A DNA stretch of 64,000 nucleotides from Bacteroides sp. (lineage in GTDB: Bacteria; Bacteroidota; Bacteroidia; Bacteroidales; Muribaculaceae): assembly GCA_014802045.1 (NCBI GenBank), contig JAAVDA010000012.1, forward strand, positions 1 to 64,000. The letters are read 5' to 3'. A program made the translations under genes and the position numbers. Below, in pieces: positions 1 through 64,000 of the stretch. Below the pieces are notes generated by a model. It searched no databases and had not been told where the DNA came from. It saw only the letters and a program-made list of their open reading frames with translations. Numbering within the stretch: position 1 is the first letter of the stretch; each line of letters begins with the position of its first letter.

Positions 1-14
1 ACTGGAAGTGAGTG

Positions 15-31
15 CTACCCTGCCGGGGTAG
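15..31 (+). terminator. possible terminator hairpin at window edge
   Basis: CTACCC (15-20) pairs with GGGTAG (26-31) around a 5-base loop, followed by a pyrimidine- and T-rich run. It could end a gene that lies before the window. No coding region can be assigned to bases 1-50. Confidence 0.35.
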
Positions 32-50
32 TTTATCTTATCCTCTCCTT

Positions 51-72
51 ACCCCCGACAAATGTCGGGGGT
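51..72. terminator. perfect 9-bp hairpin with tetraloop
   Basis: ACCCCCGAC (51-59) pairs perfectly with GTCGGGGGT (64-72) around AAAT. There is no clean T tract after it on the plus strand, so it may be a bidirectional terminator or a repeat palindrome. The rest of 73-315 holds an AT-rich purine run (110-190) and the promoter at 217. Confidence 0.4.
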
Positions 73-216
73 TAACACGCTTTTCGGCCTCCGGCCGATA
101 TCTGATGAAATTGAGAAATGGAAAATTAAAATGTAAAATGAAAATTGAAAAATGAGAAATGAGGAATGCGGAATGAGAATTGTGGGGAAAAATTTTCATA
201 ATCGGGGAAATAGCGT

Positions 217-224
217 TAACTTTG
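217..224 (+). promoter_or_regulatory. Bacteroidetes -7 box upstream of the TPR gene
   Basis: TAACTTTG matches the TAnnTTTG -7 consensus, about 90 bases before the ATG at 316. No good -33 TTTG is visible at the usual spacing, so this is a moderate call. Confidence 0.5.
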
Positions 225-315
225 CGCTCCGAAACGTCGTGTGTCCGGATCCTCCGGACAGGCATGGCGTATGTTAACCCTCTTGATAAAAATCAGTTAG
301 AAGCATAAACCCAAA

Positions 316-996
316 ATGGCAAAGAACAACGAAACTGAAACCCGTACGTCGCTCGACGATCTCAATGACTCTCTGACGGGTCTTGAGGCTAAGGTGCAGA
401 ACAACCAGAAAACCATCATGTGGGTCATCGTAGGAGTGGCCGCGCTGGTGTGTCTGATACTCGTGTGGGTCTACGCGGTGCGTAAACCGGGTATCGAGGC
501 CGCCGACAATGCTATCGGTCAGGCCGACCTTACTCTCGCCACCGGCAACGACTCGATCGCTCTCAACCAGTATCGTCAGGTGGCCGACAATTATGGCTAC
601 GAGGCCGGCAACCGCGCCGCTCTCAATGCAGCCATCATCCTCTACCGTCAGGGCAAATATGAGGAGGCTGTGAACTACCTGAAGAAGTATAGCCCGACGG
701 AATCCGTGATTGGCGCCGCTTCAAAATCGCTTGAGGGCGACTGCTATGTGAACATGGAGCAGTATGACAAGGCTGTGGCCTGCTTCAAGGACGCCGCCAA
801 GCTCTCAGACAACAACCCCCACTACACCCCCCTCTTCATGATGAAGCAGGCCACTGTGGAGCGCGAGCTGAAGAACTATAAGGAGGAGGCACGCCTCTAC
901 AAGGAAATCCTTGACAAATATCCTGCCTATGGCTCAGAAAACGCAATCGAGATAGAGAAATATCTCAAGCGCGCCGAGCTTCAGGCCGGAGAATGA
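316..996 (+). CDS. membrane-anchored tetratricopeptide repeat protein
   Basis: A 226-residue protein with a charged cytoplasmic N-terminus (about 1-34), one transmembrane segment (about 35-56, rich in Val, Leu and Ile) and a C-terminal region of TPR-like helical pairs. The helices contain repeated A-x-x-x-Y-x-x-A and Y-x-x-A patterns, for example around residues 85-205. This architecture resembles the YfgM/BamD-like TPR proteins that act as periplasmic adaptors. The partner cannot be named from sequence. It stands immediately upstream of the yceD-rpmF-fabH cluster but has its own promoter candidate at 217, and the next gene also has one. The ATG at 316 is the only start that keeps the hydrophilic head. 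Confidence 0.8.
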   Translation: MAKNNETETRTSLDDLNDSLTGLEAKVQNNQKTIMWVIVGVAALVCLILVWVYAVRKPGIEAADNAIGQADLTLATGNDSIALNQYRQVADNYGYEAGNRAALNAAIILYRQGKYEEAVNYLKKYSPTESVIGAASKSLEGDCYVNMEQYDKAVACFKDAAKLSDNNPHYTPLFMMKQATVERELKNYKEEARLYKEILDKYPAYGSENAIEIEKYLKRAELQAGE

Positions 997-1003
997 GACA
1001 ATA

Positions 1004-1035
1004 TTTGCGCAATTGGAAACATTTGCATAACTTTG
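1004..1035 (+). promoter_or_regulatory. promoter of the yceD-rpmF unit
   Basis: TTTG at 1004-1007, 20 bases, then TAACTTTG at 1028-1035. This is a near-ideal Bacteroidetes vegetative promoter placed about 33 bases before the GTG start at 1069. Confidence 0.75.
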
Positions 1036-1068
1036 CGTAGTTTTTCAGACAAGATTTAACAACAGACA

Positions 1069-1665
1069 GTGGGAAAGTTTACCGAATACAAGCTGCCGCT
1101 GAAGAGCATGCCCGCCGGGACTCACAATTTTGAGTATCATCTCGGCAAGACATTCTTCGCCAATATGGAAAGCGAGGATATCCATGATGCCGACCTGACG
1201 GTGAGCCTCACAGTGGATCACAAAGCTGACCTCTATGAGATGAATTTCAGTGTGGAGGGTACGGTGACGCTGATTTGCGACCGCTGTCTGGACGATCTGG
1301 AATTTCCGATTGACACCACCTATGCCATCAATGTGAAGTATGGCGATGACTACAACGATGACTCCGACGATCTGCTCGTGATACCTGAAAGCGACAATTA
1401 TCTCAATGTCGCCTATATGATTTACGACACCGTGGCTCTGGCGATACCCATCAAGCATGTGCATCCGATGGGCAAGTGCAACCGCCAGATGAGCCAGATG
1501 CTTAAGAAGCACAGGGCTCATGACCCTTCTGACGAGGACGCCGAACTGCAGGACCGCCTGATTGACGAGATGGATTCGATGGACGACAGCGCTTCTGAAG
1601 CTCCCACAGATCCGCGCTGGGACGGACTGAAGAAACTAACCGAAAACAATAACAGCGAGGACTGA
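1069..1665 (+). CDS. yceD: DUF177/YceD family protein
   Basis: A 198-residue acidic protein of the DUF177 (YceD) family. Family marks visible are the CDRC pair (ICDRC at about residues 67-71) inside a beta-rich core and a later HPMGKCN segment. The C-terminal third is very acidic. YceD-family proteins are typically encoded just before rpmF and have been linked to 23S rRNA/ribosome assembly; the exact role here is inferred. The start is GTG at 1069; no upstream in-frame ATG exists, and the promoter at 1004-1035 sits directly before it. It is followed by rpmF after an 83-base gap, the standard yceD-rpmF-fab arrangement. Confidence 0.85.
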   Translation: MGKFTEYKLPLKSMPAGTHNFEYHLGKTFFANMESEDIHDADLTVSLTVDHKADLYEMNFSVEGTVTLICDRCLDDLEFPIDTTYAINVKYGDDYNDDSDDLLVIPESDNYLNVAYMIYDTVALAIPIKHVHPMGKCNRQMSQMLKKHRAHDPSDEDAELQDRLIDEMDSMDDSASEAPTDPRWDGLKKLTENNNSED

Positions 1666-1748
1666 CTCCGGATTCCGTTCACACTCACAGATCCGCGAAC
1701 ATGACCTCGCCAACGAGACAATAACAAAACGAAAACAATCAATAGAAA

Positions 1749-1934
1749 ATGGCACATCCTAAACGCAAACAATCAAAGACCCGCACCGCAAAGCGCCGCA
1801 CACACGACAAGGCTAAAGAACCCACTCTGGCTCTCTGCCCCCAGTGCGGAGCATGGCACATCTACCACACCGTGTGCGGTGAATGCGGCTACTACCGCGG
1901 CAAGCTCGCCATCGAGAAGGTGGCTGCAATCTGA
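1749..1934 (+). CDS. rpmF: 50S ribosomal protein L32
   Basis: A 61-residue basic protein beginning MAHPKRKQSKTRTAKRR, the hallmark N-terminus of bacterial L32. It carries four cysteines as CPQC and CGEC, the zinc-ribbon form of L32. Its length is normal for the family. It lies between yceD and fabH, a widely conserved linkage between ribosome synthesis and fatty acid synthesis. A hairpin between it and fabH (1966-2010) could modulate read-through. Confidence 0.97.
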   Translation: MAHPKRKQSKTRTAKRRTHDKAKEPTLALCPQCGAWHIYHTVCGECGYYRGKLAIEKVAAI

Positions 1935-1965
1935 TTCGCCTTACACAGCCACGGCAAGCCTACAG

Positions 1966-2010
1966 AATCTCCTGAACGCCCGGGCCACTGCCCCCCGCTT
2001 TTGGGAGATT
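1966..2010 (+). terminator. possible attenuator between rpmF and fabH
   Basis: AATCTCC (1966-1972) pairs with GGAGATT (2004-2010); the 31-base loop contains a further GCCCGGGC palindrome. A moderately T-rich run (GTCTTTCATT) follows. It may set the rpmF/fabH expression ratio, but the stem is short. Confidence 0.35.
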
Positions 2011-2037
2011 GTCTTTCATTAAAAACATAACATAACT

Positions 2038-3021
2038 ATGCTTTACGCGAGAATATCAGGCATCGCATCCTACGTGCCCGACGACATCCTTGACAATGAG
2101 ATGCTCTCGAAAATGGTGGACACCAACGACGAATGGATCACCACCCGTGTCGGCATCAAGGAGCGCCGCATCCTGAAGAAGGAGGGCGCAGGTTCGTCAT
2201 ATCTGGGTGTTCAGGCTGTGAACCGCCTGCTTGAGCAGACGGGCACAAAGCCCGAGGATGTGGAGCTTCTTATCTGCGCCACTTCCAACCCCGACTATCG
2301 TTTCCCCTCAACCGGCTCCGTGATTGCCCACGACTGCGGTCTGAAAAACTCTTATGCCTATGATATCCAGGCGGCCTGCGCCGGCTTTATCGTGGCTCTG
2401 GAGGATGCCGCAGCTTATGTGCGCTCAGGTCTGCGCAAAAAGGTGATAGTGGTGGCGGCCGAGAAGATGTCGTCGATGGTGAACTATTCGGACCGCTCGA
2501 CATGCGCTCTTTTCGGCGACGGTGCGGCCGCAGTGATGGTGGAACCCACGGAAGAACGCACGGGTGTGATTGACGCAGTGTTCCATGTGGACGGTGAAGG
2601 TCGCGACCATCTGCTCATGCGTGCCGGCGGCTCTGTGCTCCCTTCGAGCCACGAGACTATCGATGCAGGCGACAATTTCCTTTTCCAGGACGGACGCCAT
2701 GTGTATAAGAACGCTGTGACCGACATGCTCGAATCGACTCTCGATGTGGCTAAACGCAACAATCTCACTATGGAGGATGTGGACTGGCTCGTGCCTCATC
2801 AGGCCAATCTTCGAATCATTGAGGCTGTGTCGTCGCGCGCAGGCATCGACCACGAAAAAGTGCTTGTCAATATAGAGCACTACGGAAATACTTCGGCAGC
2901 TTCAATTCCGCTCTGTCTGGACGAATATAAGAACCGTCTGAAGAAGGGCGACAAGCTGATTCTCACCGCTTTTGGCGCGGGCTTCACTTGGGGCGCAATG
3001 TATCTCATCTGGGATATCTGA
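2038..3021 (+). CDS. fabH: beta-ketoacyl-ACP synthase III
   Basis: A 327-residue FabH (KAS III), which condenses acetyl-CoA with malonyl-ACP to start fatty acid synthesis in the cytosol. The catalytic triad is visible: Cys114 in QAACAGF, His in VPHQANLRI, and Asn in HYGNTSAAS. The glycine-rich end FGAGFTWGAM is typical. Length and thiolase fold pattern are normal. It follows rpmF and is ended by a strong hairpin at 3056-3089. plsX, often found in this cluster in other phyla, is absent here. Confidence 0.97.
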   Translation: MLYARISGIASYVPDDILDNEMLSKMVDTNDEWITTRVGIKERRILKKEGAGSSYLGVQAVNRLLEQTGTKPEDVELLICATSNPDYRFPSTGSVIAHDCGLKNSYAYDIQAACAGFIVALEDAAAYVRSGLRKKVIVVAAEKMSSMVNYSDRSTCALFGDGAAAVMVEPTEERTGVIDAVFHVDGEGRDHLLMRAGGSVLPSSHETIDAGDNFLFQDGRHVYKNAVTDMLESTLDVAKRNNLTMEDVDWLVPHQANLRIIEAVSSRAGIDHEKVLVNIEHYGNTSAASIPLCLDEYKNRLKKGDKLILTAFGAGFTWGAMYLIWDI

Positions 3022-3055
3022 GAATAGCCTCCGCTTCCGCGCAAAAACTTTTATG

Positions 3056-3092
3056 ACACGAATAGCATCTTTTGGGGTGCTATTCGTGTTAT
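3056..3092 (+). terminator. terminator after fabH
   Basis: A perfect 12-bp stem: ACACGAATAGCA (3056-3067) with TGCTATTCGTGT (3078-3089), loop TCTTTTGGGG. The T tract after it is weak, so termination may be partial and era could receive some read-through. Confidence 0.65.
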
Positions 3093-3131
3093 ATAGATAA
3101 ATGATTTATTAAAGCATAACCAAAAGAAAGC

Positions 3132-4037
3132 ATGGAAGAGAAAATCACCGAAGGCCACAAGGCCGGTTTCGTCAACATAGTAGGCAATCCCAACGTGGGC
3201 AAGAGCACTCTGATGAATGACCTCGTTGGGGAGCGCGTGAGCATCATAACCTCAAAAGCCCAGACCACCCGTCACCGTATAATGGGCATAGTGAATACCC
3301 CGGAATATCAGATAGTGTTTTCCGACACTCCGGGTGTGCTCGCTCCCAAATATAAGCTTCAGGAGAGCATGCTGGGCTATTCGGAGGGCGCGCTTACGGA
3401 TGCGGATGTGCTGCTCTATGTGACCGATGTGGTGGAAGACCCCACAAAGAATGCCGAATTTCTCGGCAAGGTGGCTAAGGAGAAGGTGCCTGTGCTGCTT
3501 GTGATCAACAAGATTGACCTGCTTAAAGGCGGCCAGGGCGAGCTTGAGGTCATTGTGGCCCGATGGAAGGAACTGCTGCCGAATGCAGAGGTGTTTCCAA
3601 CGTCGGCCAAGGAGCATTTCAATGTGAGCAATCTTATGGGACGCATCGTGGAACTTCTGCCTCAGAATCCGCCCTATTTCGGCAAGGATGCGCTCACCGA
3701 CAAGCCTGCACGCTTTTTCGTGACCGAGATTATCCGCGAGAAGATACTTCTGAATTATGATAAGGAGGTGCCTTATTCGGCCGAGGTGATTGTGGAGAAG
3801 TTTGATGAAAAGGAGGGCGCGATCCATATCATGGCCGTGATCTACGTGGAGCGCGACTCTCAGAAGGGTATCCTTATCGGCAAGGCCGGCTCTAAGCTTA
3901 AGAAAGTGGGCACGGAGGCACGCAAGGATATAGAGACATTCTTCGGTAAGAGCGTGTATCTGGAGCTGTTTGTGAAGGTTGAGCCCAACTGGCGCAATCG
4001 TGAGAACAAGCTGCGCTCTTTCGGCTACATAGAGTGA
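3132..4037 (+). CDS. era: GTPase Era
   Basis: A 301-residue GTPase for 30S subunit maturation, binding the 3' end of 16S rRNA. The G domain shows GNPNVGKST (P-loop, about 17-25), DTPGV (G3), NKID (G4) and SAKE (G5). The C-terminal KH RNA-binding domain is recognisable by [18 protein letters not shown] (about 235-255). Length matches Era. It is 16 bases upstream of der, so the two ribosome-assembly GTPases are probably co-transcribed. Confidence 0.97.
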
Positions 4038-4053
4038 AATTAAAATTCAAGAA

Positions 4054-5373
4054 ATGGGACAAATGATAGCTATAGTGGGGCGCCCCAATGTGGGCAAATC
4101 CACTCTTTTCAACCGACTGACTCAGAGCCGCACGGCGATAGTTGACGATACGGCGGGCACAACCCGCGACCGTCAGTATGGCAAGGTGGACTGGAACGGG
4201 AAGGAATTCTCGATTGTAGACACCGGCGGCTGGGTGGTCAATTCGGACGATGTGTTTGAAACCGAGATCAATAAGCAGGTGCAGCTTGCCATAGAACAAG
4301 CCGACGAGATATTGTTTGTGGTTGATGCAATGAACGGTGTGACCGATCTGGACGACCATGTGGCCGAGATATTGCGCAAATCGCGCAAACCGGTGATTCT
4401 TGTGGCTAACAAGGTGGACTCCAATGATTGGCTCTATAATGTGCCTGAGTTTTACTCTCTGGGGCTCGGAGAGCCGTATCCGGTGAGCGCTGTGAACGGT
4501 TTCGGTACGGGCGACCTGCTCGACGAGGTTGTGCGCAAGCTCCCTGAGAAGAGCGCCGACGAAGAGGATACGCTCGAAGATCTGCCGAAATTTGCCATCG
4601 TAGGTCGTCCGAATGCCGGCAAATCGTCGATAATCAACGCCTTTATCGGCGAGGACCGTCATATCGTGACAGATATCGCAGGCACTACCCGCGACAGCAT
4701 CTATACGCGCTACAATAAGTTTGGCTTCGATTTCTATCTGGTCGACACGGCCGGTATCCGCAAGAAAACAAAGGTGAACGAGGATATAGAATATTACTCC
4801 GTGATCCGTTCCATCCGTGCCATCGAGGCCTCGGATGTGTGCATACTGATGATTGATGCCACACGAGGCATAGAGAGTCAGGATGTGAGCATTTTCTCGC
4901 TGATACAGCGCAATAAGAAGGGGCTGGTGGTGTGTGTGAACAAATGGGACCTCGTAGAGAACAAGTCGCCCGAAGCAATCCGTCATTTTGAGGCAGCTAT
5001 CAGAGAGCGATTTGCTCCGTTCACCGATTTCCCGATTCTTTTCACATCGGCTCTCACTAAGCAGCGTATATTCAAGGTGCTTGAAACGGCGGTAGAGGTC
5101 TACAACAACCGTAAGCGTGTGGTGCCCACGTCGCAGCTCAACACTGTGATGCTTGAGGCCATAGCAGCCTATCCGCCACCTGCCAACAAAGGGAAATATG
5201 TAAAGATTAAGTATGTGACCATGCTTAAAGGAGCGCAGATACCCACATTTATATTCTTCTGCAATCTGCCGCAGTGGGTGAAGGAACCCTACAGGCGCTA
5301 TCTGGAGAATAAGATTCGCGAGAACTGGGACTTTACCGGTACGCCAATCAATGTGTATATGCGCGAGAAATAA
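4054..5373 (+). CDS. der: ribosome-associated GTPase Der (EngA)
   Basis: A 439-residue double GTPase needed for 50S subunit assembly. Two tandem G domains are clear: GRPNVGKST near residues 9-17 with DTGGW and NKVD, and GRPNAGKSS near 182-190 with DTAGI and NKWD. A C-terminal KH-like domain follows (about 355-439). Only Der has this tandem layout. It ends at a good intrinsic terminator (5400-5439). Confidence 0.97.
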
Positions 5374-5399
5374 CAACTTTAGGAGATAAACAAGACGAA

Positions 5400-5439
5400 C
5401 CTCCGGCCGTGACGATGTCATGACCGGAGGCTGCTTTTT
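5400..5439 (+). terminator. terminator after der
   Basis: CCTCCGG (5400-5406) pairs with CCGGAGG (5424-5430), extended inside by CGTGAC/GTCATG pairing. A GCTTTTT tract follows directly. This is a standard rho-independent terminator. Confidence 0.8.
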
Positions 5440-5460
5440 GTGGGAATAGATGGATCGGAA

Positions 5461-5600
5461 GCGGCGTATCGAGCCGCTATTCATAATGTGTCCCGCCGGG
5501 ACACATCGCGCCCCCGAGAGGCTTGCCCCGGGGTTCATCCCAGGGTTTCGGACAATCCCACCCCTCCGGGAGGCGCCGAGATGCGAGGGATGCTCCGCTA
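5461..5600. repeat. dispersed palindromic repeat, copy A
   Basis: This contains the perfect palindrome TGTGTCCCGCCGGGACACA (5487-5505), then CCCCCGAGAGGCTTGCCCCGG, split here only by line position, then TTTCGGACAATCCC and CCCTCCGGGAGG. The same order of segments occurs at 16521-16640, and in inverted orientation at 62760-62827 and 63530-63612. It occupies the der/Sel1 convergent gap. It is non-coding; short ORFs in it are repeat artefacts. Confidence 0.8.
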
Positions 5601-5640
5601 AGGGATGGGAAGACCGAGAACGAAGATGGGAGAGGTGGGC

Positions 5641-6822
5641 CTATTCGGGGATTTTTTCAATGATTTTATAGGCGGTAAGACTGCCGAGGTTGGCGGCTTT
5701 GCGGGTATAGTCGGCGGCCTTGGTGGGGTTGGCTTTTACGCCGTCGCCTTTGCGATATAGGTCTGCCATGCGTTCATACACGAGTGCCATGGCAGGAGCA
5801 GGGACTATAATCGGTTCGTAGCATTGGCTTATGAAGTCACCGCTGCGGTTGAGAAATTCGTCGTTGTAGCTCATGCTGCCAAGATAGAAGAGTGACCATT
5901 GGTCTCCTTTTTCTGCGGCTTGTCCGCGGGATATGACTCCGGGCTTGAATCCTTCCTTATAAATGGGCTCATCTTTCAGTGGGTGACCTACGGTGCTGTT
6001 AAATCCGTTGGCGAGGGCGAGCGAGTTGAGCACGAAGGCGGTGTTTTTGTCGTCGCCGAAGCGTTCGCCGCGCAGTGGGAGCTGAAGATTGGAGCGTGCG
6101 ATGTCGTTGCCGAATTCTCCGGCAAGATAGGTCCAGAAGAAGGCGTCGGGCATATCGACCTTGCCATACCACTGACGCTGAAGGGCGGAGCCATATTTTG
6201 CAGCTCCGCCGGCATCGCAGAGCATAGCGGCGCGTTGAAAGTATTCTCTGGCTTTGGTACGGTCTTTTTTCACTCCATAGCCTTTGTCGTACATCTCGCC
6301 CATGATTGTGAGGGCGAAGGGGATGTGATCAGTGCCGGCCGCATTGAAGTAGTCCCAGGATCGGGCGTAGTCTTTTTTGTTGTTGTAATATATGCCGAGG
6401 TAATCATTGGCTTTTTTGTAGCCGGCACGTGAGGCGGCTTCCATCAGGCTCAATCCTTCGTTTTGCTTTTCGGGGAAGAGATAGGCGGTTTTGTGGAAGG
6501 TGTAGAGATAGCCGAGTTCGGCTTTGGCGCGGTCATTTTTATCTGCAACGAGCCGGAGGCAGCGAGCTGCAAGTTCGGGGCTCCAGACATTGTGGTAGAG
6601 GGCTTTGTCGACCACTCCGTCGGCAGAGAACTTGCCTTGGGCGTAGGCTTTCTTCACTGCCTCATATAGGGCATCGGCTTTTTGCTGTGCGGCCGGAGAG
6701 ACGGTGACATGAACATCTGCCGGAGAAACATAGCCTTTTGTAGAGTTTTTTTGGTTGGAATCTGTGGCTTGGGCTGACAGGGTGACGGCAATAATTGAGG
6801 CCATCAAAAATATCTTTCTCAT
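5641..6822 (-). CDS. secreted Sel1-like repeat protein
   Basis: A 393-residue protein with a signal peptide (about 1-19, ending SAQA) and Sel1/TPR-like alpha-solenoid repeats. The clearest repeats are GEMYDKGYGVKKDRTKAREY (middle) and ADLYRKGDGVKANPTKAADY (C-terminus), each followed by an AA-x-x-G helix end. Sel1 repeats mediate protein-protein contacts; no catalytic domain is seen. It is probably periplasmic or surface-exposed. It is transcribed toward der and divergently from mdh. The function is unknown beyond scaffolding. Confidence 0.8.
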   Translation of the reverse strand: MRKIFLMASIIAVTLSAQATDSNQKNSTKGYVSPADVHVTVSPAAQQKADALYEAVKKAYAQGKFSADGVVDKALYHNVWSPELAARCLRLVADKNDRAKAELGYLYTFHKTAYLFPEKQNEGLSLMEAASRAGYKKANDYLGIYYNNKKDYARSWDYFNAAGTDHIPFALTIMGEMYDKGYGVKKDRTKAREYFQRAAMLCDAGGAAKYGSALQRQWYGKVDMPDAFFWTYLAGEFGNDIARSNLQLPLRGERFGDDKNTAFVLNSLALANGFNSTVGHPLKDEPIYKEGFKPGVISRGQAAEKGDQWSLFYLGSMSYNDEFLNRSGDFISQCYEPIIVPAPAMALVYERMADLYRKGDGVKANPTKAADYTRKAANLGSLTAYKIIEKIPE

Positions 6823-7005
6823 AGGGGAAATAGTTGGAAAAACGTGAAATTGAAACAGTTGATTTTCTTATAGACAAATCTTGAGCGTGATTGGTTCGCA
6901 TGCAGCCCGAAATAGTGGGTGAGGATGGAGAATTCTGCACAGGGAGCATGAAAAGATTATTAAGGAAGGAAATCATTGCATGAGGGTATTGCGCGGGCGT
7001 GAACA

Positions 7006-7036
7006 TTGAAAGTGCGGATTTTGTTCTTATCTATGA
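7006..7036 (+). promoter_or_regulatory. weak promoter candidate for mdh
   Basis: TTG at 7006-7008, 20 bases, then TATCTATG at 7029-7036, one mismatch from TAnnTTTG. It is about 50 bases before the mdh ATG. The rest of 6823-7086 shows no further feature. Confidence 0.4.
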
Positions 7037-7086
7037 GCTACAGTTCATAATTAACTCTGACACAACATACATAAAATAACAGAACG

Positions 7087-8085
7087 ATGAATTATCTGAC
7101 ACATGACAAACTCGTGATTATCGGGGCTGCCGGAATGATTGGCAGCAATATGGCTCAGACAGCCATAATGAAGGGGCTTACACCTAACATATGCCTTTAT
7201 GACCCCTATGCCCCGGGGCTTGAAGGGGTGGCCGAGGAGCTGAAACAGTGTGGCTTCGAGGGTCTGAATCTCACCTTTACAACCGATATCGCCGAGGCGC
7301 TAAAGGATGCTAAATATATAGTGAATTCCGGTGGGGCCGCGCGTAAGGCCGGCATGACCCGCGAGGATCTGCTGAAAGGAAACGCTGAAATAGCTGAGGA
7401 ATTCGGCAAGAATGTGAAGAAATACTGTCCGGATGTGAAGCATATCGTCGTAATCTTCAATCCTGCCGATATCACCGGACTCATCACGCTGCTCTATAGC
7501 GGTCTGAAGCCGAGTCAGGTGTCGACGCTTGCGGCGCTTGACAGCACACGTCTGCGCAACGAGCTTTCGAAGCAGCTTAAAGTGGATGCAGACAAAATCG
7601 TGAACTGCCGCACATATGGCGGTCATGGAGAGCAGATGGCTGTGTTTGCTTCTACAGCTACTGTCGATGGCACCCCCCTGGCAGAGATTATAGGCACCGA
7701 GTCGCTGCCTGAAGAGGCCTGGACGGAACTGAAGCAGAGAGTGGTGCAGGGAGGCAAGAGAATCATCGAACTGCGCGGGCGCAGTTCGTTCCAGAGCCCG
7801 GCTTATCTCTCGATAGAGATGATTGAGGCTGCAATGGGTGGAGCTACGTTCCGCTGGCCGGTGGGCACCTATGTGAACAATAATCGTTTCAGCCATATAA
7901 TGATGGCTATGGAGACTACAATTGACAAGAATGGTGTGACCGTTCAGCCTGTAAGCGGCACTCCGGAAGAGGAGAAGGAGCTTGACCGGAGCTACAAGCA
8001 TCTTTGCGCTCTGCGCGATGAAGTGATTGAGCTCGGCATCATGCCTCCTATCTCTGAATGGAGCAAGATTAATCCGAATCTTTGA
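7087..8085 (+). CDS. mdh: malate dehydrogenase
   Basis: A 332-residue NAD-dependent malate dehydrogenase of the LDH/MDH superfamily, interconverting malate and oxaloacetate. Visible marks are the Rossmann motif GAAGMIG (13-19), the mobile-loop arginines in ARKAGMTRED (Arg86 and Arg92), the LDSTRLRNEL segment with Asp152 and Arg155, and catalytic His180 in YGGHGEQM. In anaerobic Bacteroidales this enzyme runs the reductive branch toward fumarate and succinate. It is monocistronic; the downstream gap carries only a weak AT hairpin. Confidence 0.93.
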   Translation: MNYLTHDKLVIIGAAGMIGSNMAQTAIMKGLTPNICLYDPYAPGLEGVAEELKQCGFEGLNLTFTTDIAEALKDAKYIVNSGGAARKAGMTREDLLKGNAEIAEEFGKNVKKYCPDVKHIVVIFNPADITGLITLLYSGLKPSQVSTLAALDSTRLRNELSKQLKVDADKIVNCRTYGGHGEQMAVFASTATVDGTPLAEIIGTESLPEEAWTELKQRVVQGGKRIIELRGRSSFQSPAYLSIEMIEAAMGGATFRWPVGTYVNNNRFSHIMMAMETTIDKNGVTVQPVSGTPEEEKELDRSYKHLCALRDEVIELGIMPPISEWSKINPNL

Positions 8086-8103
8086 GAAGATGACGCAGCC
8101 GAA

Positions 8104-8122
8104 GTAAAAACCGGATTTTTAC
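8104..8122 (+). terminator. weak AT-rich hairpin after mdh
   Basis: GTAAAAA (8104-8110) pairs with TTTTTAC (8116-8122). It may end mdh transcription but is thermodynamically weak. Nothing else is recognised in 8123-8318. Confidence 0.3.
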
Positions 8123-8318
8123 AGACGGACGTTTAGTCAATATATGGAACCAAGGCGGGTAGCACTGACATTGCGGTCGGGACTATCCGCTTTGATTATT
8201 TGGGTAGGATTTGGATTATGTGGTAAAGACCGGATGAGTTTTAGCCGCCGGAGCCTATTCGTATAGTCTATGATGAGGATTGAGAAAAAGGGTGAGCAGG
8301 GGAGGGGTGAATGGGCCG

Positions 8319-8361
8319 AAAAAATCCCCCTCCGGGGTGCTGGATGCGCCCGGGAGGGGGA
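8319..8361 (-). terminator. terminator of the lipoprotein/TonB receptor unit
   Basis: Read on the minus strand, TCCCCCTCCCGGG (8361 back to 8349) pairs with CCCCGGAGGGGGA (8337 back to 8325), followed by a T6 run. This is a strong intrinsic terminator about 30 bases past the stop at 8393. Confidence 0.75.
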
Positions 8362-8392
8362 TGATGGGGGGATGGAAATCAGCGTGTGGGTG

Positions 8393-10420
8393 TTACCAGT
8401 CGCATTCCACGAATTCAAATTTGCCTTTGCCTACAACCTTAAACTTGATGGTGTAGGGGGTGGTGGTGCCGGTGTAGGCTGAGAAGTTGATGGTGTAGAA
8501 CACGTCAAGTCCGGGCATCACATCGGCATCGGGATGGAGGGCGCTGAGGGCGCCTGGCATCACTTCGGTCTCGAAACGCTTTTTCATGGCTGCCACAATC
8601 TGGTCGTCGGTCATGTCGGCATAGCCGGCGGCATATTGGGTGCGTGCGGCTGAGGGGCGGAGGTCGACGTTGCCTTGATAGGCAGATGTGCCGGAGTAGT
8701 ATTCGTTGTTGCCGTAGGAGGTGACGTAGGTTGCTCCGGTGGGTGTGTCGATGTTGTTTTTAACCCAGTCGACGCAGGCTTGGAAATAGAGTGTGCTGAG
8801 GGGCTGGCTTCTTCCGGCGGGGAGGGTTATGGTGACGTTGGGGTCGTAGATCCATTTACCGCCGGTGCGGACAAACTGTGCGGTCTGGGTTGTGACTCCA
8901 TTGTCGGCAATCCATCCGGTGCCGTCAAATTTGTAGGCGTCGCAGCGTACGGTTGTGGTGGAGGAAGCGTAGTAGAAGTAGACCACGAGCTTGGTGTCGC
9001 CCTCGGCGGCATAGGGGAATGTGCGGCTGAGGTAGATGGGGAGCATTGTGGCGGGAGCTTCGTCTGAGAGGTTGTCGTAGCGCTGTCCCATGAGCTGATA
9101 GTCGGCATGGGATAGGATGGTGTAGCGGGTGTCGGCGCTCCATTTGCTGCCGTTGAATGAGTAGACGGCGTTAACGTTGTCGGAAGCTACGGTCACGGCG
9201 CGGCTTTGTGCTGCGGTGGTGGTTGCGGTGGCTTTCGCGGTTGCTGAGCCTACTTTGGTAACAATGGTGTTGAGGTATTTGCCTTTGCTTGCGATGGCCA
9301 CGACATAGCCTTCGACAGTGACGGTTTCGCCGTCGGTGAAGAGGCTTTTGGTTTCGTCGGATGCTCCGTAGGGGCTGAGCTGTACGGAGGTGCCGTCGAG
9401 GGCGATGTTGATGTAGTTGCCGGAGACGGATACTTTGCCGGTGAAGCGGGCGTAAACAGGCCAGATGGGAGTGGTTGTTTTGGCGAGCGCATCGATTTCG
9501 GCGGCGGTCATCGCTTTGGGTTCGGGATAGGTGACCTCACGGGAGCCGCTCAGAGTGGCGTCGGCGCCACGGGCTATCTGGTAGCCGTTGTTGTAGGTGT
9601 CGATGGTGGAGTTAATGACCACCTGGTCGCCTATCTTGAGGTCGGCATTGTTTGAGGGGGAATAGACAAAGACGGTGCCGGCTTCGTCGGCCACTACGGG
9701 ACCCTGAGTGGAGGTGGCCACGACATATCCGTTGATAGTGATGTCGTCGCCCTTGGCGGGGGAGCCGGTGAGCACGTTGGAGAGGGGGAACTCGGGGGTG
9801 TCGGGCTCGGCCGGGGCTGTAAACACAGGGTCGGTCTGTGAGGTCTGATAGTTGACAATCACCACGTCTCCGCTCTCGGCGTCGGGGTAGGCCTCGGCAA
9901 GAATGGAGGGGAGTGATGCGGCGGCGGTGTGGGAGGGTGCGAAGGCGGGGGTGTAGTTGTTGTCGCTTCCCCAGACTTTCTGATAGTCTTCGTCGGTGAC
10001 GGTGTATCGGAGGGCATTGACGGCTTCTGTCATTCCGGTCGGGAGTGCATCGGCTATGCGGTAAGTGAGTTTCACCGAGGATCCGTCGGATAGGGTGAAG
10101 TAGGGGAACTTCGGGTCGGAGAAGAGAGCGGGGGCGTAGTCGCGGGGTGAGATTTCCTCAGTGAAATATCCTTGTGTGCCCACCGCTGCAAGAGCGGCCT
10201 TGAGGGCATCGCCGGCGAGAGCCTTGTTGGTGGCATTGTCGGCTATGATTTTGTAGTCGTTGGGTGTGAGGGTGTATTCGATGGCCTGCTCATTGGTGAT
10301 GGCGGGTTCTTCAAATCCCTCAAGCTCATGGTCGTTCCACGAGTTGTCGTCGCAGGCGGACAGTATGGCTGGCAGGGCGGCAATTATGACCGCGCGGCTT
10401 ATATATCTGTTGATTTTCAT
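8393..10420 (-). CDS. large surface lipoprotein with repeated units, TonB-receptor partner
   Basis: A 675-residue lipoprotein: hydrophobic signal with lipobox LSAC (Cys23). I do not recognise a named family. Reading the protein shows three related units, at about residues 49-122, 139-191 and 432-484. Each starts Y-x-[LV]-x-x-x-DY and ends with FP or YP, an acidic/glycine turn and a V-x-Y strand. Between units two and three are two beta-rich segments (about 217-290 and 323-390) resembling OB folds, each with a G-Y-V-V-A strand. It lies 13 bases downstream of a TonB-dependent receptor gene, so it probably sits at the cell surface as the receptor's binding partner, as SusD does for SusC, but it is not SusD-like. 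Confidence 0.75.
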   Translation of the reverse strand: MKINRYISRAVIIAALPAILSACDDNSWNDHELEGFEEPAITNEQAIEYTLTPNDYKIIADNATNKALAGDALKAALAAVGTQGYFTEEISPRDYAPALFSDPKFPYFTLSDGSSVKLTYRIADALPTGMTEAVNALRYTVTDEDYQKVWGSDNNYTPAFAPSHTAAASLPSILAEAYPDAESGDVVIVNYQTSQTDPVFTAPAEPDTPEFPLSNVLTGSPAKGDDITINGYVVATSTQGPVVADEAGTVFVYSPSNNADLKIGDQVVINSTIDTYNNGYQIARGADATLSGSREVTYPEPKAMTAAEIDALAKTTTPIWPVYARFTGKVSVSGNYINIALDGTSVQLSPYGASDETKSLFTDGETVTVEGYVVAIASKGKYLNTIVTKVGSATAKATATTTAAQSRAVTVASDNVNAVYSFNGSKWSADTRYTILSHADYQLMGQRYDNLSDEAPATMLPIYLSRTFPYAAEGDTKLVVYFYYASSTTTVRCDAYKFDGTGWIADNGVTTQTAQFVRTGGKWIYDPNVTITLPAGRSQPLSTLYFQACVDWVKNNIDTPTGATYVTSYGNNEYYSGTSAYQGNVDLRPSAARTQYAAGYADMTDDQIVAAMKKRFETEVMPGALSALHPDADVMPGLDVFYTINFSAYTGTTTPYTIKFKVVGKGKFEFVECDW

Positions 10421-10433
10421 TATTCGGAGTGGA

Positions 10434-13190
10434 TTAGAAGTTTATTTTGAGCTTCACGCTGTAGGTGCGTCCGAAAGTGTAGAAGACTCGGTTGGCGTTC
10501 ATCCATGTGCCTTCGGCACCGAGAGGAGTCTGTGCCTGGGTCACGTAGTTGTAGTTGCAGAGGTTGTTGACGTTGCCATAGATGGTGGCGTTGATTCCTC
10601 CGAGGTCAAAGTTGTAGCTTGCGCTCATATCGAGCATATTTCCCCAGGGAATTCTCCAGGGTGTGCCGGGTTTGAGCACGGAGCCGTTCTGGAGGCTTGA
10701 GGATGTGAGGTTGATGTCGGAGTAGTTGCGTGCGTAGATGGTCCAGTCGGCACCGATGCGGAATCCTTTGAAGGGCTTGAATGTGGCTCCGAGGGCAGCG
10801 GTGGTCTGGGCTGAGCCGCTCACCTTGACGCCTTTCTGTTCGAGGGTGGCGCTGAGATGGTCTGGTGCGAGGATGCCAGAGGCGATGGTGCCGTCGAGAG
10901 CTGAGAGCGGGGCACCGTTCTGGTTGTAGAAATATCCGGTGGCGTTAGAGTCCCACTGCCAGTCGCCCAGAGAGAGCATGGCGTCAAATTCAGCCCATTT
11001 CACGGGTTTATATTTGGCATTGATTTCTATGCCCATATGGCGAGCGTCGACACCAGACATGGCGAAGTAATAGTAGTTGGAGCCGTCTTTTGCACGGGAG
11101 GGGTCGATCTGTTCGCCTTTAGACATGGTGCGGTCCATCCATTTGGTGTAGTATGCGTTGAGTTCTACGGCGAGTTTCGGTGAGTGGAATCCGTAGCCGA
11201 TCTCAAACGAGCCAACCTTTTCGTTGAGAGCGTCGGGGTTGGTGATGTTGCTTCGCTGGGATGAGAGGAACACACCATAGCTGAAGAAGGGTGCGCGGGA
11301 GATGTAGCCACCGTTGAAGAACACGTTGTTGTGGGCGTCGATATTGTAGTTGACACCGCCTTTGATTGTGCCTCCGATGAAGTTTTTGGTTTCGGATCGG
11401 GAGTGTTCGGCGTCGTAGTAGTAGAAGTCTTTGCGCCAGTAGGTGTTGTTGTTGAGGGCTCCTGCAAGCACGAAGTTGAGCTTGCCTCCCATGATGGTGT
11501 ATTCTCCCTGGCCGTAGATGCCCTCCTGACAGGTGAAGCCGTCGTAGTTGCGGTTGACCACGTCGCCTACATGAAGCTTCTCGTAGACCCATTCGAGGTC
11601 GTTCTTGTTGTGGACGGCATTATTGTAGGGCTGGACATTGCTGCGGTTGGAGTTGTCGATATAATATTCGCCTCCAAAAAGGTCGGAGATTTCGGTCTTG
11701 TGGTGTCCCACATAGTAGCGGAGGTCAAGACCGCCGGTGATGTTGATGCGCTGTCCGTTGGAGAGGTCAATGCGCTTTTTGTAGGATGAGATGAGGCCGT
11801 AAGTCTCGTGGGAGTTGAGCTGCTTGCCGATAACCATGTTGGAACCTGTGGTCGACTCGGCGTTCATGCGCTCTACGGCTGCATAGTCATAGTATCCTTC
11901 GGGGGTGCGGAACTGCATGTTGAGCACGCCGTCGCTGGCTCCGTACCATGAGGAGCTGTAGCTGGTCTGTGAGCCGTCGGAGTTGTAGACCGTGCGTCCG
12001 AGACCGGTGCGTCCGCCGCCGGAAGTGATTGAGGCGTAGACGGAGGTGGAGAGCGACTGGGTGTGGTCTATCTGCCAGATGTGGTTGAGAGCGAGCTGAG
12101 GCTTATGGTAGAAGTTGTGGTTTGAGTTGTAGACCTTGCCGTTTGAGCGGAAGCCGTAGGTTGGGTTGTAGCGGTAGGGGCTTTCACCCTGCATGTAGTC
12201 GCGCACATCCTGCCATCCTTCGATTGTGAGGCCGTTGTTATAGTTTCGCTGGTCGTGCCATTGGGGTGAGCCGAATCCGGTGAATCCTATCTGGTGGCTG
12301 TCGTTGATACGCTTTGTGACGTTGATAAACCAGGAGTAGGCTTCGTAGGCAGTGCCCTGCACATATCCTTCGGCCCATTTGCGTGATCCGAGCACTGTTA
12401 CCGCCCAGCCGTTTTTCATCATTCCGGTGGAGAGTTTCACTCCGATCTGGTTGAGGCCGTCGTTGCCCATTCCATACCAGAGGCTTCCTCCTTTTTCCAC
12501 GTCGATTGTGCGGGTGGTGATATTGATGGTGCCTCCGATTGAGGGAGTGGAGACGATTGTGGCTCCGAGACCGCGCTGGGTCTGAATGTTGGATGCTACG
12601 TCTGAAAGGTTGGTCCAGTTGCTCATGTAGACGCCGCCCCATTCCATATCGTTGACGGGGATACCGTTGATGAGCATGGCTACATTTTCGCTCTGGAAGC
12701 CGCGCATGCGGGTTTTCGCATCGCCGAAGCCTCCACCTTCGCTGCGGGTGTAGACGCCCGGGGTGGTCTTGAGCACTTCGAGGAGTTCCTGGTTGCCGAG
12801 CTTGAATTCGATATTGTCTGCCGAGATGGTAGACATGGCCACGGGTGTCTCGCGGGTTTTACCGATAGACTGGGTTACGACCACGTCTTTGAGCACCTTG
12901 GCGTCTACTTCAAGGCGGATTATGCCCATGTCGGCTGCCGGGGTGAGCTCAACGGGTTTGTAGCCGATCACTGAGATGCGGATTGTTTTGGTGGACTGAG
13001 GCACTGTGAGAGTGAACTGTCCGTCGAGATCGGTGGATGTGGCTATAGATGTGCCGGGCACAGCTACAGTCGCACCAATCATGGGTTCGTCGATTTCGTC
13101 GACAACTGTTCCGGTGCATTTGATGTCTGCGGCGATGGCACTCACACAGGCCAGCCACATCACACCGGCCAAGAGAAATAGTCTCTTCAT
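10434..13190 (-). CDS. TonB-dependent outer membrane receptor
   Basis: A 918-residue TonB-dependent receptor. In order: signal peptide (about 1-21), carboxypeptidase-regulatory-like beta domain (about 25-95, with GTVVDEIDEPMIGATV), plug domain (about 115-225, with RMRGFQSENVAMLINGIPVN and GGTINITTRT), then a 22-strand-type barrel ending in an aromatic residue (VKLKINF). It lacks the extended SusC N-terminal signature, so it belongs to the general TonB receptor group. The substrate is unknown. Promoter at 13279-13309; co-transcribed with the downstream lipoprotein. Confidence 0.92.
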   Translation of the reverse strand: MKRLFLLAGVMWLACVSAIAADIKCTGTVVDEIDEPMIGATVAVPGTSIATSTDLDGQFTLTVPQSTKTIRISVIGYKPVELTPAADMGIIRLEVDAKVLKDVVVTQSIGKTRETPVAMSTISADNIEFKLGNQELLEVLKTTPGVYTRSEGGGFGDAKTRMRGFQSENVAMLINGIPVNDMEWGGVYMSNWTNLSDVASNIQTQRGLGATIVSTPSIGGTINITTRTIDVEKGGSLWYGMGNDGLNQIGVKLSTGMMKNGWAVTVLGSRKWAEGYVQGTAYEAYSWFINVTKRINDSHQIGFTGFGSPQWHDQRNYNNGLTIEGWQDVRDYMQGESPYRYNPTYGFRSNGKVYNSNHNFYHKPQLALNHIWQIDHTQSLSTSVYASITSGGGRTGLGRTVYNSDGSQTSYSSSWYGASDGVLNMQFRTPEGYYDYAAVERMNAESTTGSNMVIGKQLNSHETYGLISSYKKRIDLSNGQRINITGGLDLRYYVGHHKTEISDLFGGEYYIDNSNRSNVQPYNNAVHNKNDLEWVYEKLHVGDVVNRNYDGFTCQEGIYGQGEYTIMGGKLNFVLAGALNNNTYWRKDFYYYDAEHSRSETKNFIGGTIKGGVNYNIDAHNNVFFNGGYISRAPFFSYGVFLSSQRSNITNPDALNEKVGSFEIGYGFHSPKLAVELNAYYTKWMDRTMSKGEQIDPSRAKDGSNYYYFAMSGVDARHMGIEINAKYKPVKWAEFDAMLSLGDWQWDSNATGYFYNQNGAPLSALDGTIASGILAPDHLSATLEQKGVKVSGSAQTTAALGATFKPFKGFRIGADWTIYARNYSDINLTSSSLQNGSVLKPGTPWRIPWGNMLDMSASYNFDLGGINATIYGNVNNLCNYNYVTQAQTPLGAEGTWMNANRVFYTFGRTYSVKLKINF

Positions 13191-13278
13191 AGCGGATATT
13201 ACTTGGTTATTGGTTGATTGGTATGTGGTTATATATCATCTATGGCGAAATGGGGTTTTGCGGCTCCATTTCACGCTG

Positions 13279-13309
13279 CAAATTTACGTTAAAAATCCCA
13301 AATTACCAA
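13279..13309 (-). promoter_or_regulatory. promoter of the TonB receptor operon
   Basis: On the minus strand: TTG (13309-13307), 20 bases, TAAATTTG (13286-13279). The predicted leader is about 80 bases long. Confidence 0.65.
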
Positions 13310-13359
13310 TATCCGCAGGGGAGGAGAGTGTGGTGGAGTGATGAGGGGATTATGGAGGC

Positions 13360-13394
13360 AAAAAAAGTCCCCGCCGCTTGTGAGCGACAGGGGC
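13360..13394 (-). terminator. terminator of the GH109-type gene
   Basis: On the minus strand a GC-rich stem (GCCCCTGTCGCT with AGCGGCGGGGAC, loop CACA) is followed by a T7 run at 13366-13360. Confidence 0.75.
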
Positions 13395-13421
13395 TTTCTA
13401 ATGAGTTGTGGGGGAGTAGCC

Positions 13422-15074
13422 TTATTTTGTGGCTTTCTCAATCTGTGCTTTAGCCTTGGCGAGAGCCTTGTCGTAGGCTTTCTGAGCTTTGGCCTTCTGC
13501 TTGGGATCAGCCTGCTGCACCTTGTCATAGAGGGCCCAGAGGTTGTTGGCTTCTACGGCTGCTTTCTGAGCAGCGGTATAGGCTTCGGCCTTCTGCTCGG
13601 CGGCTTTTTCGTCGGCTTCGGATGCATAGGCGTGCTTATAGCCTTTCACGTCGTTCCAGTGGCCGCGTGTGAAGTCGGGGAACGCTACGGCAGCAGAGTT
13701 ATTGTCCATGGAGAGTGAGCCGAGTTCGGCGAGTGAGCACCATTCGGCGAGGTCATAGACGTCCATGTCGAGGGGCAGACCGTTCTGGAGGCAGTAGACC
13801 ATACGTGCGTCCATGAAGAAGTCCATACCACCGTGACCGCCAACTTTCTTGGCGAGTTCGCCGTATTTGGTGATGATGGGGTGACGGTATTTTTCGCGGA
13901 GAGCCTGCATCTCTTCTTTGGGCATGAAGCCGTGAGATGAGAGATTGTCGACTTTGGGAGCGTTGCCGGTGGCTTTGAGCTGTTCGGCGTCGATGGCGAA
14001 GCCTTCGATGGGGTATTTGTTGGCGAAGCCTTTTGTGCCGGTGAGCTGATAGAGGCGGTTGTAGGGCTGGGGATTCATAACGTCGTGCTGAATCTCAACT
14101 ACTTTGCCGTTGGCTGTGCGCATGAGGGTGGTGGTGTGGTCACCGTTGCGGTAGTCAGTGCATTCCTTCCCGGTCTTCTTCTCCACATATTCCTTGCCGT
14201 GTGAGCTCTTGGTGTCCATGGCGGTGAGGGTTGTGAAGCGGTCGCCGCGGTGGATGTCGAGCACCTGTGCAACCGGGCCGAGGCCGTGGGTGGCATAGAC
14301 GTCACCACGGTTTTCCATGTTATATTTCATGCGCCATCCGAGCTGGTCGGGGTCGGTGTCGGGGTTCTTCCAGTAGTAATCCCAGAAGTCGTCGAGGTTG
14401 TGGATATATGCACCCTGTGCGCGGAGCACTTCGCCGAGCACTCCCTGCTGAGCCATGTTGAGCGCGTCGAGCTCAAACCAGTCGTAGCAGCAGTTTTCGA
14501 GAATCATGCAGTGCTTGCGGTTTTTCTCAGAAAGGTTGATGAGTTCCCAGCACTGTTCGAGGTTCATGGCCGAGGGAACTTCGATGGCGGTGTTCTTACC
14601 ATTTTCGAGGGCGCATTTTGCCACGGGGAAGTGGTGGTCCCAGTCGGTGGCCACATACACGAGGTCAATATCGTCGCGCTTGCAGAGCTCTTCATAGCCA
14701 TTTTCGCCGGAATAAACTGCGGCGGGCATGAGGCCGGCTTCCTTGAGGTATTTCTGGCAGCGTTCGGCGCGTTCGGGCTCGTAGTCGCAGAGAGCCACGA
14801 TTTCAACGCCGGGGATGTGGGTGAAACGCTGCACGGCTCCGGGGCCACGCATGCCGAGGCCAACGAAAGCCACTCTCACCTTGTCCATCTTGGGGACAGT
14901 GAGACCGAGGGCGGATTCCTGACCGGCCTCGCGCTCGGGGGTGTCGACCACGATTGTTCCTTTGTCCCAATGCCACTTGGTGGATGGCGAGAGAGACTGG
15001 GCGCCGATAGTCTGCGATCCGGCAATAACGGCCGCGCAGGCAAGGAGTGCGCCAAAGATTCGGTTAATTCTCAT
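13422..15074 (-). CDS. secreted Gfo/Idh/MocA-fold protein, GH109-like (alpha-N-acetylgalactosaminidase)
   Basis: A 550-residue protein with a signal peptide (about 1-25, ending IGAQ). It has an NAD-binding Rossmann domain (VRVAFVGLGMRGPGAV, then ALCDYEPERAERC) and a C-terminal oxidoreductase-fold domain with GGHGGMDFFMD. This combination is typical of GH109 enzymes, which cleave alpha-linked N-acetylgalactosamine by an NAD-dependent redox mechanism. The last 60 residues are an Ala/Lys-rich helix beyond the usual enzyme end, perhaps a coiled coil. It is divergent from a sugar-kinase-like gene, which fits GalNAc release and capture. Plain Gfo/Idh/MocA dehydrogenase is the alternative. Confidence 0.75.
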   Translation of the reverse strand: MRINRIFGALLACAAVIAGSQTIGAQSLSPSTKWHWDKGTIVVDTPEREAGQESALGLTVPKMDKVRVAFVGLGMRGPGAVQRFTHIPGVEIVALCDYEPERAERCQKYLKEAGLMPAAVYSGENGYEELCKRDDIDLVYVATDWDHHFPVAKCALENGKNTAIEVPSAMNLEQCWELINLSEKNRKHCMILENCCYDWFELDALNMAQQGVLGEVLRAQGAYIHNLDDFWDYYWKNPDTDPDQLGWRMKYNMENRGDVYATHGLGPVAQVLDIHRGDRFTTLTAMDTKSSHGKEYVEKKTGKECTDYRNGDHTTTLMRTANGKVVEIQHDVMNPQPYNRLYQLTGTKGFANKYPIEGFAIDAEQLKATGNAPKVDNLSSHGFMPKEEMQALREKYRHPIITKYGELAKKVGGHGGMDFFMDARMVYCLQNGLPLDMDVYDLAEWCSLAELGSLSMDNNSAAVAFPDFTRGHWNDVKGYKHAYASEADEKAAEQKAEAYTAAQKAAVEANNLWALYDKVQQADPKQKAKAQKAYDKALAKAKAQIEKATK

Positions 15075-15163
15075 GATGAAATGATAGGTTTATTTTTGAG
15101 TGTTAAAGTTCGGTAATCGGATTAAATATGAGACTGAAGCTCTTGCGGGGGTCAATCGGTGGT

Positions 15164-15171
15164 CAAAGGTA
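15164..15171 (-). promoter_or_regulatory. -7 box of the GH109-type gene
   Basis: TACCTTTG on the minus strand (15171-15164), about 90 bases before the start at 15074. No clear -33 element was found. Confidence 0.5.
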
Positions 15172-15235
15172 GTCAATATTTTCCGAAAAAAAGCACTTTT
15201 GGCTGTAAAGGTGGTGTAAATCCCGAAAATATCCC

Positions 15236-15243
15236 TAAATTTG
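15236..15243 (+). promoter_or_regulatory. -7 box of the kinase-like gene
   Basis: TAAATTTG, about 37 bases before the ATG at 15281. It is divergent from the minus-strand box at 15164-15171; the two promoters share a 65-base region that could hold a common regulator site. Confidence 0.55.
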
Positions 15244-15280
15244 TGGAAATTTAATAAATACCATACTCAAAATAACCCGC

Positions 15281-16369
15281 ATGAAAGACTTCGACAAAAT
15301 AGTGAGTCAGTTTGACGTGAAAGGTACGGTAGACACCGTGAAACCTTTGGGCAACGGCCTTATCAACGACACTTATATCGTGCGCACAAGCGAGGAGGAT
15401 GCTCCCGACTATGTGTTGCAGCGCATCAATCACCATATCTTTACCGATGTGGATACTCTTCAGACCAATATCGCAGCCGTGACTTCTCATATCCGCCGCA
15501 AGCTTGAGGCAGCGGGGGCTGACGATATAGACCGCAAGGTGCTCACATTTATCCCGGTGAAGGGCGAAGATAAGACCTATTATTTCGATGGCGATTCCTA
15601 CTGGCGCATGATGGTGTTTATTCCGCGCGCTCACACTCTGGAGGCAGTCAATCCCGAGTCGTCAAGGTTTGCAGGCGAGGCTTTCGGTGAGTTTCAGGCC
15701 ATGCTTGTGGATATCGATGCCGATCTCAAGGAGAGCATTCCCGACTTTCACAATATGGAGTTTCGTCTCAAACAGCTCCATGATGCTGTGGCTGCCGATC
15801 CAGTGGGTCGCGTGAAAGAGGTGAAGCCTCTGCTCGACGAGCTTGAAAGCCGTGCGGAAGAGATGTGTAAGGCAGAACGGTTGTATCGTGAGGGTAAGTT
15901 GCCCAAACGTATATGCCATTGCGACACGAAAGTCAACAATATGATGTTTGATGAAGATGGGCGCATTCTCTGTGTGATAGACCTTGACACAGTTATGCCG
16001 TCGTTCATATTCAGCGACTATGGCGATTTTCTGCGCACCGGCGCCAACAAGCTTGCCGAGGATGACCCCAATATCGAAGGGGTGGAGTTTGACATGGATA
16101 TCTTCCGCGCGTTTACCGAAGGCTATCTTTCGTCGGCCCGTTCGTTTCTCACTCCGCTTGAAATAGAAAACCTGCCTTATGCCGCAGCCCTCTTCCCTTA
16201 TATGCAGGCTGTGCGTTTCCTCACCGATTATATAAACGGTGACACCTATTATAAGATAAAGTATCCGGAGCATAACCTCGTGAGAACTCGCAACCAGTTT
16301 AAGCTGCTGCAGAGCATAGAGGAGAAGACCCCCGAGATGCGCGAATTTATCGCCGCTCAGCTCGCTTGA
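15281..16369 (+). CDS. APH-family sugar kinase, N-acetylhexosamine 1-kinase-like
   Basis: A 362-residue member of the aminoglycoside phosphotransferase/choline kinase fold. The catalytic loop reads CHCDTKVNNMMFD (Brenner-type H-x-D-x-x-x-x-N) and is followed by the metal-binding VIDLDT and SDYGDFLR. The N-terminus GNGLINDTY is the nucleotide loop. The length and the HCDTKVNN motif are like NahK, which makes GalNAc-1-P or GlcNAc-1-P. The divergent GH109-type gene supports a GalNAc role (inference). Other APH-fold small-molecule kinases remain possible. Confidence 0.72.
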   Translation: MKDFDKIVSQFDVKGTVDTVKPLGNGLINDTYIVRTSEEDAPDYVLQRINHHIFTDVDTLQTNIAAVTSHIRRKLEAAGADDIDRKVLTFIPVKGEDKTYYFDGDSYWRMMVFIPRAHTLEAVNPESSRFAGEAFGEFQAMLVDIDADLKESIPDFHNMEFRLKQLHDAVAADPVGRVKEVKPLLDELESRAEEMCKAERLYREGKLPKRICHCDTKVNNMMFDEDGRILCVIDLDTVMPSFIFSDYGDFLRTGANKLAEDDPNIEGVEFDMDIFRAFTEGYLSSARSFLTPLEIENLPYAAALFPYMQAVRFLTDYINGDTYYKIKYPEHNLVRTRNQFKLLQSIEEKTPEMREFIAAQLA

Positions 16370-16392
16370 TATCATACACAATTATATAAATC

Positions 16393-16430
16393 AGGGCGCA
16401 TGACTTCTATTAGTTATGCGCTCTGTTTGT
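16393..16430 (+). terminator. terminator of the kinase-like gene
   Basis: AGGGCGCAT (16393-16401) pairs with ATGCGCTCT (16416-16424, one G-U pair), followed by GTTTGTTTT. Confidence 0.7.
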
Positions 16431-16520
16431 TTTAGCTTGATGCGTGATTTAGGTTGAGCGATAGCGATACCAAAGGATTATTTCTGCGGCGAAGGCGCTT
16501 CGGGAGGAGAAACGGTGGGC

Positions 16521-16640
16521 AATAATGTGTCCTGCCGGGACACATTGCGTCCCCTATAGGCTTACCCCGGGGGGGCGGACAATCCCGCCTCTCCGGGCCG
16601 CGGGGGCGGTGCATGCGGGCTTCATCCCGGAGGCGACGCG
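16521..16640. repeat. dispersed palindromic repeat, copy B
   Basis: Palindrome TGTGTCCTGCCGGGACACA (16526-16544, one mismatch), then CCCCTATAGGCTTACCCCGG, GCGGACAATCCCGCC and CTCCGGGCC. These are the same ordered blocks as copy A at 5487. It fills the convergent gap between the kinase-like gene and rpsA. Confidence 0.8.
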
Positions 16641-16657
16641 CGTGGGGCGGGGTGGTG

Positions 16658-16698
16658 AAAAAAAGTGCGGGCAGCGCCGGGGTTGCCGGGCTGCCCGC
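16658..16698 (-). terminator. terminator of rpsA
   Basis: On the minus strand GCGGGCAGC (16698-16690) pairs with GCTGCCCGC (16675-16667), followed by ACTTTTTTT. Confidence 0.8.
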
Positions 16699-16745
16699 TG
16701 TGGGTGAAGGGGTCTGCGGTTTATGGCAGACTCTTTATCGGTTTA

Positions 16746-18530
16746 TCACTTGCCTTCGAGTTTCTCCTTAAGGGCTGCGAGAGCTTCGAGATCGCCGAGG
16801 GTGGTCTTTTCGAGGGGTGTGTTGAGCATCGGAGTTTCCTCTGCCTGACGCTTGGGAGCGCGCTTGGCCTTGCGGTTTTCGTTGCGCTCTGCCTTAGCTT
16901 CATCTTCGAAGATGCGGCTGTGAGAGAGGATGATGCGCTTGCTGTCTTTGTTAAACTCAATTACCTTGAAGTTGAGCTTTTCGTCTACCTGGGCGGAGGT
17001 GCCGTCTTCCTTAACGAGGTGTTTCGGAGTGGCGAAGCCTTCCACGCCGTAGGGGAGTGCGATTACAGCGCCTTTCTCTACCATCTCTACGATTGTGCCT
17101 TCGTGAACGGAACCTACGGTGAACACAGTTTCGAATACATCCCAGGGGTTTTCTTCGAGCTGCTTGTGGCCGAGGCTCAGACGACGGTTGTCTTTGTCGA
17201 TTTCGAGTACCTGAACGTCGATGTTGGCACCGATCTGAGTGAATTCGCTGGGGTGTTTCACCTTCTTTGTCCAGGAAAGGTCGGAGATGTGGATAAGGCC
17301 GTCTACGCCCTCTTCGATTTCAACGAATACGCCGAAGTTGGTGAAATTGCGCACTTTGGCGGTGTGCTTGCTGCCGATGGGATATTTGGTTTCGATATTT
17401 TCCCAGGGATCAGCCTTGAGCTGCTTGATGCCGAGGCTCATCTTGCGGTCTTCGCGGTCGAGGTTGAGCACTACGGCTTCGATTTCGTCGCCAACCTTCA
17501 TGAAGTCTTGAGCGCTGCGGAGGTGCTGGCTCCAGGACATCTCGCTCACGTGGATAAGACCTTCGACACCGGGAGCGATTTCTACGAATGCGCCGTAGTC
17601 GGCCATAACAACAACGCGTCCCTTCACCTTGTCGCCGACCTTCATGTCGGGGTCGAGGGCATCCCAGGGATGGGGCTGGAGCTGCTTCAGACCGAGGGCA
17701 ATGCGCTTCTTCTCGTCGTCGAAGTCGAGGATAACGACGTTGAGCTTCTGGTCGAGCTGCACAACTTCTTCGGGGTGGTTCACGCGGCCCCATGAGAGGT
17801 CGGTGATGTGGATGAGACCGTCTACGCCGCCGAGGTCGATGAACACACCGTAGCTGGTGATGTTTTTGACAGTGCCTTCGAGCACCTGACCTTTTTCGAG
17901 CTTGGCGATGATTTCGCGCTTCTGCTGTTCGAGTTCGGCTTCGATGAGGGCCTTGTGGCTGACAACGACGTTTTTGAACTCCTGATTGATCTTAACGACC
18001 TTGAATTCCATGGTTTTGCCCACGAAGATGTCGTAGTCGCGGATGGGGCGAACGTCGATCTGGGAGCCGGGGAGGAATGCCTCGATACCGAACACGTCGA
18101 CAATCATGCCGCCTTTGGTGCGACACTTGATGTAGCCCTTGATGATTTCGTCTTTTTCCAGCGCCTCGTTGATGCGGTCCCATGAGCGGGCGGCGCGGGC
18201 TTTGCGGTGTGAGAGAATGAGCTGACCTTTCTTGTCTTCCTGGTTTTCGATGAATACCTCTACGGTGTCGCCGACCTTGATGTCGGGGTTGTAGCGGAAT
18301 TCGTTGACAGGAATGATACCGTCGCTCTTGTAGCCGATGTTGACCACTGCCTCACGCTTGTTGAGGGCGATGATGGTGCCTTCGATTACTTCTTTGTCTT
18401 TGACGGTGTTGAGAGACTCATCGTAGGTCTTGGTGAGTTCCTCACGCGATTTTTCGGAGTTGACGGTGCCGTTTTCGTAGGCATCCCAGTCAAAATCCTC
18501 GACTGCGGTGTTGATTACTTTTTCAGCCAT
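16746..18530 (-). CDS. rpsA: 30S ribosomal protein S1
   Basis: A 594-residue S1 with six S1 (OB-fold) RNA-binding domains, recognised by their starts: EVIEGTIIALNK, EIIKGYIKCRTKGG, QVLEGTVKNITSYGVFIDLGG, split from DKVKGRVVVMADYGAFVEI, SKHTAKVRNFTNFGVFVEI and SVHEGTIVEMVEKG. The middle four have the DGLIHISDLSW type ending. S1 docks structured mRNA on the 30S subunit, which matters in Bacteroidetes because leaders lack Shine-Dalgarno sites. The basic C-terminal tail (about 545-594) is longer than in E. coli S1 (557 aa). Strong promoter at 18607-18636. Confidence 0.96.
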   Translation of the reverse strand: MAEKVINTAVEDFDWDAYENGTVNSEKSREELTKTYDESLNTVKDKEVIEGTIIALNKREAVVNIGYKSDGIIPVNEFRYNPDIKVGDTVEVFIENQEDKKGQLILSHRKARAARSWDRINEALEKDEIIKGYIKCRTKGGMIVDVFGIEAFLPGSQIDVRPIRDYDIFVGKTMEFKVVKINQEFKNVVVSHKALIEAELEQQKREIIAKLEKGQVLEGTVKNITSYGVFIDLGGVDGLIHITDLSWGRVNHPEEVVQLDQKLNVVILDFDDEKKRIALGLKQLQPHPWDALDPDMKVGDKVKGRVVVMADYGAFVEIAPGVEGLIHVSEMSWSQHLRSAQDFMKVGDEIEAVVLNLDREDRKMSLGIKQLKADPWENIETKYPIGSKHTAKVRNFTNFGVFVEIEEGVDGLIHISDLSWTKKVKHPSEFTQIGANIDVQVLEIDKDNRRLSLGHKQLEENPWDVFETVFTVGSVHEGTIVEMVEKGAVIALPYGVEGFATPKHLVKEDGTSAQVDEKLNFKVIEFNKDSKRIILSHSRIFEDEAKAERNENRKAKRAPKRQAEETPMLNTPLEKTTLGDLEALAALKEKLEGK

Positions 18531-18606
18531 TTAATAAGTTAATAAATAAGAGTTTGGTTGCAGTTAATAAGTGAGACTTTATGTATAGTGTGTACTTATT
18601 GCGGGG

Positions 18607-18636
18607 CAAAGGTAAGAATTTTTTCCGACACGGCAA
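18607..18636 (-). promoter_or_regulatory. promoter of rpsA
   Basis: Minus strand: TTG (18636-18634), 19 bases, TACCTTTG (18614-18607). The leader is about 70 bases long. Confidence 0.7.
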
Positions 18637-18693
18637 GCGCCACGCGCATTTTATTCACTTTCAGACGAAAAAACCTTTTTTTTACGCCGGCGT

Positions 18694-18738
18694 AAAAAGC
18701 ACCCGGCCCGTTAACCGCTGTGCGGATATCGGGCCGGG
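18694..18738 (-). terminator. terminator of secDF
   Basis: Minus strand: CCCGGCCCG (18738-18730) pairs with CGGGCCGGG (18710-18702), then GCTTTTT. Confidence 0.8.
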
Positions 18739-18762
18739 ATGAGTGGTTATGGCTTTATGGGA

Positions 18763-21642
18763 TTATTTCTTGTGACGGCGGGTCTCGGTGAGGTAAGCCA
18801 CCGGAGCTGCCACATAGATTGTGGCGAGGGTGCCGATAATCACACCGAAAATCATCGCGAAGGTGAACGAACGGATGGCATCGCCGCCGAGGATGAAGAT
18901 GCAGAGGAGCACCAGGAGGGTCGAGGCGGAGGTCATCACCGTACGTCCGAGGGTTGAGTTGATAGATTCGTTGATTGTGGTGAAGAAGTTTTGCTTGGGA
19001 TAGAGCCCTACATTCTCACGCACGCGGTCAAACACTACCACGGTGTCGTTGATCTGATAACCGATCACGGTAAGGATGGCGGCGATAAACGACTGGTCAA
19101 TCTCCATCGCAAACGGGAAGCGGGCATAGAACAGCGAGTAGAAGCCCACGATTGTGAAGGCGGTGAAGGCCACGGCAGCAAGAGCGCCGAGCGAGAAAGC
19201 GATGTTGCGGAAGCGGATGAGGATGTAGAGGAACATGGCGATGAGCGAGAGGATAACGGCTATCACCGCATCGGTGCGCATGTCGTTGGCCACGGTCGGA
19301 CCTACTTTCTGCGAGCTCATGATTCCGATGTTCTCGTTGGTGGTCGAGAAGTCGGTCATCGACATATCGCCGATTTCAGACTTAAGGCCTTTGTAGAGGA
19401 TTTCGGTAATCTCGTTGTCGATGTTCTCATCGTCAGATGCAATCTTGTAGTTGGTGGAGATGCGCACCTTGGTGTCGTCGTCGATGGTGATTACTGACAC
19501 CTGCGCACCCTCAAACAGAGGAGCAAGCTGAGCCTGGAGCTCATGGGTCTTCACAGGATGGTCGAACTGAACTACGTAGTTGCGGCCGCCGGAGAAGTCG
19601 ATGCCCTGGTTGAGGCCGCGCAGGCAGAAGCTCACGAGCATGATGAGGATTACCACGCCCACTGTGATGAAGCTCTTGCGGCGTGTGCCGAGGAAGTCGA
19701 AGTGGGTGTTGGTAAACATCTTGCGAGAGAGCGGTGTGGTGAAGGTGAGAGCCTGGAAGGTCTTGGTCTTCTCGAAGATGATAAACACGAGGCGGGTAAG
19801 ATATACCGCTGTGAAGAATGAGCAGATAATACCGATGATGAGGGTGGTGGCGAAGCCTTTGATGGGGCCTGTGCCGAAGAGGAGCAGAATCACACCTGTG
19901 ATGATAGATGTGAGGTTGGAGTCGAAGATGGCGGAGAAGGCGTTGGAATAGCCGTCGGCGATAGCCATACGAGTGCTCTTGCCGGCGCGGAGCTCTTCTT
20001 TTGTGCGCTCGAAGATGAGCACATTGGCGTCGACAGCCATACCGAGCGCGAGCACGATACCGGCGATACCCGACAGGGTAAGCACGGCCTGGAATGAGGC
20101 AAGGATGCCGAATGTGAAGAAGATGTTGAATATCAGGCCGAGGTTGGCGATGAGTCCGGGAATCACACCATAGAAAGCCATCATGAAAATCATCAGGAGC
20201 AGGAGTGCCACCACAAACGACATGAAGCCGTCTTCGATAGCCTGCTGACCGAGCGACGGGCCAATCACGGTGTCGGAAATGATGTCGACCTTAGCGGCCA
20301 TCTTACCGCTCTTGAGCACGTTTGCAAGGTCTTTAGCCTCGTCGGTGGTGAAATTGCCGGTGATCGATGAGCGGCCACCTTCAATCACAGAGTTGACACG
20401 GGGGGCGGAATAAACCTGGCCGTCGAGCACGATAGCTACCTGCTTTTCGATGTTGGCAGCCGTTATGCGCGCCCACTGACGGGCTGCATCCGGCTTCATG
20501 TTCATCGACACATAGTTGCCGCCCTGCATATTGTCAAAATCGCTTGTGGCCGAAGTGACAACATCGCCACTGAGAGCGGGCTTGCCGTTGGCTGTCTTAA
20601 GAGCCACGAGGGTGTAGAGGTCGATGCGACGTTTTGCGCCGGTGGAATCGGTAGTCTCGACAGTCTCAGGCTTCACTTCCCATGCCAGACGCAGATTGGA
20701 GGGGAGGATGCGTTTTGCAGCCGGAGAAGCCACGATAGAGTCGATTGCGGCGCGGTTGGCAGCCGAAGTGGCGCCCACCACGATAGCGTTGTAGGGGTTG
20801 CCCACCTGCAGGAAGTAGTCGAAGAGGCCACGGCCATTGCCGGTGGTGTCGCGACGGGTGGTGTTGTCGAGTTCGGAAAGTGAATTCTGGAAATCGGCGA
20901 GCGGCATGGTCTCGTAGAATTCGAGGTTGGCCGACGATTTCAGAAGCTCACGCACACGGTCGTGTTCCTTCACGCCGGGGAGTTCAAGCAGAATCTGACC
21001 GTCTTTTTCGAGCTCCTGGATGTTGGGCGACACAACGCCAAACTGGTCAATACGCGAACGGAGCACATTGGTAGAGCTGCTCACGCGGTCTTTCACCTCC
21101 TGCTTGAGAGCGCGCTCAACAGCTTCGGGAGAATCGCCGCGTTTCACCTGGTCCTTAAACACGACTGAAAGGTCGCCCTGAGGATCAAGAGCCTTATACT
21201 GGCGGCAGAAAAGGGCCACATAGTCGTTGCTCTTTGTGGCCTTGGCTATTGAGTCGGTCTGATGAATAGCCTGCTCGAAATAGGGATTGCCGTCGGCGCT
21301 GGCCATGGAGCGCAGAATATCGGGCACGGACACCTGAAGGGTTACGTTCATACCCCCCTTGAGGTCAAGACCCAGCCCTACGCCGAGCTTCTGCACCTCA
21401 TTATAGGTGTAACCGAGATATACTTTCTCTTTTGAAATAGAGTCAATGTAGCTCTTATAAGCCATTCGATAGGCTTCGGAGCCGTTGCCGGCTTCTCCGG
21501 CCAAGGCGGCCGCATAAGCCTCGGCCTTCTTCTCGTGATGGTTGGTCACGAGGGTAAAGGAGATGTAGAACAGGCAGATAAGTATCAGAAATACAGCTAT
21601 CACACCTGCCACAACGCTTCCTAATTTTCCTTTGCTTTGCAT
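18763..21642 (-). CDS. secDF: protein translocase subunit SecDF (fused)
   Basis: A 959-residue inner-membrane fusion of SecD and SecF, which uses the proton gradient to assist late steps of Sec export. SecD half: first TM (about 10-30), the GVGLGLDLKGGMNVTLQV motif, a long periplasmic domain, then a TM bundle with GMAVDANVLIFERTKEE (about 555). SecF half: LNQGIDFSGGRNYVVQFD (about 685) and NDTVVVFDRVREN (about 875). The fusion is standard in Bacteroidetes. Monocistronic, with its own -7 box at 21698-21705. Confidence 0.96.
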   Translation of the reverse strand: MQSKGKLGSVVAGVIAVFLILICLFYISFTLVTNHHEKKAEAYAAALAGEAGNGSEAYRMAYKSYIDSISKEKVYLGYTYNEVQKLGVGLGLDLKGGMNVTLQVSVPDILRSMASADGNPYFEQAIHQTDSIAKATKSNDYVALFCRQYKALDPQGDLSVVFKDQVKRGDSPEAVERALKQEVKDRVSSSTNVLRSRIDQFGVVSPNIQELEKDGQILLELPGVKEHDRVRELLKSSANLEFYETMPLADFQNSLSELDNTTRRDTTGNGRGLFDYFLQVGNPYNAIVVGATSAANRAAIDSIVASPAAKRILPSNLRLAWEVKPETVETTDSTGAKRRIDLYTLVALKTANGKPALSGDVVTSATSDFDNMQGGNYVSMNMKPDAARQWARITAANIEKQVAIVLDGQVYSAPRVNSVIEGGRSSITGNFTTDEAKDLANVLKSGKMAAKVDIISDTVIGPSLGQQAIEDGFMSFVVALLLLMIFMMAFYGVIPGLIANLGLIFNIFFTFGILASFQAVLTLSGIAGIVLALGMAVDANVLIFERTKEELRAGKSTRMAIADGYSNAFSAIFDSNLTSIITGVILLLFGTGPIKGFATTLIIGIICSFFTAVYLTRLVFIIFEKTKTFQALTFTTPLSRKMFTNTHFDFLGTRRKSFITVGVVILIMLVSFCLRGLNQGIDFSGGRNYVVQFDHPVKTHELQAQLAPLFEGAQVSVITIDDDTKVRISTNYKIASDDENIDNEITEILYKGLKSEIGDMSMTDFSTTNENIGIMSSQKVGPTVANDMRTDAVIAVILSLIAMFLYILIRFRNIAFSLGALAAVAFTAFTIVGFYSLFYARFPFAMEIDQSFIAAILTVIGYQINDTVVVFDRVRENVGLYPKQNFFTTINESINSTLGRTVMTSASTLLVLLCIFILGGDAIRSFTFAMIFGVIIGTLATIYVAAPVAYLTETRRHKK

Positions 21643-21697
21643 GTGGTAATTAAAAAACTATGTTAATTGAATGATTGAATTATCAATTTTCAGCCCG

Positions 21698-21705
21698 CAA
21701 ATATA
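21698..21705 (-). promoter_or_regulatory. -7 box of secDF
   Basis: TATATTTG on the minus strand, about 56 bases before the secDF ATG at 21642. It lies downstream of the terminator of the candidate RNA, so secDF and that RNA are separate transcripts. Confidence 0.55.
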
Positions 21706-21879
21706 CGATAATTAATTGAAAACAGAAAATGTAGCGCCGAAAATGCCATAATATTGCAATATTCACAGCTGTCCGCACCGGGAACTGTTTGCTTCAATAG
21801 CGGCAGCGGGGTGGGATGGTGTGGTGCGGGTCTTGTGGCCGATATGCTCTCCGACGGTGGGGCGGGATGGTAATAAAAT

Positions 21880-21911
21880 GGAGGTGCGCAACTTCACAGC
21901 TGCGCACCTCC
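21880..21911 (-). terminator. terminator of the candidate RNA
   Basis: GGAGGTGCGCA (21880-21890) pairs perfectly with TGCGCACCTCC (21901-21911). Read leftwards, it is followed by ATTTTATTA. Confidence 0.7.
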
Positions 21912-21923
21912 CTCATAACCAAA

Positions 21924-21949
21924 ATTCAAGTATAATTCAAGTATAATTC
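21924..21949. repeat. 11-bp tandem repeat in the RNA's 3' part
   Basis: ATTCAAGTATA occurs twice in tandem (21924-21934 and 21935-21945) plus a partial ATTC. The first copy contributes to the closing stem of the candidate RNA; the second could offer an alternative pairing register. Confidence 0.6.
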
Positions 21950-22095
21950 TTTTTACGACCGCTTGCGTGCGCGTTGTGGCACGGCTTACAGCTTGCCGCC
22001 GGAGTTTGGTCAGATGGCAACAAGCAAGGAGTGTCAAAAAAACGTTCTCAATGCATTCAACCTGTCAGTTTGCCATGTGATTGATTCCGGTTTTA

Positions 22096-22126
22096 CAAAG
22101 GTAGAGACATTTTTTAATATATCAAA
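22096..22126 (-). promoter_or_regulatory. strong promoter of the candidate RNA
   Basis: Minus strand: TTTG (22126-22123), exactly 19 bases, TACCTTTG (22103-22096). No coding region follows before the terminator at 21911-21880. Confidence 0.75.
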
Positions 22127-22197
22127 GAAAATCCGAGATTTTTTTTATTTTTTCTGTTGAAATGGTCGATATTCGCCCTCACATCGGGAAAAATGCG

Positions 22198-22205
22198 TAA
22201 CTTTG
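22198..22205 (+). promoter_or_regulatory. -7 box of rlmN
   Basis: TAACTTTG. It lies inside the longest possible reading frame (from 22157), so transcription starts downstream of that frame's first ATG. This selects 22223 as the real start of rlmN. Confidence 0.65.
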
Positions 22206-22222
22206 CGTTAAAATTTAACAAT

Positions 22223-23254
22223 ATGTCACACACACCTCTGATAGGAATGACTCTCGATGAGCTCGGTGCAGTGGCCGCCGAATGTGGCATGCCTCGGTTT
22301 GCCGCGCGGCAGATGGCACGGTGGCTTTATGAGAAGCGGGTCACCTCTATCGATGCGATGACCGATATTTCTGCAAAGGCACGTGCGACCCTGTCTTCGC
22401 GTTATGAAGTGGGTCGCGAGAAACCTCTGGAGTGTGTTCGCTCTACCGACGGCACCGCAAAATATCTGTTTCGCGGTTCGCAGGGGCGCAATGTGGAGGC
22501 AGTGATGATTCCGGACCGCGACCGGGCCACCCTTTGCGTGAGCTCGCAGGCCGGCTGCCGCATGGGTTGCCGTTTTTGTATGACCGGCAAGCAGGGCTTT
22601 CACGGTCAGCTCACCTCTGCCCAGATTATGAACCAGATTCTTTCGGTTGACGAATCTGCCGACCTTACTAATATTGTGTTTATGGGCATGGGCGAGCCGC
22701 TCGACAATCTTCAGGAGCTGCTCAAGGCGCTTGAAATCATCACCGCGCCGTGGGGCATGGCCTGGAGTCCGAAGCGTGTCACCGTGTCGACTGTGGGGCG
22801 CATTGACGAGCTGCGAACACTGCTCACCGCCACAAAGGTGCATATAGCCCTGAGTGTCCATAATCCCTATTCCGCCGACCGTCTCGACATAATGCCGGCT
22901 CAGAAAGCATGGCCTGTAGATAAGGTGATAGGTCTGATAAGGGAGTTTGATTTCTCACATCAGAGACGTTTTTCGGTAGAATATATAATGTGGCGCGGCA
23001 AAAACGACAGTCCGGCTCATGCCGATGCTCTGGCCCGGCTGCTCAAGGGCACTTCGGCGAGAGTGAATCTCATACGATTTCATGCGATTCCCGGCTTCGA
23101 GGGGCGCACAGCCGATGAGAAGACCATGACCGATTTTCGCGATCGGCTCAACAGTCTGGGGCTCACTGCCACAATCCGCGCATCGCGTGGCGAGGATATT
23201 TTCGCCGCCTGCGGCATGCTTGCCGGGCGAGATGCCTCGGCTCAGTCAAATTGA
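22223..23254 (+). CDS. rlmN: dual-specificity RNA methyltransferase RlmN
   Basis: A 343-residue radical SAM enzyme that methylates C2 of A2503 in 23S rRNA and A37 of some tRNAs. The iron-sulfur cluster motif is Cys112-x3-Cys116-x2-Cys119 (GCRMGCRFCMTG). Also visible are the SAM-binding FMGMGEPLDN and the VTVSTVG and HNP segments. The start at 22223 (MSHTPLIGM) was chosen because the promoter box overlaps the upstream 66 bases of the open frame. It is followed after 28 bases by a transporter gene. Confidence 0.95.
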   Translation: MSHTPLIGMTLDELGAVAAECGMPRFAARQMARWLYEKRVTSIDAMTDISAKARATLSSRYEVGREKPLECVRSTDGTAKYLFRGSQGRNVEAVMIPDRDRATLCVSSQAGCRMGCRFCMTGKQGFHGQLTSAQIMNQILSVDESADLTNIVFMGMGEPLDNLQELLKALEIITAPWGMAWSPKRVTVSTVGRIDELRTLLTATKVHIALSVHNPYSADRLDIMPAQKAWPVDKVIGLIREFDFSHQRRFSVEYIMWRGKNDSPAHADALARLLKGTSARVNLIRFHAIPGFEGRTADEKTMTDFRDRLNSLGLTATIRASRGEDIFAACGMLAGRDASAQSN

Positions 23255-23282
23255 TTTAGATAAGTCATGGAAATTTCCGCTT

Positions 23283-24944
23283 ATGGAATGGTTTGAATCT
23301 GTATTGTTCGTTCATTCTCCTGTTCAGGCCGTGGTTGTGCTCTCGGTTATTATAGCCGTGGGTCTCGGGCTGGGCAAGATTCATGTGGCCGGCATATCGC
23401 TCGGTGTCACATGGGTGTTTTTTGCCGGAATCATGGCCGGACATTTCGGTCTGTCGATAGATCCGGCGATGCTCTCCTATGCGGAGAGTTTCGGGCTTGT
23501 GCTGTTTGTCTATGAGCTCGGGCTCAAGGTGGGGCCGGGATTTTTCAGTTCGTTCCGCAAAGGGGGAGTGCGTCTGAATCTTCTGGGCCTCTGCGTGGTG
23601 CTTATCGGCACTCTCATGGCTGTTCTGCTGGCCGGATTGTGCAAGGTGAGCATGGCCGATATGGTGGGTATTCTTTCGGGTGCCACCACCAATACTCCCG
23701 CTCTCGGTGCGGCCCAGCAGGCTCTTCAGCAGCTCGGCGTGTCGGCGAGCGGAGCGGCGCTGAGCTGTGCGGTGACCTATCCACTCGGTGTGGTCGGAGT
23801 GATTCTGGCCATAATCGTGGTGAGAAAGCTATTTGTGAAGTCAAGCGACCTCTATGCCGGCGATCATGATGATGCGAACCGCACCTATATTGCGGCCTTC
23901 CAGATTCATAATCCGGCCGTGTTCGGCATGCCTGTGCGCAATGCAGCCTCGCTCATACAGCCTAAATTCGTTATCTCGCGTCTCTGGCGTGCGGGTCAGG
24001 TGAGCATTCCCACATCAGACACCGTGCTGCTCGAAGGCGACCGCCTTCTGGTGGTCACTACCGAGAAAGATGTGCCGGCTCTGACGGTGCTGTTCGGCGA
24101 GCAGGAGCAGACCGACTGGAATGCCGACGATATAGACTGGAATGCCATTGACTCATCGCTCATCTCGCGCCATATTATAGTGAGCCGACCGGAATTCAAC
24201 GGCAAGCGTCTCGGCTCCCTGCGTCTGCGCAACAGCTACGGCATCAATATCTCCCGTGTGCTCCGCGCGGGTGTGACACTGCTGGCCACCCCCGGGCTGG
24301 TGCTTCAGCTCGGCGACCGTCTGACGGTGGTGGGCGAGGCAAAGGCTGTGGAAAATGTGGCCCGTCTGCTCGGCAACACCTCCGCCGCGCTCAAAGACCC
24401 CAATCTGGCGGCCATTTTCGTGGGGATAGTGCTTGGTCTGCTGCTCGGATCGGTGCCGCTCATGGTGCCCGGAGTGTCTACTCCGGTGAAGCTCGGTCTG
24501 GCCGGCGGCCCGATAATAGTGGGCATACTGATGGGGCGCTTCGGCCCATATTGCCATATGGTCACTTACACAACCCGCTCGGCCAATCTGATGCTGCGCG
24601 GCATAGGCCTCTCGCTCTATCTGGCCTGTCTGGGTCTTGATGCGGGAGCTCATTTCCTCGACACCATACTCCGCGCCGACGGTCTCACATGGATCGGACT
24701 GGGATTTGTGATCACCTTCGTGCCGGTGGTGATGATGGCATGGGTGGCCATGCGATGGAGCCGGCTTGATTTCGGTTCGGCCTGCGGAATGCTCTGCGGA
24801 GCCATGGCCAATCCGATGGCGCTCGACTATGCCAACGCCACTATAGCCGGCGACAATCCGGCCGTGGGCTATGCCACGGTCTATCCTCTGGCCATGTTCA
24901 GCAGAGTGGTGATAGCCCAGCTTCTTGTGCTGATTTTCGTGTGA
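23283..24944 (+). CDS. YidE/AspT-type transporter with two RCK_C domains
   Basis: A 553-residue inner-membrane protein of the aspartate:alanine exchanger family. Order: N-terminal membrane half (about 1-195, with GILSGATTNTPALGAAQQ), two cytosolic TrkA-C/RCK_C regulatory domains (about 210-385, with the strand pattern GDRLLVV and GDRLTVVGE), and C-terminal membrane half (about 395-553, with CGMLCGAMANPMALDYA). The twin substrate motifs GATTNTPAL and GAMANPMAL are diagnostic. The substrate is unknown. The start is placed at 23283; the open frame begins earlier, but that stretch overlaps rlmN. Confidence 0.88.
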   Translation: MEWFESVLFVHSPVQAVVVLSVIIAVGLGLGKIHVAGISLGVTWVFFAGIMAGHFGLSIDPAMLSYAESFGLVLFVYELGLKVGPGFFSSFRKGGVRLNLLGLCVVLIGTLMAVLLAGLCKVSMADMVGILSGATTNTPALGAAQQALQQLGVSASGAALSCAVTYPLGVVGVILAIIVVRKLFVKSSDLYAGDHDDANRTYIAAFQIHNPAVFGMPVRNAASLIQPKFVISRLWRAGQVSIPTSDTVLLEGDRLLVVTTEKDVPALTVLFGEQEQTDWNADDIDWNAIDSSLISRHIIVSRPEFNGKRLGSLRLRNSYGINISRVLRAGVTLLATPGLVLQLGDRLTVVGEAKAVENVARLLGNTSAALKDPNLAAIFVGIVLGLLLGSVPLMVPGVSTPVKLGLAGGPIIVGILMGRFGPYCHMVTYTTRSANLMLRGIGLSLYLACLGLDAGAHFLDTILRADGLTWIGLGFVITFVPVVMMAWVAMRWSRLDFGSACGMLCGAMANPMALDYANATIAGDNPAVGYATVYPLAMFSRVVIAQLLVLIFV

Positions 24945-24979
24945 GATTGTTATAATGTCTATATAAGGAAAGTCCCGAT

Positions 24980-25813
24980 ATGGAATCCAGATTGCCGAAA
25001 GACCTCATAACCCAACCCGAACTATGGCGCTGTGTGCTCCATGTCACCCCCTCACGACTCAATGTGGCCGTTGTGCCCCCGGTGGCTCAGGAGGAGATGG
25101 TGGCGGCATCGGTAGTGCTCAACCCCGACGCTCCCACGCAACTGAAAGGGCTTGAAGATGCGGTCTACGACAATCCGCTGCTCCTCTCTGATTTCCGTTC
25201 GGTGCATTGCCTGGTCGAGACGCCGCTATGTGCGGTGGTGCCGGCTCCGCTTGCCACCGGTCCAACCGCTCCGATGCTGCTGGCCCGGGCTGCCGGGATT
25301 GATGCTGATTCAGACCTGACGGTAAATTCCGGCGAATTTGGCGGGGCTGCTATATTATATAAGGTGTCGGAGGCTCTCGAAGCCTTCTTGCGGCGCACAT
25401 TTTTCGGAGTCACTATTTCCAATCCTCTCGAAGAGATAGGTCAGGCCGCAGTGGCTCTGTCGCCCCGACCTGATTCGGCTCCTGCGATGCTTGCTGTGGC
25501 CGACACCGCCGCCTCCATAACCCTTGCGGCCGCGCAGGGCGGCAATCTGCTCATGCTGAATACTTTTTCGGTGAGTCATCCTGCCGATGCAGCATACTAT
25601 CTTCTCGCATCGCGATCCATTCTCTCCCTCTCTCCCACTGACGGCACGGTGCGTTTTGCCGGCCACGCTCCGCTCGCACGCACAGTGGCCAATATCGTCA
25701 GTCCTTATCTCCAGAGTGTGGAATTTGTCACCACTCCGCCCGAACTCTGCGGCTATGGCCGCGAGGCCGCGCGGCTCACATATCCTCTAACCCGCTATCT
25801 GCTGAAACTATGA
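24980..25813 (+). CDS. DUF3822 family protein
   Basis: A 277-residue protein matching the Bacteroidetes DUF3822 family in size, in the N-terminal LHVTPSRLNVAVV strand pair and in its position immediately before rsmD. The fold pattern suggests an actin-like ATPase (ASKHA) relative, but no clear phosphate loops are seen. Function unknown. Its stop overlaps the rsmD start by 4 bases, so the two are translationally coupled. Confidence 0.75.
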   Translation: MESRLPKDLITQPELWRCVLHVTPSRLNVAVVPPVAQEEMVAASVVLNPDAPTQLKGLEDAVYDNPLLLSDFRSVHCLVETPLCAVVPAPLATGPTAPMLLARAAGIDADSDLTVNSGEFGGAAILYKVSEALEAFLRRTFFGVTISNPLEEIGQAAVALSPRPDSAPAMLAVADTAASITLAAAQGGNLLMLNTFSVSHPADAAYYLLASRSILSLSPTDGTVRFAGHAPLARTVANIVSPYLQSVEFVTTPPELCGYGREAARLTYPLTRYLLKL

Positions 25814-26385
25814 GAATCATCCGAGGAAAATACGGGCGCCGCCGGTTTGACGTGCCCTCCAACATCACCGCCCGCCCGACCACTGATTTCGCGCGCGAAA
25901 ACATATTTAATGTAATCGAAAACCTTATTGACATCGAGGGGATTTCGGCTCTCGACCTCTTTTCGGGTACCGGGGCAATCACCTTTGAACTCCTCTCGCG
26001 TGAGGCTGCCAGTGTGACGGCTGTGGAGAAAGCCGCCACTCAATATAATTTCATAGCCCGCACGGCCCGCACCCTCGGCGCCGACAATCTTACGCTCGTG
26101 AGAGGTGACGCTCTGCGTTTCATCGACTCCGCCACCCGTGGATTTGACTTCGTGTTTGCCGACCCTCCTTACGATATGCCCGATTTCGCATCGGTGCCGG
26201 CGAGAGTGCTCTCATCGCGGTTGCTCAATCCGGGAGGGCTCTTTATCATCGAACACAACCGTCACCATGACTTTTCATCGCTGCCCGGTTTTCTGCAGCA
26301 CAGAGCCTACGGCAGCGTGAACTTCTCGATATTCCGCAAACCTTCATCAAACGAAACCGACAATGAATCAGACACACAAGCCTAA
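25810..26385 (+). CDS. rsmD: 16S rRNA (guanine966-N2)-methyltransferase RsmD
   Basis: A 191-residue SAM-dependent methyltransferase. It starts MRIIRGKYGRR, the family N-terminus, followed by RPTTDFARENIFN, the SAM loop ALDLFSGTGAITFE and the catalytic motif FADPPYDMP. It acts on G966 of 16S rRNA during 30S assembly. It overlaps the preceding DUF3822 gene by 4 bases and the following sirtuin gene by 23 bases, so all three are co-transcribed. Confidence 0.94.
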   Translation: MRIIRGKYGRRRFDVPSNITARPTTDFARENIFNVIENLIDIEGISALDLFSGTGAITFELLSREAASVTAVEKAATQYNFIARTARTLGADNLTLVRGDALRFIDSATRGFDFVFADPPYDMPDFASVPARVLSSRLLNPGGLFIIEHNRHHDFSSLPGFLQHRAYGSVNFSIFRKPSSNETDNESDTQA

Positions 26386-27082
26386 ACTCGTGATTTCAAC
26401 CGGCGCCGGCATGAGCGCCGAGAGCGGCATCTCCACCTTCCGCGACAGCGGAGGCCTCTGGGAGCAGCACAATGTGATGGATGTGGCTTCGGCCGACGGA
26501 TTCGCACGCAATCCGGAGCTCGTGCACCGTTTCTACAATGCCCGTCGGCATGACCTTGTAAAGGCTCAGCCCAACGCCGGCCATCGTGCCATAGTAGACC
26601 TTGAGAAAGATTTCGACGTCTATGTGATAACACAAAATGTCGACGACCTCCATGAACGCGCCGGAAGCTCACACGTGACCCACCTCCACGGAGAGCTGAT
26701 GAAAGTGCGCACAATAGACCCGCCCTATCGTGTGTATGCCCTGTCGCCCGACAATCTCGACACCACCCCCGAGTCGCGTGATGCCGATGGGCGGCTCCTG
26801 CGTCCGCATATAGTTTTCTTCCAGGAAGCTGTTCCGGAGATTGAGACTGCCATCGAGATAGTGCGCGAGGCCGACATATTCGTTGTTATCGGCACCAGCA
26901 TGGCTGTCTATCCCGCAGCTTCGCTCATCAACTTCGTGCGTCCGGGAGTGCCGGTCTATTACATAGACCCTCGTCCGGCCCCTACCCCCGCCGGAGTCAA
27001 GGTGATAGCCAAGACTGCTTCCGAAGGGCTCGCCGAGCTCTCGCGCGAGCTCCGCTCTATATTATCGCAGCCACCTCTTTGA
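26363..27082 (+). CDS. cobB: NAD-dependent protein deacylase (sirtuin, class III type)
   Basis: A 239-residue sirtuin. Motifs: GAGMSAESGISTFRDSGGLW (NAD binding), QNVDDLHERAG, catalytic His109 in HLHG, and GTSMAVYPAASL. The YNAR motif (Tyr59, Arg62) is that of SIRT5/CobB-type enzymes that remove succinyl and malonyl groups. Unusually, the protein has no cysteine at all, so the structural zinc site is missing. Reduced zinc sites are known in Bacteroidetes sirtuins. Its 3' end overlaps the convergent birA gene by 26 bases. Confidence 0.9.
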   Translation: MNQTHKPKLVISTGAGMSAESGISTFRDSGGLWEQHNVMDVASADGFARNPELVHRFYNARRHDLVKAQPNAGHRAIVDLEKDFDVYVITQNVDDLHERAGSSHVTHLHGELMKVRTIDPPYRVYALSPDNLDTTPESRDADGRLLRPHIVFFQEAVPEIETAIEIVREADIFVVIGTSMAVYPAASLINFVRPGVPVYYIDPRPAPTPAGVKVIAKTASEGLAELSRELRSILSQPPL

Positions 27083-27809
27083 ATGCATACACCCCCCGCT
27101 GTCCGTCAGACTCCTCAAGAGTAAGATGGCCGGTGGGGGCTATCTCTGCTATGCGGGCTTCAAGCTTGCGCCCCGATCCGGTTTCGCGCCAGAGATGGAA
27201 CCCTTTGCCCCTCCACAGCCGAGAGATATATTGCTCATGGAGTTCGGCCCGTCCCTCAGGGGTGGAGGTCTGAGCCACCCTTTCAAGTAGTTCGGTGGCA
27301 ATCTGCTCTGTGAGTGCGCCGGTATCAAACTCCCGTCCGGCAAGCGATGCCATCGACACAGGGTTGGGAGCATCGCTCAGCCAGAGGGTCTGATTTACAT
27401 TCACACCCACTCCGGCCACACACCTCACTATTCTGTTGCCTGAGAGAGCATTCTCTATCAGGATGCCGCAGAGCTTCATGTTGCCCGCGTATATATCGTT
27501 GGGCCATTTCACCTCGATGCGCACCACTCCTCCCATGGCCCGCTCAATGGCAAGAGCCACCCCGAGAGCCACAGCCTCGCTGAGAGCAAACTGGCCGGAG
27601 GCTTCCACCCCCTCAGGGCGGAGCATCACCGACATGGTGATATTCATGCCCGGAGCCGACTCCCAGCTGTTGCCCCTTTGGCCGCGTCCGGCTGTCTGAC
27701 TCACGGCGGCCATCACTGTGCCGTGGGGCAGCGCGGTGGTGCGGTCGGTCTCTGTCATGAGTGTATTGGTAGAAGCAGCTTCTTCTATGGTGATTATATT
27801 CGGTTTCAT
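27057..27809 (-). CDS. birA: biotin--[acetyl-CoA-carboxylase] ligase
   Basis: A 250-residue monofunctional biotin protein ligase. Motifs: STNTLM, GRGQRGNSWES (biotinyl-AMP loop), KWPNDIYAGNMKLCGILIE and the GVGVNVNQ strand. There is no N-terminal DNA-binding domain, so it does not act as a repressor. It biotinylates carrier domains of carboxylases and decarboxylases. A -7 box on the minus strand lies at 27814-27821, within a few bases of the ATG, suggesting a very short leader. Confidence 0.94.
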   Translation of the reverse strand: MKPNIITIEEAASTNTLMTETDRTTALPHGTVMAAVSQTAGRGQRGNSWESAPGMNITMSVMLRPEGVEASGQFALSEAVALGVALAIERAMGGVVRIEVKWPNDIYAGNMKLCGILIENALSGNRIVRCVAGVGVNVNQTLWLSDAPNPVSMASLAGREFDTGALTEQIATELLERVAQTSTPEGRAELHEQYISRLWRGKGFHLWRETGSGRKLEARIAEIAPTGHLTLEESDGQRGVYAFKEVAAII

Positions 27810-27813
27810 GCTG

Positions 27814-27821
27814 CAAAATTA
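27814..27821 (-). promoter_or_regulatory. -7 box of birA
   Basis: TAATTTTG on the minus strand, only 4 bases upstream of the birA ATG (27809). The mRNA would be leaderless or nearly so. Confidence 0.5.
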
Positions 27822-27851
27822 GTCATTTAAGTTTCGTTATGTCGCAGCAAC

Positions 27852-27894
27852 GGGGAAATTAGCAGTTTTTCGCCTCGGCATGGCTATAATTTTG
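27852..27894 (+). promoter_or_regulatory. phage-module promoter 1 with 14-bp shared element
   Basis: GGGGAAATTAGCAG (27852-27865), 21 bases, TAATTTTG (27887-27894). The same 14-mer stands 22 bases before the -7 box of the portal gene (31479-31522). No ordinary TTTG -33 box is at the usual spacing, so the 14-mer may replace it. Confidence 0.6.
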
Positions 27895-27926
27895 CAGTGT
27901 GAACACTAATCAACCAGAGTTTATTT

Positions 27927-28304
27927 ATGGAACAAGACCTGAATCAGCCAACCCCCGAAGCAACTTCCCTGCAGCCGGAAGGGACCCCTGCATCCCCTCA
28001 TACCGACTCAACCTCTCCCGAGCCAACCGCCCCAGCTTCTTCAACCGACAATCCACCCGCCTCCTCGCCTCAGAGGCTTTCGGAGGCTGATGCTCTCACC
28101 GCCTCACGCCTCATGGAGCTGCTTTCGCAAGCCGAGGAGCGAGGATATCGCCGCGCACGCCGAGAGATGCAACAATCCTCCTTGCCGGAAACACCCCTCT
28201 GGGGCAACCCAAGACGAGTGGAGAACGACGGCGCATCCGCTCGCGAGACTATGAAAATAGGCGATGATTTCCTGACCCGCATCCGGCCCGCAGTATGGGA
28301 CTAA
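27927..28304 (+). CDS. small Pro/Ser/Thr-rich protein, first gene of capsid module
   Basis: A 125-residue protein: the N-terminal half is a disordered Pro/Ser/Thr stretch, the C-terminal half is charged and probably helical (EADALTASRLMELLSQAEER). It is the first gene after the module promoter and directly precedes the capsid-like gene. Position and composition would fit a scaffolding or capsid-accessory protein, but no homology is recognised. Function unknown. Confidence 0.65.
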   Translation: MEQDLNQPTPEATSLQPEGTPASPHTDSTSPEPTAPASSTDNPPASSPQRLSEADALTASRLMELLSQAEERGYRRARREMQQSSLPETPLWGNPRRVENDGASARETMKIGDDFLTRIRPAVWD

Positions 28305-28356
28305 GCCCCGCCCACCGATCAAACTTTTCACTAATCACCAAAAAAACTTACAGTAT

Positions 28357-29607
28357 ATGAACACACTCGTAGCAGGTCAGTCGGGCGGCCGACATGTGAC
28401 CGACGGCCCTCTCACCACCCCCGCCATACGCGAAACCTCACCCGAACTTCTGAGAAATGAAATCGATTCGCGAGTGGTGCGTATCCGCCCGATGGCTACT
28501 CCTGTAGACCAGATTTCGCGCATGATCGGAGCGCGCCACTCTTCGTCGATGGTGGTGGAATATTACTCGGTAGACACCAAGGCTCAGACGGTGAAGATAA
28601 CCGGTTCGCCCGAAATTCTCGATGAACTTCACCCCGACGGTTACAGGCTCTACACAATCAGTGTCGACTCAATAGGAGTGATAGCCCCTACAGACACTCT
28701 CCTCATAGTCGGTTCGTCGGGCACAAACGGCCCCGTGACTCTTTATGTGACAGACCGCACCGAGGCGCGCAACACTTTTCGCGTGATAGCTCTCAACGGT
28801 GCCGACGAGGATGGGGTGAAGGGCTGCATTGACACCGACCTCCGTGGACGCACTCTCGTGAGGATGGGCAGAGCTGCGGCAGAGCTTGATGTGCAGACTT
28901 CTCAGTTTGAGGCTCTTCCGCAAAAAGCTCAAAACTACTGTCAGATATTCAAGGCTCAGATCGAACAGGGCACCTTCACCCGCCTTGCAGCCAAAGAGGT
29001 GGGCTGGAGTTTCAGCGACCAGGAAGAGGTGGCCATCATGGATATGCGTCTCGGCATGGAGAAGAGTTTTCTCTTCGGGGTGCGGGCGCGCATTCAGGCT
29101 CCGGGAGCATCAGACGAAGTGCTCTTCACCGGCGGCATATGGCATCAGGCCGAAACAGATTTCTCCTATTCAGCGGCTGCCTTCGGCCAAGACACTCTGA
29201 TAGATCTCATGCGCCTTGCCTTTACAGGCGACCGTGCCGGTTCGCGGCGCAAGATTCTTCTGGCCGGTAGCGAGCTGATAGCCCGCCTGAATAAGCTCGA
29301 CTACACCCGTGTGGTTTCGGCCGGCGACACCGTTACCCGCTGGGGAATCGACTTCAACGAACTCCGCTCTAAGTTTGGCACTCTCTATGTGGTTCATTCC
29401 GAGGTGTTCGACCAGTGCGACCATGCCGACGACGGTTTCGTGATAGACCCCGAATATCTGGTTAAATACGTGCATCTTCCCTTCCGTGTGGAGCGTATAG
29501 ACCTCAAGAGCTCCGGGGTGCGCAACACCGAAGCCGTCGTGGCCACCGAGGCAAGCTGCATGGCGCTGCGCCATCCGAAGTCGCATGTGCGTGTGACTCT
29601 TGCCTGA
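28357..29607 (+). CDS. phage major capsid-like protein (SU10/HK97-fold type)
   Basis: A 416-residue protein whose layout resembles the SU10-type (DUF5309-like) major capsid proteins: a central FTRLAAKEVGWSFSDQEEVA region, the long helix DMRLGMEKSFLFG, GGIWHQ, and a C-terminal VVHSEVFDQ...GFVIDPEYL...SGVRNTEAVVATEASCMALR block ending near HVRVTL. Such proteins are usually near 350-420 residues. A portal-like gene and a connector-like gene nearby support the call. No delta-domain or protease is seen. It could be a domesticated capsid. Call rests on pattern memory, not a search. Confidence 0.6.
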   Translation: MNTLVAGQSGGRHVTDGPLTTPAIRETSPELLRNEIDSRVVRIRPMATPVDQISRMIGARHSSSMVVEYYSVDTKAQTVKITGSPEILDELHPDGYRLYTISVDSIGVIAPTDTLLIVGSSGTNGPVTLYVTDRTEARNTFRVIALNGADEDGVKGCIDTDLRGRTLVRMGRAAAELDVQTSQFEALPQKAQNYCQIFKAQIEQGTFTRLAAKEVGWSFSDQEEVAIMDMRLGMEKSFLFGVRARIQAPGASDEVLFTGGIWHQAETDFSYSAAAFGQDTLIDLMRLAFTGDRAGSRRKILLAGSELIARLNKLDYTRVVSAGDTVTRWGIDFNELRSKFGTLYVVHSEVFDQCDHADDGFVIDPEYLVKYVHLPFRVERIDLKSSGVRNTEAVVATEASCMALRHPKSHVRVTLA

Positions 29608-29622
29608 CTATCCTGACACCCC

Positions 29623-30183
29623 ATGCCGATGCCTGCTTTTTCCTACACCCTCTCTGAGTCAGAGCTCATAGCCCGACTCCGCCGGCTGCTGTTTATGGAG
29701 CCGGTAGATGAGTCCGTGAGCCGCACCGACTCTCCCGGTGCGCTCCGGCGCATGGAGCTCCAGGTGGCCGATGCCTATATCGACGGCCTCATCTCGCTCG
29801 ATCCGTCTGAATTGCCCCTCACAGATCTCACTCCGGAGGCAGTTCTCTCCAATCCTCTCCCCGGCCAGCCGGCCACACTCATTCTGCCCCCGCGATGTCT
29901 TCGTCCGGTGTCGGTCAGAATGGCCGGCTGGGGTAGGGATGCCACCATTGTTAAGGCCGGGACAGCAGTGGCTCTGGCTCAAGACAACCCGTTCAGCCGC
30001 GGAGGCACCGTCCGCCCTGTGGCCGTAGTGGAGCCGGCGGGAAAACTCACCCTCTACACTCCGCCGCGCAATCTCGCGCCCTCTCTCCTCGCTCTCCTTG
30101 CCATTGCTCTTCCGCCCGACGGACTCTATCCGCTCACCCAGCCCCTCGAACACCACATTCTCAGTCGGCTTGCCTCGCGATAG
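29623..30183 (+). CDS. connector-like protein of the capsid module
   Basis: A 186-residue protein with an N-terminal helical part (SESELIARLRRLLF, VADAYIDGLISLDPSEL) and a C-terminal beta-rich part. Its place 15 bases after the capsid-like gene and its size are like head-tail connector proteins, but no firm motif is present. It ends 25 bases before a strong terminator. Alternative: an unrelated lineage-specific protein. Confidence 0.45.
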   Translation: MPMPAFSYTLSESELIARLRRLLFMEPVDESVSRTDSPGALRRMELQVADAYIDGLISLDPSELPLTDLTPEAVLSNPLPGQPATLILPPRCLRPVSVRMAGWGRDATIVKAGTAVALAQDNPFSRGGTVRPVAVVEPAGKLTLYTPPRNLAPSLLALLAIALPPDGLYPLTQPLEHHILSRLASR

Positions 30184-30207
30184 CCGGAGGAGCCCCCGGC
30201 TCTCTAC

Positions 30208-30246
30208 AGCCTATGCTGCCCTTTTTGGATAGCATAGGCTTTTGTG
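30208..30246 (+). terminator. terminator of the capsid transcription unit
   Basis: AGCCTATGCT (30208-30217) pairs perfectly with AGCATAGGCT (30231-30240), then TTTGTGTT. Confidence 0.75.
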
Positions 30247-30282
30247 TTGCCTTGGCTAAAGAGAATTTAATATATAGGTCAC

Positions 30283-30313
30283 TTGCGCTATTATTTTTTT
30301 TGCACTACTTTTG
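30283..30313 (+). promoter_or_regulatory. promoter of the beta-propeller lipoprotein
   Basis: TTG (30283-30285), 20 bases, TACTTTTG (30306-30313). The start of transcription falls after the first possible ATG of the open frame, which selects the ATG at 30346. Confidence 0.7.
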
Positions 30314-30345
30314 TGAAAATTAAAATTTTAGCGGAGTTGGAGAAA

Positions 30346-31449
30346 ATGAAAAATCGTAGAGCGATCACAAAAGCAATGATTGTGGGAGGGCTTGCCCTCC
30401 TGCTATCTTGTTCAGGAAATAAGGAAAAGCGTGCGGAGGGTGCTGCCCCTGTAGCCTCTATTCCTGTCGATACAGTTGAGCGGGAGATTCCACCCTGCAA
30501 GAGGCTGAAAATCTCAACTTCGGGCGCATTGCCTATAAAGTCGCTGCCTGTGGTTGAAACGATAGAGTTCCCGGACACGACAGAATATTTTATCGGAGTG
30601 CCGTCATGTGTGGAGGTGAGAGGTGACACCATCTTTGCCATAGACAGCAGTAAAGCTCCGGGCTTTTATGCCTATCGGCGTGATGGCTCCCAGATATTTG
30701 CCTACACCTCCACCGGTCAGGGTCCGGAGGATTTTATGGTACTTAGAAATCTGAATGTAACTGATACTGAGCTGAGCGCTTTTGATGACGGTCTGTGCGG
30801 TATTTTTATAATTGATAAGAATGGCGATTTTGTTCGCACGGTTAAGTGCCCGGTCTACTCGCTTGCGGCATCAATTTCAGACGCGGGTGATATGTGGGTT
30901 GATTTCAGTAATTTTGATGGCATGATGGATGATATCAAATTGGGCTGGGCTCCTCCCGGCGGCCGACCGGACTCTCTGGTTACTGTCCTCCCTATTCCCG
31001 AACATCTTAAAGGTATCTATGCGTCGGGTATTCGTCCTCTTGTTCGCATTTCTGCAAACGAATGGATTTTCACTCCCTCATTCGAACGATATGTCTACAC
31101 TTTGAAAGACGGTAAAGCTTATCCCCGATATGAACTTGATTTCGGCAACCTTTGGTGGGACGACGAGAAGATGTCGAAAATGGCTCACAGCAATGACTGG
31201 GCTGTCCAATTGCAGGATTTTCCGATTCAACCTATGTATATTCAGGAAAATGAGCGATGGTTTGTGGTTGGATTTGCTGTAAATAGGGATAAGAGATATG
31301 TGTATGTTTACGACAAATTGGGCGGTGATTCACGCACCTTTATAGATCATCCCAGAAAGTACCTCCATCCGATAGCCTTGGATTGCAACGATTTGTTTAT
31401 GAACTGTGTGGATAATTCCAATCTCGAAGTGCTCCGCCTTGCGGACTGA
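30346..31449 (+). CDS. 6-bladed beta-propeller lipoprotein
   Basis: A 367-residue lipoprotein, lipobox LLLSC with Cys22, followed by a Bacteroidetes 6-bladed beta-propeller domain. Marks: the early VETIEFPDTTEYFIGVPSCV strand, then IFAIDSSKAPGFYAYRRDG and the STGQGPEDFMVLRNLNV motif, typical of this family (G-x-G-P-x-E/D-F). Such proteins sit at the outer or inner membrane; ligands are generally unknown. It is visibly AT-richer than both neighbours, has its own promoter, and interrupts the phage-like gene series, so it was probably inserted. The ATG at 30346 was chosen from the promoter position. Confidence 0.82.
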   Translation: MKNRRAITKAMIVGGLALLLSCSGNKEKRAEGAAPVASIPVDTVEREIPPCKRLKISTSGALPIKSLPVVETIEFPDTTEYFIGVPSCVEVRGDTIFAIDSSKAPGFYAYRRDGSQIFAYTSTGQGPEDFMVLRNLNVTDTELSAFDDGLCGIFIIDKNGDFVRTVKCPVYSLAASISDAGDMWVDFSNFDGMMDDIKLGWAPPGGRPDSLVTVLPIPEHLKGIYASGIRPLVRISANEWIFTPSFERYVYTLKDGKAYPRYELDFGNLWWDDEKMSKMAHSNDWAVQLQDFPIQPMYIQENERWFVVGFAVNRDKRYVYVYDKLGGDSRTFIDHPRKYLHPIALDCNDLFMNCVDNSNLEVLRLAD

Positions 31450-31478
31450 GCGGAGTTCATCCGGTTTTGGGGGCGGAT

Positions 31479-31522
31479 GGGGAAATTAGCAGCCGGAAGA
31501 GGAGTGGAGGGGAGTATCTTTG
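31479..31522 (+). promoter_or_regulatory. phage-module promoter 2 with 14-bp shared element
   Basis: GGGGAAATTAGCAG (31479-31492), 22 bases, TATCTTTG (31515-31522), directly before the portal gene at 31537. The 14-mer is identical to that at 27852-27865. Confidence 0.6.
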
Positions 31523-31536
31523 CATAAAAAACAGTT

Positions 31537-32220
31537 ATGCAATCATCACCCCTCGAAATCGCTCTCTCTGCCTGGCAATCAACCGCTCCGTTCCGCGCCA
31601 ACCGTCAGCGCTATAAGCGTTACACCTATGGACGGCAGTGGGACGATATAATCACCTCGCCCGATGGTGTGGCGCTCACCGAAGGTGCTTATGCCGAGAA
31701 ATGTGGTCATCGCCCGCTCACCAACAATCTTATCCGGCAGATGGTAAAGACTGTCATAGGCCTCTGGCGGCGCGACATGGCTCCCTCTCATGGTGGCACC
31801 GACACGGCAATAGCCCGACGCAACCATCTCGATGAGCTTGATGCTCGCACCCTCGAAGAGTTTCTCATATCGGGGTGTGCGGTGCAGAGGGTTGTGACCG
31901 AGAGGCGTATGGGTGGCACAGGTGTATGGGTAGACCTCGTGAGTCCGTCGCGATTTTTCTTTTCGCCTGCCACAGACCCGCGCGGTTGCGATATGGAGGT
32001 AGTCGGTATGGCCCACGATATGAGCATGCGCGAGGCGATGGTGAGGTTCGGGGGCGAGGATGGCTCACGGCGCAAAAGAGTGGAGCGCATCTATTCAGGA
32101 GTGGAGCCCCGGCTGTTTGCGTCGGTCGATATGCAGTCGGTGGCCGCATCTCTTCTTTCGGCACCGGCGGGAAGATGCCGCGCCATTGAGCTCTGGACGC
32201 TCGAAAGCCGGCTTATATGA
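31537..32220 (+). CDS. phage portal protein, N-terminal part (split)
   Basis: A 227-residue product matching the first half of P22-type portal proteins from Bacteroidetes prophages: RYKRYTYGRQWDDI, RPLTNNLIRQMVKTVIGLWR, EFLISGCAVQRVV and VDLVSPSRFFFSPATDPRG...VGMAHDMSMREAM. Portals form the dodecameric DNA channel at one capsid vertex. The frame ends at TGA (32218-32220) in mid-domain; the rest continues in the -1 frame from the overlapping ATG at 32217. It is either translationally coupled, frameshifted, or broken by a single-base change. Confidence 0.68.
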   Translation: MQSSPLEIALSAWQSTAPFRANRQRYKRYTYGRQWDDIITSPDGVALTEGAYAEKCGHRPLTNNLIRQMVKTVIGLWRRDMAPSHGGTDTAIARRNHLDELDARTLEEFLISGCAVQRVVTERRMGGTGVWVDLVSPSRFFFSPATDPRGCDMEVVGMAHDMSMREAMVRFGGEDGSRRKRVERIYSGVEPRLFASVDMQSVAASLLSAPAGRCRAIELWTLESRLI

Positions 32221-32921
32221 TCCGCTGCTATGACCCGGTGGAGTGGGGAGGCTTCCTGCTTCCGGCGTCGGCCGCCCCCCGGATTGAGAAGGAAAACCGC
32301 GGGAGGGCCGAAGAGGCGCGCATTGCTTTCAGAGAATTCGACACCGTGAGATGGCACTGCCGCTGGCTCGCTCCCACAGGCGAACTGCTCGACAGCTACG
32401 ACTCCCCGTGGCCCCACGGAGGCCACCCATTTGCCGTGAAACTCTATCCGATGACCGACGGAGAGATTCATCCGTTTGTGGAAGATGTCATAGATCAGCA
32501 GCGCACCATAAACCGTCTCATCACTATGCTCGACACCATGCTCGGTGTCAGCGCCAAGGGAGCTCTGCTCTTTCCGCTGCGCGCACTCCCACCCGGATAT
32601 AGGCTTCCCGACATTGCGGCAGCGTGGAGCATTCCGGGAGCGGTGATTCCTTTTGACACTGCCGACACAAATCTCCGCCCCATGCAGGTGAGCGGTTCGT
32701 CAGGCGATTGCGGAGCAGCCTCCCTGCTATCTATGGAGATGAAGCTTTTCGAGCAGATTTCGGGTGTGAACGGTGCGATTCAGGGGCGTGAGGTAACGGC
32801 CAACACCTCGGCTGCGCTCTTTGATGCGCGCACCCGCAATGCCACCACCGCGCTCATCGATTTGCTCGAATCATTCGATTCGTTTGTAGAGGAAAGAAAT
32901 CGCCTCATTAAGCAATCTTAA
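32217..32921 (+). CDS. phage portal protein, C-terminal part (split)
   Basis: A 234-residue continuation of the portal: WHCRWLAPTGELLDSYDSPW, HPFAVKLYPMTDGEIHPFVE, DVIDQQRTINRLITMLDTML, then EMKLFEQISGVNGAIQGRE and the C-terminal LLESFDSFVEERNR. The two parts together give about 460 residues, a normal portal length. The ATG at 32217 overlaps the stop of part one (ATGA), the geometry used for coupled re-initiation, so both halves could still be made and associate. Confidence 0.66.
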   Translation: MIRCYDPVEWGGFLLPASAAPRIEKENRGRAEEARIAFREFDTVRWHCRWLAPTGELLDSYDSPWPHGGHPFAVKLYPMTDGEIHPFVEDVIDQQRTINRLITMLDTMLGVSAKGALLFPLRALPPGYRLPDIAAAWSIPGAVIPFDTADTNLRPMQVSGSSGDCGAASLLSMEMKLFEQISGVNGAIQGREVTANTSAALFDARTRNATTALIDLLESFDSFVEERNRLIKQS

Positions 32922-32956
32922 CTGTGATGGTATTGCATTTTGCCCATGCAGGGTTG

Positions 32957-32964
32957 TAAATTTG
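32957..32964 (+). promoter_or_regulatory. -7 box before the 188-residue protein
   Basis: TAAATTTG, with TTG at 32933-32935, 21 bases upstream. It overlaps the first codons of the longest frame, which favours the ATG at 32992. No 14-mer element is present here. Confidence 0.5.
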
Positions 32965-32991
32965 CCAACAGAATGCCAACTTTTATTTTTT

Positions 32992-33558
32992 ATGACTATG
33001 CAACATCCATCTTCCTGCAATCTCGCCACTCTGCGCGACCGCGATTTTCTCGCAGCCTGCCGCAGGGTGCTCGCCGGCCAGCGGCGCACAGACCTCACGG
33101 CAGCCGAGGTTGCGCGCATGGCGGCCAACTCTCCCGCTCCATCCTACTATCTCACCTATGAATATGCCCGACGTATGCTGAGCGAACGGCGCAGGGGCAT
33201 GATCACATCGCGCAACACTCTGGGTTCAGACCCCTCGCAATCTCCGCATCACTCCGGTAGCCCGATCGAGCGGCGCCGTGAGGAGATAGCCGGAAAAGTG
33301 AAGACCCTCATGGAGCGCACACCCGGATTGAAGATGGGCGCCGCTCTCAGCCGGGTGCTTGCCGGGCCGGCATCATCATTCTTTCTCGCTCCCGACACTG
33401 CCCGGAAGCTTTTTGCCACACTTCGACGTGGCAGCGCGGCTCGCCGCCATTCTCAAAGCGTGGCGCCTCATCTTTCCGCCCGGCCCCTGCGCAGCCACAC
33501 ACCGCTCCGCCGCCCCCTTCTGCCCAATTCGGCTGCCGGCCAGCTCATTCTCCGATAG
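32992..33558 (+). CDS. small basic protein with duplicated motif, capsid module
   Basis: A 188-residue basic protein. It contains two related units: APSYYLTYEYARRML (about 49-63) and ASSFFLAPDTARKLF (about 127-141), each preceded by a helical stretch. The C-terminal 40 residues are Arg/Pro-rich and low in complexity. No family recognised; the duplicated Y/F-L-x-x-[EP]-x-A-R-[RK] motif may bind a partner. It has its own -7 box at 32957. The start at 32992 was chosen over the frame's first ATG for that reason. Confidence 0.55.
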   Translation: MTMQHPSSCNLATLRDRDFLAACRRVLAGQRRTDLTAAEVARMAANSPAPSYYLTYEYARRMLSERRRGMITSRNTLGSDPSQSPHHSGSPIERRREEIAGKVKTLMERTPGLKMGAALSRVLAGPASSFFLAPDTARKLFATLRRGSAARRHSQSVAPHLSARPLRSHTPLRRPLLPNSAAGQLILR

Positions 33559-33600
33559 GTTGCTGTCTATCCGTCATTTATCACTCATCTCTAATATCTA

Positions 33601-34035
33601 ATGTTTACCATATCCCTTTCGCTCAGTGCTATCTGCGCTGAAATCCTTGCCGAATCGGCTCTGCGTCATCATCTGCAGCCCTCCACCCCCGCTCCGCTCA
33701 CATCCGACTCCACCGATGCGCTCCGCACTCTTATAACGGCCGCATTTGCCTCTATCTGCACAGATCTCGGGCCGCTGGCGGTGAGTGCCGACATATCATC
33801 AGACGGCGAGCTACTTCAGCTCACCATAGACGGCAACCCGCAGTCGGCTCAACAGTTGCGGCTTGCAATCGAACACCTCTTAGCCCTCAGGGTGATGACC
33901 CGCGCCTATGCATCGGCCGACAGCTCTCTGGCAGCCTCCCTCTCTTCGAGCGCAGCCTCCCTTCTGCGCTCGCTTGCAGCCACTATCTCATCTTCCGCTC
34001 CCGACATTCCGGTTATCACTCCGCGCTTCTACTGA
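33601..34035 (+). CDS. small hypothetical protein, last gene of capsid module
   Basis: A 144-residue Ala/Ser/Leu-rich protein with a predicted beta-strand pair in the middle (LAVSADISSDGELLQLTID) and a low-complexity Ala/Ser helix at the C-terminus. No signal peptide of standard form, no known motif. It lies 42 bases after the preceding small gene and ends just before the U32 gene's promoter. Codon use is coding-like. Function unknown. Confidence 0.5.
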   Translation: MFTISLSLSAICAEILAESALRHHLQPSTPAPLTSDSTDALRTLITAAFASICTDLGPLAVSADISSDGELLQLTIDGNPQSAQQLRLAIEHLLALRVMTRAYASADSSLAASLSSSAASLLRSLAATISSSAPDIPVITPRFY

Positions 34036-34053
34036 CATTCCACGGAAAATGCC

Positions 34054-34061
34054 TAACTTTG
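34054..34061 (+). promoter_or_regulatory. -7 box placed directly before the U32 start codon
   Basis: TAACTTTG with only four bases between it and the ATG at 34066. Transcription would begin at or next to the start codon, implying a leaderless message. The -33 region is weak. Confidence 0.5.
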
Positions 34062-34065
34062 CGAC

Positions 34066-35316
34066 ATGAATCGCAACGAATTTGAAATAATGGCTCCCGC
34101 CGGGAGCTTCGAGTCGCTCCGGGCCGCAATCAGCGCCGGAGCCGACGCTGTGTATTTCGGAGTGGAGGGGCTGAACATGCGTTCACGCTCCTCGGCCAAT
34201 TTCACCATAGCCGACCTCCACGAGATTGCGGCCATCTGCCGCGAAGCCGGTGTGAAGACCTATCTCACCGTCAATACGGAAATCTACAATTCCGACCTCG
34301 CCACTATGCGCGCCATAATCGACGCGGCAGCCGAGGCCGGGCTCTCGGCCATTATAGCGGCTGATTTCGCCGCCATTCTCTATGCGCGGTCGCGCGGAGT
34401 GGAGGTGCATATTTCCACCCAGGCCAATATCTGCAATGTGGAGGCGGTGAGATTCTACTCTCAGTTTGCCGACACCGTTGTGCTCGCCCGCGAGCTGAGT
34501 CTCGATCAGGTGGCGGAGATTCATGAGGCGATTATCTCTCAGCCTATTCTTGGGCCGGCCGGCCGCCCGGTGCAGATTGAGATGTTCTGCCACGGTGCGC
34601 TCTGCATGGCTGTGAGCGGCAAATGCTATCTCAGCCTCCATGAGATGAACTCCTCGGCCAATCGCGGCGCTTGCACTCAGATTTGCCGCCGTGCCTACAC
34701 TCTCACCGACCGCGAGACGGGCGATCAGATAGATGTGGAAAACAAATACCTCCTCTCTCCCAAAGACCTCAAGACCCTTCCCTTTATAGACCGCATGGTG
34801 GCGGCCGGCGTGAGGGTGCTTAAGATCGAGGGCCGTGCCCGCGGCCCTGAATATGTGCTCACGGTGGTGAGCGCCTACGATCGTGCGCTCCGCGCTCTTT
34901 GCAACGGCTCATTCACCCCTCAGCTCGTTGAGGAGATTGAGGGCAATCTGGCCAAGGTGTTCAATCGCGGTTACTGGGACGGCTACTATCTCGGGCGCCG
35001 TCTGGGCGAATGGTCAGAGAAATATGGCTCATCGGCCACCCGGGTGAAGCACTATGCCGCCAAGGGCATCCGCTATTTCAGCCGCCTCGGTGTGGGCGAA
35101 TTTCTGATGGAGGCCGGAGAGCTCCATGTGGGTGACGAGATAGTGATTACCGGTCCGACCACCGGAGCACTCATCCTCACGGTCAGCGAAATCCGAGTGG
35201 GGCTGAAATCGGTGGATAAAGCCGTAAAGGGCGAAAGCTTCTCAATCCCGGTCCCCGAAAAAATCCGTCCCTCCGACCGCCTCTACATCTGGGTCCCCAC
35301 AACCCCCGGAAAGTAG
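34066..35316 (+). CDS. U32 family protein, TrhP/YegQ-like
   Basis: A 416-residue U32 family protein. The N-terminus EIMAPAGSFESLRAAISAGADAVYFG (shown here in two adjoining parts: EIMAPAGSFESLRA, AISAGADAVYFG) is the TIM-barrel start. The U32 signature is EMFCHGALCMAVSGKC followed by NRGACTQICRR, giving four cysteines suited to an iron-sulfur cluster. Members hydroxylate tRNA wobble uridine (TrhP) or 23S rRNA C2501 (RlhA), rather than acting as peptidases. The C-terminal beta-barrel (about 330-416) is present. Which RNA is modified cannot be told. Likely leaderless. Confidence 0.85.
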   Translation: MNRNEFEIMAPAGSFESLRAAISAGADAVYFGVEGLNMRSRSSANFTIADLHEIAAICREAGVKTYLTVNTEIYNSDLATMRAIIDAAAEAGLSAIIAADFAAILYARSRGVEVHISTQANICNVEAVRFYSQFADTVVLARELSLDQVAEIHEAIISQPILGPAGRPVQIEMFCHGALCMAVSGKCYLSLHEMNSSANRGACTQICRRAYTLTDRETGDQIDVENKYLLSPKDLKTLPFIDRMVAAGVRVLKIEGRARGPEYVLTVVSAYDRALRALCNGSFTPQLVEEIEGNLAKVFNRGYWDGYYLGRRLGEWSEKYGSSATRVKHYAAKGIRYFSRLGVGEFLMEAGELHVGDEIVITGPTTGALILTVSEIRVGLKSVDKAVKGESFSIPVPEKIRPSDRLYIWVPTTPGK

Positions 35317-35419
35317 GGAATTTGAAGAGTCTATAAATGTGGATGATATTTATAGAAAAATCTTAAGAAAGCATTATTCTGAATTTGTTTAACAAGAATT
35401 AAAACGTGTAGTTTTTGTC

Positions 35420-36580
35420 TTAGAAAAGGAATGGGCAATCTTCTTTGAGTCGTTCGAACATAGCCTTATAGCCTTCAACAGTGGGGTGAATTCCGTCTGG
35501 TAAGATAAATCCATTTTTCCATTTGGAAGGATTCTCTGGGTTTATAATAGCCTTATTAATATCAATATATAGTTCTCCACTATTCTTAATCCACTCATTT
35601 ATCTCACTCGGAGAGGGAGAGTCTGCTATTTCATATCGGGGAGTTACTGTTACTAGTATGGGCTTGATTCCTTTAGTTTTTAGCAAATCTATAGCCTGTC
35701 TCATATAAATCTTATATTCATCAACTCTCGAATAATTATTAGTTCCCATACTAATAATAGTATATTCTGGTGAGAACCATGAACACTCTAGTTCTAATCT
35801 TTTAAACCATTGGTCACATACGACTTCTCCACCACGACCATCTATAATGCAATTATTAGGTGTTATCGCTTCGGCTAATTGAGCACACCATCTACTATTA
35901 ATAGGGTATCCATATTGAATAGAAGCCATTCCCTCTATAAATGAATCACCTATGACCATTACTTTTGCGTTTTCTTTATAATCAGAACTCAATACAGATT
36001 TATAGACAGTAACAGAGCCAGATTCAATAGTAAAAAATGGATTTCCAGACAATCGATTTTGCATAAAATCCTCATCAATGTCATACCATCGTTCAAAATC
36101 AAGGTTTTCTCCTTTTAAGAAGAATTTGACTCCGTAAAGGGTCTTATGAAAACCAATTTTATATCGAATTCCTTTTGCCAAAGGAGTGATTAGGTTTATG
36201 CACTCATTTAACTTAATTCCGTTGGAAGAATGAAATTTGTAAAGGTTTATTGTTGCTCCTTCTATTCTTATGAAACCATCAGTCTTTCCAGCTTCAATTA
36301 TCAGTGGTTCATCAGTTGCTGGTTCAAATTCAGTTGTAAATGATAAGTCCTGCAAAAACACATCATGTTCAAATAAAATCGAGTTCTTATCATTCAATTC
36401 GTGAGAGGAAAGTTTACAAGGATTTATAGGGACAGAATCATAATGATGAGAAAATATAATATAATCGGATATTATATTAGTCATATCTGATTCATCGTCT
36501 GAACAAGACACGAAAAAAATAGACGCAAAAAATGTTAAAACGATGCGTATATGCGTCATTAATTGGTACGTCTTATTCAT
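35420..36580 (-). CDS. SGNH/GDSL hydrolase lipoprotein
   Basis: A 386-residue lipoprotein (lipobox FFVSC, Cys26). An N-terminal beta-sandwich-like domain (about 35-200) precedes an SGNH esterase domain: block I GDSFIEG with Ser213, block III GTNN (about 279-282), block V DGIHPTVEG with His365. Such enzymes remove or transfer acyl groups on carbohydrates. The gene is strongly AT-rich with codons unlike its neighbours, as is the divergent acyltransferase gene, so the pair was probably gained together. It may edit acetylation of a surface glycan. Confidence 0.82.
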   Translation of the reverse strand: MNKTYQLMTHIRIVLTFFASIFFVSCSDDESDMTNIISDYIIFSHHYDSVPINPCKLSSHELNDKNSILFEHDVFLQDLSFTTEFEPATDEPLIIEAGKTDGFIRIEGATINLYKFHSSNGIKLNECINLITPLAKGIRYKIGFHKTLYGVKFFLKGENLDFERWYDIDEDFMQNRLSGNPFFTIESGSVTVYKSVLSSDYKENAKVMVIGDSFIEGMASIQYGYPINSRWCAQLAEAITPNNCIIDGRGGEVVCDQWFKRLELECSWFSPEYTIISMGTNNYSRVDEYKIYMRQAIDLLKTKGIKPILVTVTPRYEIADSPSPSEINEWIKNSGELYIDINKAIINPENPSKWKNGFILPDGIHPTVEGYKAMFERLKEDCPFLF

Positions 36581-36593
36581 TTTATTAATTTTG
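36563..36593 (+). promoter_or_regulatory. promoter of the acyltransferase
   Basis: TTG (36563-36565), 20 bases, TAATTTTG (36586-36593), overlapping the 5' end of the divergent SGNH gene. Confidence 0.65.
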
Positions 36594-36605
36594 TATAGTT
36601 TTATG

Positions 36606-36613
36606 CAAAGATA
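36606..36613 (-). promoter_or_regulatory. -7 box of the SGNH lipoprotein
   Basis: TATCTTTG on the minus strand, about 26 bases before the ATG at 36580. It faces the plus-strand promoter, so the two divergent promoters overlap and may interfere with each other. Confidence 0.55.
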
Positions 36614-36627
36614 ATAAAATAAATAAC

Positions 36628-37635
36628 ATGATACTAGTTAAACGAGATTGTTCCTTAGATTTTGTTAAAGGATTTGCGGCATTGGCTGTGGTTCTGTTGC
36701 ATAACATGCCAAATTACTACATCGGTTCAGTGTTATGGATAGGACAAGCTGTCCCTTTATTCTTATTTGTTAGTGCATATCTTACATATGGGAGTTTTGA
36801 GCGAGGTAAAACGATTGAATCTTATTTCTCAAAAAGCTCAATGGTGAAAATGATGAAAAGGATTTTTAAGCCTTTTCTAATGATGACAATTATACAAGTT
36901 GTTATTATACAAATAATTAGCTGGGGGGGGGTAAATGATGAGGGAATAGTTGCCTTGAGTTTTTTGGTTGATGGGAGAATAAATTATAAAGGACTAATAG
37001 TATCAGGAGGAATTGGGCCTGGATCATATTATCCATGGCTATATCTGCAAGCATGGGTATTTCTACCCGTGATTGCTATTGTAACGACACGGTTTTCTGC
37101 AAAAACATCATGCACTATTTTTTTGGTGACATGTATTATATTGGAACTCATTAGCTCACTGGTTAATGTTAATCCTGCAATCTACAGACTTTCTTTTTAC
37201 CGATATTTGTTTTTGTTGTATTTGGGATGTATAGTAAAAAGGAATAGTATAAGTTTATCTAAAGGTGTAGTATTTTTAGCAGGTATTAGTGCCATCTTTC
37301 TTATTCTAAGTAATTACTCTGATATCGATTTTAGACCATTCTTCTTTAATCAATGGAAAGGCCATAATTGGTTGGGTTATTTCTATACCGTTTTTTTCTT
37401 TCTTCTGCTTAAAAAAATTTATTATAAGTATAATGACAAAACCATAGTTAAATGGTTGACTGATTTGGGTCCAATGTCATATGAGATTTTTTTATGTCAA
37501 ATGTTCGTTTATAGCTTTATCTCACTTAATTTATTTCAGTCTATAAAGAATGAGATTCTGCAATATAGTGCGTTTGTAATTACTACGACAATTCTTTCTC
37601 TTGTCCCAGTTATTATATATAAGAGGTGTCGGTAG
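36628..37635 (+). CDS. acyltransferase 3 family membrane protein with a G9 tract
   Basis: A 335-residue multi-pass protein of the acyltransferase 3 (OafA/YrhL) family, which moves acetyl or other acyl groups across the inner membrane onto glycans. The N-terminal LDFVKGFAALAVVLLHN with His25 is the family signature; about ten TM segments follow. It is strongly AT-rich but carries nine consecutive G (36923-36931) in codons for Trp-Gly-Gly-Val. Slippage there would truncate the protein at about one third, making it a candidate phase-variable gene. Divergent from an SGNH hydrolase. Confidence 0.88.
   Translation: MILVKRDCSLDFVKGFAALAVVLLHNMPNYYIGSVLWIGQAVPLFLFVSAYLTYGSFERGKTIESYFSKSSMVKMMKRIFKPFLMMTIIQVVIIQIISWGGVNDEGIVALSFLVDGRINYKGLIVSGGIGPGSYYPWLYLQAWVFLPVIAIVTTRFSAKTSCTIFLVTCIILELISSLVNVNPAIYRLSFYRYLFLLYLGCIVKRNSISLSKGVVFLAGISAIFLILSNYSDIDFRPFFFNQWKGHNWLGYFYTVFFFLLLKKIYYKYNDKTIVKWLTDLGPMSYEIFLCQMFVYSFISLNLFQSIKNEILQYSAFVITTTILSLVPVIIYKRCR
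36923..36931 (+). repeat. poly-G tract (9 G) inside the acyltransferase gene
   Basis: Nine consecutive G in an AT-rich gene, in frame as TGG GGG GGG GTA. A homopolymer of this length is a typical slipped-strand contingency site. Confidence 0.8.
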
Positions 37636-37664
37636 TGCTAGTGTAAGATAAACTCTGTGTTGAC

Positions 37665-38618
37665 TTATATACCCAGTTCAAACACCGGGCATGCCACCCC
37701 GAGCCCTCCCTGACCGCTTTTCTGCAGCAGCAGGCCGCGGTTGAGGGTTCTTCCTGAGTTTTCGGTCGACACTCCGAAGTCGAGATAATGGTGGGTGGGG
37801 GCGAAACGCTCTGCAAGCACTCTTATCAGAAGCGCCAGAGCTTTGATAGCCCTCCCCTTAGGAGTGGTGGCCATATATTGGGTGTGGACCACCTGTGGGG
37901 TCACATAGACCACCGCCCCAGCTTCCGGACAGCCGCCGGCATATGCCATGAATAGCCTTATATTCTCTGGAAAGCGCTCTCTCAGCAGCAGCATTTCTTC
38001 AAGCGAATGCGTGGGCTTCACATCGTGGCGCTCTGCCAGACACACTGTGAGCATCTGCCAAAAGACGCTCCATTCCACCGATTCGGCCACTTCTACGCCG
38101 TTGCGCCGGGCAAGTGTGGTGGCCTGACGGGTTGATTCGTTGAGCGGGGCGGGAGAGTGGAGCCTGATGGCCGAACTGAGTCCGCATCCTGTTTGCCTGG
38201 CTCCGAGGCAAAACAGCGCATATCTGTCTTCTTCAGCCGGCTGAACGGTGTAGATGTAGGGTATGGGGGTATAGATGAGGCTCTCCGCGTTGTCGCGCCG
38301 CATGAATTCTATGGCGCGCTCAAACACACTGAGCATCGTGGCCGCATTGAAGTGGCGCTGTGGGGTGATCCATCCTCCGTAAGTCAGTCCCCGGTGTGAT
38401 GTCACGATATTTCTTTTGCCGTCTCTTTCCGCAGGAAGAACAGCCATGATGCTCCCTCTGCGGCGCGCCACGAGCGAATAGTCGGCGAAGCGGTCGGCAT
38501 GATAGTCCATGTATGCCCGCTTGAAAAGAAAAGATGGCTGCCTGGAGCAGGACACGAATCGGTCCCACTCAGCAGCCATCTCCGCACGGTATCTTTCTAT
38601 CTCGATATTATGCCTCAA
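37665..38618 (-). CDS. GNAT/FemAB-like acyltransferase
   Basis: A 317-residue protein resembling the FemAB/BioF2-like branch of the GNAT fold: an N-terminal half with SFLFKRAYMDYHADRF and the conserved LTYGGWI strand, then a second half with AGAVVYVTPQVVHTQYMA and HHYLDFGVSTENSGRTLN. These enzymes add amino acids or acyl groups to cell-wall or lipid substrates. The specific substrate is unknown. Its start overlaps the stop of the upstream alcohol dehydrogenase gene by 4 bases. Confidence 0.7.
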   Translation of the reverse strand: MRHNIEIERYRAEMAAEWDRFVSCSRQPSFLFKRAYMDYHADRFADYSLVARRRGSIMAVLPAERDGKRNIVTSHRGLTYGGWITPQRHFNAATMLSVFERAIEFMRRDNAESLIYTPIPYIYTVQPAEEDRYALFCLGARQTGCGLSSAIRLHSPAPLNESTRQATTLARRNGVEVAESVEWSVFWQMLTVCLAERHDVKPTHSLEEMLLLRERFPENIRLFMAYAGGCPEAGAVVYVTPQVVHTQYMATTPKGRAIKALALLIRVLAERFAPTHHYLDFGVSTENSGRTLNRGLLLQKSGQGGLGVACPVFELGI

Positions 38619-39784
38619 AGTGCCCGGCGATATATCTCTTCTGTGTCAGCGGCCTTTAGAGTGCGGTAGCCTCCTATGGCCTCACCCTTGTTCTCGTGAA
38701 GCTTCTTCACGAGGGTGGCGATGTCAGGGTCCGGCACCCCGAGCTCTGCAAATGTGATTGGCAGCCCGAGACTGCTGAAAAAGCCCTTCAGGCAGTCTAC
38801 AGCTTCGTGGGCGGCCACCGAATCTGAGTGAGATTCCACCCCAAACACTCTGCGCCCGTATTGAGCTATCTTCTCCGGCTGATGGTCTGCCATATAGCTC
38901 ATCCACGCAGGAAACACTACTGCCAGACCCGCCCCGTGGGCCACTCCGTAGAGGGCGCTTATCTCATGCTCCATGCCGTGAGACGTCCAGTCTTCTCTCC
39001 TTCCGGTGCCGCAGATGCCGTTGTGGGCCAGAGTGCCGCTCCACATTATGTTTGCCCTTGCCTGATAGTTGCAGGGGTCGGCCATCACCTTGGGCGCCTC
39101 CTCTATGATTGCTTTCAGCACCCCCTCGGCCACACGGTCGGTGATCTCCACATCGGGGGTGGTGGAGAAATAGCGCTCCATAATGTGGGCCATCATGTCG
39201 GCAATGCCGCATGCCGTCTGAAACGGAGGTAGGGTGAATGTGAGCTCCGGATTGAGCAGAGCCCATTTCGGACGGAGAGCGGTCTCTGTGCGCAGGCTTA
39301 TCTTGCGCATTCCGTCGGTCTTGGTTATCACCGAGTTGCCCGAGCCCTCGCTGCCGGCGGCGGGAATTGTGAGCACCACTCCGATGGGCAGAGCCACCGT
39401 GGCAGGAAGTTTTCCGGCAAAGAAATCCCAGAAATCGCCCTCGTAGGGCACTCCCAGAGCTATAGCCTTGGCGGTGTCTATCACCGATCCGCCCCCTACG
39501 GCCACCAGAGAGTCTATCCCTTCGCGGCGGCAAATATCTATGCCCTCATAGACGAGGGTGTCCACAGGATTCGGCTGCACTCCGCCAAGCTCAGTCACAG
39601 CAATGCCGGCCTCGATGAGGCTGTCGGTCACTTTCTTGAGCAGACCGGATCTCACTGCCGAGCCTCCGCCATACACCACCAGAACTTTCTTCATTCCGAT
39701 GTCGGCGGCCTCTTCGCCGGCTTTGAGCTCAGCGCCGCGTCCGAACACATATCGTGTGGGCGTGCAATAGGTGAAATTCTCCAT
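38615..39784 (-). CDS. iron-containing alcohol dehydrogenase
   Basis: A 389-residue group III alcohol dehydrogenase of the YqhD/butanol dehydrogenase type. NAD(P)-binding GGGSVIDTAKAIA, metal ligands in GIADMMAHIMERYF and GVAHGAGLAVVFPAW, and the GMEHEISALYG helix are all visible. It reduces aldehydes, often as a detoxification or redox-balancing step. First gene of a two-gene unit with the FemAB-like gene; -7 box at 39823-39830. Confidence 0.9.
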   Translation of the reverse strand: MENFTYCTPTRYVFGRGAELKAGEEAADIGMKKVLVVYGGGSAVRSGLLKKVTDSLIEAGIAVTELGGVQPNPVDTLVYEGIDICRREGIDSLVAVGGGSVIDTAKAIALGVPYEGDFWDFFAGKLPATVALPIGVVLTIPAAGSEGSGNSVITKTDGMRKISLRTETALRPKWALLNPELTFTLPPFQTACGIADMMAHIMERYFSTTPDVEITDRVAEGVLKAIIEEAPKVMADPCNYQARANIMWSGTLAHNGICGTGRREDWTSHGMEHEISALYGVAHGAGLAVVFPAWMSYMADHQPEKIAQYGRRVFGVESHSDSVAAHEAVDCLKGFFSSLGLPITFAELGVPDPDIATLVKKLHENKGEAIGGYRTLKAADTEEIYRRAL

Positions 39785-39822
39785 TGTTATAGTTTTTTTT
39801 CTGTCGAGATTAAATATTATCG

Positions 39823-39830
39823 CAAATTTA
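39823..39830 (-). promoter_or_regulatory. -7 box of the alcohol dehydrogenase
   Basis: TAAATTTG on the minus strand, about 38 bases before the ATG at 39784. It is back to back with the nan operon promoter. Confidence 0.55.
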
Positions 39831-39854
39831 CATCTTTTTCAAATAAAAATTACA

Positions 39855-39862
39855 TACCTTTG
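39855..39862 (+). promoter_or_regulatory. -7 box of the sialic acid operon
   Basis: TACCTTTG, about 58 bases before the ATG at 39921. No strong -33 element is seen, which fits a promoter that needs an activator. No regulator gene lies in the window beside it. Confidence 0.6.
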
Positions 39863-39920
39863 CGTAGATAAATACCAATCCGGAAATCATTAACCTGATT
39901 TGCAAAACTTACTTAATATC

Positions 39921-41222
39921 ATGACACTCCAAGAGAAGAAATTCTATCCATGGGTGGTTGTTGGCCTCCTTTGGGTTGTAGCCCTGCTCAATTACATGGA
40001 CAGGCAGATGCTGTCAACCATGCAGCAGAACATCGCGTTAGACATCCCCGCTCTTCAGAATGCCGAGGCATTCGGTGCGCTTATGGCCATATTCCTGTGG
40101 GTTTATGGTGTGGCCAGCCCGTTTTCGGGTGCTGTGGCCGACCGTGTGAGCCGCAAGGTGCTTATCGTGGGTTCTCTCGGAGTGTGGAGTGCTGTCACAT
40201 TTGCTATGGGTTATTGCAATGATTTTCATCAGCTTATGTGGTTGCGCGGCATCATGGGCATCAGCGAGGCTCTTTATATTCCCTCGGCTCTCTCTCTCAT
40301 AGCCGACTTTTTCACCGGCAAGGGACGTTCCCTTGCAATCGGTCTCCACATGACCGGTCTTTATTGCGGTCAGGCTCTCGGCGGATTCGGCTCCCTTGTG
40401 GCCACCACATGGTCCTGGCAGGCCACCTTCCATTGGTTCGGCATTATCGGCGTGGCCTATGCCGTGGTGCTGATGTTCCTCCTCCACGAGAAGAAAAACC
40501 GCGGAGCGGCCAAACCCGCTGTCAAGACCGCATCCTCTCCCACAGTCCGCAAGGAGTCGGTGCTCCAGTCGTTTGCGGTGGTGTTCTCCACCATGGCCTT
40601 CTGGGTTATCCTCTTCTTCTTCGCATCGAGCTCTATCCCCGGATGGGCCACCAAAAACTGGCTCCCCACCCTGTTTCATGATAATCTCAACATCTCTATG
40701 GACTGGGCCGGCCCGATGGCCACTCTCACCATCTCTGTGGCCAGCTTCATAGGTGTGATGATAGGCGGTCCGATTTCCGACAAATGGGTGCGCCGCAATG
40801 TGCGCGGACGCATCTACACCTCCGCCATCGGTCTCGCTCTCATGATTCCGGCTCTCGTGCTTATCGGCCTCGCCCACAATGCCTGGCTTTCGGTGCTCGC
40901 CGGCCTCTTCTTCGGTGTGGGCTACGGCATGTTCGACTCCAACAATATGCCCATTCTCTGCCAGTTTGTGTCGTCGCGTCAGCGCGCCATGGCCTATGGC
41001 TTCATGAACTCCCTCGGTGTGATAATGGGCGCTATCACCACCCAGCTTCTCGGCAATCTCGCCGCATCGGTGGGTCTTGGCATGTGTTTCGCGCTCATGG
41101 GCGGCATCCTTGTTATTGCCCTTGTGCTTCAGCTCACCCTGCTTCGCCCGAAGTTTGACGACAAAGATCAGGAAGAAGCCATCTCGGCCGACAATCTCGC
41201 CGCAGAGACTATCGAAGCCTGA
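39921..41222 (+). CDS. nanT: MFS transporter, probable sialic acid importer
   Basis: A 433-residue, 12-TM major facilitator of the anion:cation symporter type: the NYMDRQ motif after TM1, GAVADRVSRKV loop 2-3 and the mid-protein cytoplasmic loop (about 195-215) with Lys and Ala. It heads an operon with NanA and a 2-epimerase, as NanT does in Bacteroides fragilis, so sialic acid is the likely substrate (inference from context). An upstream in-frame TTG is a less likely start than the ATG at 39921. Confidence 0.82.
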   Translation: MTLQEKKFYPWVVVGLLWVVALLNYMDRQMLSTMQQNIALDIPALQNAEAFGALMAIFLWVYGVASPFSGAVADRVSRKVLIVGSLGVWSAVTFAMGYCNDFHQLMWLRGIMGISEALYIPSALSLIADFFTGKGRSLAIGLHMTGLYCGQALGGFGSLVATTWSWQATFHWFGIIGVAYAVVLMFLLHEKKNRGAAKPAVKTASSPTVRKESVLQSFAVVFSTMAFWVILFFFASSSIPGWATKNWLPTLFHDNLNISMDWAGPMATLTISVASFIGVMIGGPISDKWVRRNVRGRIYTSAIGLALMIPALVLIGLAHNAWLSVLAGLFFGVGYGMFDSNNMPILCQFVSSRQRAMAYGFMNSLGVIMGAITTQLLGNLAASVGLGMCFALMGGILVIALVLQLTLLRPKFDDKDQEEAISADNLAAETIEA

Positions 41223-41305
41223 TGCTTCCGTCTGCTACCGTTTCACATACTATCAGAACCTGTAATTCAGAAAATAGAATATTCACCCATATAATACTCA
41301 TTGAT

Positions 41306-42223
41306 ATGGAAAAAATCAAAGGACTTATCGACGCTCCCTTCACCCCGATGCTCCCCAACGGCGACATCAATCTGGAGCCCATCCCCGCCTATGCTGCGAT
41401 GTTGAAGAAAAACGGCCTTAAAGGCGTGTTTATCAACGGTTCGAGCGGCGAAGGCTATATGCTCACCACCGACGAACGCAAGCGTCTGGCCGAAGCCTGG
41501 GTGAAGGCTGTGCCCGAAGACTTCAAGGTTATCGTCCATGTGGGCAGCTGCTCGCTCCGCGAAGCCAAGGAACTCGCACGCCACGCTGCCGAAATCGGCG
41601 CATGGGGTATCGGTGCGATGGCTCCCCCCTTCCCCAAGGTGGGTCGTGTGGAAGAGCTCGTGAAATACTGCGAGGAGATTGCTGCCGCAGCTCCCGAACT
41701 TCCCTTCTACTACTATCATATCCCCGCTTTCAACGGTGCTTTCCTCCCGATGGTAGACTTCCTCAAGGCTGTTGACGGACGCATCCCCAACTTCGCCGGT
41801 ATCAAATATACCTACGAAAGCCTCTATGAATACAACCAGTGCCGCCTCTATAAGGACGGCAAGTTTGATATGCTCCACGGTCAGGACGAAACCATCCTTC
41901 CCTCTCTCGCACAGGGAGGTGCCCAGGGTGGTATCGGCGGCACTACCAACTATAACGGCCGCGAACTCGTGGGCATCATCGAAGCCTGGGAAAAAGGCGA
42001 CCTTGAGACCGCACGCGAGAAGCAGAACTTCTCTCAGGATGTGATCAACGTTATCTGTCACTACCGTGGCAACATCGTTGGAGGCAAACGCATCATGAAG
42101 CTCATCGGACTCGACCTCGGCCCCAACCGCACACCCTTCCGCAATATGACCGACGAAGAAGAAGCCGCCATGAAAGCTGAGCTTGAGGCAATCAATTTCT
42201 TCGAACGTTGCAATAAATTCTGA
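41306..42223 (+). CDS. nanA: N-acetylneuraminate lyase
   Basis: A 305-residue class I aldolase splitting N-acetylneuraminate into ManNAc and pyruvate. Visible: APFTPM at the N-terminus, GSSGEGYMLTTDER (pyruvate-binding loop), YYYHIPAF with the catalytic Tyr, and FAGIKYTYESLYEY with the Schiff-base Lys. The open frame extends upstream, but MEKIKGLIDAPF at 41306 is the family N-terminus. Second gene of the nan operon. Confidence 0.94.
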   Translation: MEKIKGLIDAPFTPMLPNGDINLEPIPAYAAMLKKNGLKGVFINGSSGEGYMLTTDERKRLAEAWVKAVPEDFKVIVHVGSCSLREAKELARHAAEIGAWGIGAMAPPFPKVGRVEELVKYCEEIAAAAPELPFYYYHIPAFNGAFLPMVDFLKAVDGRIPNFAGIKYTYESLYEYNQCRLYKDGKFDMLHGQDETILPSLAQGGAQGGIGGTTNYNGRELVGIIEAWEKGDLETAREKQNFSQDVINVICHYRGNIVGGKRIMKLIGLDLGPNRTPFRNMTDEEEAAMKAELEAINFFERCNKF

Positions 42224-42235
42224 TTCTAACTCCCT

Positions 42236-43438
42236 ATGTGGACACTCGACACTGACAAATATCTCAAAGAGTGGCGCGAACGCTATCAGCGCGACCTCAC
42301 CGGCGACATTCTCCCTTTCTGGCTCAACCATGGTCTTGACAAGGTGAACGGAGGAGTCTACACCTGTGTGGACCGCGAGGGTCGTCTCATGGACTCCACC
42401 AAATCTGTATGGTTCCAGGGACGCTGCGCATTCGTCTATTCTTTCGCCTACAACAATGTGGAGAAGCGCCCCGAATATCTCGATATGGCGCGCTCATGCA
42501 TCGATTTCATTGAAAAATACTGTTTCGACTCAGACGGACGCATGTATTTCGAGGTGACTGCCGACGGCAAGCCCCTGCGCAAGCGCCGTTATGTGTTCTC
42601 CGAATGCTTCGCTGCAATCGCAATGTCGGAGTATGCCCTCGCCACCGGCAACCGCGCTTATGCCGAAAAGTCGCTCGCGCTTTTCAAGGACATAGAGCGG
42701 TTCATCACCACTCCCGGCATCCTCGAACCCAAATATCTTCCCACTCAGAAGGCTATCGGCCATTCGGTGACGATGATTCTCATCAACACCGCATCGCGCA
42801 TCCGCGAGGTCATTCAGGATCCGGTGCTCAATGAGCAGATTGACCGCTCCGTGAGTGCCATCCGCGACTACTTCATCCATCCCGAGTTTAAGGCCCTTCT
42901 TGAAATGGTCACTCCCGAAGGAGAGCTTATCGACACTATCAATGGCCGCGTGATCAATCCCGGCCACTGCATCGAGACTGCATGGTTCCTTCTCGAAGAA
43001 GCCAAATATCGCGGCTGGGACGAAGGGTTTGGTAAGGAAATCAAGGATATGGCCCTCCAGATTCTCGACTGGAGCTGGGAGTGGGGCTGGGACAACGAGT
43101 TTGGAGGTATTATCAACTTCCGCGACTGCAAGGGATTCCCCGCTCAAGACTATTCGCAGGACATGAAGTTCTGGTGGCCCCAGACAGAGGCTATCATCGC
43201 CACTCTCTATGCGTATGAGGCCACAGGCGACACCCGCTATCTTGAGATGCATCGTCTCGTCAACGACTGGACCTATGAGTTCCTGCCCGATCCGGTCTAT
43301 GGCGAATGGTTCGGTTATCTTCATCGCGACGGTTCGGTGGCTCAGCCCGCCAAAGGCAACCTCTTCAAGGGGCCGTTCCATATTCCGCGCATGATGATCA
43401 AGAGCCAGATGATTATCGACAATATTCTTGCCAAGTAA
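42236..43438 (+). CDS. nanE: N-acylglucosamine 2-epimerase family protein
   Basis: A 400-residue AGE-family (alpha/alpha)6-barrel enzyme, epimerising ManNAc to GlcNAc after NanA. Marks: FWLNHGLDKVNGGVY at the N-terminus, RCAFVYSFAYNNVE, GHCIETAWFLLEEA and the terminal segment KFWWPQTEAI. Length fits renin-binding-protein-type epimerases. It lies 12 bases after nanA. It is unrelated to the TIM-barrel NanE of Proteobacteria; the symbol is used as in B. fragilis. Followed by a strong hairpin. Confidence 0.92.
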   Translation: MWTLDTDKYLKEWRERYQRDLTGDILPFWLNHGLDKVNGGVYTCVDREGRLMDSTKSVWFQGRCAFVYSFAYNNVEKRPEYLDMARSCIDFIEKYCFDSDGRMYFEVTADGKPLRKRRYVFSECFAAIAMSEYALATGNRAYAEKSLALFKDIERFITTPGILEPKYLPTQKAIGHSVTMILINTASRIREVIQDPVLNEQIDRSVSAIRDYFIHPEFKALLEMVTPEGELIDTINGRVINPGHCIETAWFLLEEAKYRGWDEGFGKEIKDMALQILDWSWEWGWDNEFGGIINFRDCKGFPAQDYSQDMKFWWPQTEAIIATLYAYEATGDTRYLEMHRLVNDWTYEFLPDPVYGEWFGYLHRDGSVAQPAKGNLFKGPFHIPRMMIKSQMIIDNILAK

Positions 43439-43446
43439 TTTATTTT

Positions 43447-43496
43447 GCCGGGACACATTCCCTGATAAGTGCAGGGTGTGTCCCGGCTTTTCTTTT
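43447..43496 (+). terminator. long hairpin terminator inside the nan operon
   Basis: GCCGGGACACA (43447-43457) pairs with TGTGTCCCGGC (43477-43487), continued inside by CCCTG/CAGGG, and followed by TTTTCTTTTC. The arm sequence is the same as the palindrome of the dispersed repeats (copies A-D), so it may derive from one. It may reduce expression of the distal genes. Confidence 0.75.
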
Positions 43497-43503
43497 CTAT
43501 CCC

Positions 43504-46500
43504 ATGATTAAAAGATTTTTTATAGCCGCTGCGGTCATTCTCACGATGACTATGGCGGCTTTTGCCGAAAATACACGTCCCGTGAAAGTGGCGTGTATAG
43601 GCAACAGTATCACTTTCGGCTTCCTGGTGGAGCCGAGAGAAACCATGAACTATCCGGCGCAGCTTGGCCGCATGCTCGGCCCCGGATATGAAGTGGGCAA
43701 TTTCGGCCATTCTGGAGCTACGTTGCTATTTAAGGGGCATAATCCTTATGTGCGCCTTCCGGAGTGGAAGGATGCTCTCGCTTTCCGGCCGGACATCGCG
43801 GTTATCCATCTCGGGGTCAACGATACCGACCCACGCGACTGGCCCGACTATGGCGATCAGTTTGTGGAAAACTACTCTGCCATAATCGACTCTCTGCGCG
43901 AAGTTAATCCGGATATGCGCATACTCATAGCGCGTCTCACCCCTCTGTCTGCCAAACACTATCGTTTCAGATCGGGCACACGCGACTGGCGCAAACTCGT
44001 GATTGATGCCATCGACCGTGTGGGTGAGCTCAAGGGAGTGGAGGTGATAGACTTCTCCACACCGCTCATCGACCGGCAGAATCTGCTCATCGACGGCATT
44101 CATCCCGATGCCAACGGTGCCACCGTGCTTGCCGAGACTGTCCGCAAAGCCATTACAGGCAACTACGGCGGCCTTCAGCTCCCGGAGGTGTTTGGCGACA
44201 ATATGGTGCTCCAGCGTTATCGTCCCATCACAGTCAACGGCCATGCCGATGCCGGAGCCGTTGTGACAGCCACCCTGGGTGGAAACACCGCTTCGGCTCT
44301 GACCGACAATCGCGGCAACTTCTCCCTCACCCTTCCTCCGATGAAAGAGGCCGAAGGGCTGGTGATGACCGTGACCGACGGCAAGACCGAGCGCCGATTC
44401 TCCAATGTGGCCGTAGGTGAGGTCTGGATTGCCTCCGGACAGAGCAACATGGAGTTTATGAACCATCAGACTGTCACCTTCAAGGCTGATTCGGCCATGT
44501 TTGCCGACCCCGGTCTGCGTCTTTTCAACATGAAGCCCAGAGTCATCACCAACTCTCGCGAATGGTCTGAGGCCGATAAAGACAGCCTTGACAAGCTCGT
44601 CTACTATAAACCTGCCGAGTGGAAGCCCTCCAGCTATCGGAATGCTTCCGATTTCTCGGCCGTGGCATGGTATTTCGCAAAATCTCTCCGCGACTCTCTC
44701 AATGTGCCCGTCGGAGTGATATGCAATGCTATCGGCGGTTCGGGCACTGAAGCCTGGGTAGATGTGGAGACTCTTGAGAACGGTATGCCGGAGGTTCTTC
44801 TCAACTGGCGCCGCAACGACTATCTGCAGCCGTGGGTGCAGCAGAGAGCGGGCGAAAACACCGGCCTCGCCAATCCCTTGCGCCGTCACCCCTATGAGCC
44901 CTCCTATCTCTTCTCCACCGGCATCCGCCCTCTCGGAGCCTTCCCGGTGGCCGGAGTCATCTGGTATCAGGGTGAGTCTAATGCCCATAATATCGAGGTT
45001 CATGAAGGTCTCTTCCGCCTCCTCGTGGAGAGCTGGCGCAACTATTGGCAGCAGCCGGAACTCCCGTTTGTGTTCGCCCAGCTCAGTTCCATAGACCGTC
45101 CGTCGTGGCCTGTGTTCCGCAACAGTCAGCGTCTGCTCGCATCAGAGATTCCCAATTCGGCTATGGTTGTCACCTCCGACTGGGGCGACTCGCTCGATGT
45201 TCATCCCCGCAATAAGCGCCCTGTGGGCGAACGTTTTGCCCGGCAGGCACTCAATAGAGTCTACAGCATGACCCAAGTCACCCCTTCCGGTCCGCTTCCC
45301 GTCAAAGCCGAGCGCACTGCGCCGGGCACCATCGAGCTTACCATGGAGTATGGCGAAGGAATGCACTCTTCTGACGGCGCACCGCTGCGCACATTCGAGA
45401 TTGCCGAAATAGACGGCAAATATTATCCGGCCACGGCTACAGTCGTGGGCCCCAACCGAATCAAACTTACGAATATGGATATCACCACTCCCCGCTATGC
45501 CCGCTATGCATGGCAACCTTTCACCCGCGCCAACCTCGTCAACGAAGATGAGCTTCCCGCATCTACCTTTGTAATCGCAGTCACCGAAACCCCCGACAGA
45601 GAAGAGGGTATAGACTGTGGTGTGTCTGCTGCATATGCAGGTATCGCCGACGGCACCGTAATCCGTGCCGGCGGATGCAATTTCCCCTCCAATCCTATGG
45701 CTCCGGGAGCACAGAAGAAATTCTACTCAGGCATTTATGCCATAGAGACCATTCCCGCCGGCATCACCACCCGCCTCATCGGTCATCTGCCTGAGGGTAT
45801 GGCCTACGGTTGCGGAGTAACCACCCCGCAGGGCCTTGCCATTATCGGCGGCACCGATGCCAACGGCGCTCTCAGCACCGTGTGGATGCTCAATGTGGGA
45901 GCCGACGGCAAGGCTGTTCTCTCCCCGCTGCCTTCGCTTCCCGCCGCAATCGACAACATGGCCGCATGCTATGCCGACGGAAAGATTTATGTGGCCGGCG
46001 GCAATGTTGACGGCCAGCCCTCCAACTCCCTTTTTGCCCTCAATCTCGCCGACACTGCAGCCGGATGGAAACAGCTCAAGAGTTTCCCCGGCAATCCCCG
46101 TGTGCAGCCGGTTCTGGCCGCCTCATCCGCTACCGGAAAGACTCTGCTCTACCTCTGGGGCGGTTTCGCCGGACGTGGTGAAGGTCGCGAACCTTCGCTC
46201 GACACCGACGGTCTCTGCTTCAATCCTGCCAACGGCAAGTGGACTTCGCTCCCGGCTCCGGTAGACCCTGCCGGCCAGCCCCTTTCCACAGGCGGCGGCA
46301 CTGCCGTAACCCTCCCCTCAGGCGACATTATGGTGATGGGCGGTGTCAATAAAGACGTGTTCCTCGAAGCCCTCCGCAATCAGGCCCCCGACTATCTCTC
46401 ACACCCCGTGGAGTGGTATCGCTTCAACAATGTGGTCTCTGTGTTCAGCCCCAAGAGCGGCAAGTGGACCATCGTTGACCAGACCGATGCCGCAGCCCGT

Positions 46501-46611
46501 GCAGGTGCTGTGTCCACTCTCACTGTGCCCGGCGATGCTGTGCTCCTCATCGGAGGTGAAATCAAGCCCCGTATCCGTACTGCCGACATTCTTTCAGTTC
46601 CTGTGAAATGA
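43504..46611 (+). CDS. three-domain sialic acid enzyme: SGNH esterase, sialate O-acetylesterase, NanM-like mutarotase
   Basis: A 1035-residue secreted protein (signal peptide about 1-21). Domain 1 (about 25-220): SGNH hydrolase with GNSITFGF (Ser35) and DGIHPDANG near 196. Domain 2 (about 225-690): sialate O-acetylesterase, with VFGDNMVLQRYRPI, GEVWIASGQSNMEF (Ser near 312) and WYQGESNA. Domain 3 (about 700-1035): kelch-type cyclically permuted mutarotase, IDCGVSAAYAG and AGGCNFP, as in NanM. Together they would remove O-acetyl groups from sialic acids and convert the alpha to the beta anomer before uptake. Such enzymes are normally two or three separate proteins. The real start is MIKRFFIAAAV at 43504; the frame is open further upstream through the terminator. 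Confidence 0.88.
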   Translation: MIKRFFIAAAVILTMTMAAFAENTRPVKVACIGNSITFGFLVEPRETMNYPAQLGRMLGPGYEVGNFGHSGATLLFKGHNPYVRLPEWKDALAFRPDIAVIHLGVNDTDPRDWPDYGDQFVENYSAIIDSLREVNPDMRILIARLTPLSAKHYRFRSGTRDWRKLVIDAIDRVGELKGVEVIDFSTPLIDRQNLLIDGIHPDANGATVLAETVRKAITGNYGGLQLPEVFGDNMVLQRYRPITVNGHADAGAVVTATLGGNTASALTDNRGNFSLTLPPMKEAEGLVMTVTDGKTERRFSNVAVGEVWIASGQSNMEFMNHQTVTFKADSAMFADPGLRLFNMKPRVITNSREWSEADKDSLDKLVYYKPAEWKPSSYRNASDFSAVAWYFAKSLRDSLNVPVGVICNAIGGSGTEAWVDVETLENGMPEVLLNWRRNDYLQPWVQQRAGENTGLANPLRRHPYEPSYLFSTGIRPLGAFPVAGVIWYQGESNAHNIEVHEGLFRLLVESWRNYWQQPELPFVFAQLSSIDRPSWPVFRNSQRLLASEIPNSAMVVTSDWGDSLDVHPRNKRPVGERFARQALNRVYSMTQVTPSGPLPVKAERTAPGTIELTMEYGEGMHSSDGAPLRTFEIAEIDGKYYPATATVVGPNRIKLTNMDITTPRYARYAWQPFTRANLVNEDELPASTFVIAVTETPDREEGIDCGVSAAYAGIADGTVIRAGGCNFPSNPMAPGAQKKFYSGIYAIETIPAGITTRLIGHLPEGMAYGCGVTTPQGLAIIGGTDANGALSTVWMLNVGADGKAVLSPLPSLPAAIDNMAACYADGKIYVAGGNVDGQPSNSLFALNLADTAAGWKQLKSFPGNPRVQPVLAASSATGKTLLYLWGGFAGRGEGREPSLDTDGLCFNPANGKWTSLPAPVDPAGQPLSTGGGTAVTLPSGDIMVMGGVNKDVFLEALRNQAPDYLSHPVEWYRFNNVVSVFSPKSGKWTIVDQTDAAARAGAVSTLTVPGDAVLLIGGEIKPRIRTADILSVPVK

Positions 46612-47375
46612 ATACAGACCGCACTCTCGACATAGCCGCGGCGCCCTACGGCCACACACGCGACACCGATTATGCTCTCGCCGTGCTCCCCTGGGGAGCC
46701 ACCGAGCCTCATAATCTTCATCTGCCATATCTCACCGATGCTATCCTTGCCCACGACATAGCTCTCGATGCGGCCATGATTGCCCGGGAGCGCTATGGCA
46801 TCAATGTCGGCGTGCTTCCTCCGGTGGCTCTCGGTGCGCAGAATCCCGGACAGCGCGACCTGAAATTCTGTCTTCACTTCCGCCACTCAACCCAAGAGGC
46901 CGTGCTCGCCGATATAGTCCGTTCGCTCTATCATCAGGGTTTTCGCACACTGGTGATTATCAACGGACATGGCGGCAACACCTTCAAGAGTATGATTCGC
47001 GACCTCGCTGTAGAGCTCCCCGATATGCTCATAGCATCCAGCGAATGGTTTAAGGTGGCTCCGGCCAAAGAGTTTTTCGAGTGTCCGGGCGACCATGCCG
47101 ACGAACTCGAAACCTCTGTGATGATGCACTATCATCCCGAACTCGTAGACCTCTCCGAAGCCGGTCCGGGTCATAGCCGTTCATTCGCGTCGGAAGCTCT
47201 GCGTCAGGGAGTGGCATGGATTCCCCGCAACTGGACTGCCGTGACCGACGATACCGGCATTGGCGATCCTTCCGCAGCCACTGCCGAAAAGGGCGCGCGG
47301 TTTGCTTTCGCAGTGGCCGAGCGCTATGCCGCCCTCTTCCGCGACCTCGCCTCCGGTGAACCCCTCTACCGCTGA
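46608..47375 (+). CDS. creatininase family hydrolase
   Basis: A 255-residue metal-dependent hydrolase of the creatininase family. Metal ligands and signature are visible: LPWGATEPHNLHLPY, VLPPVALGAQNPGQ, INGHGGNTF and GDHADELETSVMM. The family includes creatinine, formamide and mycofactocin-type hydrolases. Its ATG overlaps the stop of the fusion gene (ATGA), so it is translationally coupled to the sialic acid operon. A role on a sialic acid derivative such as a lactone or lactam is only inference. A bidirectional terminator follows. Confidence 0.85.
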   Translation: MNTDRTLDIAAAPYGHTRDTDYALAVLPWGATEPHNLHLPYLTDAILAHDIALDAAMIARERYGINVGVLPPVALGAQNPGQRDLKFCLHFRHSTQEAVLADIVRSLYHQGFRTLVIINGHGGNTFKSMIRDLAVELPDMLIASSEWFKVAPAKEFFECPGDHADELETSVMMHYHPELVDLSEAGPGHSRSFASEALRQGVAWIPRNWTAVTDDTGIGDPSAATAEKGARFAFAVAERYAALFRDLASGEPLYR

Positions 47376-47408
47376 TGCTCCCCCGGCCCTTTGCCGGCCG
47401 CCCCAGAT

Positions 47409-47448
47409 AAAAAAGAAACCCTTCCCACCCGGAAGGGTTTCCTTTTAT
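47409..47448. terminator. bidirectional terminator between nan operon and ATPase pair
   Basis: AAACCCTTCC (47416-47425) pairs perfectly with GGAAGGGTTT (47431-47440), loop CACCC. T-rich tails lie on both sides (CCTTTTAT on plus, CTTTTTTAT on minus), serving both convergent units. Confidence 0.85.
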
Positions 47449-48365
47449 AGCCGTGGAACAGAGTATTTACCCGACAGCCAGAGCCTGAACAGCTTGTCGT
47501 TGATTTCATAAGGGGCACCCCTTTTCGCAGTATCGGTCTTGTGTATGTCACCGCTCTTCACGAGCATCAGCAGATATGTGGAAAGTGTGCCGGAGGGTAG
47601 TCCTGTCATATCTTTGAGCTCAGACAGGCTGGCTGCTCCCGGTGAGTTGGCTATGGCATAGAGTATTTTCTGGGAGTTGACCGGTAGATTACCTAATTTA
47701 AGTTTGTAGAGCGATTCCCCACGTTTCACGAGCTCATGCAAATCATTGTCAGAATTGTCTGAGAGCGCGATTATTTCTTTGGCTGTTTTTACCGAGCGTA
47801 CCACCGGTGGAAGATACTGTAGCAGATTCTCCAGTCTTTCACCCTCCTCCTTTGTGCCCATGATACTGGGAATCCGTTTTATCGACGGCACATAGACCAC
47901 CCTTACTCCTTCAAAAAATGGTGCCTGATAATCTGCCAGATTTTCACTTATTTTTGACGCACTTGCAATGAGCAGCGGGGCTTCCTCACGGTTAAGATAG
48001 TTGCGTAGCTCATATTGGTTGTTAAAATCACTGCGGGCAAAAAAGAAGTCGATATCGTCTATTATAACTATTTGGCGTTTGAGATCGTGAGTCTCTCCTT
48101 TGCTCCGGTCAGTCGTCTGGCAGGCTTGTTCCATAGCTCCTATGATGTCCTGACTGTTGAAAAATTGTTTACCGTCGAAAAAGTGGACACGGTTTTCCCA
48201 TCCTTCCATATCCAGCTGTTCGATGAGCTGATATAGCAGGGTCGACTTTCCAGAGCCGTCACTACCGATTATAAACATCGGCTGAGGTATATGCTCCAGA
48301 TTGTTATCATCACTGATATACCTTTTTATCTGTTGGAGGGTCTTGGTGTTTATGGCATCTGTCAT
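47445..48365 (-). CDS. AAA/STAND-type ATPase with winged helix (second of pair)
   Basis: A 306-residue ATPase: Walker A IIGSDGSGKST (about 32-42), Walker B IVIIDDIDFFF (about 99-109), a sensor-like LLIASASKIS, then a lid region and a C-terminal winged-helix domain (about 230-285, SLSELKDMTGLPSGTLSTYL). This layout is that of archaeal-type/MNS STAND ATPases that act as switches. It lies three bases after another ATPase gene in the same direction. Function unknown; a defence or signalling role is possible. Confidence 0.78.
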   Translation of the reverse strand: MTDAINTKTLQQIKRYISDDNNLEHIPQPMFIIGSDGSGKSTLLYQLIEQLDMEGWENRVHFFDGKQFFNSQDIIGAMEQACQTTDRSKGETHDLKRQIVIIDDIDFFFARSDFNNQYELRNYLNREEAPLLIASASKISENLADYQAPFFEGVRVVYVPSIKRIPSIMGTKEEGERLENLLQYLPPVVRSVKTAKEIIALSDNSDNDLHELVKRGESLYKLKLGNLPVNSQKILYAIANSPGAASLSELKDMTGLPSGTLSTYLLMLVKSGDIHKTDTAKRGAPYEINDKLFRLWLSGKYSVPRL

Positions 48366-48368
48366 ATC

Positions 48369-49547
48369 TCAAATCATGAATTTGTATCTCCACCATTTCC
48401 GTAGGAGTGGCGAACGAAACTTTATCAAGTCTGCATTTCTTAAAAGGTAACCGTCATGTTCGAGCATATCGAGTATTCTTGTCACCTCTCTGTTCATAGT
48501 CTCGGCATTGGTGATTTCCTGGCCTCCCATAGCGATTGTGTGTATTTGGGAGGGCGTTAGTCCCTGCTCTGATTTGGCCAGATTATCAAGGATTTTCCTC
48601 GCGGTGGTTTCAAGGTCGCGGTATTCGTTTAGACGTTCATCCCATGTGAGGAAATAATCTGATTTAGACAGCTCGTCGAGTGCTTTGGTCACATCGGTTA
48701 TATTGACGGGTGTAGATTCCGGATTATCTATGTTGGATATAAGTCTGTCTATGAGAAGCTGGATGAAATAGGGTATAGGCCATTGCAATAGTTCCAGCGT
48801 TTCGGTTATCACGCTGTCATTCATCCCAAGGTTATATGATTTGCTCAGAGCCTCCAGTAATCCGTTGGCCTCATTCTCCGGGAGCTCACCGAGCTTTAAG
48901 TCAACGAGGTCGTTTATCGTTTGCGACATGCGGTAGTGGTTCGTGAAGTTGCGTAGTCCGACAGAGCCGCAGAAAAGCCACCTTATTTTCGAATTTTCAT
49001 ATTGTCTGAGACTCCTGAACCAGTTCAGAAAAAACTCTACTTCATCACGGTTGGTGCTGTCCTTATCCATCAGCTTGCCCAAAAATAATGGAAGTTCGTC
49101 TACCACTATGAGCGTGTCGTTATTATGATTAAGGAGGCTCGTGAGCCGGTTGAACAGAGATTCGCTCTCAGCGCGGTTGTTAAGATCTATCTTAAGGTCG
49201 CCGAAGCTCAGCCCCGAAATTGAAGTCTTCATGCTGTCGGCGAGGTCTCTAATCTTTCCGGTCGCTTTGTCAAGCAGACCAATACCGTTGAAGGCGTCTA
49301 TCAGTTTCCGGAGGAATGCCTCTTTAGTGGCAATGCCCTGTAGGTCTACATACACACATTTCCAGTTCTCTTTCTCTTTGTCGTGTATAAGCCGTTTGGC
49401 TATGGATGATTTTCCTATCCGGCGCGGAGCTGAGAGTAGAAGAGACTGTTTTTCATTTAGATAGCGATGTGCCGAAGCCAGTTCCTTCTTGCGGCCGAAA
49501 AAGTCTTCTCCGGTCACTGGCGCGCCTATTTTATTTGTAATAGCCAT
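48369..49547 (-). CDS. archaeal-type ATPase (first of pair)
   Basis: A 392-residue P-loop ATPase. It starts with FFGRKKELASAHRYL, then Walker A SAPRRIGKSSIAKRL (about 39-53), Walker B DTLIVVDELPLFL (about 137-149), and a C-terminal helical and winged-helix region ending RSPLLRKWWRYKFM. The F-x-G-R...PRRIGK[ST]S pattern is typical of the ATPases annotated as AAA or archaeal ATPase. The start at 49547 (MAITNKIGAPV) was preferred because the upstream codons run into the promoter region. Operator-like repeats lie just upstream. Confidence 0.8.
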   Translation of the reverse strand: MAITNKIGAPVTGEDFFGRKKELASAHRYLNEKQSLLLSAPRRIGKSSIAKRLIHDKEKENWKCVYVDLQGIATKEAFLRKLIDAFNGIGLLDKATGKIRDLADSMKTSISGLSFGDLKIDLNNRAESESLFNRLTSLLNHNNDTLIVVDELPLFLGKLMDKDSTNRDEVEFFLNWFRSLRQYENSKIRWLFCGSVGLRNFTNHYRMSQTINDLVDLKLGELPENEANGLLEALSKSYNLGMNDSVITETLELLQWPIPYFIQLLIDRLISNIDNPESTPVNITDVTKALDELSKSDYFLTWDERLNEYRDLETTARKILDNLAKSEQGLTPSQIHTIAMGGQEITNAETMNREVTRILDMLEHDGYLLRNADLIKFRSPLLRKWWRYKFMI

Positions 49548-49601
49548 AAGTGGATGGTATTGAAAGTTGAGAGTGAGTAACGCTATTGCGGTTCCACTTT
49601 G

Positions 49602-49609
49602 CAAATATA
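49602..49609 (-). promoter_or_regulatory. -7 box of the ATPase pair
   Basis: TATATTTG on the minus strand, about 55 bases before the ATG at 49547. It overlaps the first of three tandem repeats. No TTTG -33 box is present. Confidence 0.6.
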
Positions 49610-49653
49610 GAAAAAATCTTCTATAGAAAAAATCTTCTATAAAAAAATTTTTC
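49606..49653. repeat. three tandem 16-bp repeats over the ATPase promoter
   Basis: TATAGAAAAAATCTTC at 49606-49621 and 49622-49637, and a diverged third unit TATAAAAAAATTTTTC at 49638-49653, then TATAAGC. The units create inverted repeats TATAGAA/TTCTATA. They lie across the -7 box and the upstream promoter, where a repressor would bind. Confidence 0.75.
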
Positions 49654-49765
49654 TATAAGCTCGCTTGCAGCCATATGCCTGCTTTTGCCCCGCAGGGCAG
49701 GGGAGTGTGCCTGCATGAGCCGATGATTCTTCAAAAAAAATGGTGGCGCTAAAGCATATTTTCAT

Positions 49766-49773
49766 TATATTTG
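49766..49773 (+). promoter_or_regulatory. -7 box of the lipoate ligase/gcv operon
   Basis: TATATTTG, 46 bases before the chosen ATG at 49820 and 13 before an alternative ATG at 49787. No strong -33 is seen. The region 49660-49765 has a small GC-rich inverted repeat (near 49685-49705) and nothing else recognised. Confidence 0.55.
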
Positions 49774-49819
49774 CCGATGAAACCGCATGGAGTTGTCATG
49801 CGGTCTGTATTCATTAGCG

Positions 49820-50833
49820 ATGATCTACGTCACACTCCCCGACGACCGTCCCCGGCGGCTACCCTTTTACCTCGCCATGGAAGAATACCTTGCCTCCATG
49901 CCGGGGCTCGAAGGCAGTGTGATGTTTATGTGGCAGGTAGACCCCACTGTCATCTGCGGTCGCAATCAGGATGTGGAGAAAGAGGTCAATCTGGCCTATT
50001 GCCGCGAAAATTCCATCGATGTGGTGCGCCGCAAGAGCGGGGGCGGGTGTGTGTTTGCCGACCGTAGCAATATAATGTTCTCGATGGTCACACCGTCTGC
50101 CGATGTCTGCACCACCTTCTCCGCCTATACCGGCATGATTGCCGGAATGCTCCGCGCCATAGGCCTTGATGCCACCGACAATTCCCGCAACGATATTCTC
50201 ATCGGCGACCGCAAGGTGTCGGGCAATGCGTTCTATCATCTTCCGGGCCGAAGCATAGTCCACGGCACGATGCTCTATGATATCGACCCGCGCCACATGG
50301 GGCGCGCCATCACCCCCTCCAGGGCCAAACTTGAGTCGAAGGGAGTGAAGTCGGTCAATAGCCGTCTCACAACCGTGAGAGAGCACTCATCTATCACCCT
50401 CCCTGAGTTTATGGCTCATGCCCGGGCATGGCTCTGCGGCAATGCCGAATATCGCCTGACTCCTGACGATGTGGCCGCCATAGAGGTGCTTGAGCAGGCC
50501 TATTATCGCCCCGGGTGGCTTCTGCGCCCCCTCCGCCATCGCTCTGCCGCGGTCACATTCTCACGCCATGTGGAGGGTGTCGGCGAAATCCGTCCGGACA
50601 TCACCCTTGCCCCTGACGGCTCTATCGAATGCATAAACCTCACGGGCGATTTTTTCCTGCTTTCAGACCTCGACACCTCCCTGCTCCACCACCTTAAGGG
50701 AGTGCTTCCCACTCGTGGAGCCATGTCGGCTGCCCTTGCGGGAGTGGATGCCTCGCAGACCATTGCAGGCCTGTCTACCGGCCGATTTATCGAGATTCTC
50801 ACCGAAAACCTTAAACAACCATTATATGAGTGA
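49820..50833 (+). CDS. lplA: lipoate-protein ligase
   Basis: A 337-residue lipoate ligase, attaching lipoate to carrier lysines by way of lipoyl-AMP. Motifs: VVRRKSGGGCVFAD (about 69-82) and the catalytic Lys132 in IGDRKVSGNAFY. A C-terminal accessory domain is present. It heads the glycine cleavage operon and overlaps gcvT by 8 bases, so GcvH (Lys61) is its obvious substrate. The alternative start at 49787 would add 11 residues; the family normally begins near MIYVTLP. Confidence 0.92.
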   Translation: MIYVTLPDDRPRRLPFYLAMEEYLASMPGLEGSVMFMWQVDPTVICGRNQDVEKEVNLAYCRENSIDVVRRKSGGGCVFADRSNIMFSMVTPSADVCTTFSAYTGMIAGMLRAIGLDATDNSRNDILIGDRKVSGNAFYHLPGRSIVHGTMLYDIDPRHMGRAITPSRAKLESKGVKSVNSRLTTVREHSSITLPEFMAHARAWLCGNAEYRLTPDDVAAIEVLEQAYYRPGWLLRPLRHRSAAVTFSRHVEGVGEIRPDITLAPDGSIECINLTGDFFLLSDLDTSLLHHLKGVLPTRGAMSAALAGVDASQTIAGLSTGRFIEILTENLKQPLYE

Positions 50834-51923
50834 AAACAAACGCACATGTCTCTACGACCGACATGTAGCCCTCGGGGCGCTTATCAGCCCCTTCGGCGGA
50901 TTTGAGATGCCGATTCAGTATGAAGGTATCACCGAAGAACACAATGCCGTGCGCACAGACTGCGGAGTGTTTGATGTGTCGCATATGGGAGAGGTCAACA
51001 TCTCCGGGCCCGATGCCGAACGCTTCGTCAACCATATCTTCACCAACGATATCGCCGGTGCTCCCGACGGCAAGATTTTCTATGGCATGATGCTCCGTCC
51101 CGACGGAGGCACGGTAGACGACCTACTTGTCTACAAGCGAGGCGACAACAATTTCTTCCTCGTAATCAACGCCGGCAATATCGACAAGGATGTGGCCTGG
51201 ATTAGCTCTCATGCCGAAGGGTTTGATGTGGAAATCGACGACCTCTGCGACTCGCTCGGCGAGCTCGCCGTGCAGGGGCCGAAGTCGGAAGAGGTGATGG
51301 AGCAGGTGCTCGGCATAAGCTGCGCCGACCTTACATTCTATACTTTCCGCGAGGCCACCCTCGACGGCAAGCACATACTCGTGAGCCGCACAGGATATAC
51401 CGGCGAGGATGGTTTTGAAATCTATGCCGACCACGATACTATCCGCTCCCTCTGGGACACCCTCATCGAGTCGGGCTGCTGCAAGCCCTGCGGACTGGGC
51501 TGCCGCGACACTCTCCGCTTCGAGGTGGGGTTGCCCCTCTATGGCGACGAACTCGCCGAAGACATCACCCCCATAGAGGCCTCACTCTCTATCTTCGTCA
51601 AGACCGAAAAGCCTGAGTTCATTGGCCGCGAAGCCATCCTGGCTCAGAAAGCGGAAGGGCCGCGCCGCAAGCTCGTGGGGCTCGAAATCCACGACCGCGC
51701 CATACCCCGCCACGGCTACGAAGTGCTCACCCCCGAAGGCGAGGTGGTGGGCACAGTCACCACCGGCTACCGCGGCATCTCTGTCGACAAGAGCATTGCC
51801 ATGGCTCTCGTCGATTCACGCTACGCGGCCAAAGACACTCCACTCGCCGTGCGCATACGCCGCAAAGTGTTCCCCGCCACGGTTGTTCCCCGCAAATTCT
51901 ACAAGAAAAGCTATAAGAAATAA
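50826..51923 (+). CDS. gcvT: glycine cleavage system T protein (aminomethyltransferase)
   Basis: A 365-residue T protein. It transfers the methylene unit from the lipoyl arm of H protein to tetrahydrofolate and releases ammonia. Family marks: FGGFEMPIQY near the start, VFDVSHMGEV, and the CGLGCRDTLRFEVGLPLYG block. The real start (MSENKRT) overlaps lplA by 8 bases. Confidence 0.95.
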   Translation: MSENKRTCLYDRHVALGALISPFGGFEMPIQYEGITEEHNAVRTDCGVFDVSHMGEVNISGPDAERFVNHIFTNDIAGAPDGKIFYGMMLRPDGGTVDDLLVYKRGDNNFFLVINAGNIDKDVAWISSHAEGFDVEIDDLCDSLGELAVQGPKSEEVMEQVLGISCADLTFYTFREATLDGKHILVSRTGYTGEDGFEIYADHDTIRSLWDTLIESGCCKPCGLGCRDTLRFEVGLPLYGDELAEDITPIEASLSIFVKTEKPEFIGREAILAQKAEGPRRKLVGLEIHDRAIPRHGYEVLTPEGEVVGTVTTGYRGISVDKSIAMALVDSRYAAKDTPLAVRIRRKVFPATVVPRKFYKKSYKK

Positions 51924-51958
51924 CATCAATCATTCCCACTATTAAAATCTAAAAAGTT

Positions 51959-52342
51959 ATGAGCAAGACATATTTTTCCAAGACCCATGAGTATGTGACC
52001 GTAGACGACAACAACATCGGCTTCATCGGTATTTCCGACTTTGCCCAGCATGCTCTCGGCAACGTTGTGTATGTAGACATGCCTGAGACTGGCGACGATG
52101 TGACCGCCGGCGAAGACTTCGGTGCGGTTGAGAGCGTCAAGGCCGCCAGCGACCTCATCGCTCCCGTGAGCGGCGCCGTGCTGCAGATCAACGAGCATCT
52201 CATCGACAACCCCCGCCTCATCAACGAAGACGCTATGGCCAACTGGATTATCCAGGTGGAGCTCACCGATCCGTCGGAGCTTGATGCCCTTATGGACCTC
52301 GACGCTTACAAGAAGTTTTGTGAGGAGGAGGGTGCCCACTGA
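51959..52342 (+). CDS. gcvH: glycine cleavage system H protein
   Basis: A 127-residue lipoyl carrier. The lipoyl-lysine is Lys61 in GAVESVKAASDL, followed by the PVSG hairpin. It shuttles the aminomethyl group between P, T and L proteins. It lies 35 bases after gcvT and 17 before gcvPA. Confidence 0.96.
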   Translation: MSKTYFSKTHEYVTVDDNNIGFIGISDFAQHALGNVVYVDMPETGDDVTAGEDFGAVESVKAASDLIAPVSGAVLQINEHLIDNPRLINEDAMANWIIQVELTDPSELDALMDLDAYKKFCEEEGAH

Positions 52343-52359
52343 TAAACCGCACTGTCTCT

Positions 52360-53688
52360 ATGGCCCACCGTTATTTTCCCCACACGCCCGACGACATTAA
52401 GGCTATGCTCGGGCGGTGTGGCGTGGAGTCGCTTGCCGACCTCTATGCCGACGTGCCTGAGGCTCTGCGCCTCAAAGAGCCTTATCGCCTGCCTGCTTCC
52501 ATGACCGAGAAGGAGGTGCGCGATTTCTTCCGCGCCCTTGAGCGTAAGAACAGGGAGCTCACCTGTTTTGCCGGCGGCGGATTCTATGACCATTATGCTC
52601 CCGCCGTGATTCCGTCGATCATATCGCGCTCTGAATTCCTTACGGCCTACACCCCCTATCAGCCTGAGGTTTCTCAGGGCACTCTCCAATATATCTTCGA
52701 ATATCAGACCATGATGACCGAACTCACCGGCTTGGAGGTGAGCAACGCATCAATGTATGACGGCACCACCGCCACCGCCGAGGCAATGATGATGGCCGTG
52801 GCGGCTTCGCGCAAGCGCAACCGTGTGCTTATCTCGGCCACTGTCAGCCCTCAGGTGAAGGAAGTGGTGCGCACCTATGCCACCTATCATGGGGTGGAGA
52901 TTGACGAGATTGCCGAAGAAAACGGAGTGACATCGCGCGCCGATTTCGAGGCCAAGCTCTCCGCAGGTGCTCCCGTGGCCGGAGTGATAGTGGCTTCGCC
53001 CAACTATTACGGTATTGTTGAGGACTATACCGGATGGGCCGACACTTGCCATGCGGCCAAAGCTCTCCTGATAATGAACTGTGTGGCGGCCGACCTTGCA
53101 GTGCTCCGCACACCCGGCGAGTGGGGTGCCGACATTGCCGCCGGCGATGCCCAGAGCCTCGGAATGCCTCTCAGCTTCGGCGGTCCGTATCTCGGCTTTC
53201 TCTGCTCCACCAAAGCACTCATCCGCAAGATGCCGGGGCGTATAGTCGGAGCCACCACCGATGCCGAAGGCCGCAGAGTGTTCGTGCTCACTCTTCAGGC
53301 ACGCGAGCAGCATATCCGCCGCGACAAAGCCACATCCAACATCTGCTCCAATCAGGGGCTGATGGCTCTCTATGCCACCCTCTATATGGGTCTGCTCGGA
53401 GCCAACGGTCTCCGTGAGGTTTGCGAGCAGGGGGCGGCCGGAGCCCGCTATCTTGCCGCCGGCCTTGAGGCCACGGGAAAGATGCGCCTGAAATATCCCT
53501 CGCAGCCCTGGCTCAATGAATTCGTGATGACCTGCGATTTTTCTGTCGACACTCTGATAGAGCGTTCTGTGGCCGCAGGCCTCCTCCCCGGCATAAAGCT
53601 CTCAGAGAGCGATATCCTCATAGCGGTCACAGAGATGCAGACCCGCGCCGATATGGACCGTCTCATTGAAATTGTAAAAGAGTCATGA
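52360..53688 (+). CDS. gcvPA: glycine dehydrogenase (decarboxylating) subunit 1
   Basis: A 442-residue N-terminal subunit of the split P protein. Visible: HRYFPHTPDDIKAML at the start, FAGGGFYDHYAPAVI, and AYTPYQPEVSQGTLQ (the YTPYQ[AP]E motif). The split P1/P2 form pairs with gcvPB, whose ATG overlaps this stop by 4 bases. Confidence 0.95.
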   Translation: MAHRYFPHTPDDIKAMLGRCGVESLADLYADVPEALRLKEPYRLPASMTEKEVRDFFRALERKNRELTCFAGGGFYDHYAPAVIPSIISRSEFLTAYTPYQPEVSQGTLQYIFEYQTMMTELTGLEVSNASMYDGTTATAEAMMMAVAASRKRNRVLISATVSPQVKEVVRTYATYHGVEIDEIAEENGVTSRADFEAKLSAGAPVAGVIVASPNYYGIVEDYTGWADTCHAAKALLIMNCVAADLAVLRTPGEWGADIAAGDAQSLGMPLSFGGPYLGFLCSTKALIRKMPGRIVGATTDAEGRRVFVLTLQAREQHIRRDKATSNICSNQGLMALYATLYMGLLGANGLREVCEQGAAGARYLAAGLEATGKMRLKYPSQPWLNEFVMTCDFSVDTLIERSVAAGLLPGIKLSESDILIAVTEMQTRADMDRLIEIVKES

Positions 53689-55139
53689 ACAGAGAATATT
53701 ACGGCAAGCTCATATTTGAGCTTTCTCACCCCGGCCGGCGAGGTGCGGCCATTCCGTCCAACGGCTGCCCTCAGTCGCCTCAGCTTCCCGAAAGCCTGCT
53801 CCGCACCTCTCCCCTCCGCCTGCCGGAGGTGGATGAGCCTTCACTCGTGCGCCATTACACCAACATGAGCAACAACAATTTCGGTGTCGACACCGGATTC
53901 TATCCCCTCGGCTCATGCACTATGAAATATAATCCGAAAATCAACGAGGAGATGGCCTCGCTGCCCGGATTTGCCTCTCTTCATCCCGCCACTCCCGCTC
54001 AGGCCGCCCAGGGCGCTCTCGAAGCTTACTGGACACTCCAGAATGCGCTTGCCGAGATTGGCGGAATGAGTGAGTTTACTCTCAATCCCTTTGCCGGAGC
54101 CCACGGAGAGCTCACCGGGCTGATGGTGATCCAAGCCTACCACCGCAGCCGAGGCGACCATAAGCGCGACACTGTGATTGTGCCCGACTCCGCCCACGGC
54201 ACCAACCCCGCCAGTGCGGCTGTGGCCGGTCTGAAGGTTGTTGAGGTAAAGAGCCTTCCCGACGGCACAGTCGATGTCGAAGCTCTTCGGCCGCTTCTCG
54301 GCGACCATGTGGCCGCCGTGATGATGACCAACCCCAACACAGCCGGTCTCTTCGAGAGCCGTGTGGCCGAAATTGCTGAGATGGTGCATGAATGCGGTGG
54401 CCTGATGTATTATGACGGCGCCAACCTCAACCCCATGCTCGGTGTGGCCCGTCCGGGCGATATGGGCTTTGACGTGATGCACGTCAATCTCCACAAAACA
54501 TTCTCCACCCCCCACGGCGGCGGAGGCCCCGGCTCCGGACCGGTAGGTGTGCGCAAGGGGCTCGAACAGTTCCTGCCCAATCCGCGGGTGGAGCGTCTTG
54601 CCGACGGCACTTTCGCCCTCACCGTATCGTCCGATTCCCTCGGCAGTGTCTCGGCCACGCTCGGCAATTTCGCCGTGCAGCTCCGCGCCCTTGCCTATAT
54701 CCTCACCCTCGGTTCGGAGGGTCTGATGGAGGCCGGCCCGCTCGCCACTCTCAATGCCAACTATGTCAAGGAATCGCTTCGCGATCTCTACATGCTTCCC
54801 ATAGACCGGGTGTGCAAGCATGAGTTTGTGTTCGACGGTCTGGCCGACAAGTCTACCGGTGTCACCACCCTCAATGTGGCCAAACGCCTGCTCGACTACG
54901 GTTTCCATGCCCCAACCATCTATTTCCCGCTTCTCTTCCACGAATCGCTCATGATTGAGCCCACCGAGACAGAAACCCGGGAGACCCTGGATGGTTTCAT
55001 AGACGTGATGCGCTCCATTGCCCGCGAAGCCGCCGAAAACCCCGAAATGGTGAAGACCGCTCCGCATCACACTCCCGTTTCACGTCCCGACGACACTGCC
55101 GCAGCTCTCAATCCGGTGGTGAAATACTTTGACCTATGA
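53685..55139 (+). CDS. gcvPB: glycine dehydrogenase (decarboxylating) subunit 2
   Basis: A 484-residue PLP-binding subunit. The PLP lysine is Lys271 in VNLHKTFSTPHGGGGPG. Also visible: NNFGVDTGFYPLGSCTMKYN and DSAHGTNPASA. Decarboxylates glycine and loads the residue onto GcvH. Its stop overlaps the lpdA start by 4 bases. Confidence 0.96.
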   Translation: MNREYYGKLIFELSHPGRRGAAIPSNGCPQSPQLPESLLRTSPLRLPEVDEPSLVRHYTNMSNNNFGVDTGFYPLGSCTMKYNPKINEEMASLPGFASLHPATPAQAAQGALEAYWTLQNALAEIGGMSEFTLNPFAGAHGELTGLMVIQAYHRSRGDHKRDTVIVPDSAHGTNPASAAVAGLKVVEVKSLPDGTVDVEALRPLLGDHVAAVMMTNPNTAGLFESRVAEIAEMVHECGGLMYYDGANLNPMLGVARPGDMGFDVMHVNLHKTFSTPHGGGGPGSGPVGVRKGLEQFLPNPRVERLADGTFALTVSSDSLGSVSATLGNFAVQLRALAYILTLGSEGLMEAGPLATLNANYVKESLRDLYMLPIDRVCKHEFVFDGLADKSTGVTTLNVAKRLLDYGFHAPTIYFPLLFHESLMIEPTETETRETLDGFIDVMRSIAREAAENPEMVKTAPHHTPVSRPDDTAAALNPVVKYFDL

Positions 55140-56455
55140 CCACTGCCGATCTTATTGTGCTCGGTGCGGGTCCGGGCGGCTATACCACTGCCGCCCGGGC
55201 CGCTGCCGGAGGCGCCGCTGTGATTCTTTTCGAGCCGGGAGAACTGGGTGGCACATGCCTCAACCGTGGATGTATCCCCACAAAAGCTCTATGCCGCTCT
55301 GCTGAAGTGGCCGTCACCGTAGCCTCCGCTTCGCGGTTTGGCGTGAGTGTTGAAGGCCCTGTGGCTCTTTCGTGGCCGGTGGCCTCTGCCCGAAAGGATG
55401 AGGTTGTGGCCACCCTTCGCGAGGGAGTGGCCACCCTGCTCCGTAATGTCACCGTGGTGCGTGAGCGTGCGTCGTTCACCCCCTCCGGCACCATCATGGC
55501 CGGCGGCGAGGAATATTCCGCCCCGAAGATAGTTATAGCCACCGGTTCGCGCCCTGCTCCGCTTCGTGCCGAGGGCGCCGACCTTGCAGTGAGCAGCGAT
55601 GAGCTGCTGTCGCTGCCTGATGTTCCCGAATCGGTAGCGATAGTGGGCGGGGGAGTGATAGGCATGGAGTTTGCCTCGATTCTCGCCGCTTTCGGTGTGA
55701 AAGTCACCGTGCTCGAATATTGTCCGGAGATTCTGCCCCCGTTTGATGCCGAGATAGCCAAGCGTCTGCGCATGGCCATGAAGCGGCGGGGAGTAAACAT
55801 CGTGACCGGTGCATCTGTCACCGCCATCAGACCCGGATTTGCCGTAGACTATGAGGCCAAAGGCAAGAAAGCCACTGTTGAGGCAGCTCTGGTCTTGTCG
55901 GCCGTAGGGCGACGCCCGGTGCTCCCCGACGGCCTTGAGGAAGCCGGCATCAAGGTCACTCCGCGCGGATATATCAAAGTTGATGACAACATGCTCACCA
56001 CTCGCCCCGGAGTCCATGCCATAGGCGATGTCAACGGTCGTTGCATGCTCGCTCATGCTGCCGAGGCGCAGGGTGCTGTGGCTCTCGGTGAGGATATTGA
56101 TCTCAGCGTGATTCCATCGGCGGTCTTCACCATGCCCGAATGCGCCATGGTAGGCCTCACCGAGAAGGAGTGTCAGGACTTGGGCTATAATATTAAGGTG
56201 GGGAAAGCAACCTTCCGCTCCAATGGCAAAGCTCTTGCTATTGACGAGCCCGACGGCCTTGTCAAGGTCATCACCGATACCACCACCGGCCGGATGCTCG
56301 GATGCCACATCTGCGGCCCCCATGCCGCCGACCTAATCCAGGAGGCGGCCCTCGCCATTGCCGCCGGCATCCCCTCGGCAGGAGTGGCGCTTACAGTCCA
56401 CGGCCATCCTACCCTTTCCGAAACCCTTCTTCAGGCAGTCGCCGCATCGCTCTGA
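55136..56455 (+). CDS. lpdA: dihydrolipoyl dehydrogenase (L protein)
   Basis: A 439-residue FAD-dependent disulfide oxidoreductase. FAD motif LGAGPGGYTTA, redox cysteines Cys41 and Cys46 in GGTCLNRGCIPTK, NAD motif GGGVIGMEFA, and the C-terminal VHGHPTLSE with the catalytic His. It reoxidises the lipoyl arm of GcvH with NAD. Its place at the end of the gcv operon suggests that it is dedicated to glycine cleavage. Confidence 0.95.
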   Translation: MTTADLIVLGAGPGGYTTAARAAAGGAAVILFEPGELGGTCLNRGCIPTKALCRSAEVAVTVASASRFGVSVEGPVALSWPVASARKDEVVATLREGVATLLRNVTVVRERASFTPSGTIMAGGEEYSAPKIVIATGSRPAPLRAEGADLAVSSDELLSLPDVPESVAIVGGGVIGMEFASILAAFGVKVTVLEYCPEILPPFDAEIAKRLRMAMKRRGVNIVTGASVTAIRPGFAVDYEAKGKKATVEAALVLSAVGRRPVLPDGLEEAGIKVTPRGYIKVDDNMLTTRPGVHAIGDVNGRCMLAHAAEAQGAVALGEDIDLSVIPSAVFTMPECAMVGLTEKECQDLGYNIKVGKATFRSNGKALAIDEPDGLVKVITDTTTGRMLGCHICGPHAADLIQEAALAIAAGIPSAGVALTVHGHPTLSETLLQAVAASL

Positions 56456-56461
56456 GCTGTT

Positions 56462-57340
56462 ATGGATATTATGAAGCCGAAGGTAAGCGTGATAATGATA
56501 GCCTACAATCAGGCCGACACTATCGGCGAGGCTATCCGCAGCGTAGTGCTCCAGAAAGCCCCTTTCAGCTTCGAGCTTATCGTGGCCGACGACGCCTCGA
56601 CCGATTCCACCCTCGGGGTAGCGCGCCAATGGCAGGAGCGCTACCCCGATATTATCCGCATCATTGCCAGGCCCGCCAATGTAGGTCTGCAGGCAAATTT
56701 TCTCGGCGCATGGGCCGAAGCGAAGGGGGAGTATATAGCCATATGCGAAGGCGACGACCATTGGTGTTCGCCTCACAAGCTTCGTCGTCAGGCCGCATGG
56801 CTCGATGCTCATCCGGATTGCTCTCTGGTGTTTCACCGCGTCTGGAACCACTATGCCGACACCCGCACCCTCTCCCTCTCCAATCCGCGCCAGCCCCGCA
56901 CCATAACTCTCGAAGACCTCGCCCGCGCCAACGTCATCACCAATCTCTCTGTGATGTATCGCGCCATCCCTTCTGCCGAGCTCCCCGCATGGATTTCGGA
57001 GATAAAACTCTTTGACTACGCTTTCCATTCGCTTCACCTTGCCCGGGGCAACGGCCGCTTTCTTCCGCAGCCCATGGCCGTCTACCGCCGCTATTCGCGC
57101 GGCATCTGGAGCGGCGACCCCCTCCGCGCCCTTCGCCTTGCTCTCGATGTGAGAGAGCGCCTCATAGCCCATTTTTCAGCCACTCGTTCCGAGGCTTCCG
57201 CCCGCTATGCCGAGGCCGCCGAAGCCATCCGCGGCCGCCTCCGGTGTCCGGAAGCCGCTGCTTCTCCTGTCCGTCCGTCAATTCTGTCGCGCATCAGGGC
57301 ATTCATATCAAAATTTCTCCCGGTTCCACGGATTCTGTGA
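56462..57340 (+). CDS. family 2 glycosyltransferase
   Basis: A 292-residue GT-A fold glycosyltransferase. Motifs: VSVIMIAYNQADTIGEAI, ADDASTDST and the metal-binding region ICEGDDHWCSPHKLRRQ. Soluble, without TM segments. It starts 6 bases after lpdA, so it is likely read from the gcv operon though unrelated in function. Sugar and acceptor unknown; an ATG 9 bases downstream is an alternative start. Confidence 0.85.
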   Translation: MDIMKPKVSVIMIAYNQADTIGEAIRSVVLQKAPFSFELIVADDASTDSTLGVARQWQERYPDIIRIIARPANVGLQANFLGAWAEAKGEYIAICEGDDHWCSPHKLRRQAAWLDAHPDCSLVFHRVWNHYADTRTLSLSNPRQPRTITLEDLARANVITNLSVMYRAIPSAELPAWISEIKLFDYAFHSLHLARGNGRFLPQPMAVYRRYSRGIWSGDPLRALRLALDVRERLIAHFSATRSEASARYAEAAEAIRGRLRCPEAAASPVRPSILSRIRAFISKFLPVPRIL

Positions 57341-57388
57341 AGAAGTGGTGACAATACGGTCACAATCGGGGACCTTTGGTAAAAAACA

Positions 57389-57419
57389 TTTGCAAAGTGC
57401 AAAATTCTGTTTACCTTTG
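57389..57419 (+). promoter_or_regulatory. promoter of susC/susD
   Basis: TTTG (57389-57392), 19 bases, TACCTTTG (57412-57419). The leader is about 120 bases and without obvious strong hairpins. Confidence 0.75.
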
Positions 57420-57543
57420 CTGATGTAATACCACGCAAAAGCATAAGACACGCGAGCAAGCCTAATATTTCTTTACGTGATGCACGCTTGTCTTTCAGGA
57501 TACGAACACTAATAAAACCAATCATTCATTAAAACACTTTTCC

Positions 57544-60500
57544 ATGAAGAGAAAGTACATTTCGGCCCTCATGGCCGCCGCTCTTCTCACCACAGGGGTG
57601 TCTGTAGCCCAAGCCACTGAGGGGGGGGGTAGTTACGAAGCCGTAGCTCCCGCAGCCCAGCAGGTTTCGGCATGCACAGGTACCGTGCTCGATGAGCTTG
57701 GAGATCCTCTTGTAGGTGCAACTGTCAAAGTGGTAGGCGACGCAGCAAAAGCAACCTCCACCGATGTTGACGGACGTTTCAAACTCGACGGTGTTAAGCC
57801 CGGCCAGAAGGTGATTGTCAGCTTCATCGGCTATAACGATGCTACCGCAGAGTGGAACGGACAGCCCATCACCATCAAAATGTCTGAAAACACCACTAAG
57901 CTCGACGAAGTTGTGGTGCTCGGCTACACCGTGCAGTCAAAAGAGAGCCTCACAGGTGCTCTCACCAGCATTAAAGACGAAAAACTCAAGGACGTTACCA
58001 CCCCCAACCTCGCCAATATGCTCAATGGCAAGGTTTCCGGTGTGTATGTGGCTCCCGGTTCCGGCCAGCCCGGCGCAGGCGCTGCCGTTGTGATTCGCGG
58101 TCAGGCCTCACTCTCCGGCTCCACAGCTCCTATCTGGGTTGTTGACGGTGTTATCGTCGGCACAGGCGCCGGCGACCTCAACCCCGACGACGTTGAGTCA
58201 ATGACCATCCTTAAAGACGCCGCTTCTACAGCCATCTACGGTTCTGACGGCGCAAACGGCGTTGTTGTCGTTACCACCAAGAAGGGTAAGGCCGGCACAA
58301 TGAAGGCCAGCGCTGCCATCAAACTCGGCATCTCAAACCTCACCAACGGCAACCTTGAGATGATGAATGGCGCCGAGCTCTATGACTACTTCGCATCTTT
58401 CCAGAATGCCGACGCTATCAAGTTCACCCGCTGGACTCCCGAGCTCCGCAACGACAACTTCGACTGGTGGAAGCTCGCTACCCACACCGGTTTCTCACAA
58501 GACTACCATGTGAGCATCTCCGGCGGCAACGACAAGCTCAGCTCATACTTCTCGCTCGGCTACTACGACGAGGACGGCGCTGTGAAGGGCTATAAGTTCC
58601 AGAAATACTCCTTCCGTGCTACCACCGACTACAAGCCCTTCAGCTTCCTCACCATCCGTCCGACTATCTACGGATCACGCCGCGACATCAAGGACCGTCA
58701 GTACTCTGTAAGCTCGATGTACTCCATGCTCCCCTGGGACTCCCCATTCGATGAAGACGGCAACCTCGTGCCCAACCGCTACTCTGGCTGGGTAAACGCG
58801 CAGCAGAACAACTACCTCAACGATCTCGAGGCCGGCAATGAGGGTACATCTGTCAACTACGAGTTCAACGGCAACTTCGACTTCGACGTGCAGTTCACCC
58901 CCTGGCTCAAATGGCAGAGCGTTAACTCCTACCGCTTCAACCAGTACAAGACTCACTCCTACACCGATCCCCGTTCGGTTGGTGGCCAGAATGTCGACGG
59001 CCGCATCTACGAATGGAGCTCAGACGTAGTCCGCAAGTCTACCAACCAGAAGCTCTTCTTCAACAAGACCTTCGGCTCCAAGCATCGTCTTGACGGTATG
59101 CTCGCTTATGAGTATAAGGACTACAAGTACACCTATATGAGCGCTACCGGTACCGGCTTCGTACCCGGATTCCAGGTGCTCGACGTTACAGCTGTTCCCG
59201 AAGCTGTTGGCGGCGGTGTCACCGAATGGGCAGTTGAGTCCTACTTCACCAAGTGGAACTACATGTACGACTCCAAATACCTTCTTGAGGCCGGCTTCCG
59301 TCGCGACGGTGCCTCCAACCTCGGTAAGAAATGGGGCAACCTCTACAGCGTCAGCGGTGGCTGGATCATCAACCGCGAGAGCTGGTTCACAGCTCCCTGG
59401 GTAAGCTTCCTCAAGCTCCGCGCATCCTACGGTAGCGTCGGCAACCGTCCCTCTTCGCTCTATCCCCAGTATGACCTCTACTCTGTGGGTGTGAACTACG
59501 ACGGTGTCCCCGGAGCCCTCATCTCACAGATCGGTAACAAAGACCTCACATGGGAACGCACATTCACCGGCGGTGTAGGTGTTGATGCCAACTTCTTCAA
59601 CGACCGTCTCCGTGTCAATGTCGACTGGTACAACAAGAGCACCGACAACGTGATCTACGCCGTGCCCGTAACCGGTCTCGTAGGCGTAACCGCTATCTAC
59701 CGCAACATCGGCAAGATGCGCAACCGCGGTTTCGAAGTGACCATCGGCGGCGAAATCATCGCCACCCGCGACTGGACATGGGGTCTCGAAGCCAACTTCA
59801 CCACCAACAAGAACGAACTCCGCGACCTCTACGCTCAGAAAAATGCCGACGGCACCTACGAGGTTAAGCCCGTGATCATCGGCGACGGCTCCGGCATCGC
59901 TGGTTCTGCCAACCGCATTCTCGAAGTGGGCGAGCCCGTCGACACATATTGGCTCAAGGAATGGGCCGGCGTTAACCCCGAAAACGGCGCTCCCCAGTGG
60001 TATATGGACGACGAGAATGGCAACAAGGTCATTACCGACAGCTATGCAAAAGCTTCTTACTATAAGATCGGCAACGTAGCTCCCGACTTCTACGGCGGCT
60101 TCTCTACCAATCTCCGCTGGAAGCAGCTCGACCTCAACGCCAACTTCGGATTCTCCGTAGGCGGTAAGATCTTCAACTACTCACGTATCGAGTACGACTC
60201 CGACGGTACCTACACCGACCGCAACCAGATGAAGCTTCAGAGCGGCTGGAGCCGTTGGGAGAAACCCGGCGACATCGCCACACATCCCCGCGCACAGTAC
60301 AATAACCAGGATAAGGGTAACAACGCTTCTTCACGCTTCCTCGAAGACGCTGACTTCCTCAAGCTCCGCTCACTCACCATCGGCTACAACTTCAACCAGC
60401 TCAAGCAGTATGGTATCTCCAACCTCCGTGTATCGTTCAGTGGCGAGAATCTCTTCACCGTTACAAAATACTCCGGAGTCGACCCCGAACTCCCTGCTTC

Positions 60501-60585
60501 AGGTGGTACAGTGATGGGCACAACCGGTCCTTCGGTTTATCCCTCTGTTCGCCGCTTCTCACTCGGCATCAACATCACACTCTAA
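57544..60585 (+). CDS. susC: SusC/RagA family TonB-linked outer membrane protein with a G9 tract
   Basis: A 1013-residue SusC-type importer. Order: signal peptide (about 1-24), carboxypeptidase-regulatory-like domain (about 44-115), plug (about 125-250, with NLANMLNGKVSGV, VIRGQASLSG and AIYGSDGANGVVVVTTKKG), then the barrel to the C-terminal RRFSLGINITL. It imports glycans with SusD as a lid. No glycoside hydrolase is adjacent, so the substrate is unknown. A run of nine G (57621-57629) codes for Glu-Gly-Gly-Gly just after the signal peptide; slippage there would knock out the protein. Confidence 0.95.
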   Translation: MKRKYISALMAAALLTTGVSVAQATEGGGSYEAVAPAAQQVSACTGTVLDELGDPLVGATVKVVGDAAKATSTDVDGRFKLDGVKPGQKVIVSFIGYNDATAEWNGQPITIKMSENTTKLDEVVVLGYTVQSKESLTGALTSIKDEKLKDVTTPNLANMLNGKVSGVYVAPGSGQPGAGAAVVIRGQASLSGSTAPIWVVDGVIVGTGAGDLNPDDVESMTILKDAASTAIYGSDGANGVVVVTTKKGKAGTMKASAAIKLGISNLTNGNLEMMNGAELYDYFASFQNADAIKFTRWTPELRNDNFDWWKLATHTGFSQDYHVSISGGNDKLSSYFSLGYYDEDGAVKGYKFQKYSFRATTDYKPFSFLTIRPTIYGSRRDIKDRQYSVSSMYSMLPWDSPFDEDGNLVPNRYSGWVNAQQNNYLNDLEAGNEGTSVNYEFNGNFDFDVQFTPWLKWQSVNSYRFNQYKTHSYTDPRSVGGQNVDGRIYEWSSDVVRKSTNQKLFFNKTFGSKHRLDGMLAYEYKDYKYTYMSATGTGFVPGFQVLDVTAVPEAVGGGVTEWAVESYFTKWNYMYDSKYLLEAGFRRDGASNLGKKWGNLYSVSGGWIINRESWFTAPWVSFLKLRASYGSVGNRPSSLYPQYDLYSVGVNYDGVPGALISQIGNKDLTWERTFTGGVGVDANFFNDRLRVNVDWYNKSTDNVIYAVPVTGLVGVTAIYRNIGKMRNRGFEVTIGGEIIATRDWTWGLEANFTTNKNELRDLYAQKNADGTYEVKPVIIGDGSGIAGSANRILEVGEPVDTYWLKEWAGVNPENGAPQWYMDDENGNKVITDSYAKASYYKIGNVAPDFYGGFSTNLRWKQLDLNANFGFSVGGKIFNYSRIEYDSDGTYTDRNQMKLQSGWSRWEKPGDIATHPRAQYNNQDKGNNASSRFLEDADFLKLRSLTIGYNFNQLKQYGISNLRVSFSGENLFTVTKYSGVDPELPASGGTVMGTTGPSVYPSVRRFSLGINITL
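57621..57629 (+). repeat. poly-G tract (9 G) at the start of susC
   Basis: Nine consecutive G spanning codons 26-29 (GAG GGG GGG GGT), directly after the signal peptide. Insertion or loss of one G shifts the frame early in the gene. Confidence 0.8.
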
Positions 60586-60604
60586 TCTCTAAGAATTCAC
60601 AGAA

Positions 60605-62410
60605 ATGAAAAAGATACTGACAGCTACTTTCGCTGCCGCAGCACTTCTCACCACCTCTTGCGGTGTAGACCGTCTGCCCTATGGCTCGATGGCTGCGGAG
60701 CAGGTTACGGCCGATCCCGAGGCATCTCTCGATGCTCTCATGAACGGTGTCTATGCCCAGCTCAAGACATGGTCTGACCCCATGCACCGTTGCGGCGAAT
60801 ATGCCGGCGACAACATGATGATTCGCGGTAACTCCACCGACGCGTTCTTCGAATTCATCTCCTTCTCCCGCACCCCCAACAACTACCGTCTGCAGAACTT
60901 CTGGGACTACGGTTATAAAGGCATCGCCCAAGCCTCAAATATTATCAATATGCTCGAAGAAGGCAAGACTGCCGAAATCGACAACTCCCTTGGCGAATGC
61001 TACTACATCCGCGGCATGCTCTATTTCTACTTCGTGCGTGCCTATGGCCGTCCCTACTATCAGGCTCCCGAGAAAAACCTCGGTGTGCCCATCGTAAATG
61101 GTACTCCTGAGAATGTTAACGACATGGCTTTCGACGACCGCGCCACAGTGGCTCAGACCTACGAGCAGGTTATCTCCGACCTTAAGAAGGCCGAAGAGCT
61201 CATGACAATCGACAAAGGCCCCGGCTTCGCATCAAAGCGCGCTGCTCAGGCTATGCTCTCACGCGTCTACCTCTATATGAGCGGCACCTACGAGCAGCCC
61301 AACACCCAGTATGCGCAGCTCGCCGTTGAATATTCCGACAAGGTTATCAACTCAGGTGATTATGCCCTCGTTAGCCGCGATCAGCTCATGGTTTATCCCA
61401 CTATCGTGCCCGAAAACAACCCCGAGGCTATCTTCGTGGTTAAGCGTCTCGCTTCTGAGTTCTCTGGCTTTGACCACTACTACGGTGTAGGCGGTATGTA
61501 TGCCAACATCGGCGGCATGGGCTGGGGCGAGATGTTTGCCTCCGCCAAATACATCGACCTTCTCAACGAGACAGGCCGTAACGACTGGCGTCCTGAATCT
61601 GAGTACTACAGTGATGCACGTGCAGCTTTCATCGAGCCTACCTATGAGTTTACCCTTTCTAAGGATCCTGTGACCGGTGAGACCGATGTCCCCTACGAGG
61701 TTATCCGTTTCATCGTCTGGACCGACCCCACTACTCAGGACTACGTGCAGCTGCGCATACATCGCGATGCTTCCGGCACACCTTATGAGGCTTACGACAC
61801 CAAGGCTGCCGACGGTAAGACAGTAATCGACAAGACCTATCCACTCACAGTTGTTAATGCCGATCAGGACATCTACTCCATCACCTACACCACAGCAAAA
61901 GGTGGTGAGCAGACCGTCAATGGTTTCATCGACTACTACATCTCTCTCAACCGAGTTTATCCGCAGTTCTACATCACCAAGTGCTCTCGCGAGGGTGAGG
62001 ATTCCCACCTCCATTCTCCCGTTATCTCTCGTCTGGCTGAGATCTACCTCAACCGTGCCGAGGCCAATGCCAAGCTCGGTAAATATGGCGACGCCCTCAC
62101 CGACCTCAACACCATCCGTGGCCGCGCTATCGTAGGTGGCGAATATGAGTCGCTCGACGCTTCCAACGCTGCTGAGCGCATCGACAAGGAGCGCACCCTT
62201 GAGCTTGCTTATCAGGCTGAGAGAAGCTACGACGTGTTCCGCAACGGCGGCACACTCACACGCCACTATCCCGGTGCCCACAACCAGGCTCAGGAGATTC
62301 CCGCCACAGAATATCGCGTTGTCTACTACATTCCTCAGAATGCTATCAACGCATATCCCGGCACACTCACTCAGAACCCCACCGACAACGCCGGTGTGAT
62401 CCTCAACTGA
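60605..62410 (+). CDS. susD: SusD/RagB family nutrient-binding lipoprotein
   Basis: A 601-residue lipoprotein (lipobox LLTTSC, Cys19) with the SusD layout: N-terminal YGSMAAEQVTADPEASLDAL, TPR-type helices with LGECYYIRGMLYFYFVRAYG, and the C-terminal LAEIYLNRAEANAKLGKYGDALTDLNTIRGRA (given in parts: LAEIYLNRAEANAKLG, DALTDLNTIRGRA). It lies 19 bases after susC. Its last codons contain an 18-base sequence that is repeated just after the stop. Confidence 0.95.
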   Translation: MKKILTATFAAAALLTTSCGVDRLPYGSMAAEQVTADPEASLDALMNGVYAQLKTWSDPMHRCGEYAGDNMMIRGNSTDAFFEFISFSRTPNNYRLQNFWDYGYKGIAQASNIINMLEEGKTAEIDNSLGECYYIRGMLYFYFVRAYGRPYYQAPEKNLGVPIVNGTPENVNDMAFDDRATVAQTYEQVISDLKKAEELMTIDKGPGFASKRAAQAMLSRVYLYMSGTYEQPNTQYAQLAVEYSDKVINSGDYALVSRDQLMVYPTIVPENNPEAIFVVKRLASEFSGFDHYYGVGGMYANIGGMGWGEMFASAKYIDLLNETGRNDWRPESEYYSDARAAFIEPTYEFTLSKDPVTGETDVPYEVIRFIVWTDPTTQDYVQLRIHRDASGTPYEAYDTKAADGKTVIDKTYPLTVVNADQDIYSITYTTAKGGEQTVNGFIDYYISLNRVYPQFYITKCSREGEDSHLHSPVISRLAEIYLNRAEANAKLGKYGDALTDLNTIRGRAIVGGEYESLDASNAAERIDKERTLELAYQAERSYDVFRNGGTLTRHYPGAHNQAQEIPATEYRVVYYIPQNAINAYPGTLTQNPTDNAGVILN

Positions 62411-62434
62411 TTTCCCCCGACAACGCCGGTGTGA
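62382..62434 (+). repeat. 18-bp direct repeat across the susD stop
   Basis: CCGACAACGCCGGTGTGA occurs at 62382-62399 inside the last codons of susD and at 62417-62434 after its stop, with a 35-base period. It looks like a small tandem duplication of the gene end. Confidence 0.7.
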
Positions 62435-62559
62435 AACCCCAACAGCACCCCGGCAAGTCTACACAAACATTAGGTTGATATAAAAACCTCCCGTTCCCGG
62501 ACGGCAGCCTCCCCCAACAAGGCTCCGCCCGGGAACCCTTTTCTCCACCCCCACCTCCC

Positions 62560-62830
62560 GCCCATCCCCGGCTTCTCCCCGTGTCCGCATCCCCCTCACA
62601 CGCTTCGAGCGGCGGGACGATGCCCGCATGCACCGCTCCCGGCGTGCCCCGTCCCCACCTAGCCCCCAGGCAGATTTACCCACGTCCCGGAGGGGCGCTG
62701 CGTGCCCCGTCCCCACCCAGACCCGCGGCAAATCCACCTACGTCCCGGAGGGGCGTATTTGTCAGAAACCCCGGGCTTTAGCCCGGGGAGAGAAAGTAGA
62801 AGAGAAGGTGTCCCGGCGGGACACCTTGTA
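62560..62830. repeat. palindromic repeats upstream of the transposase (copies C and partial)
   Basis: A partial unit at about 62562-62640 shares the CCCCGGCTTCTCCCCGTGTC and CACGCTTCGxGxGGCGGGAC blocks with 63440-63492 and 63740-63789. Two CGTCCCGGAGGGGCG-like boxes follow (about 62682 and 62740). Then come CCCCGGGCTTTAGCCCGGGG (62769-62788) and a perfect palindrome of 11-bp arms centred on 62816, TGTCCCGGCGGGACA at its core. Non-coding. Confidence 0.8.
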
Positions 62831-62836
62831 GGTCGT

Positions 62837-62869
62837 TTTGGTTTTTACGCCGATTATTCCCTATATTTG
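62837..62869 (+). promoter_or_regulatory. promoter of the transposase
   Basis: TTTG (62837-62840), 21 bases, TATATTTG (62862-62869), only 8 bases before the ATG at 62878. It begins ten bases after the palindrome centred on 62816. Confidence 0.65.
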
Positions 62870-62877
62870 CATTCATT

Positions 62878-63321
62878 ATGAGCAAAGTTAAAGCATTATA
62901 CCACATTGTGTTTTGCACCAAAAGTCGCAAAATGACCATCCCCCTTGCCTACAAAGAAGACCTGTATCGCTTCATATGGCGTAAACTTGATGACAACAGA
63001 TGCAAGTTGCTCCGTATAGGTGGAATCCAAAATCATATTCATATACTCATAGACCTTCATCCTACGGTAGCGTTGTCAAGCCTCCTACAGGTGATTAAAG
63101 GTAGTTCGAGCATATGGATGAAATCAGACCCGCGTTTCGCCCACTTTGAAGGTTGGGCCGGCGACTATTTTGCCTGCACTCTCTCTCCAGATGCACGTTC
63201 GCCATTGATTGAATACATTAAGAATCAAGAGCAGCATCATTTAGGGCAACCTATTGAAAATGAAATCAGCACAATGTACAAGTGTGCTGACCTCTTGTAT
63301 GATGAACGTGATTTGCAATAG
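62878..63321 (+). CDS. IS200/REP-associated (Y1, HUH) transposase
   Basis: A 147-residue single-domain Y1 transposase. Marks: HIVFCTKSRK near the N-terminus, the metal-binding HUH motif HIH (His53, His55) in GGIQNHIHILID, and the catalytic Tyr113 in YIKNQEQHH. Length matches TnpA/RAYT proteins, which cut and join single-stranded DNA at hairpins. No TnpB or cargo gene accompanies it. Both sides are lined with palindromic repeats of a family also found elsewhere in the window, as RAYT genes are with REP sequences. All key residues are intact, so it may be active. Confidence 0.9.
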   Translation: MSKVKALYHIVFCTKSRKMTIPLAYKEDLYRFIWRKLDDNRCKLLRIGGIQNHIHILIDLHPTVALSSLLQVIKGSSSIWMKSDPRFAHFEGWAGDYFACTLSPDARSPLIEYIKNQEQHHLGQPIENEISTMYKCADLLYDERDLQ

Positions 63322-63322
63322 T

Positions 63323-63612
63323 CACGATGCGTCGCCTCCGGGACGCTTCTCATGTTCATCGCCTTCTCTGGGTTGAAACCCGGAGCTGCCCACAAATCCA
63401 CCCCCTCCGGGGACGGCATCCCATCGCCATCTCTCCCGCCATCCCGGCTTCTCCCCGTGTCCGCATCCCCCTCACACGCTTCGGGTGGCGGGACGATGCC
63501 CGTATGCGCCGTCCATGGCGCGGCCCGGAGGGACGTGATTGTCCGAAACCCCGGGCTTTAGCCCGGGGCAAGCCTATCGGGGGGCAGGATGTGTCCCGGC
63601 AGGACACATTAT
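63323..63612. repeat. complete composite palindromic repeat unit downstream of the transposase
   Basis: About 290 bp with three palindromes in order: a CTCTGGGTTGAAACCCGGAG type (near 63372), CCCCGGGCTTTAGCCCGGGG (63549-63568) and TGTGTCCCGGCAGGACACA (63590-63608). The unit begins two bases after the transposase stop codon. Reverse-complemented, its second half matches copies A (5487) and B (16526). Confidence 0.8.
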
Positions 63613-63619
63613 GACACTG

Positions 63620-63800
63620 CACGATGCGTCACCTCCGGGATGCTTCTCATGTTCATGCCTTCTCCGGGTTGAAACCCGGAGCTGCCCACGAATCCGCCCC
63701 CTCCGGGGACGACATCCCAGCCCCATGTTTCCCGTCCTCCCCGGCTTCTCCCCGTGTCCGCATCCCCTCACACGCTTCGGGTGGCGGGAGCGGCGGGGGC
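63620..63800. repeat. second, truncated composite unit
   Basis: A direct repeat of the first about 170 bp of the preceding unit (63323-63492 versus 63620-63789), including CTCCGGGTTGAAACCCGGAG (63662-63681). It breaks off before the second and third palindromes. Confidence 0.8.
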
Positions 63801-63891
63801 GGTGTTCGGGAGGCGGTTGGAAGTGTCCCGTGTTATAACAAACATTAACACTCAAAATGCACCCCGCTAAAAAATTTGCGTTAATTTTGCG

Positions 63892-63899
63892 CTCAGGTA
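63892..63899 (+). promoter_or_regulatory. -7 box of the last, partial gene
   Basis: TAATTTTG, about 80 bases before the ATG at 63980. The stretch 63801-63979 holds no other recognised feature. Confidence 0.5.
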
Positions 63900-63979
63900 A
63901 TTGATTTGGCAAAAAAAGCCTTAAATATACCACACAAAACAGCAGCGTAATCAGTATCACTAACAACGGAACAACTAAT

Positions 63980-64000
63980 ATGACTAAAGCCCCATTTCAC
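63980..64000 (+). CDS. start of a further gene (cut by window end)
   Basis: ATG at 63980 opens a frame reading MTKAPFH to the last base. It follows a -7 box and an AT-rich leader. Too short to identify; the start itself is only inferred from the promoter. Confidence 0.4.

Follow-up and report, generated by a model that had tools for sequence, protein, structure and literature searches.

A probable REPtron-like locus in Bacteroidales: a low-copy Y1/HUH enzyme of the TnpA_Y1 subclass 1.2 type between inverted three-hairpin repeats

Here, we ask how a gene for a Y1/HUH transposase is related to the palindromic repeats that surround it in a 64,000-nucleotide stretch of a Muribaculaceae genome (the window). 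The preliminary description of this DNA had recognized an intact 147-residue enzyme with an HIH motif and Tyr113, and our analyses agree: the open reading frame at 62878..63321 (+) is intact, and its 147-aa product, a Y1/HUH protein of the TnpA_Y1 subclass 1.2 type, matches Pfam Y1_Tnp with an E value of 1.6e-21 and has the HUH histidines H53-I-H55 in the context NHIH and the tyrosine in the motif Y113-IKN-Q117-EQ-H120-H121. H53, H55, Y113, and Q117, as well as H120 and H121, are invariant in an alignment of 20 homologues. The best sequence matches of the protein are IS200-family TnpAs, and the NCBIfam IS200 model scores it above cut-off; in the predicted structure (pLDDT 87.8), the fold is nearest to those of the ISDra2 and IS608 TnpAs and less close to that of E. 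coli TnpAREP (4er8). There is no TnpB-sized neighbour, and no other ORF of >130 aa lies between 62411 and 64000. The genome (G000) has six genes of the Y1 type with different palindromes near each, and the five paralogues are 25-51% identical to the window protein, none being near-identical. Two of them, L003 (G000:C12:71241-71678) and L002 (C8:46255-46692), are ~50% identical to it and have their own palindrome sets; a window-type unit is located at C12:70520, 700 bp upstream of L003. L004, L005, and L006 are more distant Y---Q--HH-like paralogues (25%), of which one reads YIDNQWQPH, and have yet other palindromes nearby.

The gene is flanked on both sides by a three-hairpin unit, and both units point outward, i.e. 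the gene lies between inverted repeats. In the upstream unit, all on the + strand, the gene-proximal hairpin A (AAGGTGTCCCGGCGGGACACCTT) is at 62805..62827, the middle hairpin B (CCCCGGGCTTTAGCCCGGGG) at 62769..62788, the linker ATTTGTCAGAAA, which forms the 5' foot of hairpin B, at 62757..62768, and the outer hairpin C (ACGTCCC GGA GGGGCGT) at 62740..62756. R1, a generic unit model made from other genomes only and containing no window sequence, matches this unit at 62739-62789 with an E value of 4e-6 when run over the 64 kb with filters off. In the downstream unit, the gene-proximal hairpin A at 63329..63346 (−) is followed by hairpins B and C, reading outward, at 63365..63416 (+; 61 bits with R2, the window-family model described below, and 13 bits with R1); the individual hairpins are at 63329-63346, 63366-63385, and 63398-63416. 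Hairpin A, the innermost, reads GTGTCCCGGCGGGACAC upstream and GCGTCGCCTCCGGGACGC downstream; hairpin B, next outward, reads CCCCGGGCTTTAGCCCGGGG or CTCTGGGTTGAAACCCGGAG; the linker from B to C is TTTCTGACAAAT, or CTGCCCACAAAT downstream, and leads to hairpin C (CGCCCCTCCGGGACG). The centres of hairpins B and C are ~30 nt apart in the window units. The middle palindromes CCCCGGGCTTTAGCCCGGGG and CTCCGGGTTGAAACCCGGAG had been taken to be separate palindromes; they are, rather, variants of one unit position. Folded as single-stranded DNA, the upstream unit has z scores of −5.8 to −6.4 relative to dinucleotide shuffles, and the downstream unit folds less strongly (z −1.9 on the better strand). 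Rfam gave no family match for the hairpin repeats. The CGTC with which hairpin C begins recalls the CGTC-tagged REPs (PMC3733652), but we rejected a match to them because CGTC is an unpaired tag in those repeats and lies within the stem here.

The inverted units of the gene locus recur, without a gene, in a second element at 63520-63712: a left B-C unit at 63519..63569 (−; R2 69 bits), a hairpin A (GTGTCCCGGCAGGACAC) at 63588..63610 (+), and a right unit with hairpins A, B, and C at 63626..63712 (+; R2 61 bits; R1 match at 63661-63712 with an E value of 3.5e-4). The direct repeats outside the hairpin units are longer and GC-rich: a 107-bp repeat just outside the units at 62545..62651 (+), with a second copy at 63421-63527 (82%), was probably duplicated together with the hairpin units, and 62642-62697 and 62700-62755 form a tandem 58-bp duplication that carries hairpin C. 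Separately, positions 51-100 of the window hold another unit of the B-C type (ACCCCCGACAAATGTCGGGGG...CGGCCTCCGGCCG; R1 E value 7e-4), presumably the partner of a different one of the six Y1 genes.

The same ordered palindromes had been reported at 5487 and 16526, always in intergenic gaps. The location holds for both copies, which lie between ORFs (gaps 5373..5641 and 16369..16746), and the order holds for the first. This copy, at 5469..5575 (+), has the whole unit (R2 61 bits), with hairpin A at 5486-5505 and a B-C unit at 5525-5575, and its part 5469-5505 has the cross-phylum linker GCTATTCATAATG beside hairpin A, on the side away from the B-C unit. The copy at 16520..16602 (+) is degenerate; hairpin A, the GTGTCC palindrome, is kept, while hairpin B, the middle palindrome, is degraded (23 bits). 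For a genome-wide count, we built R2 from 13 units of the window family. R2 found 22 copies on ten contigs of the window genome (a 2.2-Mb, 76%-complete assembly), 16 of them above 50 bits, whereas the 33 congeners had between 0 and 3 weak matches each (best 35.6 bits). Accordingly, the congeners do not match the window genome in repeat number, and the family is restricted to the genome with the window gene. In the window genome, an exact-match search for the GTGTCC palindrome found only eight copies, and R1 with the strict filters used for >40 genomes found none. In a BLAST search with the 190-bp element, an undercount in which six candidates per genome were scored, the element was absent from 117 relatives save for two short fragments (25 and 31 bases).

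To which class does the enzyme belong? Quentin 2018 defined TnpA_Y1 subclass 1.2 by the signature Y---Q--HH and an HUH motif with I or V (PMC6006769) and described its members as low-copy proteins of median 148 aa with divergent paralogues, present in Bacteroidetes and Cyanobacteria, with REP given as 'no' (PMC6006769). Judged by its sequence motifs (Y---Q--HH and NHIH), its length of 147 aa, and its low copy number with divergent paralogues (25-51% identical), the window enzyme is assigned to this subclass. The published trait of having no REP sequences does not apply to the window locus; because 'no REP' is a reported observation and not the basis of the subclass definition, we read the mismatch as a correction and not as an exclusion. 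The locus shares with RAYTs the flanking cognate palindromes and the dispersed intergenic copies; however, a classical RAYT (class 2) is rejected because the protein reads YIKNQ in place of the Y---NP motif and scores 19.1 bits with NCBIfam REP_Tyr_transpos against a cut-off of 80. The GT[AG]G foot of canonical REPs is absent, the feet being GAAA-type in the window family and AATA[GA] in most other phyla. The proposed association of a transposase with palindromes in Bacteroidales is well supported, but it involves neither a RAYT proper nor a system specific to Bacteroidales, as it occurs in several phyla. Subclass-1.2-like genes also occur outside Bacteroidota and Cyanobacteria, in Avibacterium paragallinarum (L113) and in Verrucomicrobiota (L072 and L074); the gammaproteobacterial and other outlying genes suggest horizontal transfer.

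The sequence and fold matches, together with the resemblance of 63520-63712 to a gene-bearing element minus its gene, would suit an ordinary IS200/IS605 element whose terminal hairpins were misread as a family of repeats and whose decayed ends (MITEs) make up the gene-less copies. We consider this unlikely. There are no near-identical gene-bearing copies, the paralogues being at most 51% identical, and no TnpB-sized gene, a frequent though not constant partner in such elements, adjoins; the ends differ from those of IS200 in being inverted arrays of multiple hairpins, of which one side often has several; the repeats outnumber the genes by 22:1 in the window family; and the R1 unit is absent from four of four true IS200/IS605 loci of the class 1.1 type. 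(A plasmid search returned mostly IS200 transposases, and the four examined were class 1.1-like.) The gene is therefore not a standard IS200 with its own ends.

Among 80 named homologue loci from Bacteroidota, Verrucomicrobia, Planctomycetes, Cloacimonadota, Neomarinimicrobiota, and others, the density of palindromes is 7.3/kb within 150 bp of the gene versus 0.7/kb beyond 1 kb, i.e. approximately tenfold higher, and triloops make up 64% of the near palindromes versus 17% of the far ones. At 59% of 70 loci, the two 250-bp flanks are inverted repeats of each other, compared with 2.5% for 319 control genes taken from these loci and likewise 2.5% for cross-locus pairs. The spacing between hairpin centres near the genes peaks at 29-30 nt. 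Counted without any sequence requirement, a hairpin pair 28-31 nt apart is present in 51 of 154 flanks (33%; 39 of the 80 loci) versus 9 of 1438 control windows (0.6%), and approximately half of the homologues have no recognizable B-C pair. Hairpin B lies at a fixed distance from the gene (median 62 nt), and the linker beside it is [CT]TATT in 33 of the 51 pairs without selection for it; on the opposite strand, this linker reads AATA[GA] directly 5' of hairpin B, the place occupied by GTAG in REPs and by the guide in IS200. The aligned unit consensus is CCnCGGGTTTCACCCGnGG-CTATTCAnATT-nAACCCCTTCGGGGTTn; it derives from 49 units picked for the linker TA and perfect stems, and both features, like the pair counts from this set, are partly by construction. 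The loops are strand-asymmetric: on the outward strand, the outer triloops are TNC in 29 of 40 and GNA in none of the 40. DNA GNA triloops closed by C-G are unusually stable. The stable triloops and the strand asymmetry fit a single-stranded DNA substrate of which one strand is used. In the wider sample, R1 also detects units next to homologues, among them L046 and L049, where inverted units lie on either side; a megaplasmid homologue with Y---Q--HH has an R1 unit on both sides. We conclude that the arrangement of flanking repeats belongs to subclass 1.2 across several phyla. A broader reading, which we put forward tentatively as it could well prove wrong, is that the subclass 1.2 enzymes mark out a separate cross-phylum superfamily of mobile palindromes, the substrate of which would be, instead of a single hairpin, two hairpins 29-30 nt apart with a conserved foot-bearing linker (AATAG/A), taken as the GNA-loop strand, with one enzyme or two bridging the hairpins.

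Gene and repeat also co-occur and co-diverge. In 246 Bacteroidota genomes, the window genome being excluded, R1 repeats were found in 46 of 110 genomes with the gene versus 13 of 136 without it (odds ratio 6.8, P=4e-9, uncorrected for phylogeny), with means of 3.2 and 0.34 copies, respectively; because 24 candidates per genome were scored, high counts saturate. Across this sample, the repeats track the transposase gene. A deeper search of seven gene-bearing genomes found 6 to 88 copies in each. The 13 genomes with repeats but no detected gene hold up to 9 copies; five genomes (G221, G358, G127, G200, and G297) have 5-9 generic units and no detected subclass-1.2 gene, and these units are either orphan repeats or point to missed genes. 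Distances between proteins and between units correlate (Mantel r=0.51, n=35; 0 of 5000 permutations as high).

The congeners of the window genome, the nearest at ~81%, are too distant for an empty-site comparison at the window. Of 20 copies sampled in Belliella, 19 are intergenic, several of them between convergent genes, and most have the order A-B-C. A relative that is 88-97% identical at the compared loci lacks the two-copy cluster found at C11:245.5k, its sequence running straight through GTCGAAATGACC at the aligned position; another two copies occur in just one of the species, and one copy is common to both. The junctions are messy, with adjacent repeats and no clean single-element junction. 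Because they are not clean, the comparison supports turnover of the repeats and not a defined transposition reaction. At L192, L193, L198, and L225 in Belliella, the hairpin units are interspersed with, and apparently interrupt, a second repeat family (CGTCCTGAAAATAGTTGACAC... and GTCGAAATGACC / CCCCGTAATTCTACGGGGCAGGC).

The intergenic positions, several between convergent genes, would be expected if the palindromes were elements unrelated to the enzyme, such as terminators, RNA-stability elements, or protein-binding sites, roles that are possible for REP-type repeats, and if the gene merely sat in repeat-rich DNA. We regard this as improbable: the enrichment at the gene is sharp, two-sided, and absent from control genes, with hairpin B at its median of 62 nt, Rfam has no match, and gene and repeat vary together. 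A mobile enzyme that inserts preferentially into pre-existing composite palindromes, the repeat being target and not cargo, would account for the flanking repeats and for repeats surviving in gene-less genomes, but is very improbable, as the flanks are inverted outward units, spaced constantly from either end of the gene, and not one interrupted repeat, repeat and protein co-diverge, and gene-less genomes seldom contain repeats.

Altogether, we think it likely that the window contains a REPtron-like subclass 1.2 locus, in which a low-copy Y1/HUH enzyme lies between inverted cognate three-hairpin repeats with further copies in intergenic regions, and we infer that the enzyme spreads or maintains these repeats. 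We propose that, where single-stranded DNA is exposed, e.g. at a replication fork, the strand with the GNA-loop short hairpins folds; the enzyme would then bind hairpin B plus its 5' foot, which is GAAA in the window family and AATAG/A in most phyla and stands where REPs have GTAG and IS200 has its guide, and Y113 would cut next to the unit. Gene-less units might thereby be moved or repaired into other intergenic sites, while the gene itself behaves like a resident gene and does not multiply as an insertion sequence.

These findings assign repeats to an enzyme subclass described without any and an enzyme to palindromes previously without one. Most work on REPs so far concerns Proteobacteria, and the simple unit signature, which is countable in any genome, makes the co-evolution of domesticated transposases and palindromes testable outside that phylum. 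Among known systems, REPtrons (TnpAREP/RAYT with REP/BIME/REPIN, TnpA_Y1 class 2; PMC6006769, PMC8266576, PMC2817692) share with the window locus a single low-copy Y1 gene that lies between inverted cognate palindromes, has further copies of them scattered through intergenic DNA, and co-evolves with a repeat family of its own. They differ in protein class (Y---NP versus Y---Q--HH) and in their GT[AG]G foot, whereas the subclass 1.2 unit is a hairpin array with a fixed spacing of 29-30 nt and, in most phyla, an AATA[GA] foot. Subclass 1.2 as published (PMC6006769) has the same motif, length, prevalence in Bacteroidota, low copy number, and divergent paralogues; however, the flanking repeats are strong in approximately half or more of the loci, and the subclass occurs beyond Bacteroidota and Cyanobacteria. 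The published statement that it lacks REPs is thus corrected, prior descriptions having been checked in the open-access literature. In TIRYTs/TIRtrons (Di Nocera 2013, PMC3733652), inverted repeats, some of them self-complementary and dispersed, likewise flank a Y1 gene, but these enzymes are mostly of subclass 2.1, many with GGGGWSAS-type TIRs. IS200/IS605 elements (IS608, ISDra2) have the closest catalytic core and fold and also recognize hairpins on single-stranded DNA, but they spread as gene-bearing copies that are nearly identical to one another and have a single subterminal hairpin at each end. The system is thus intermediate between the IS200 insertion sequences, its closest protein relatives, and the REPtrons, with which it shares its arrangement.
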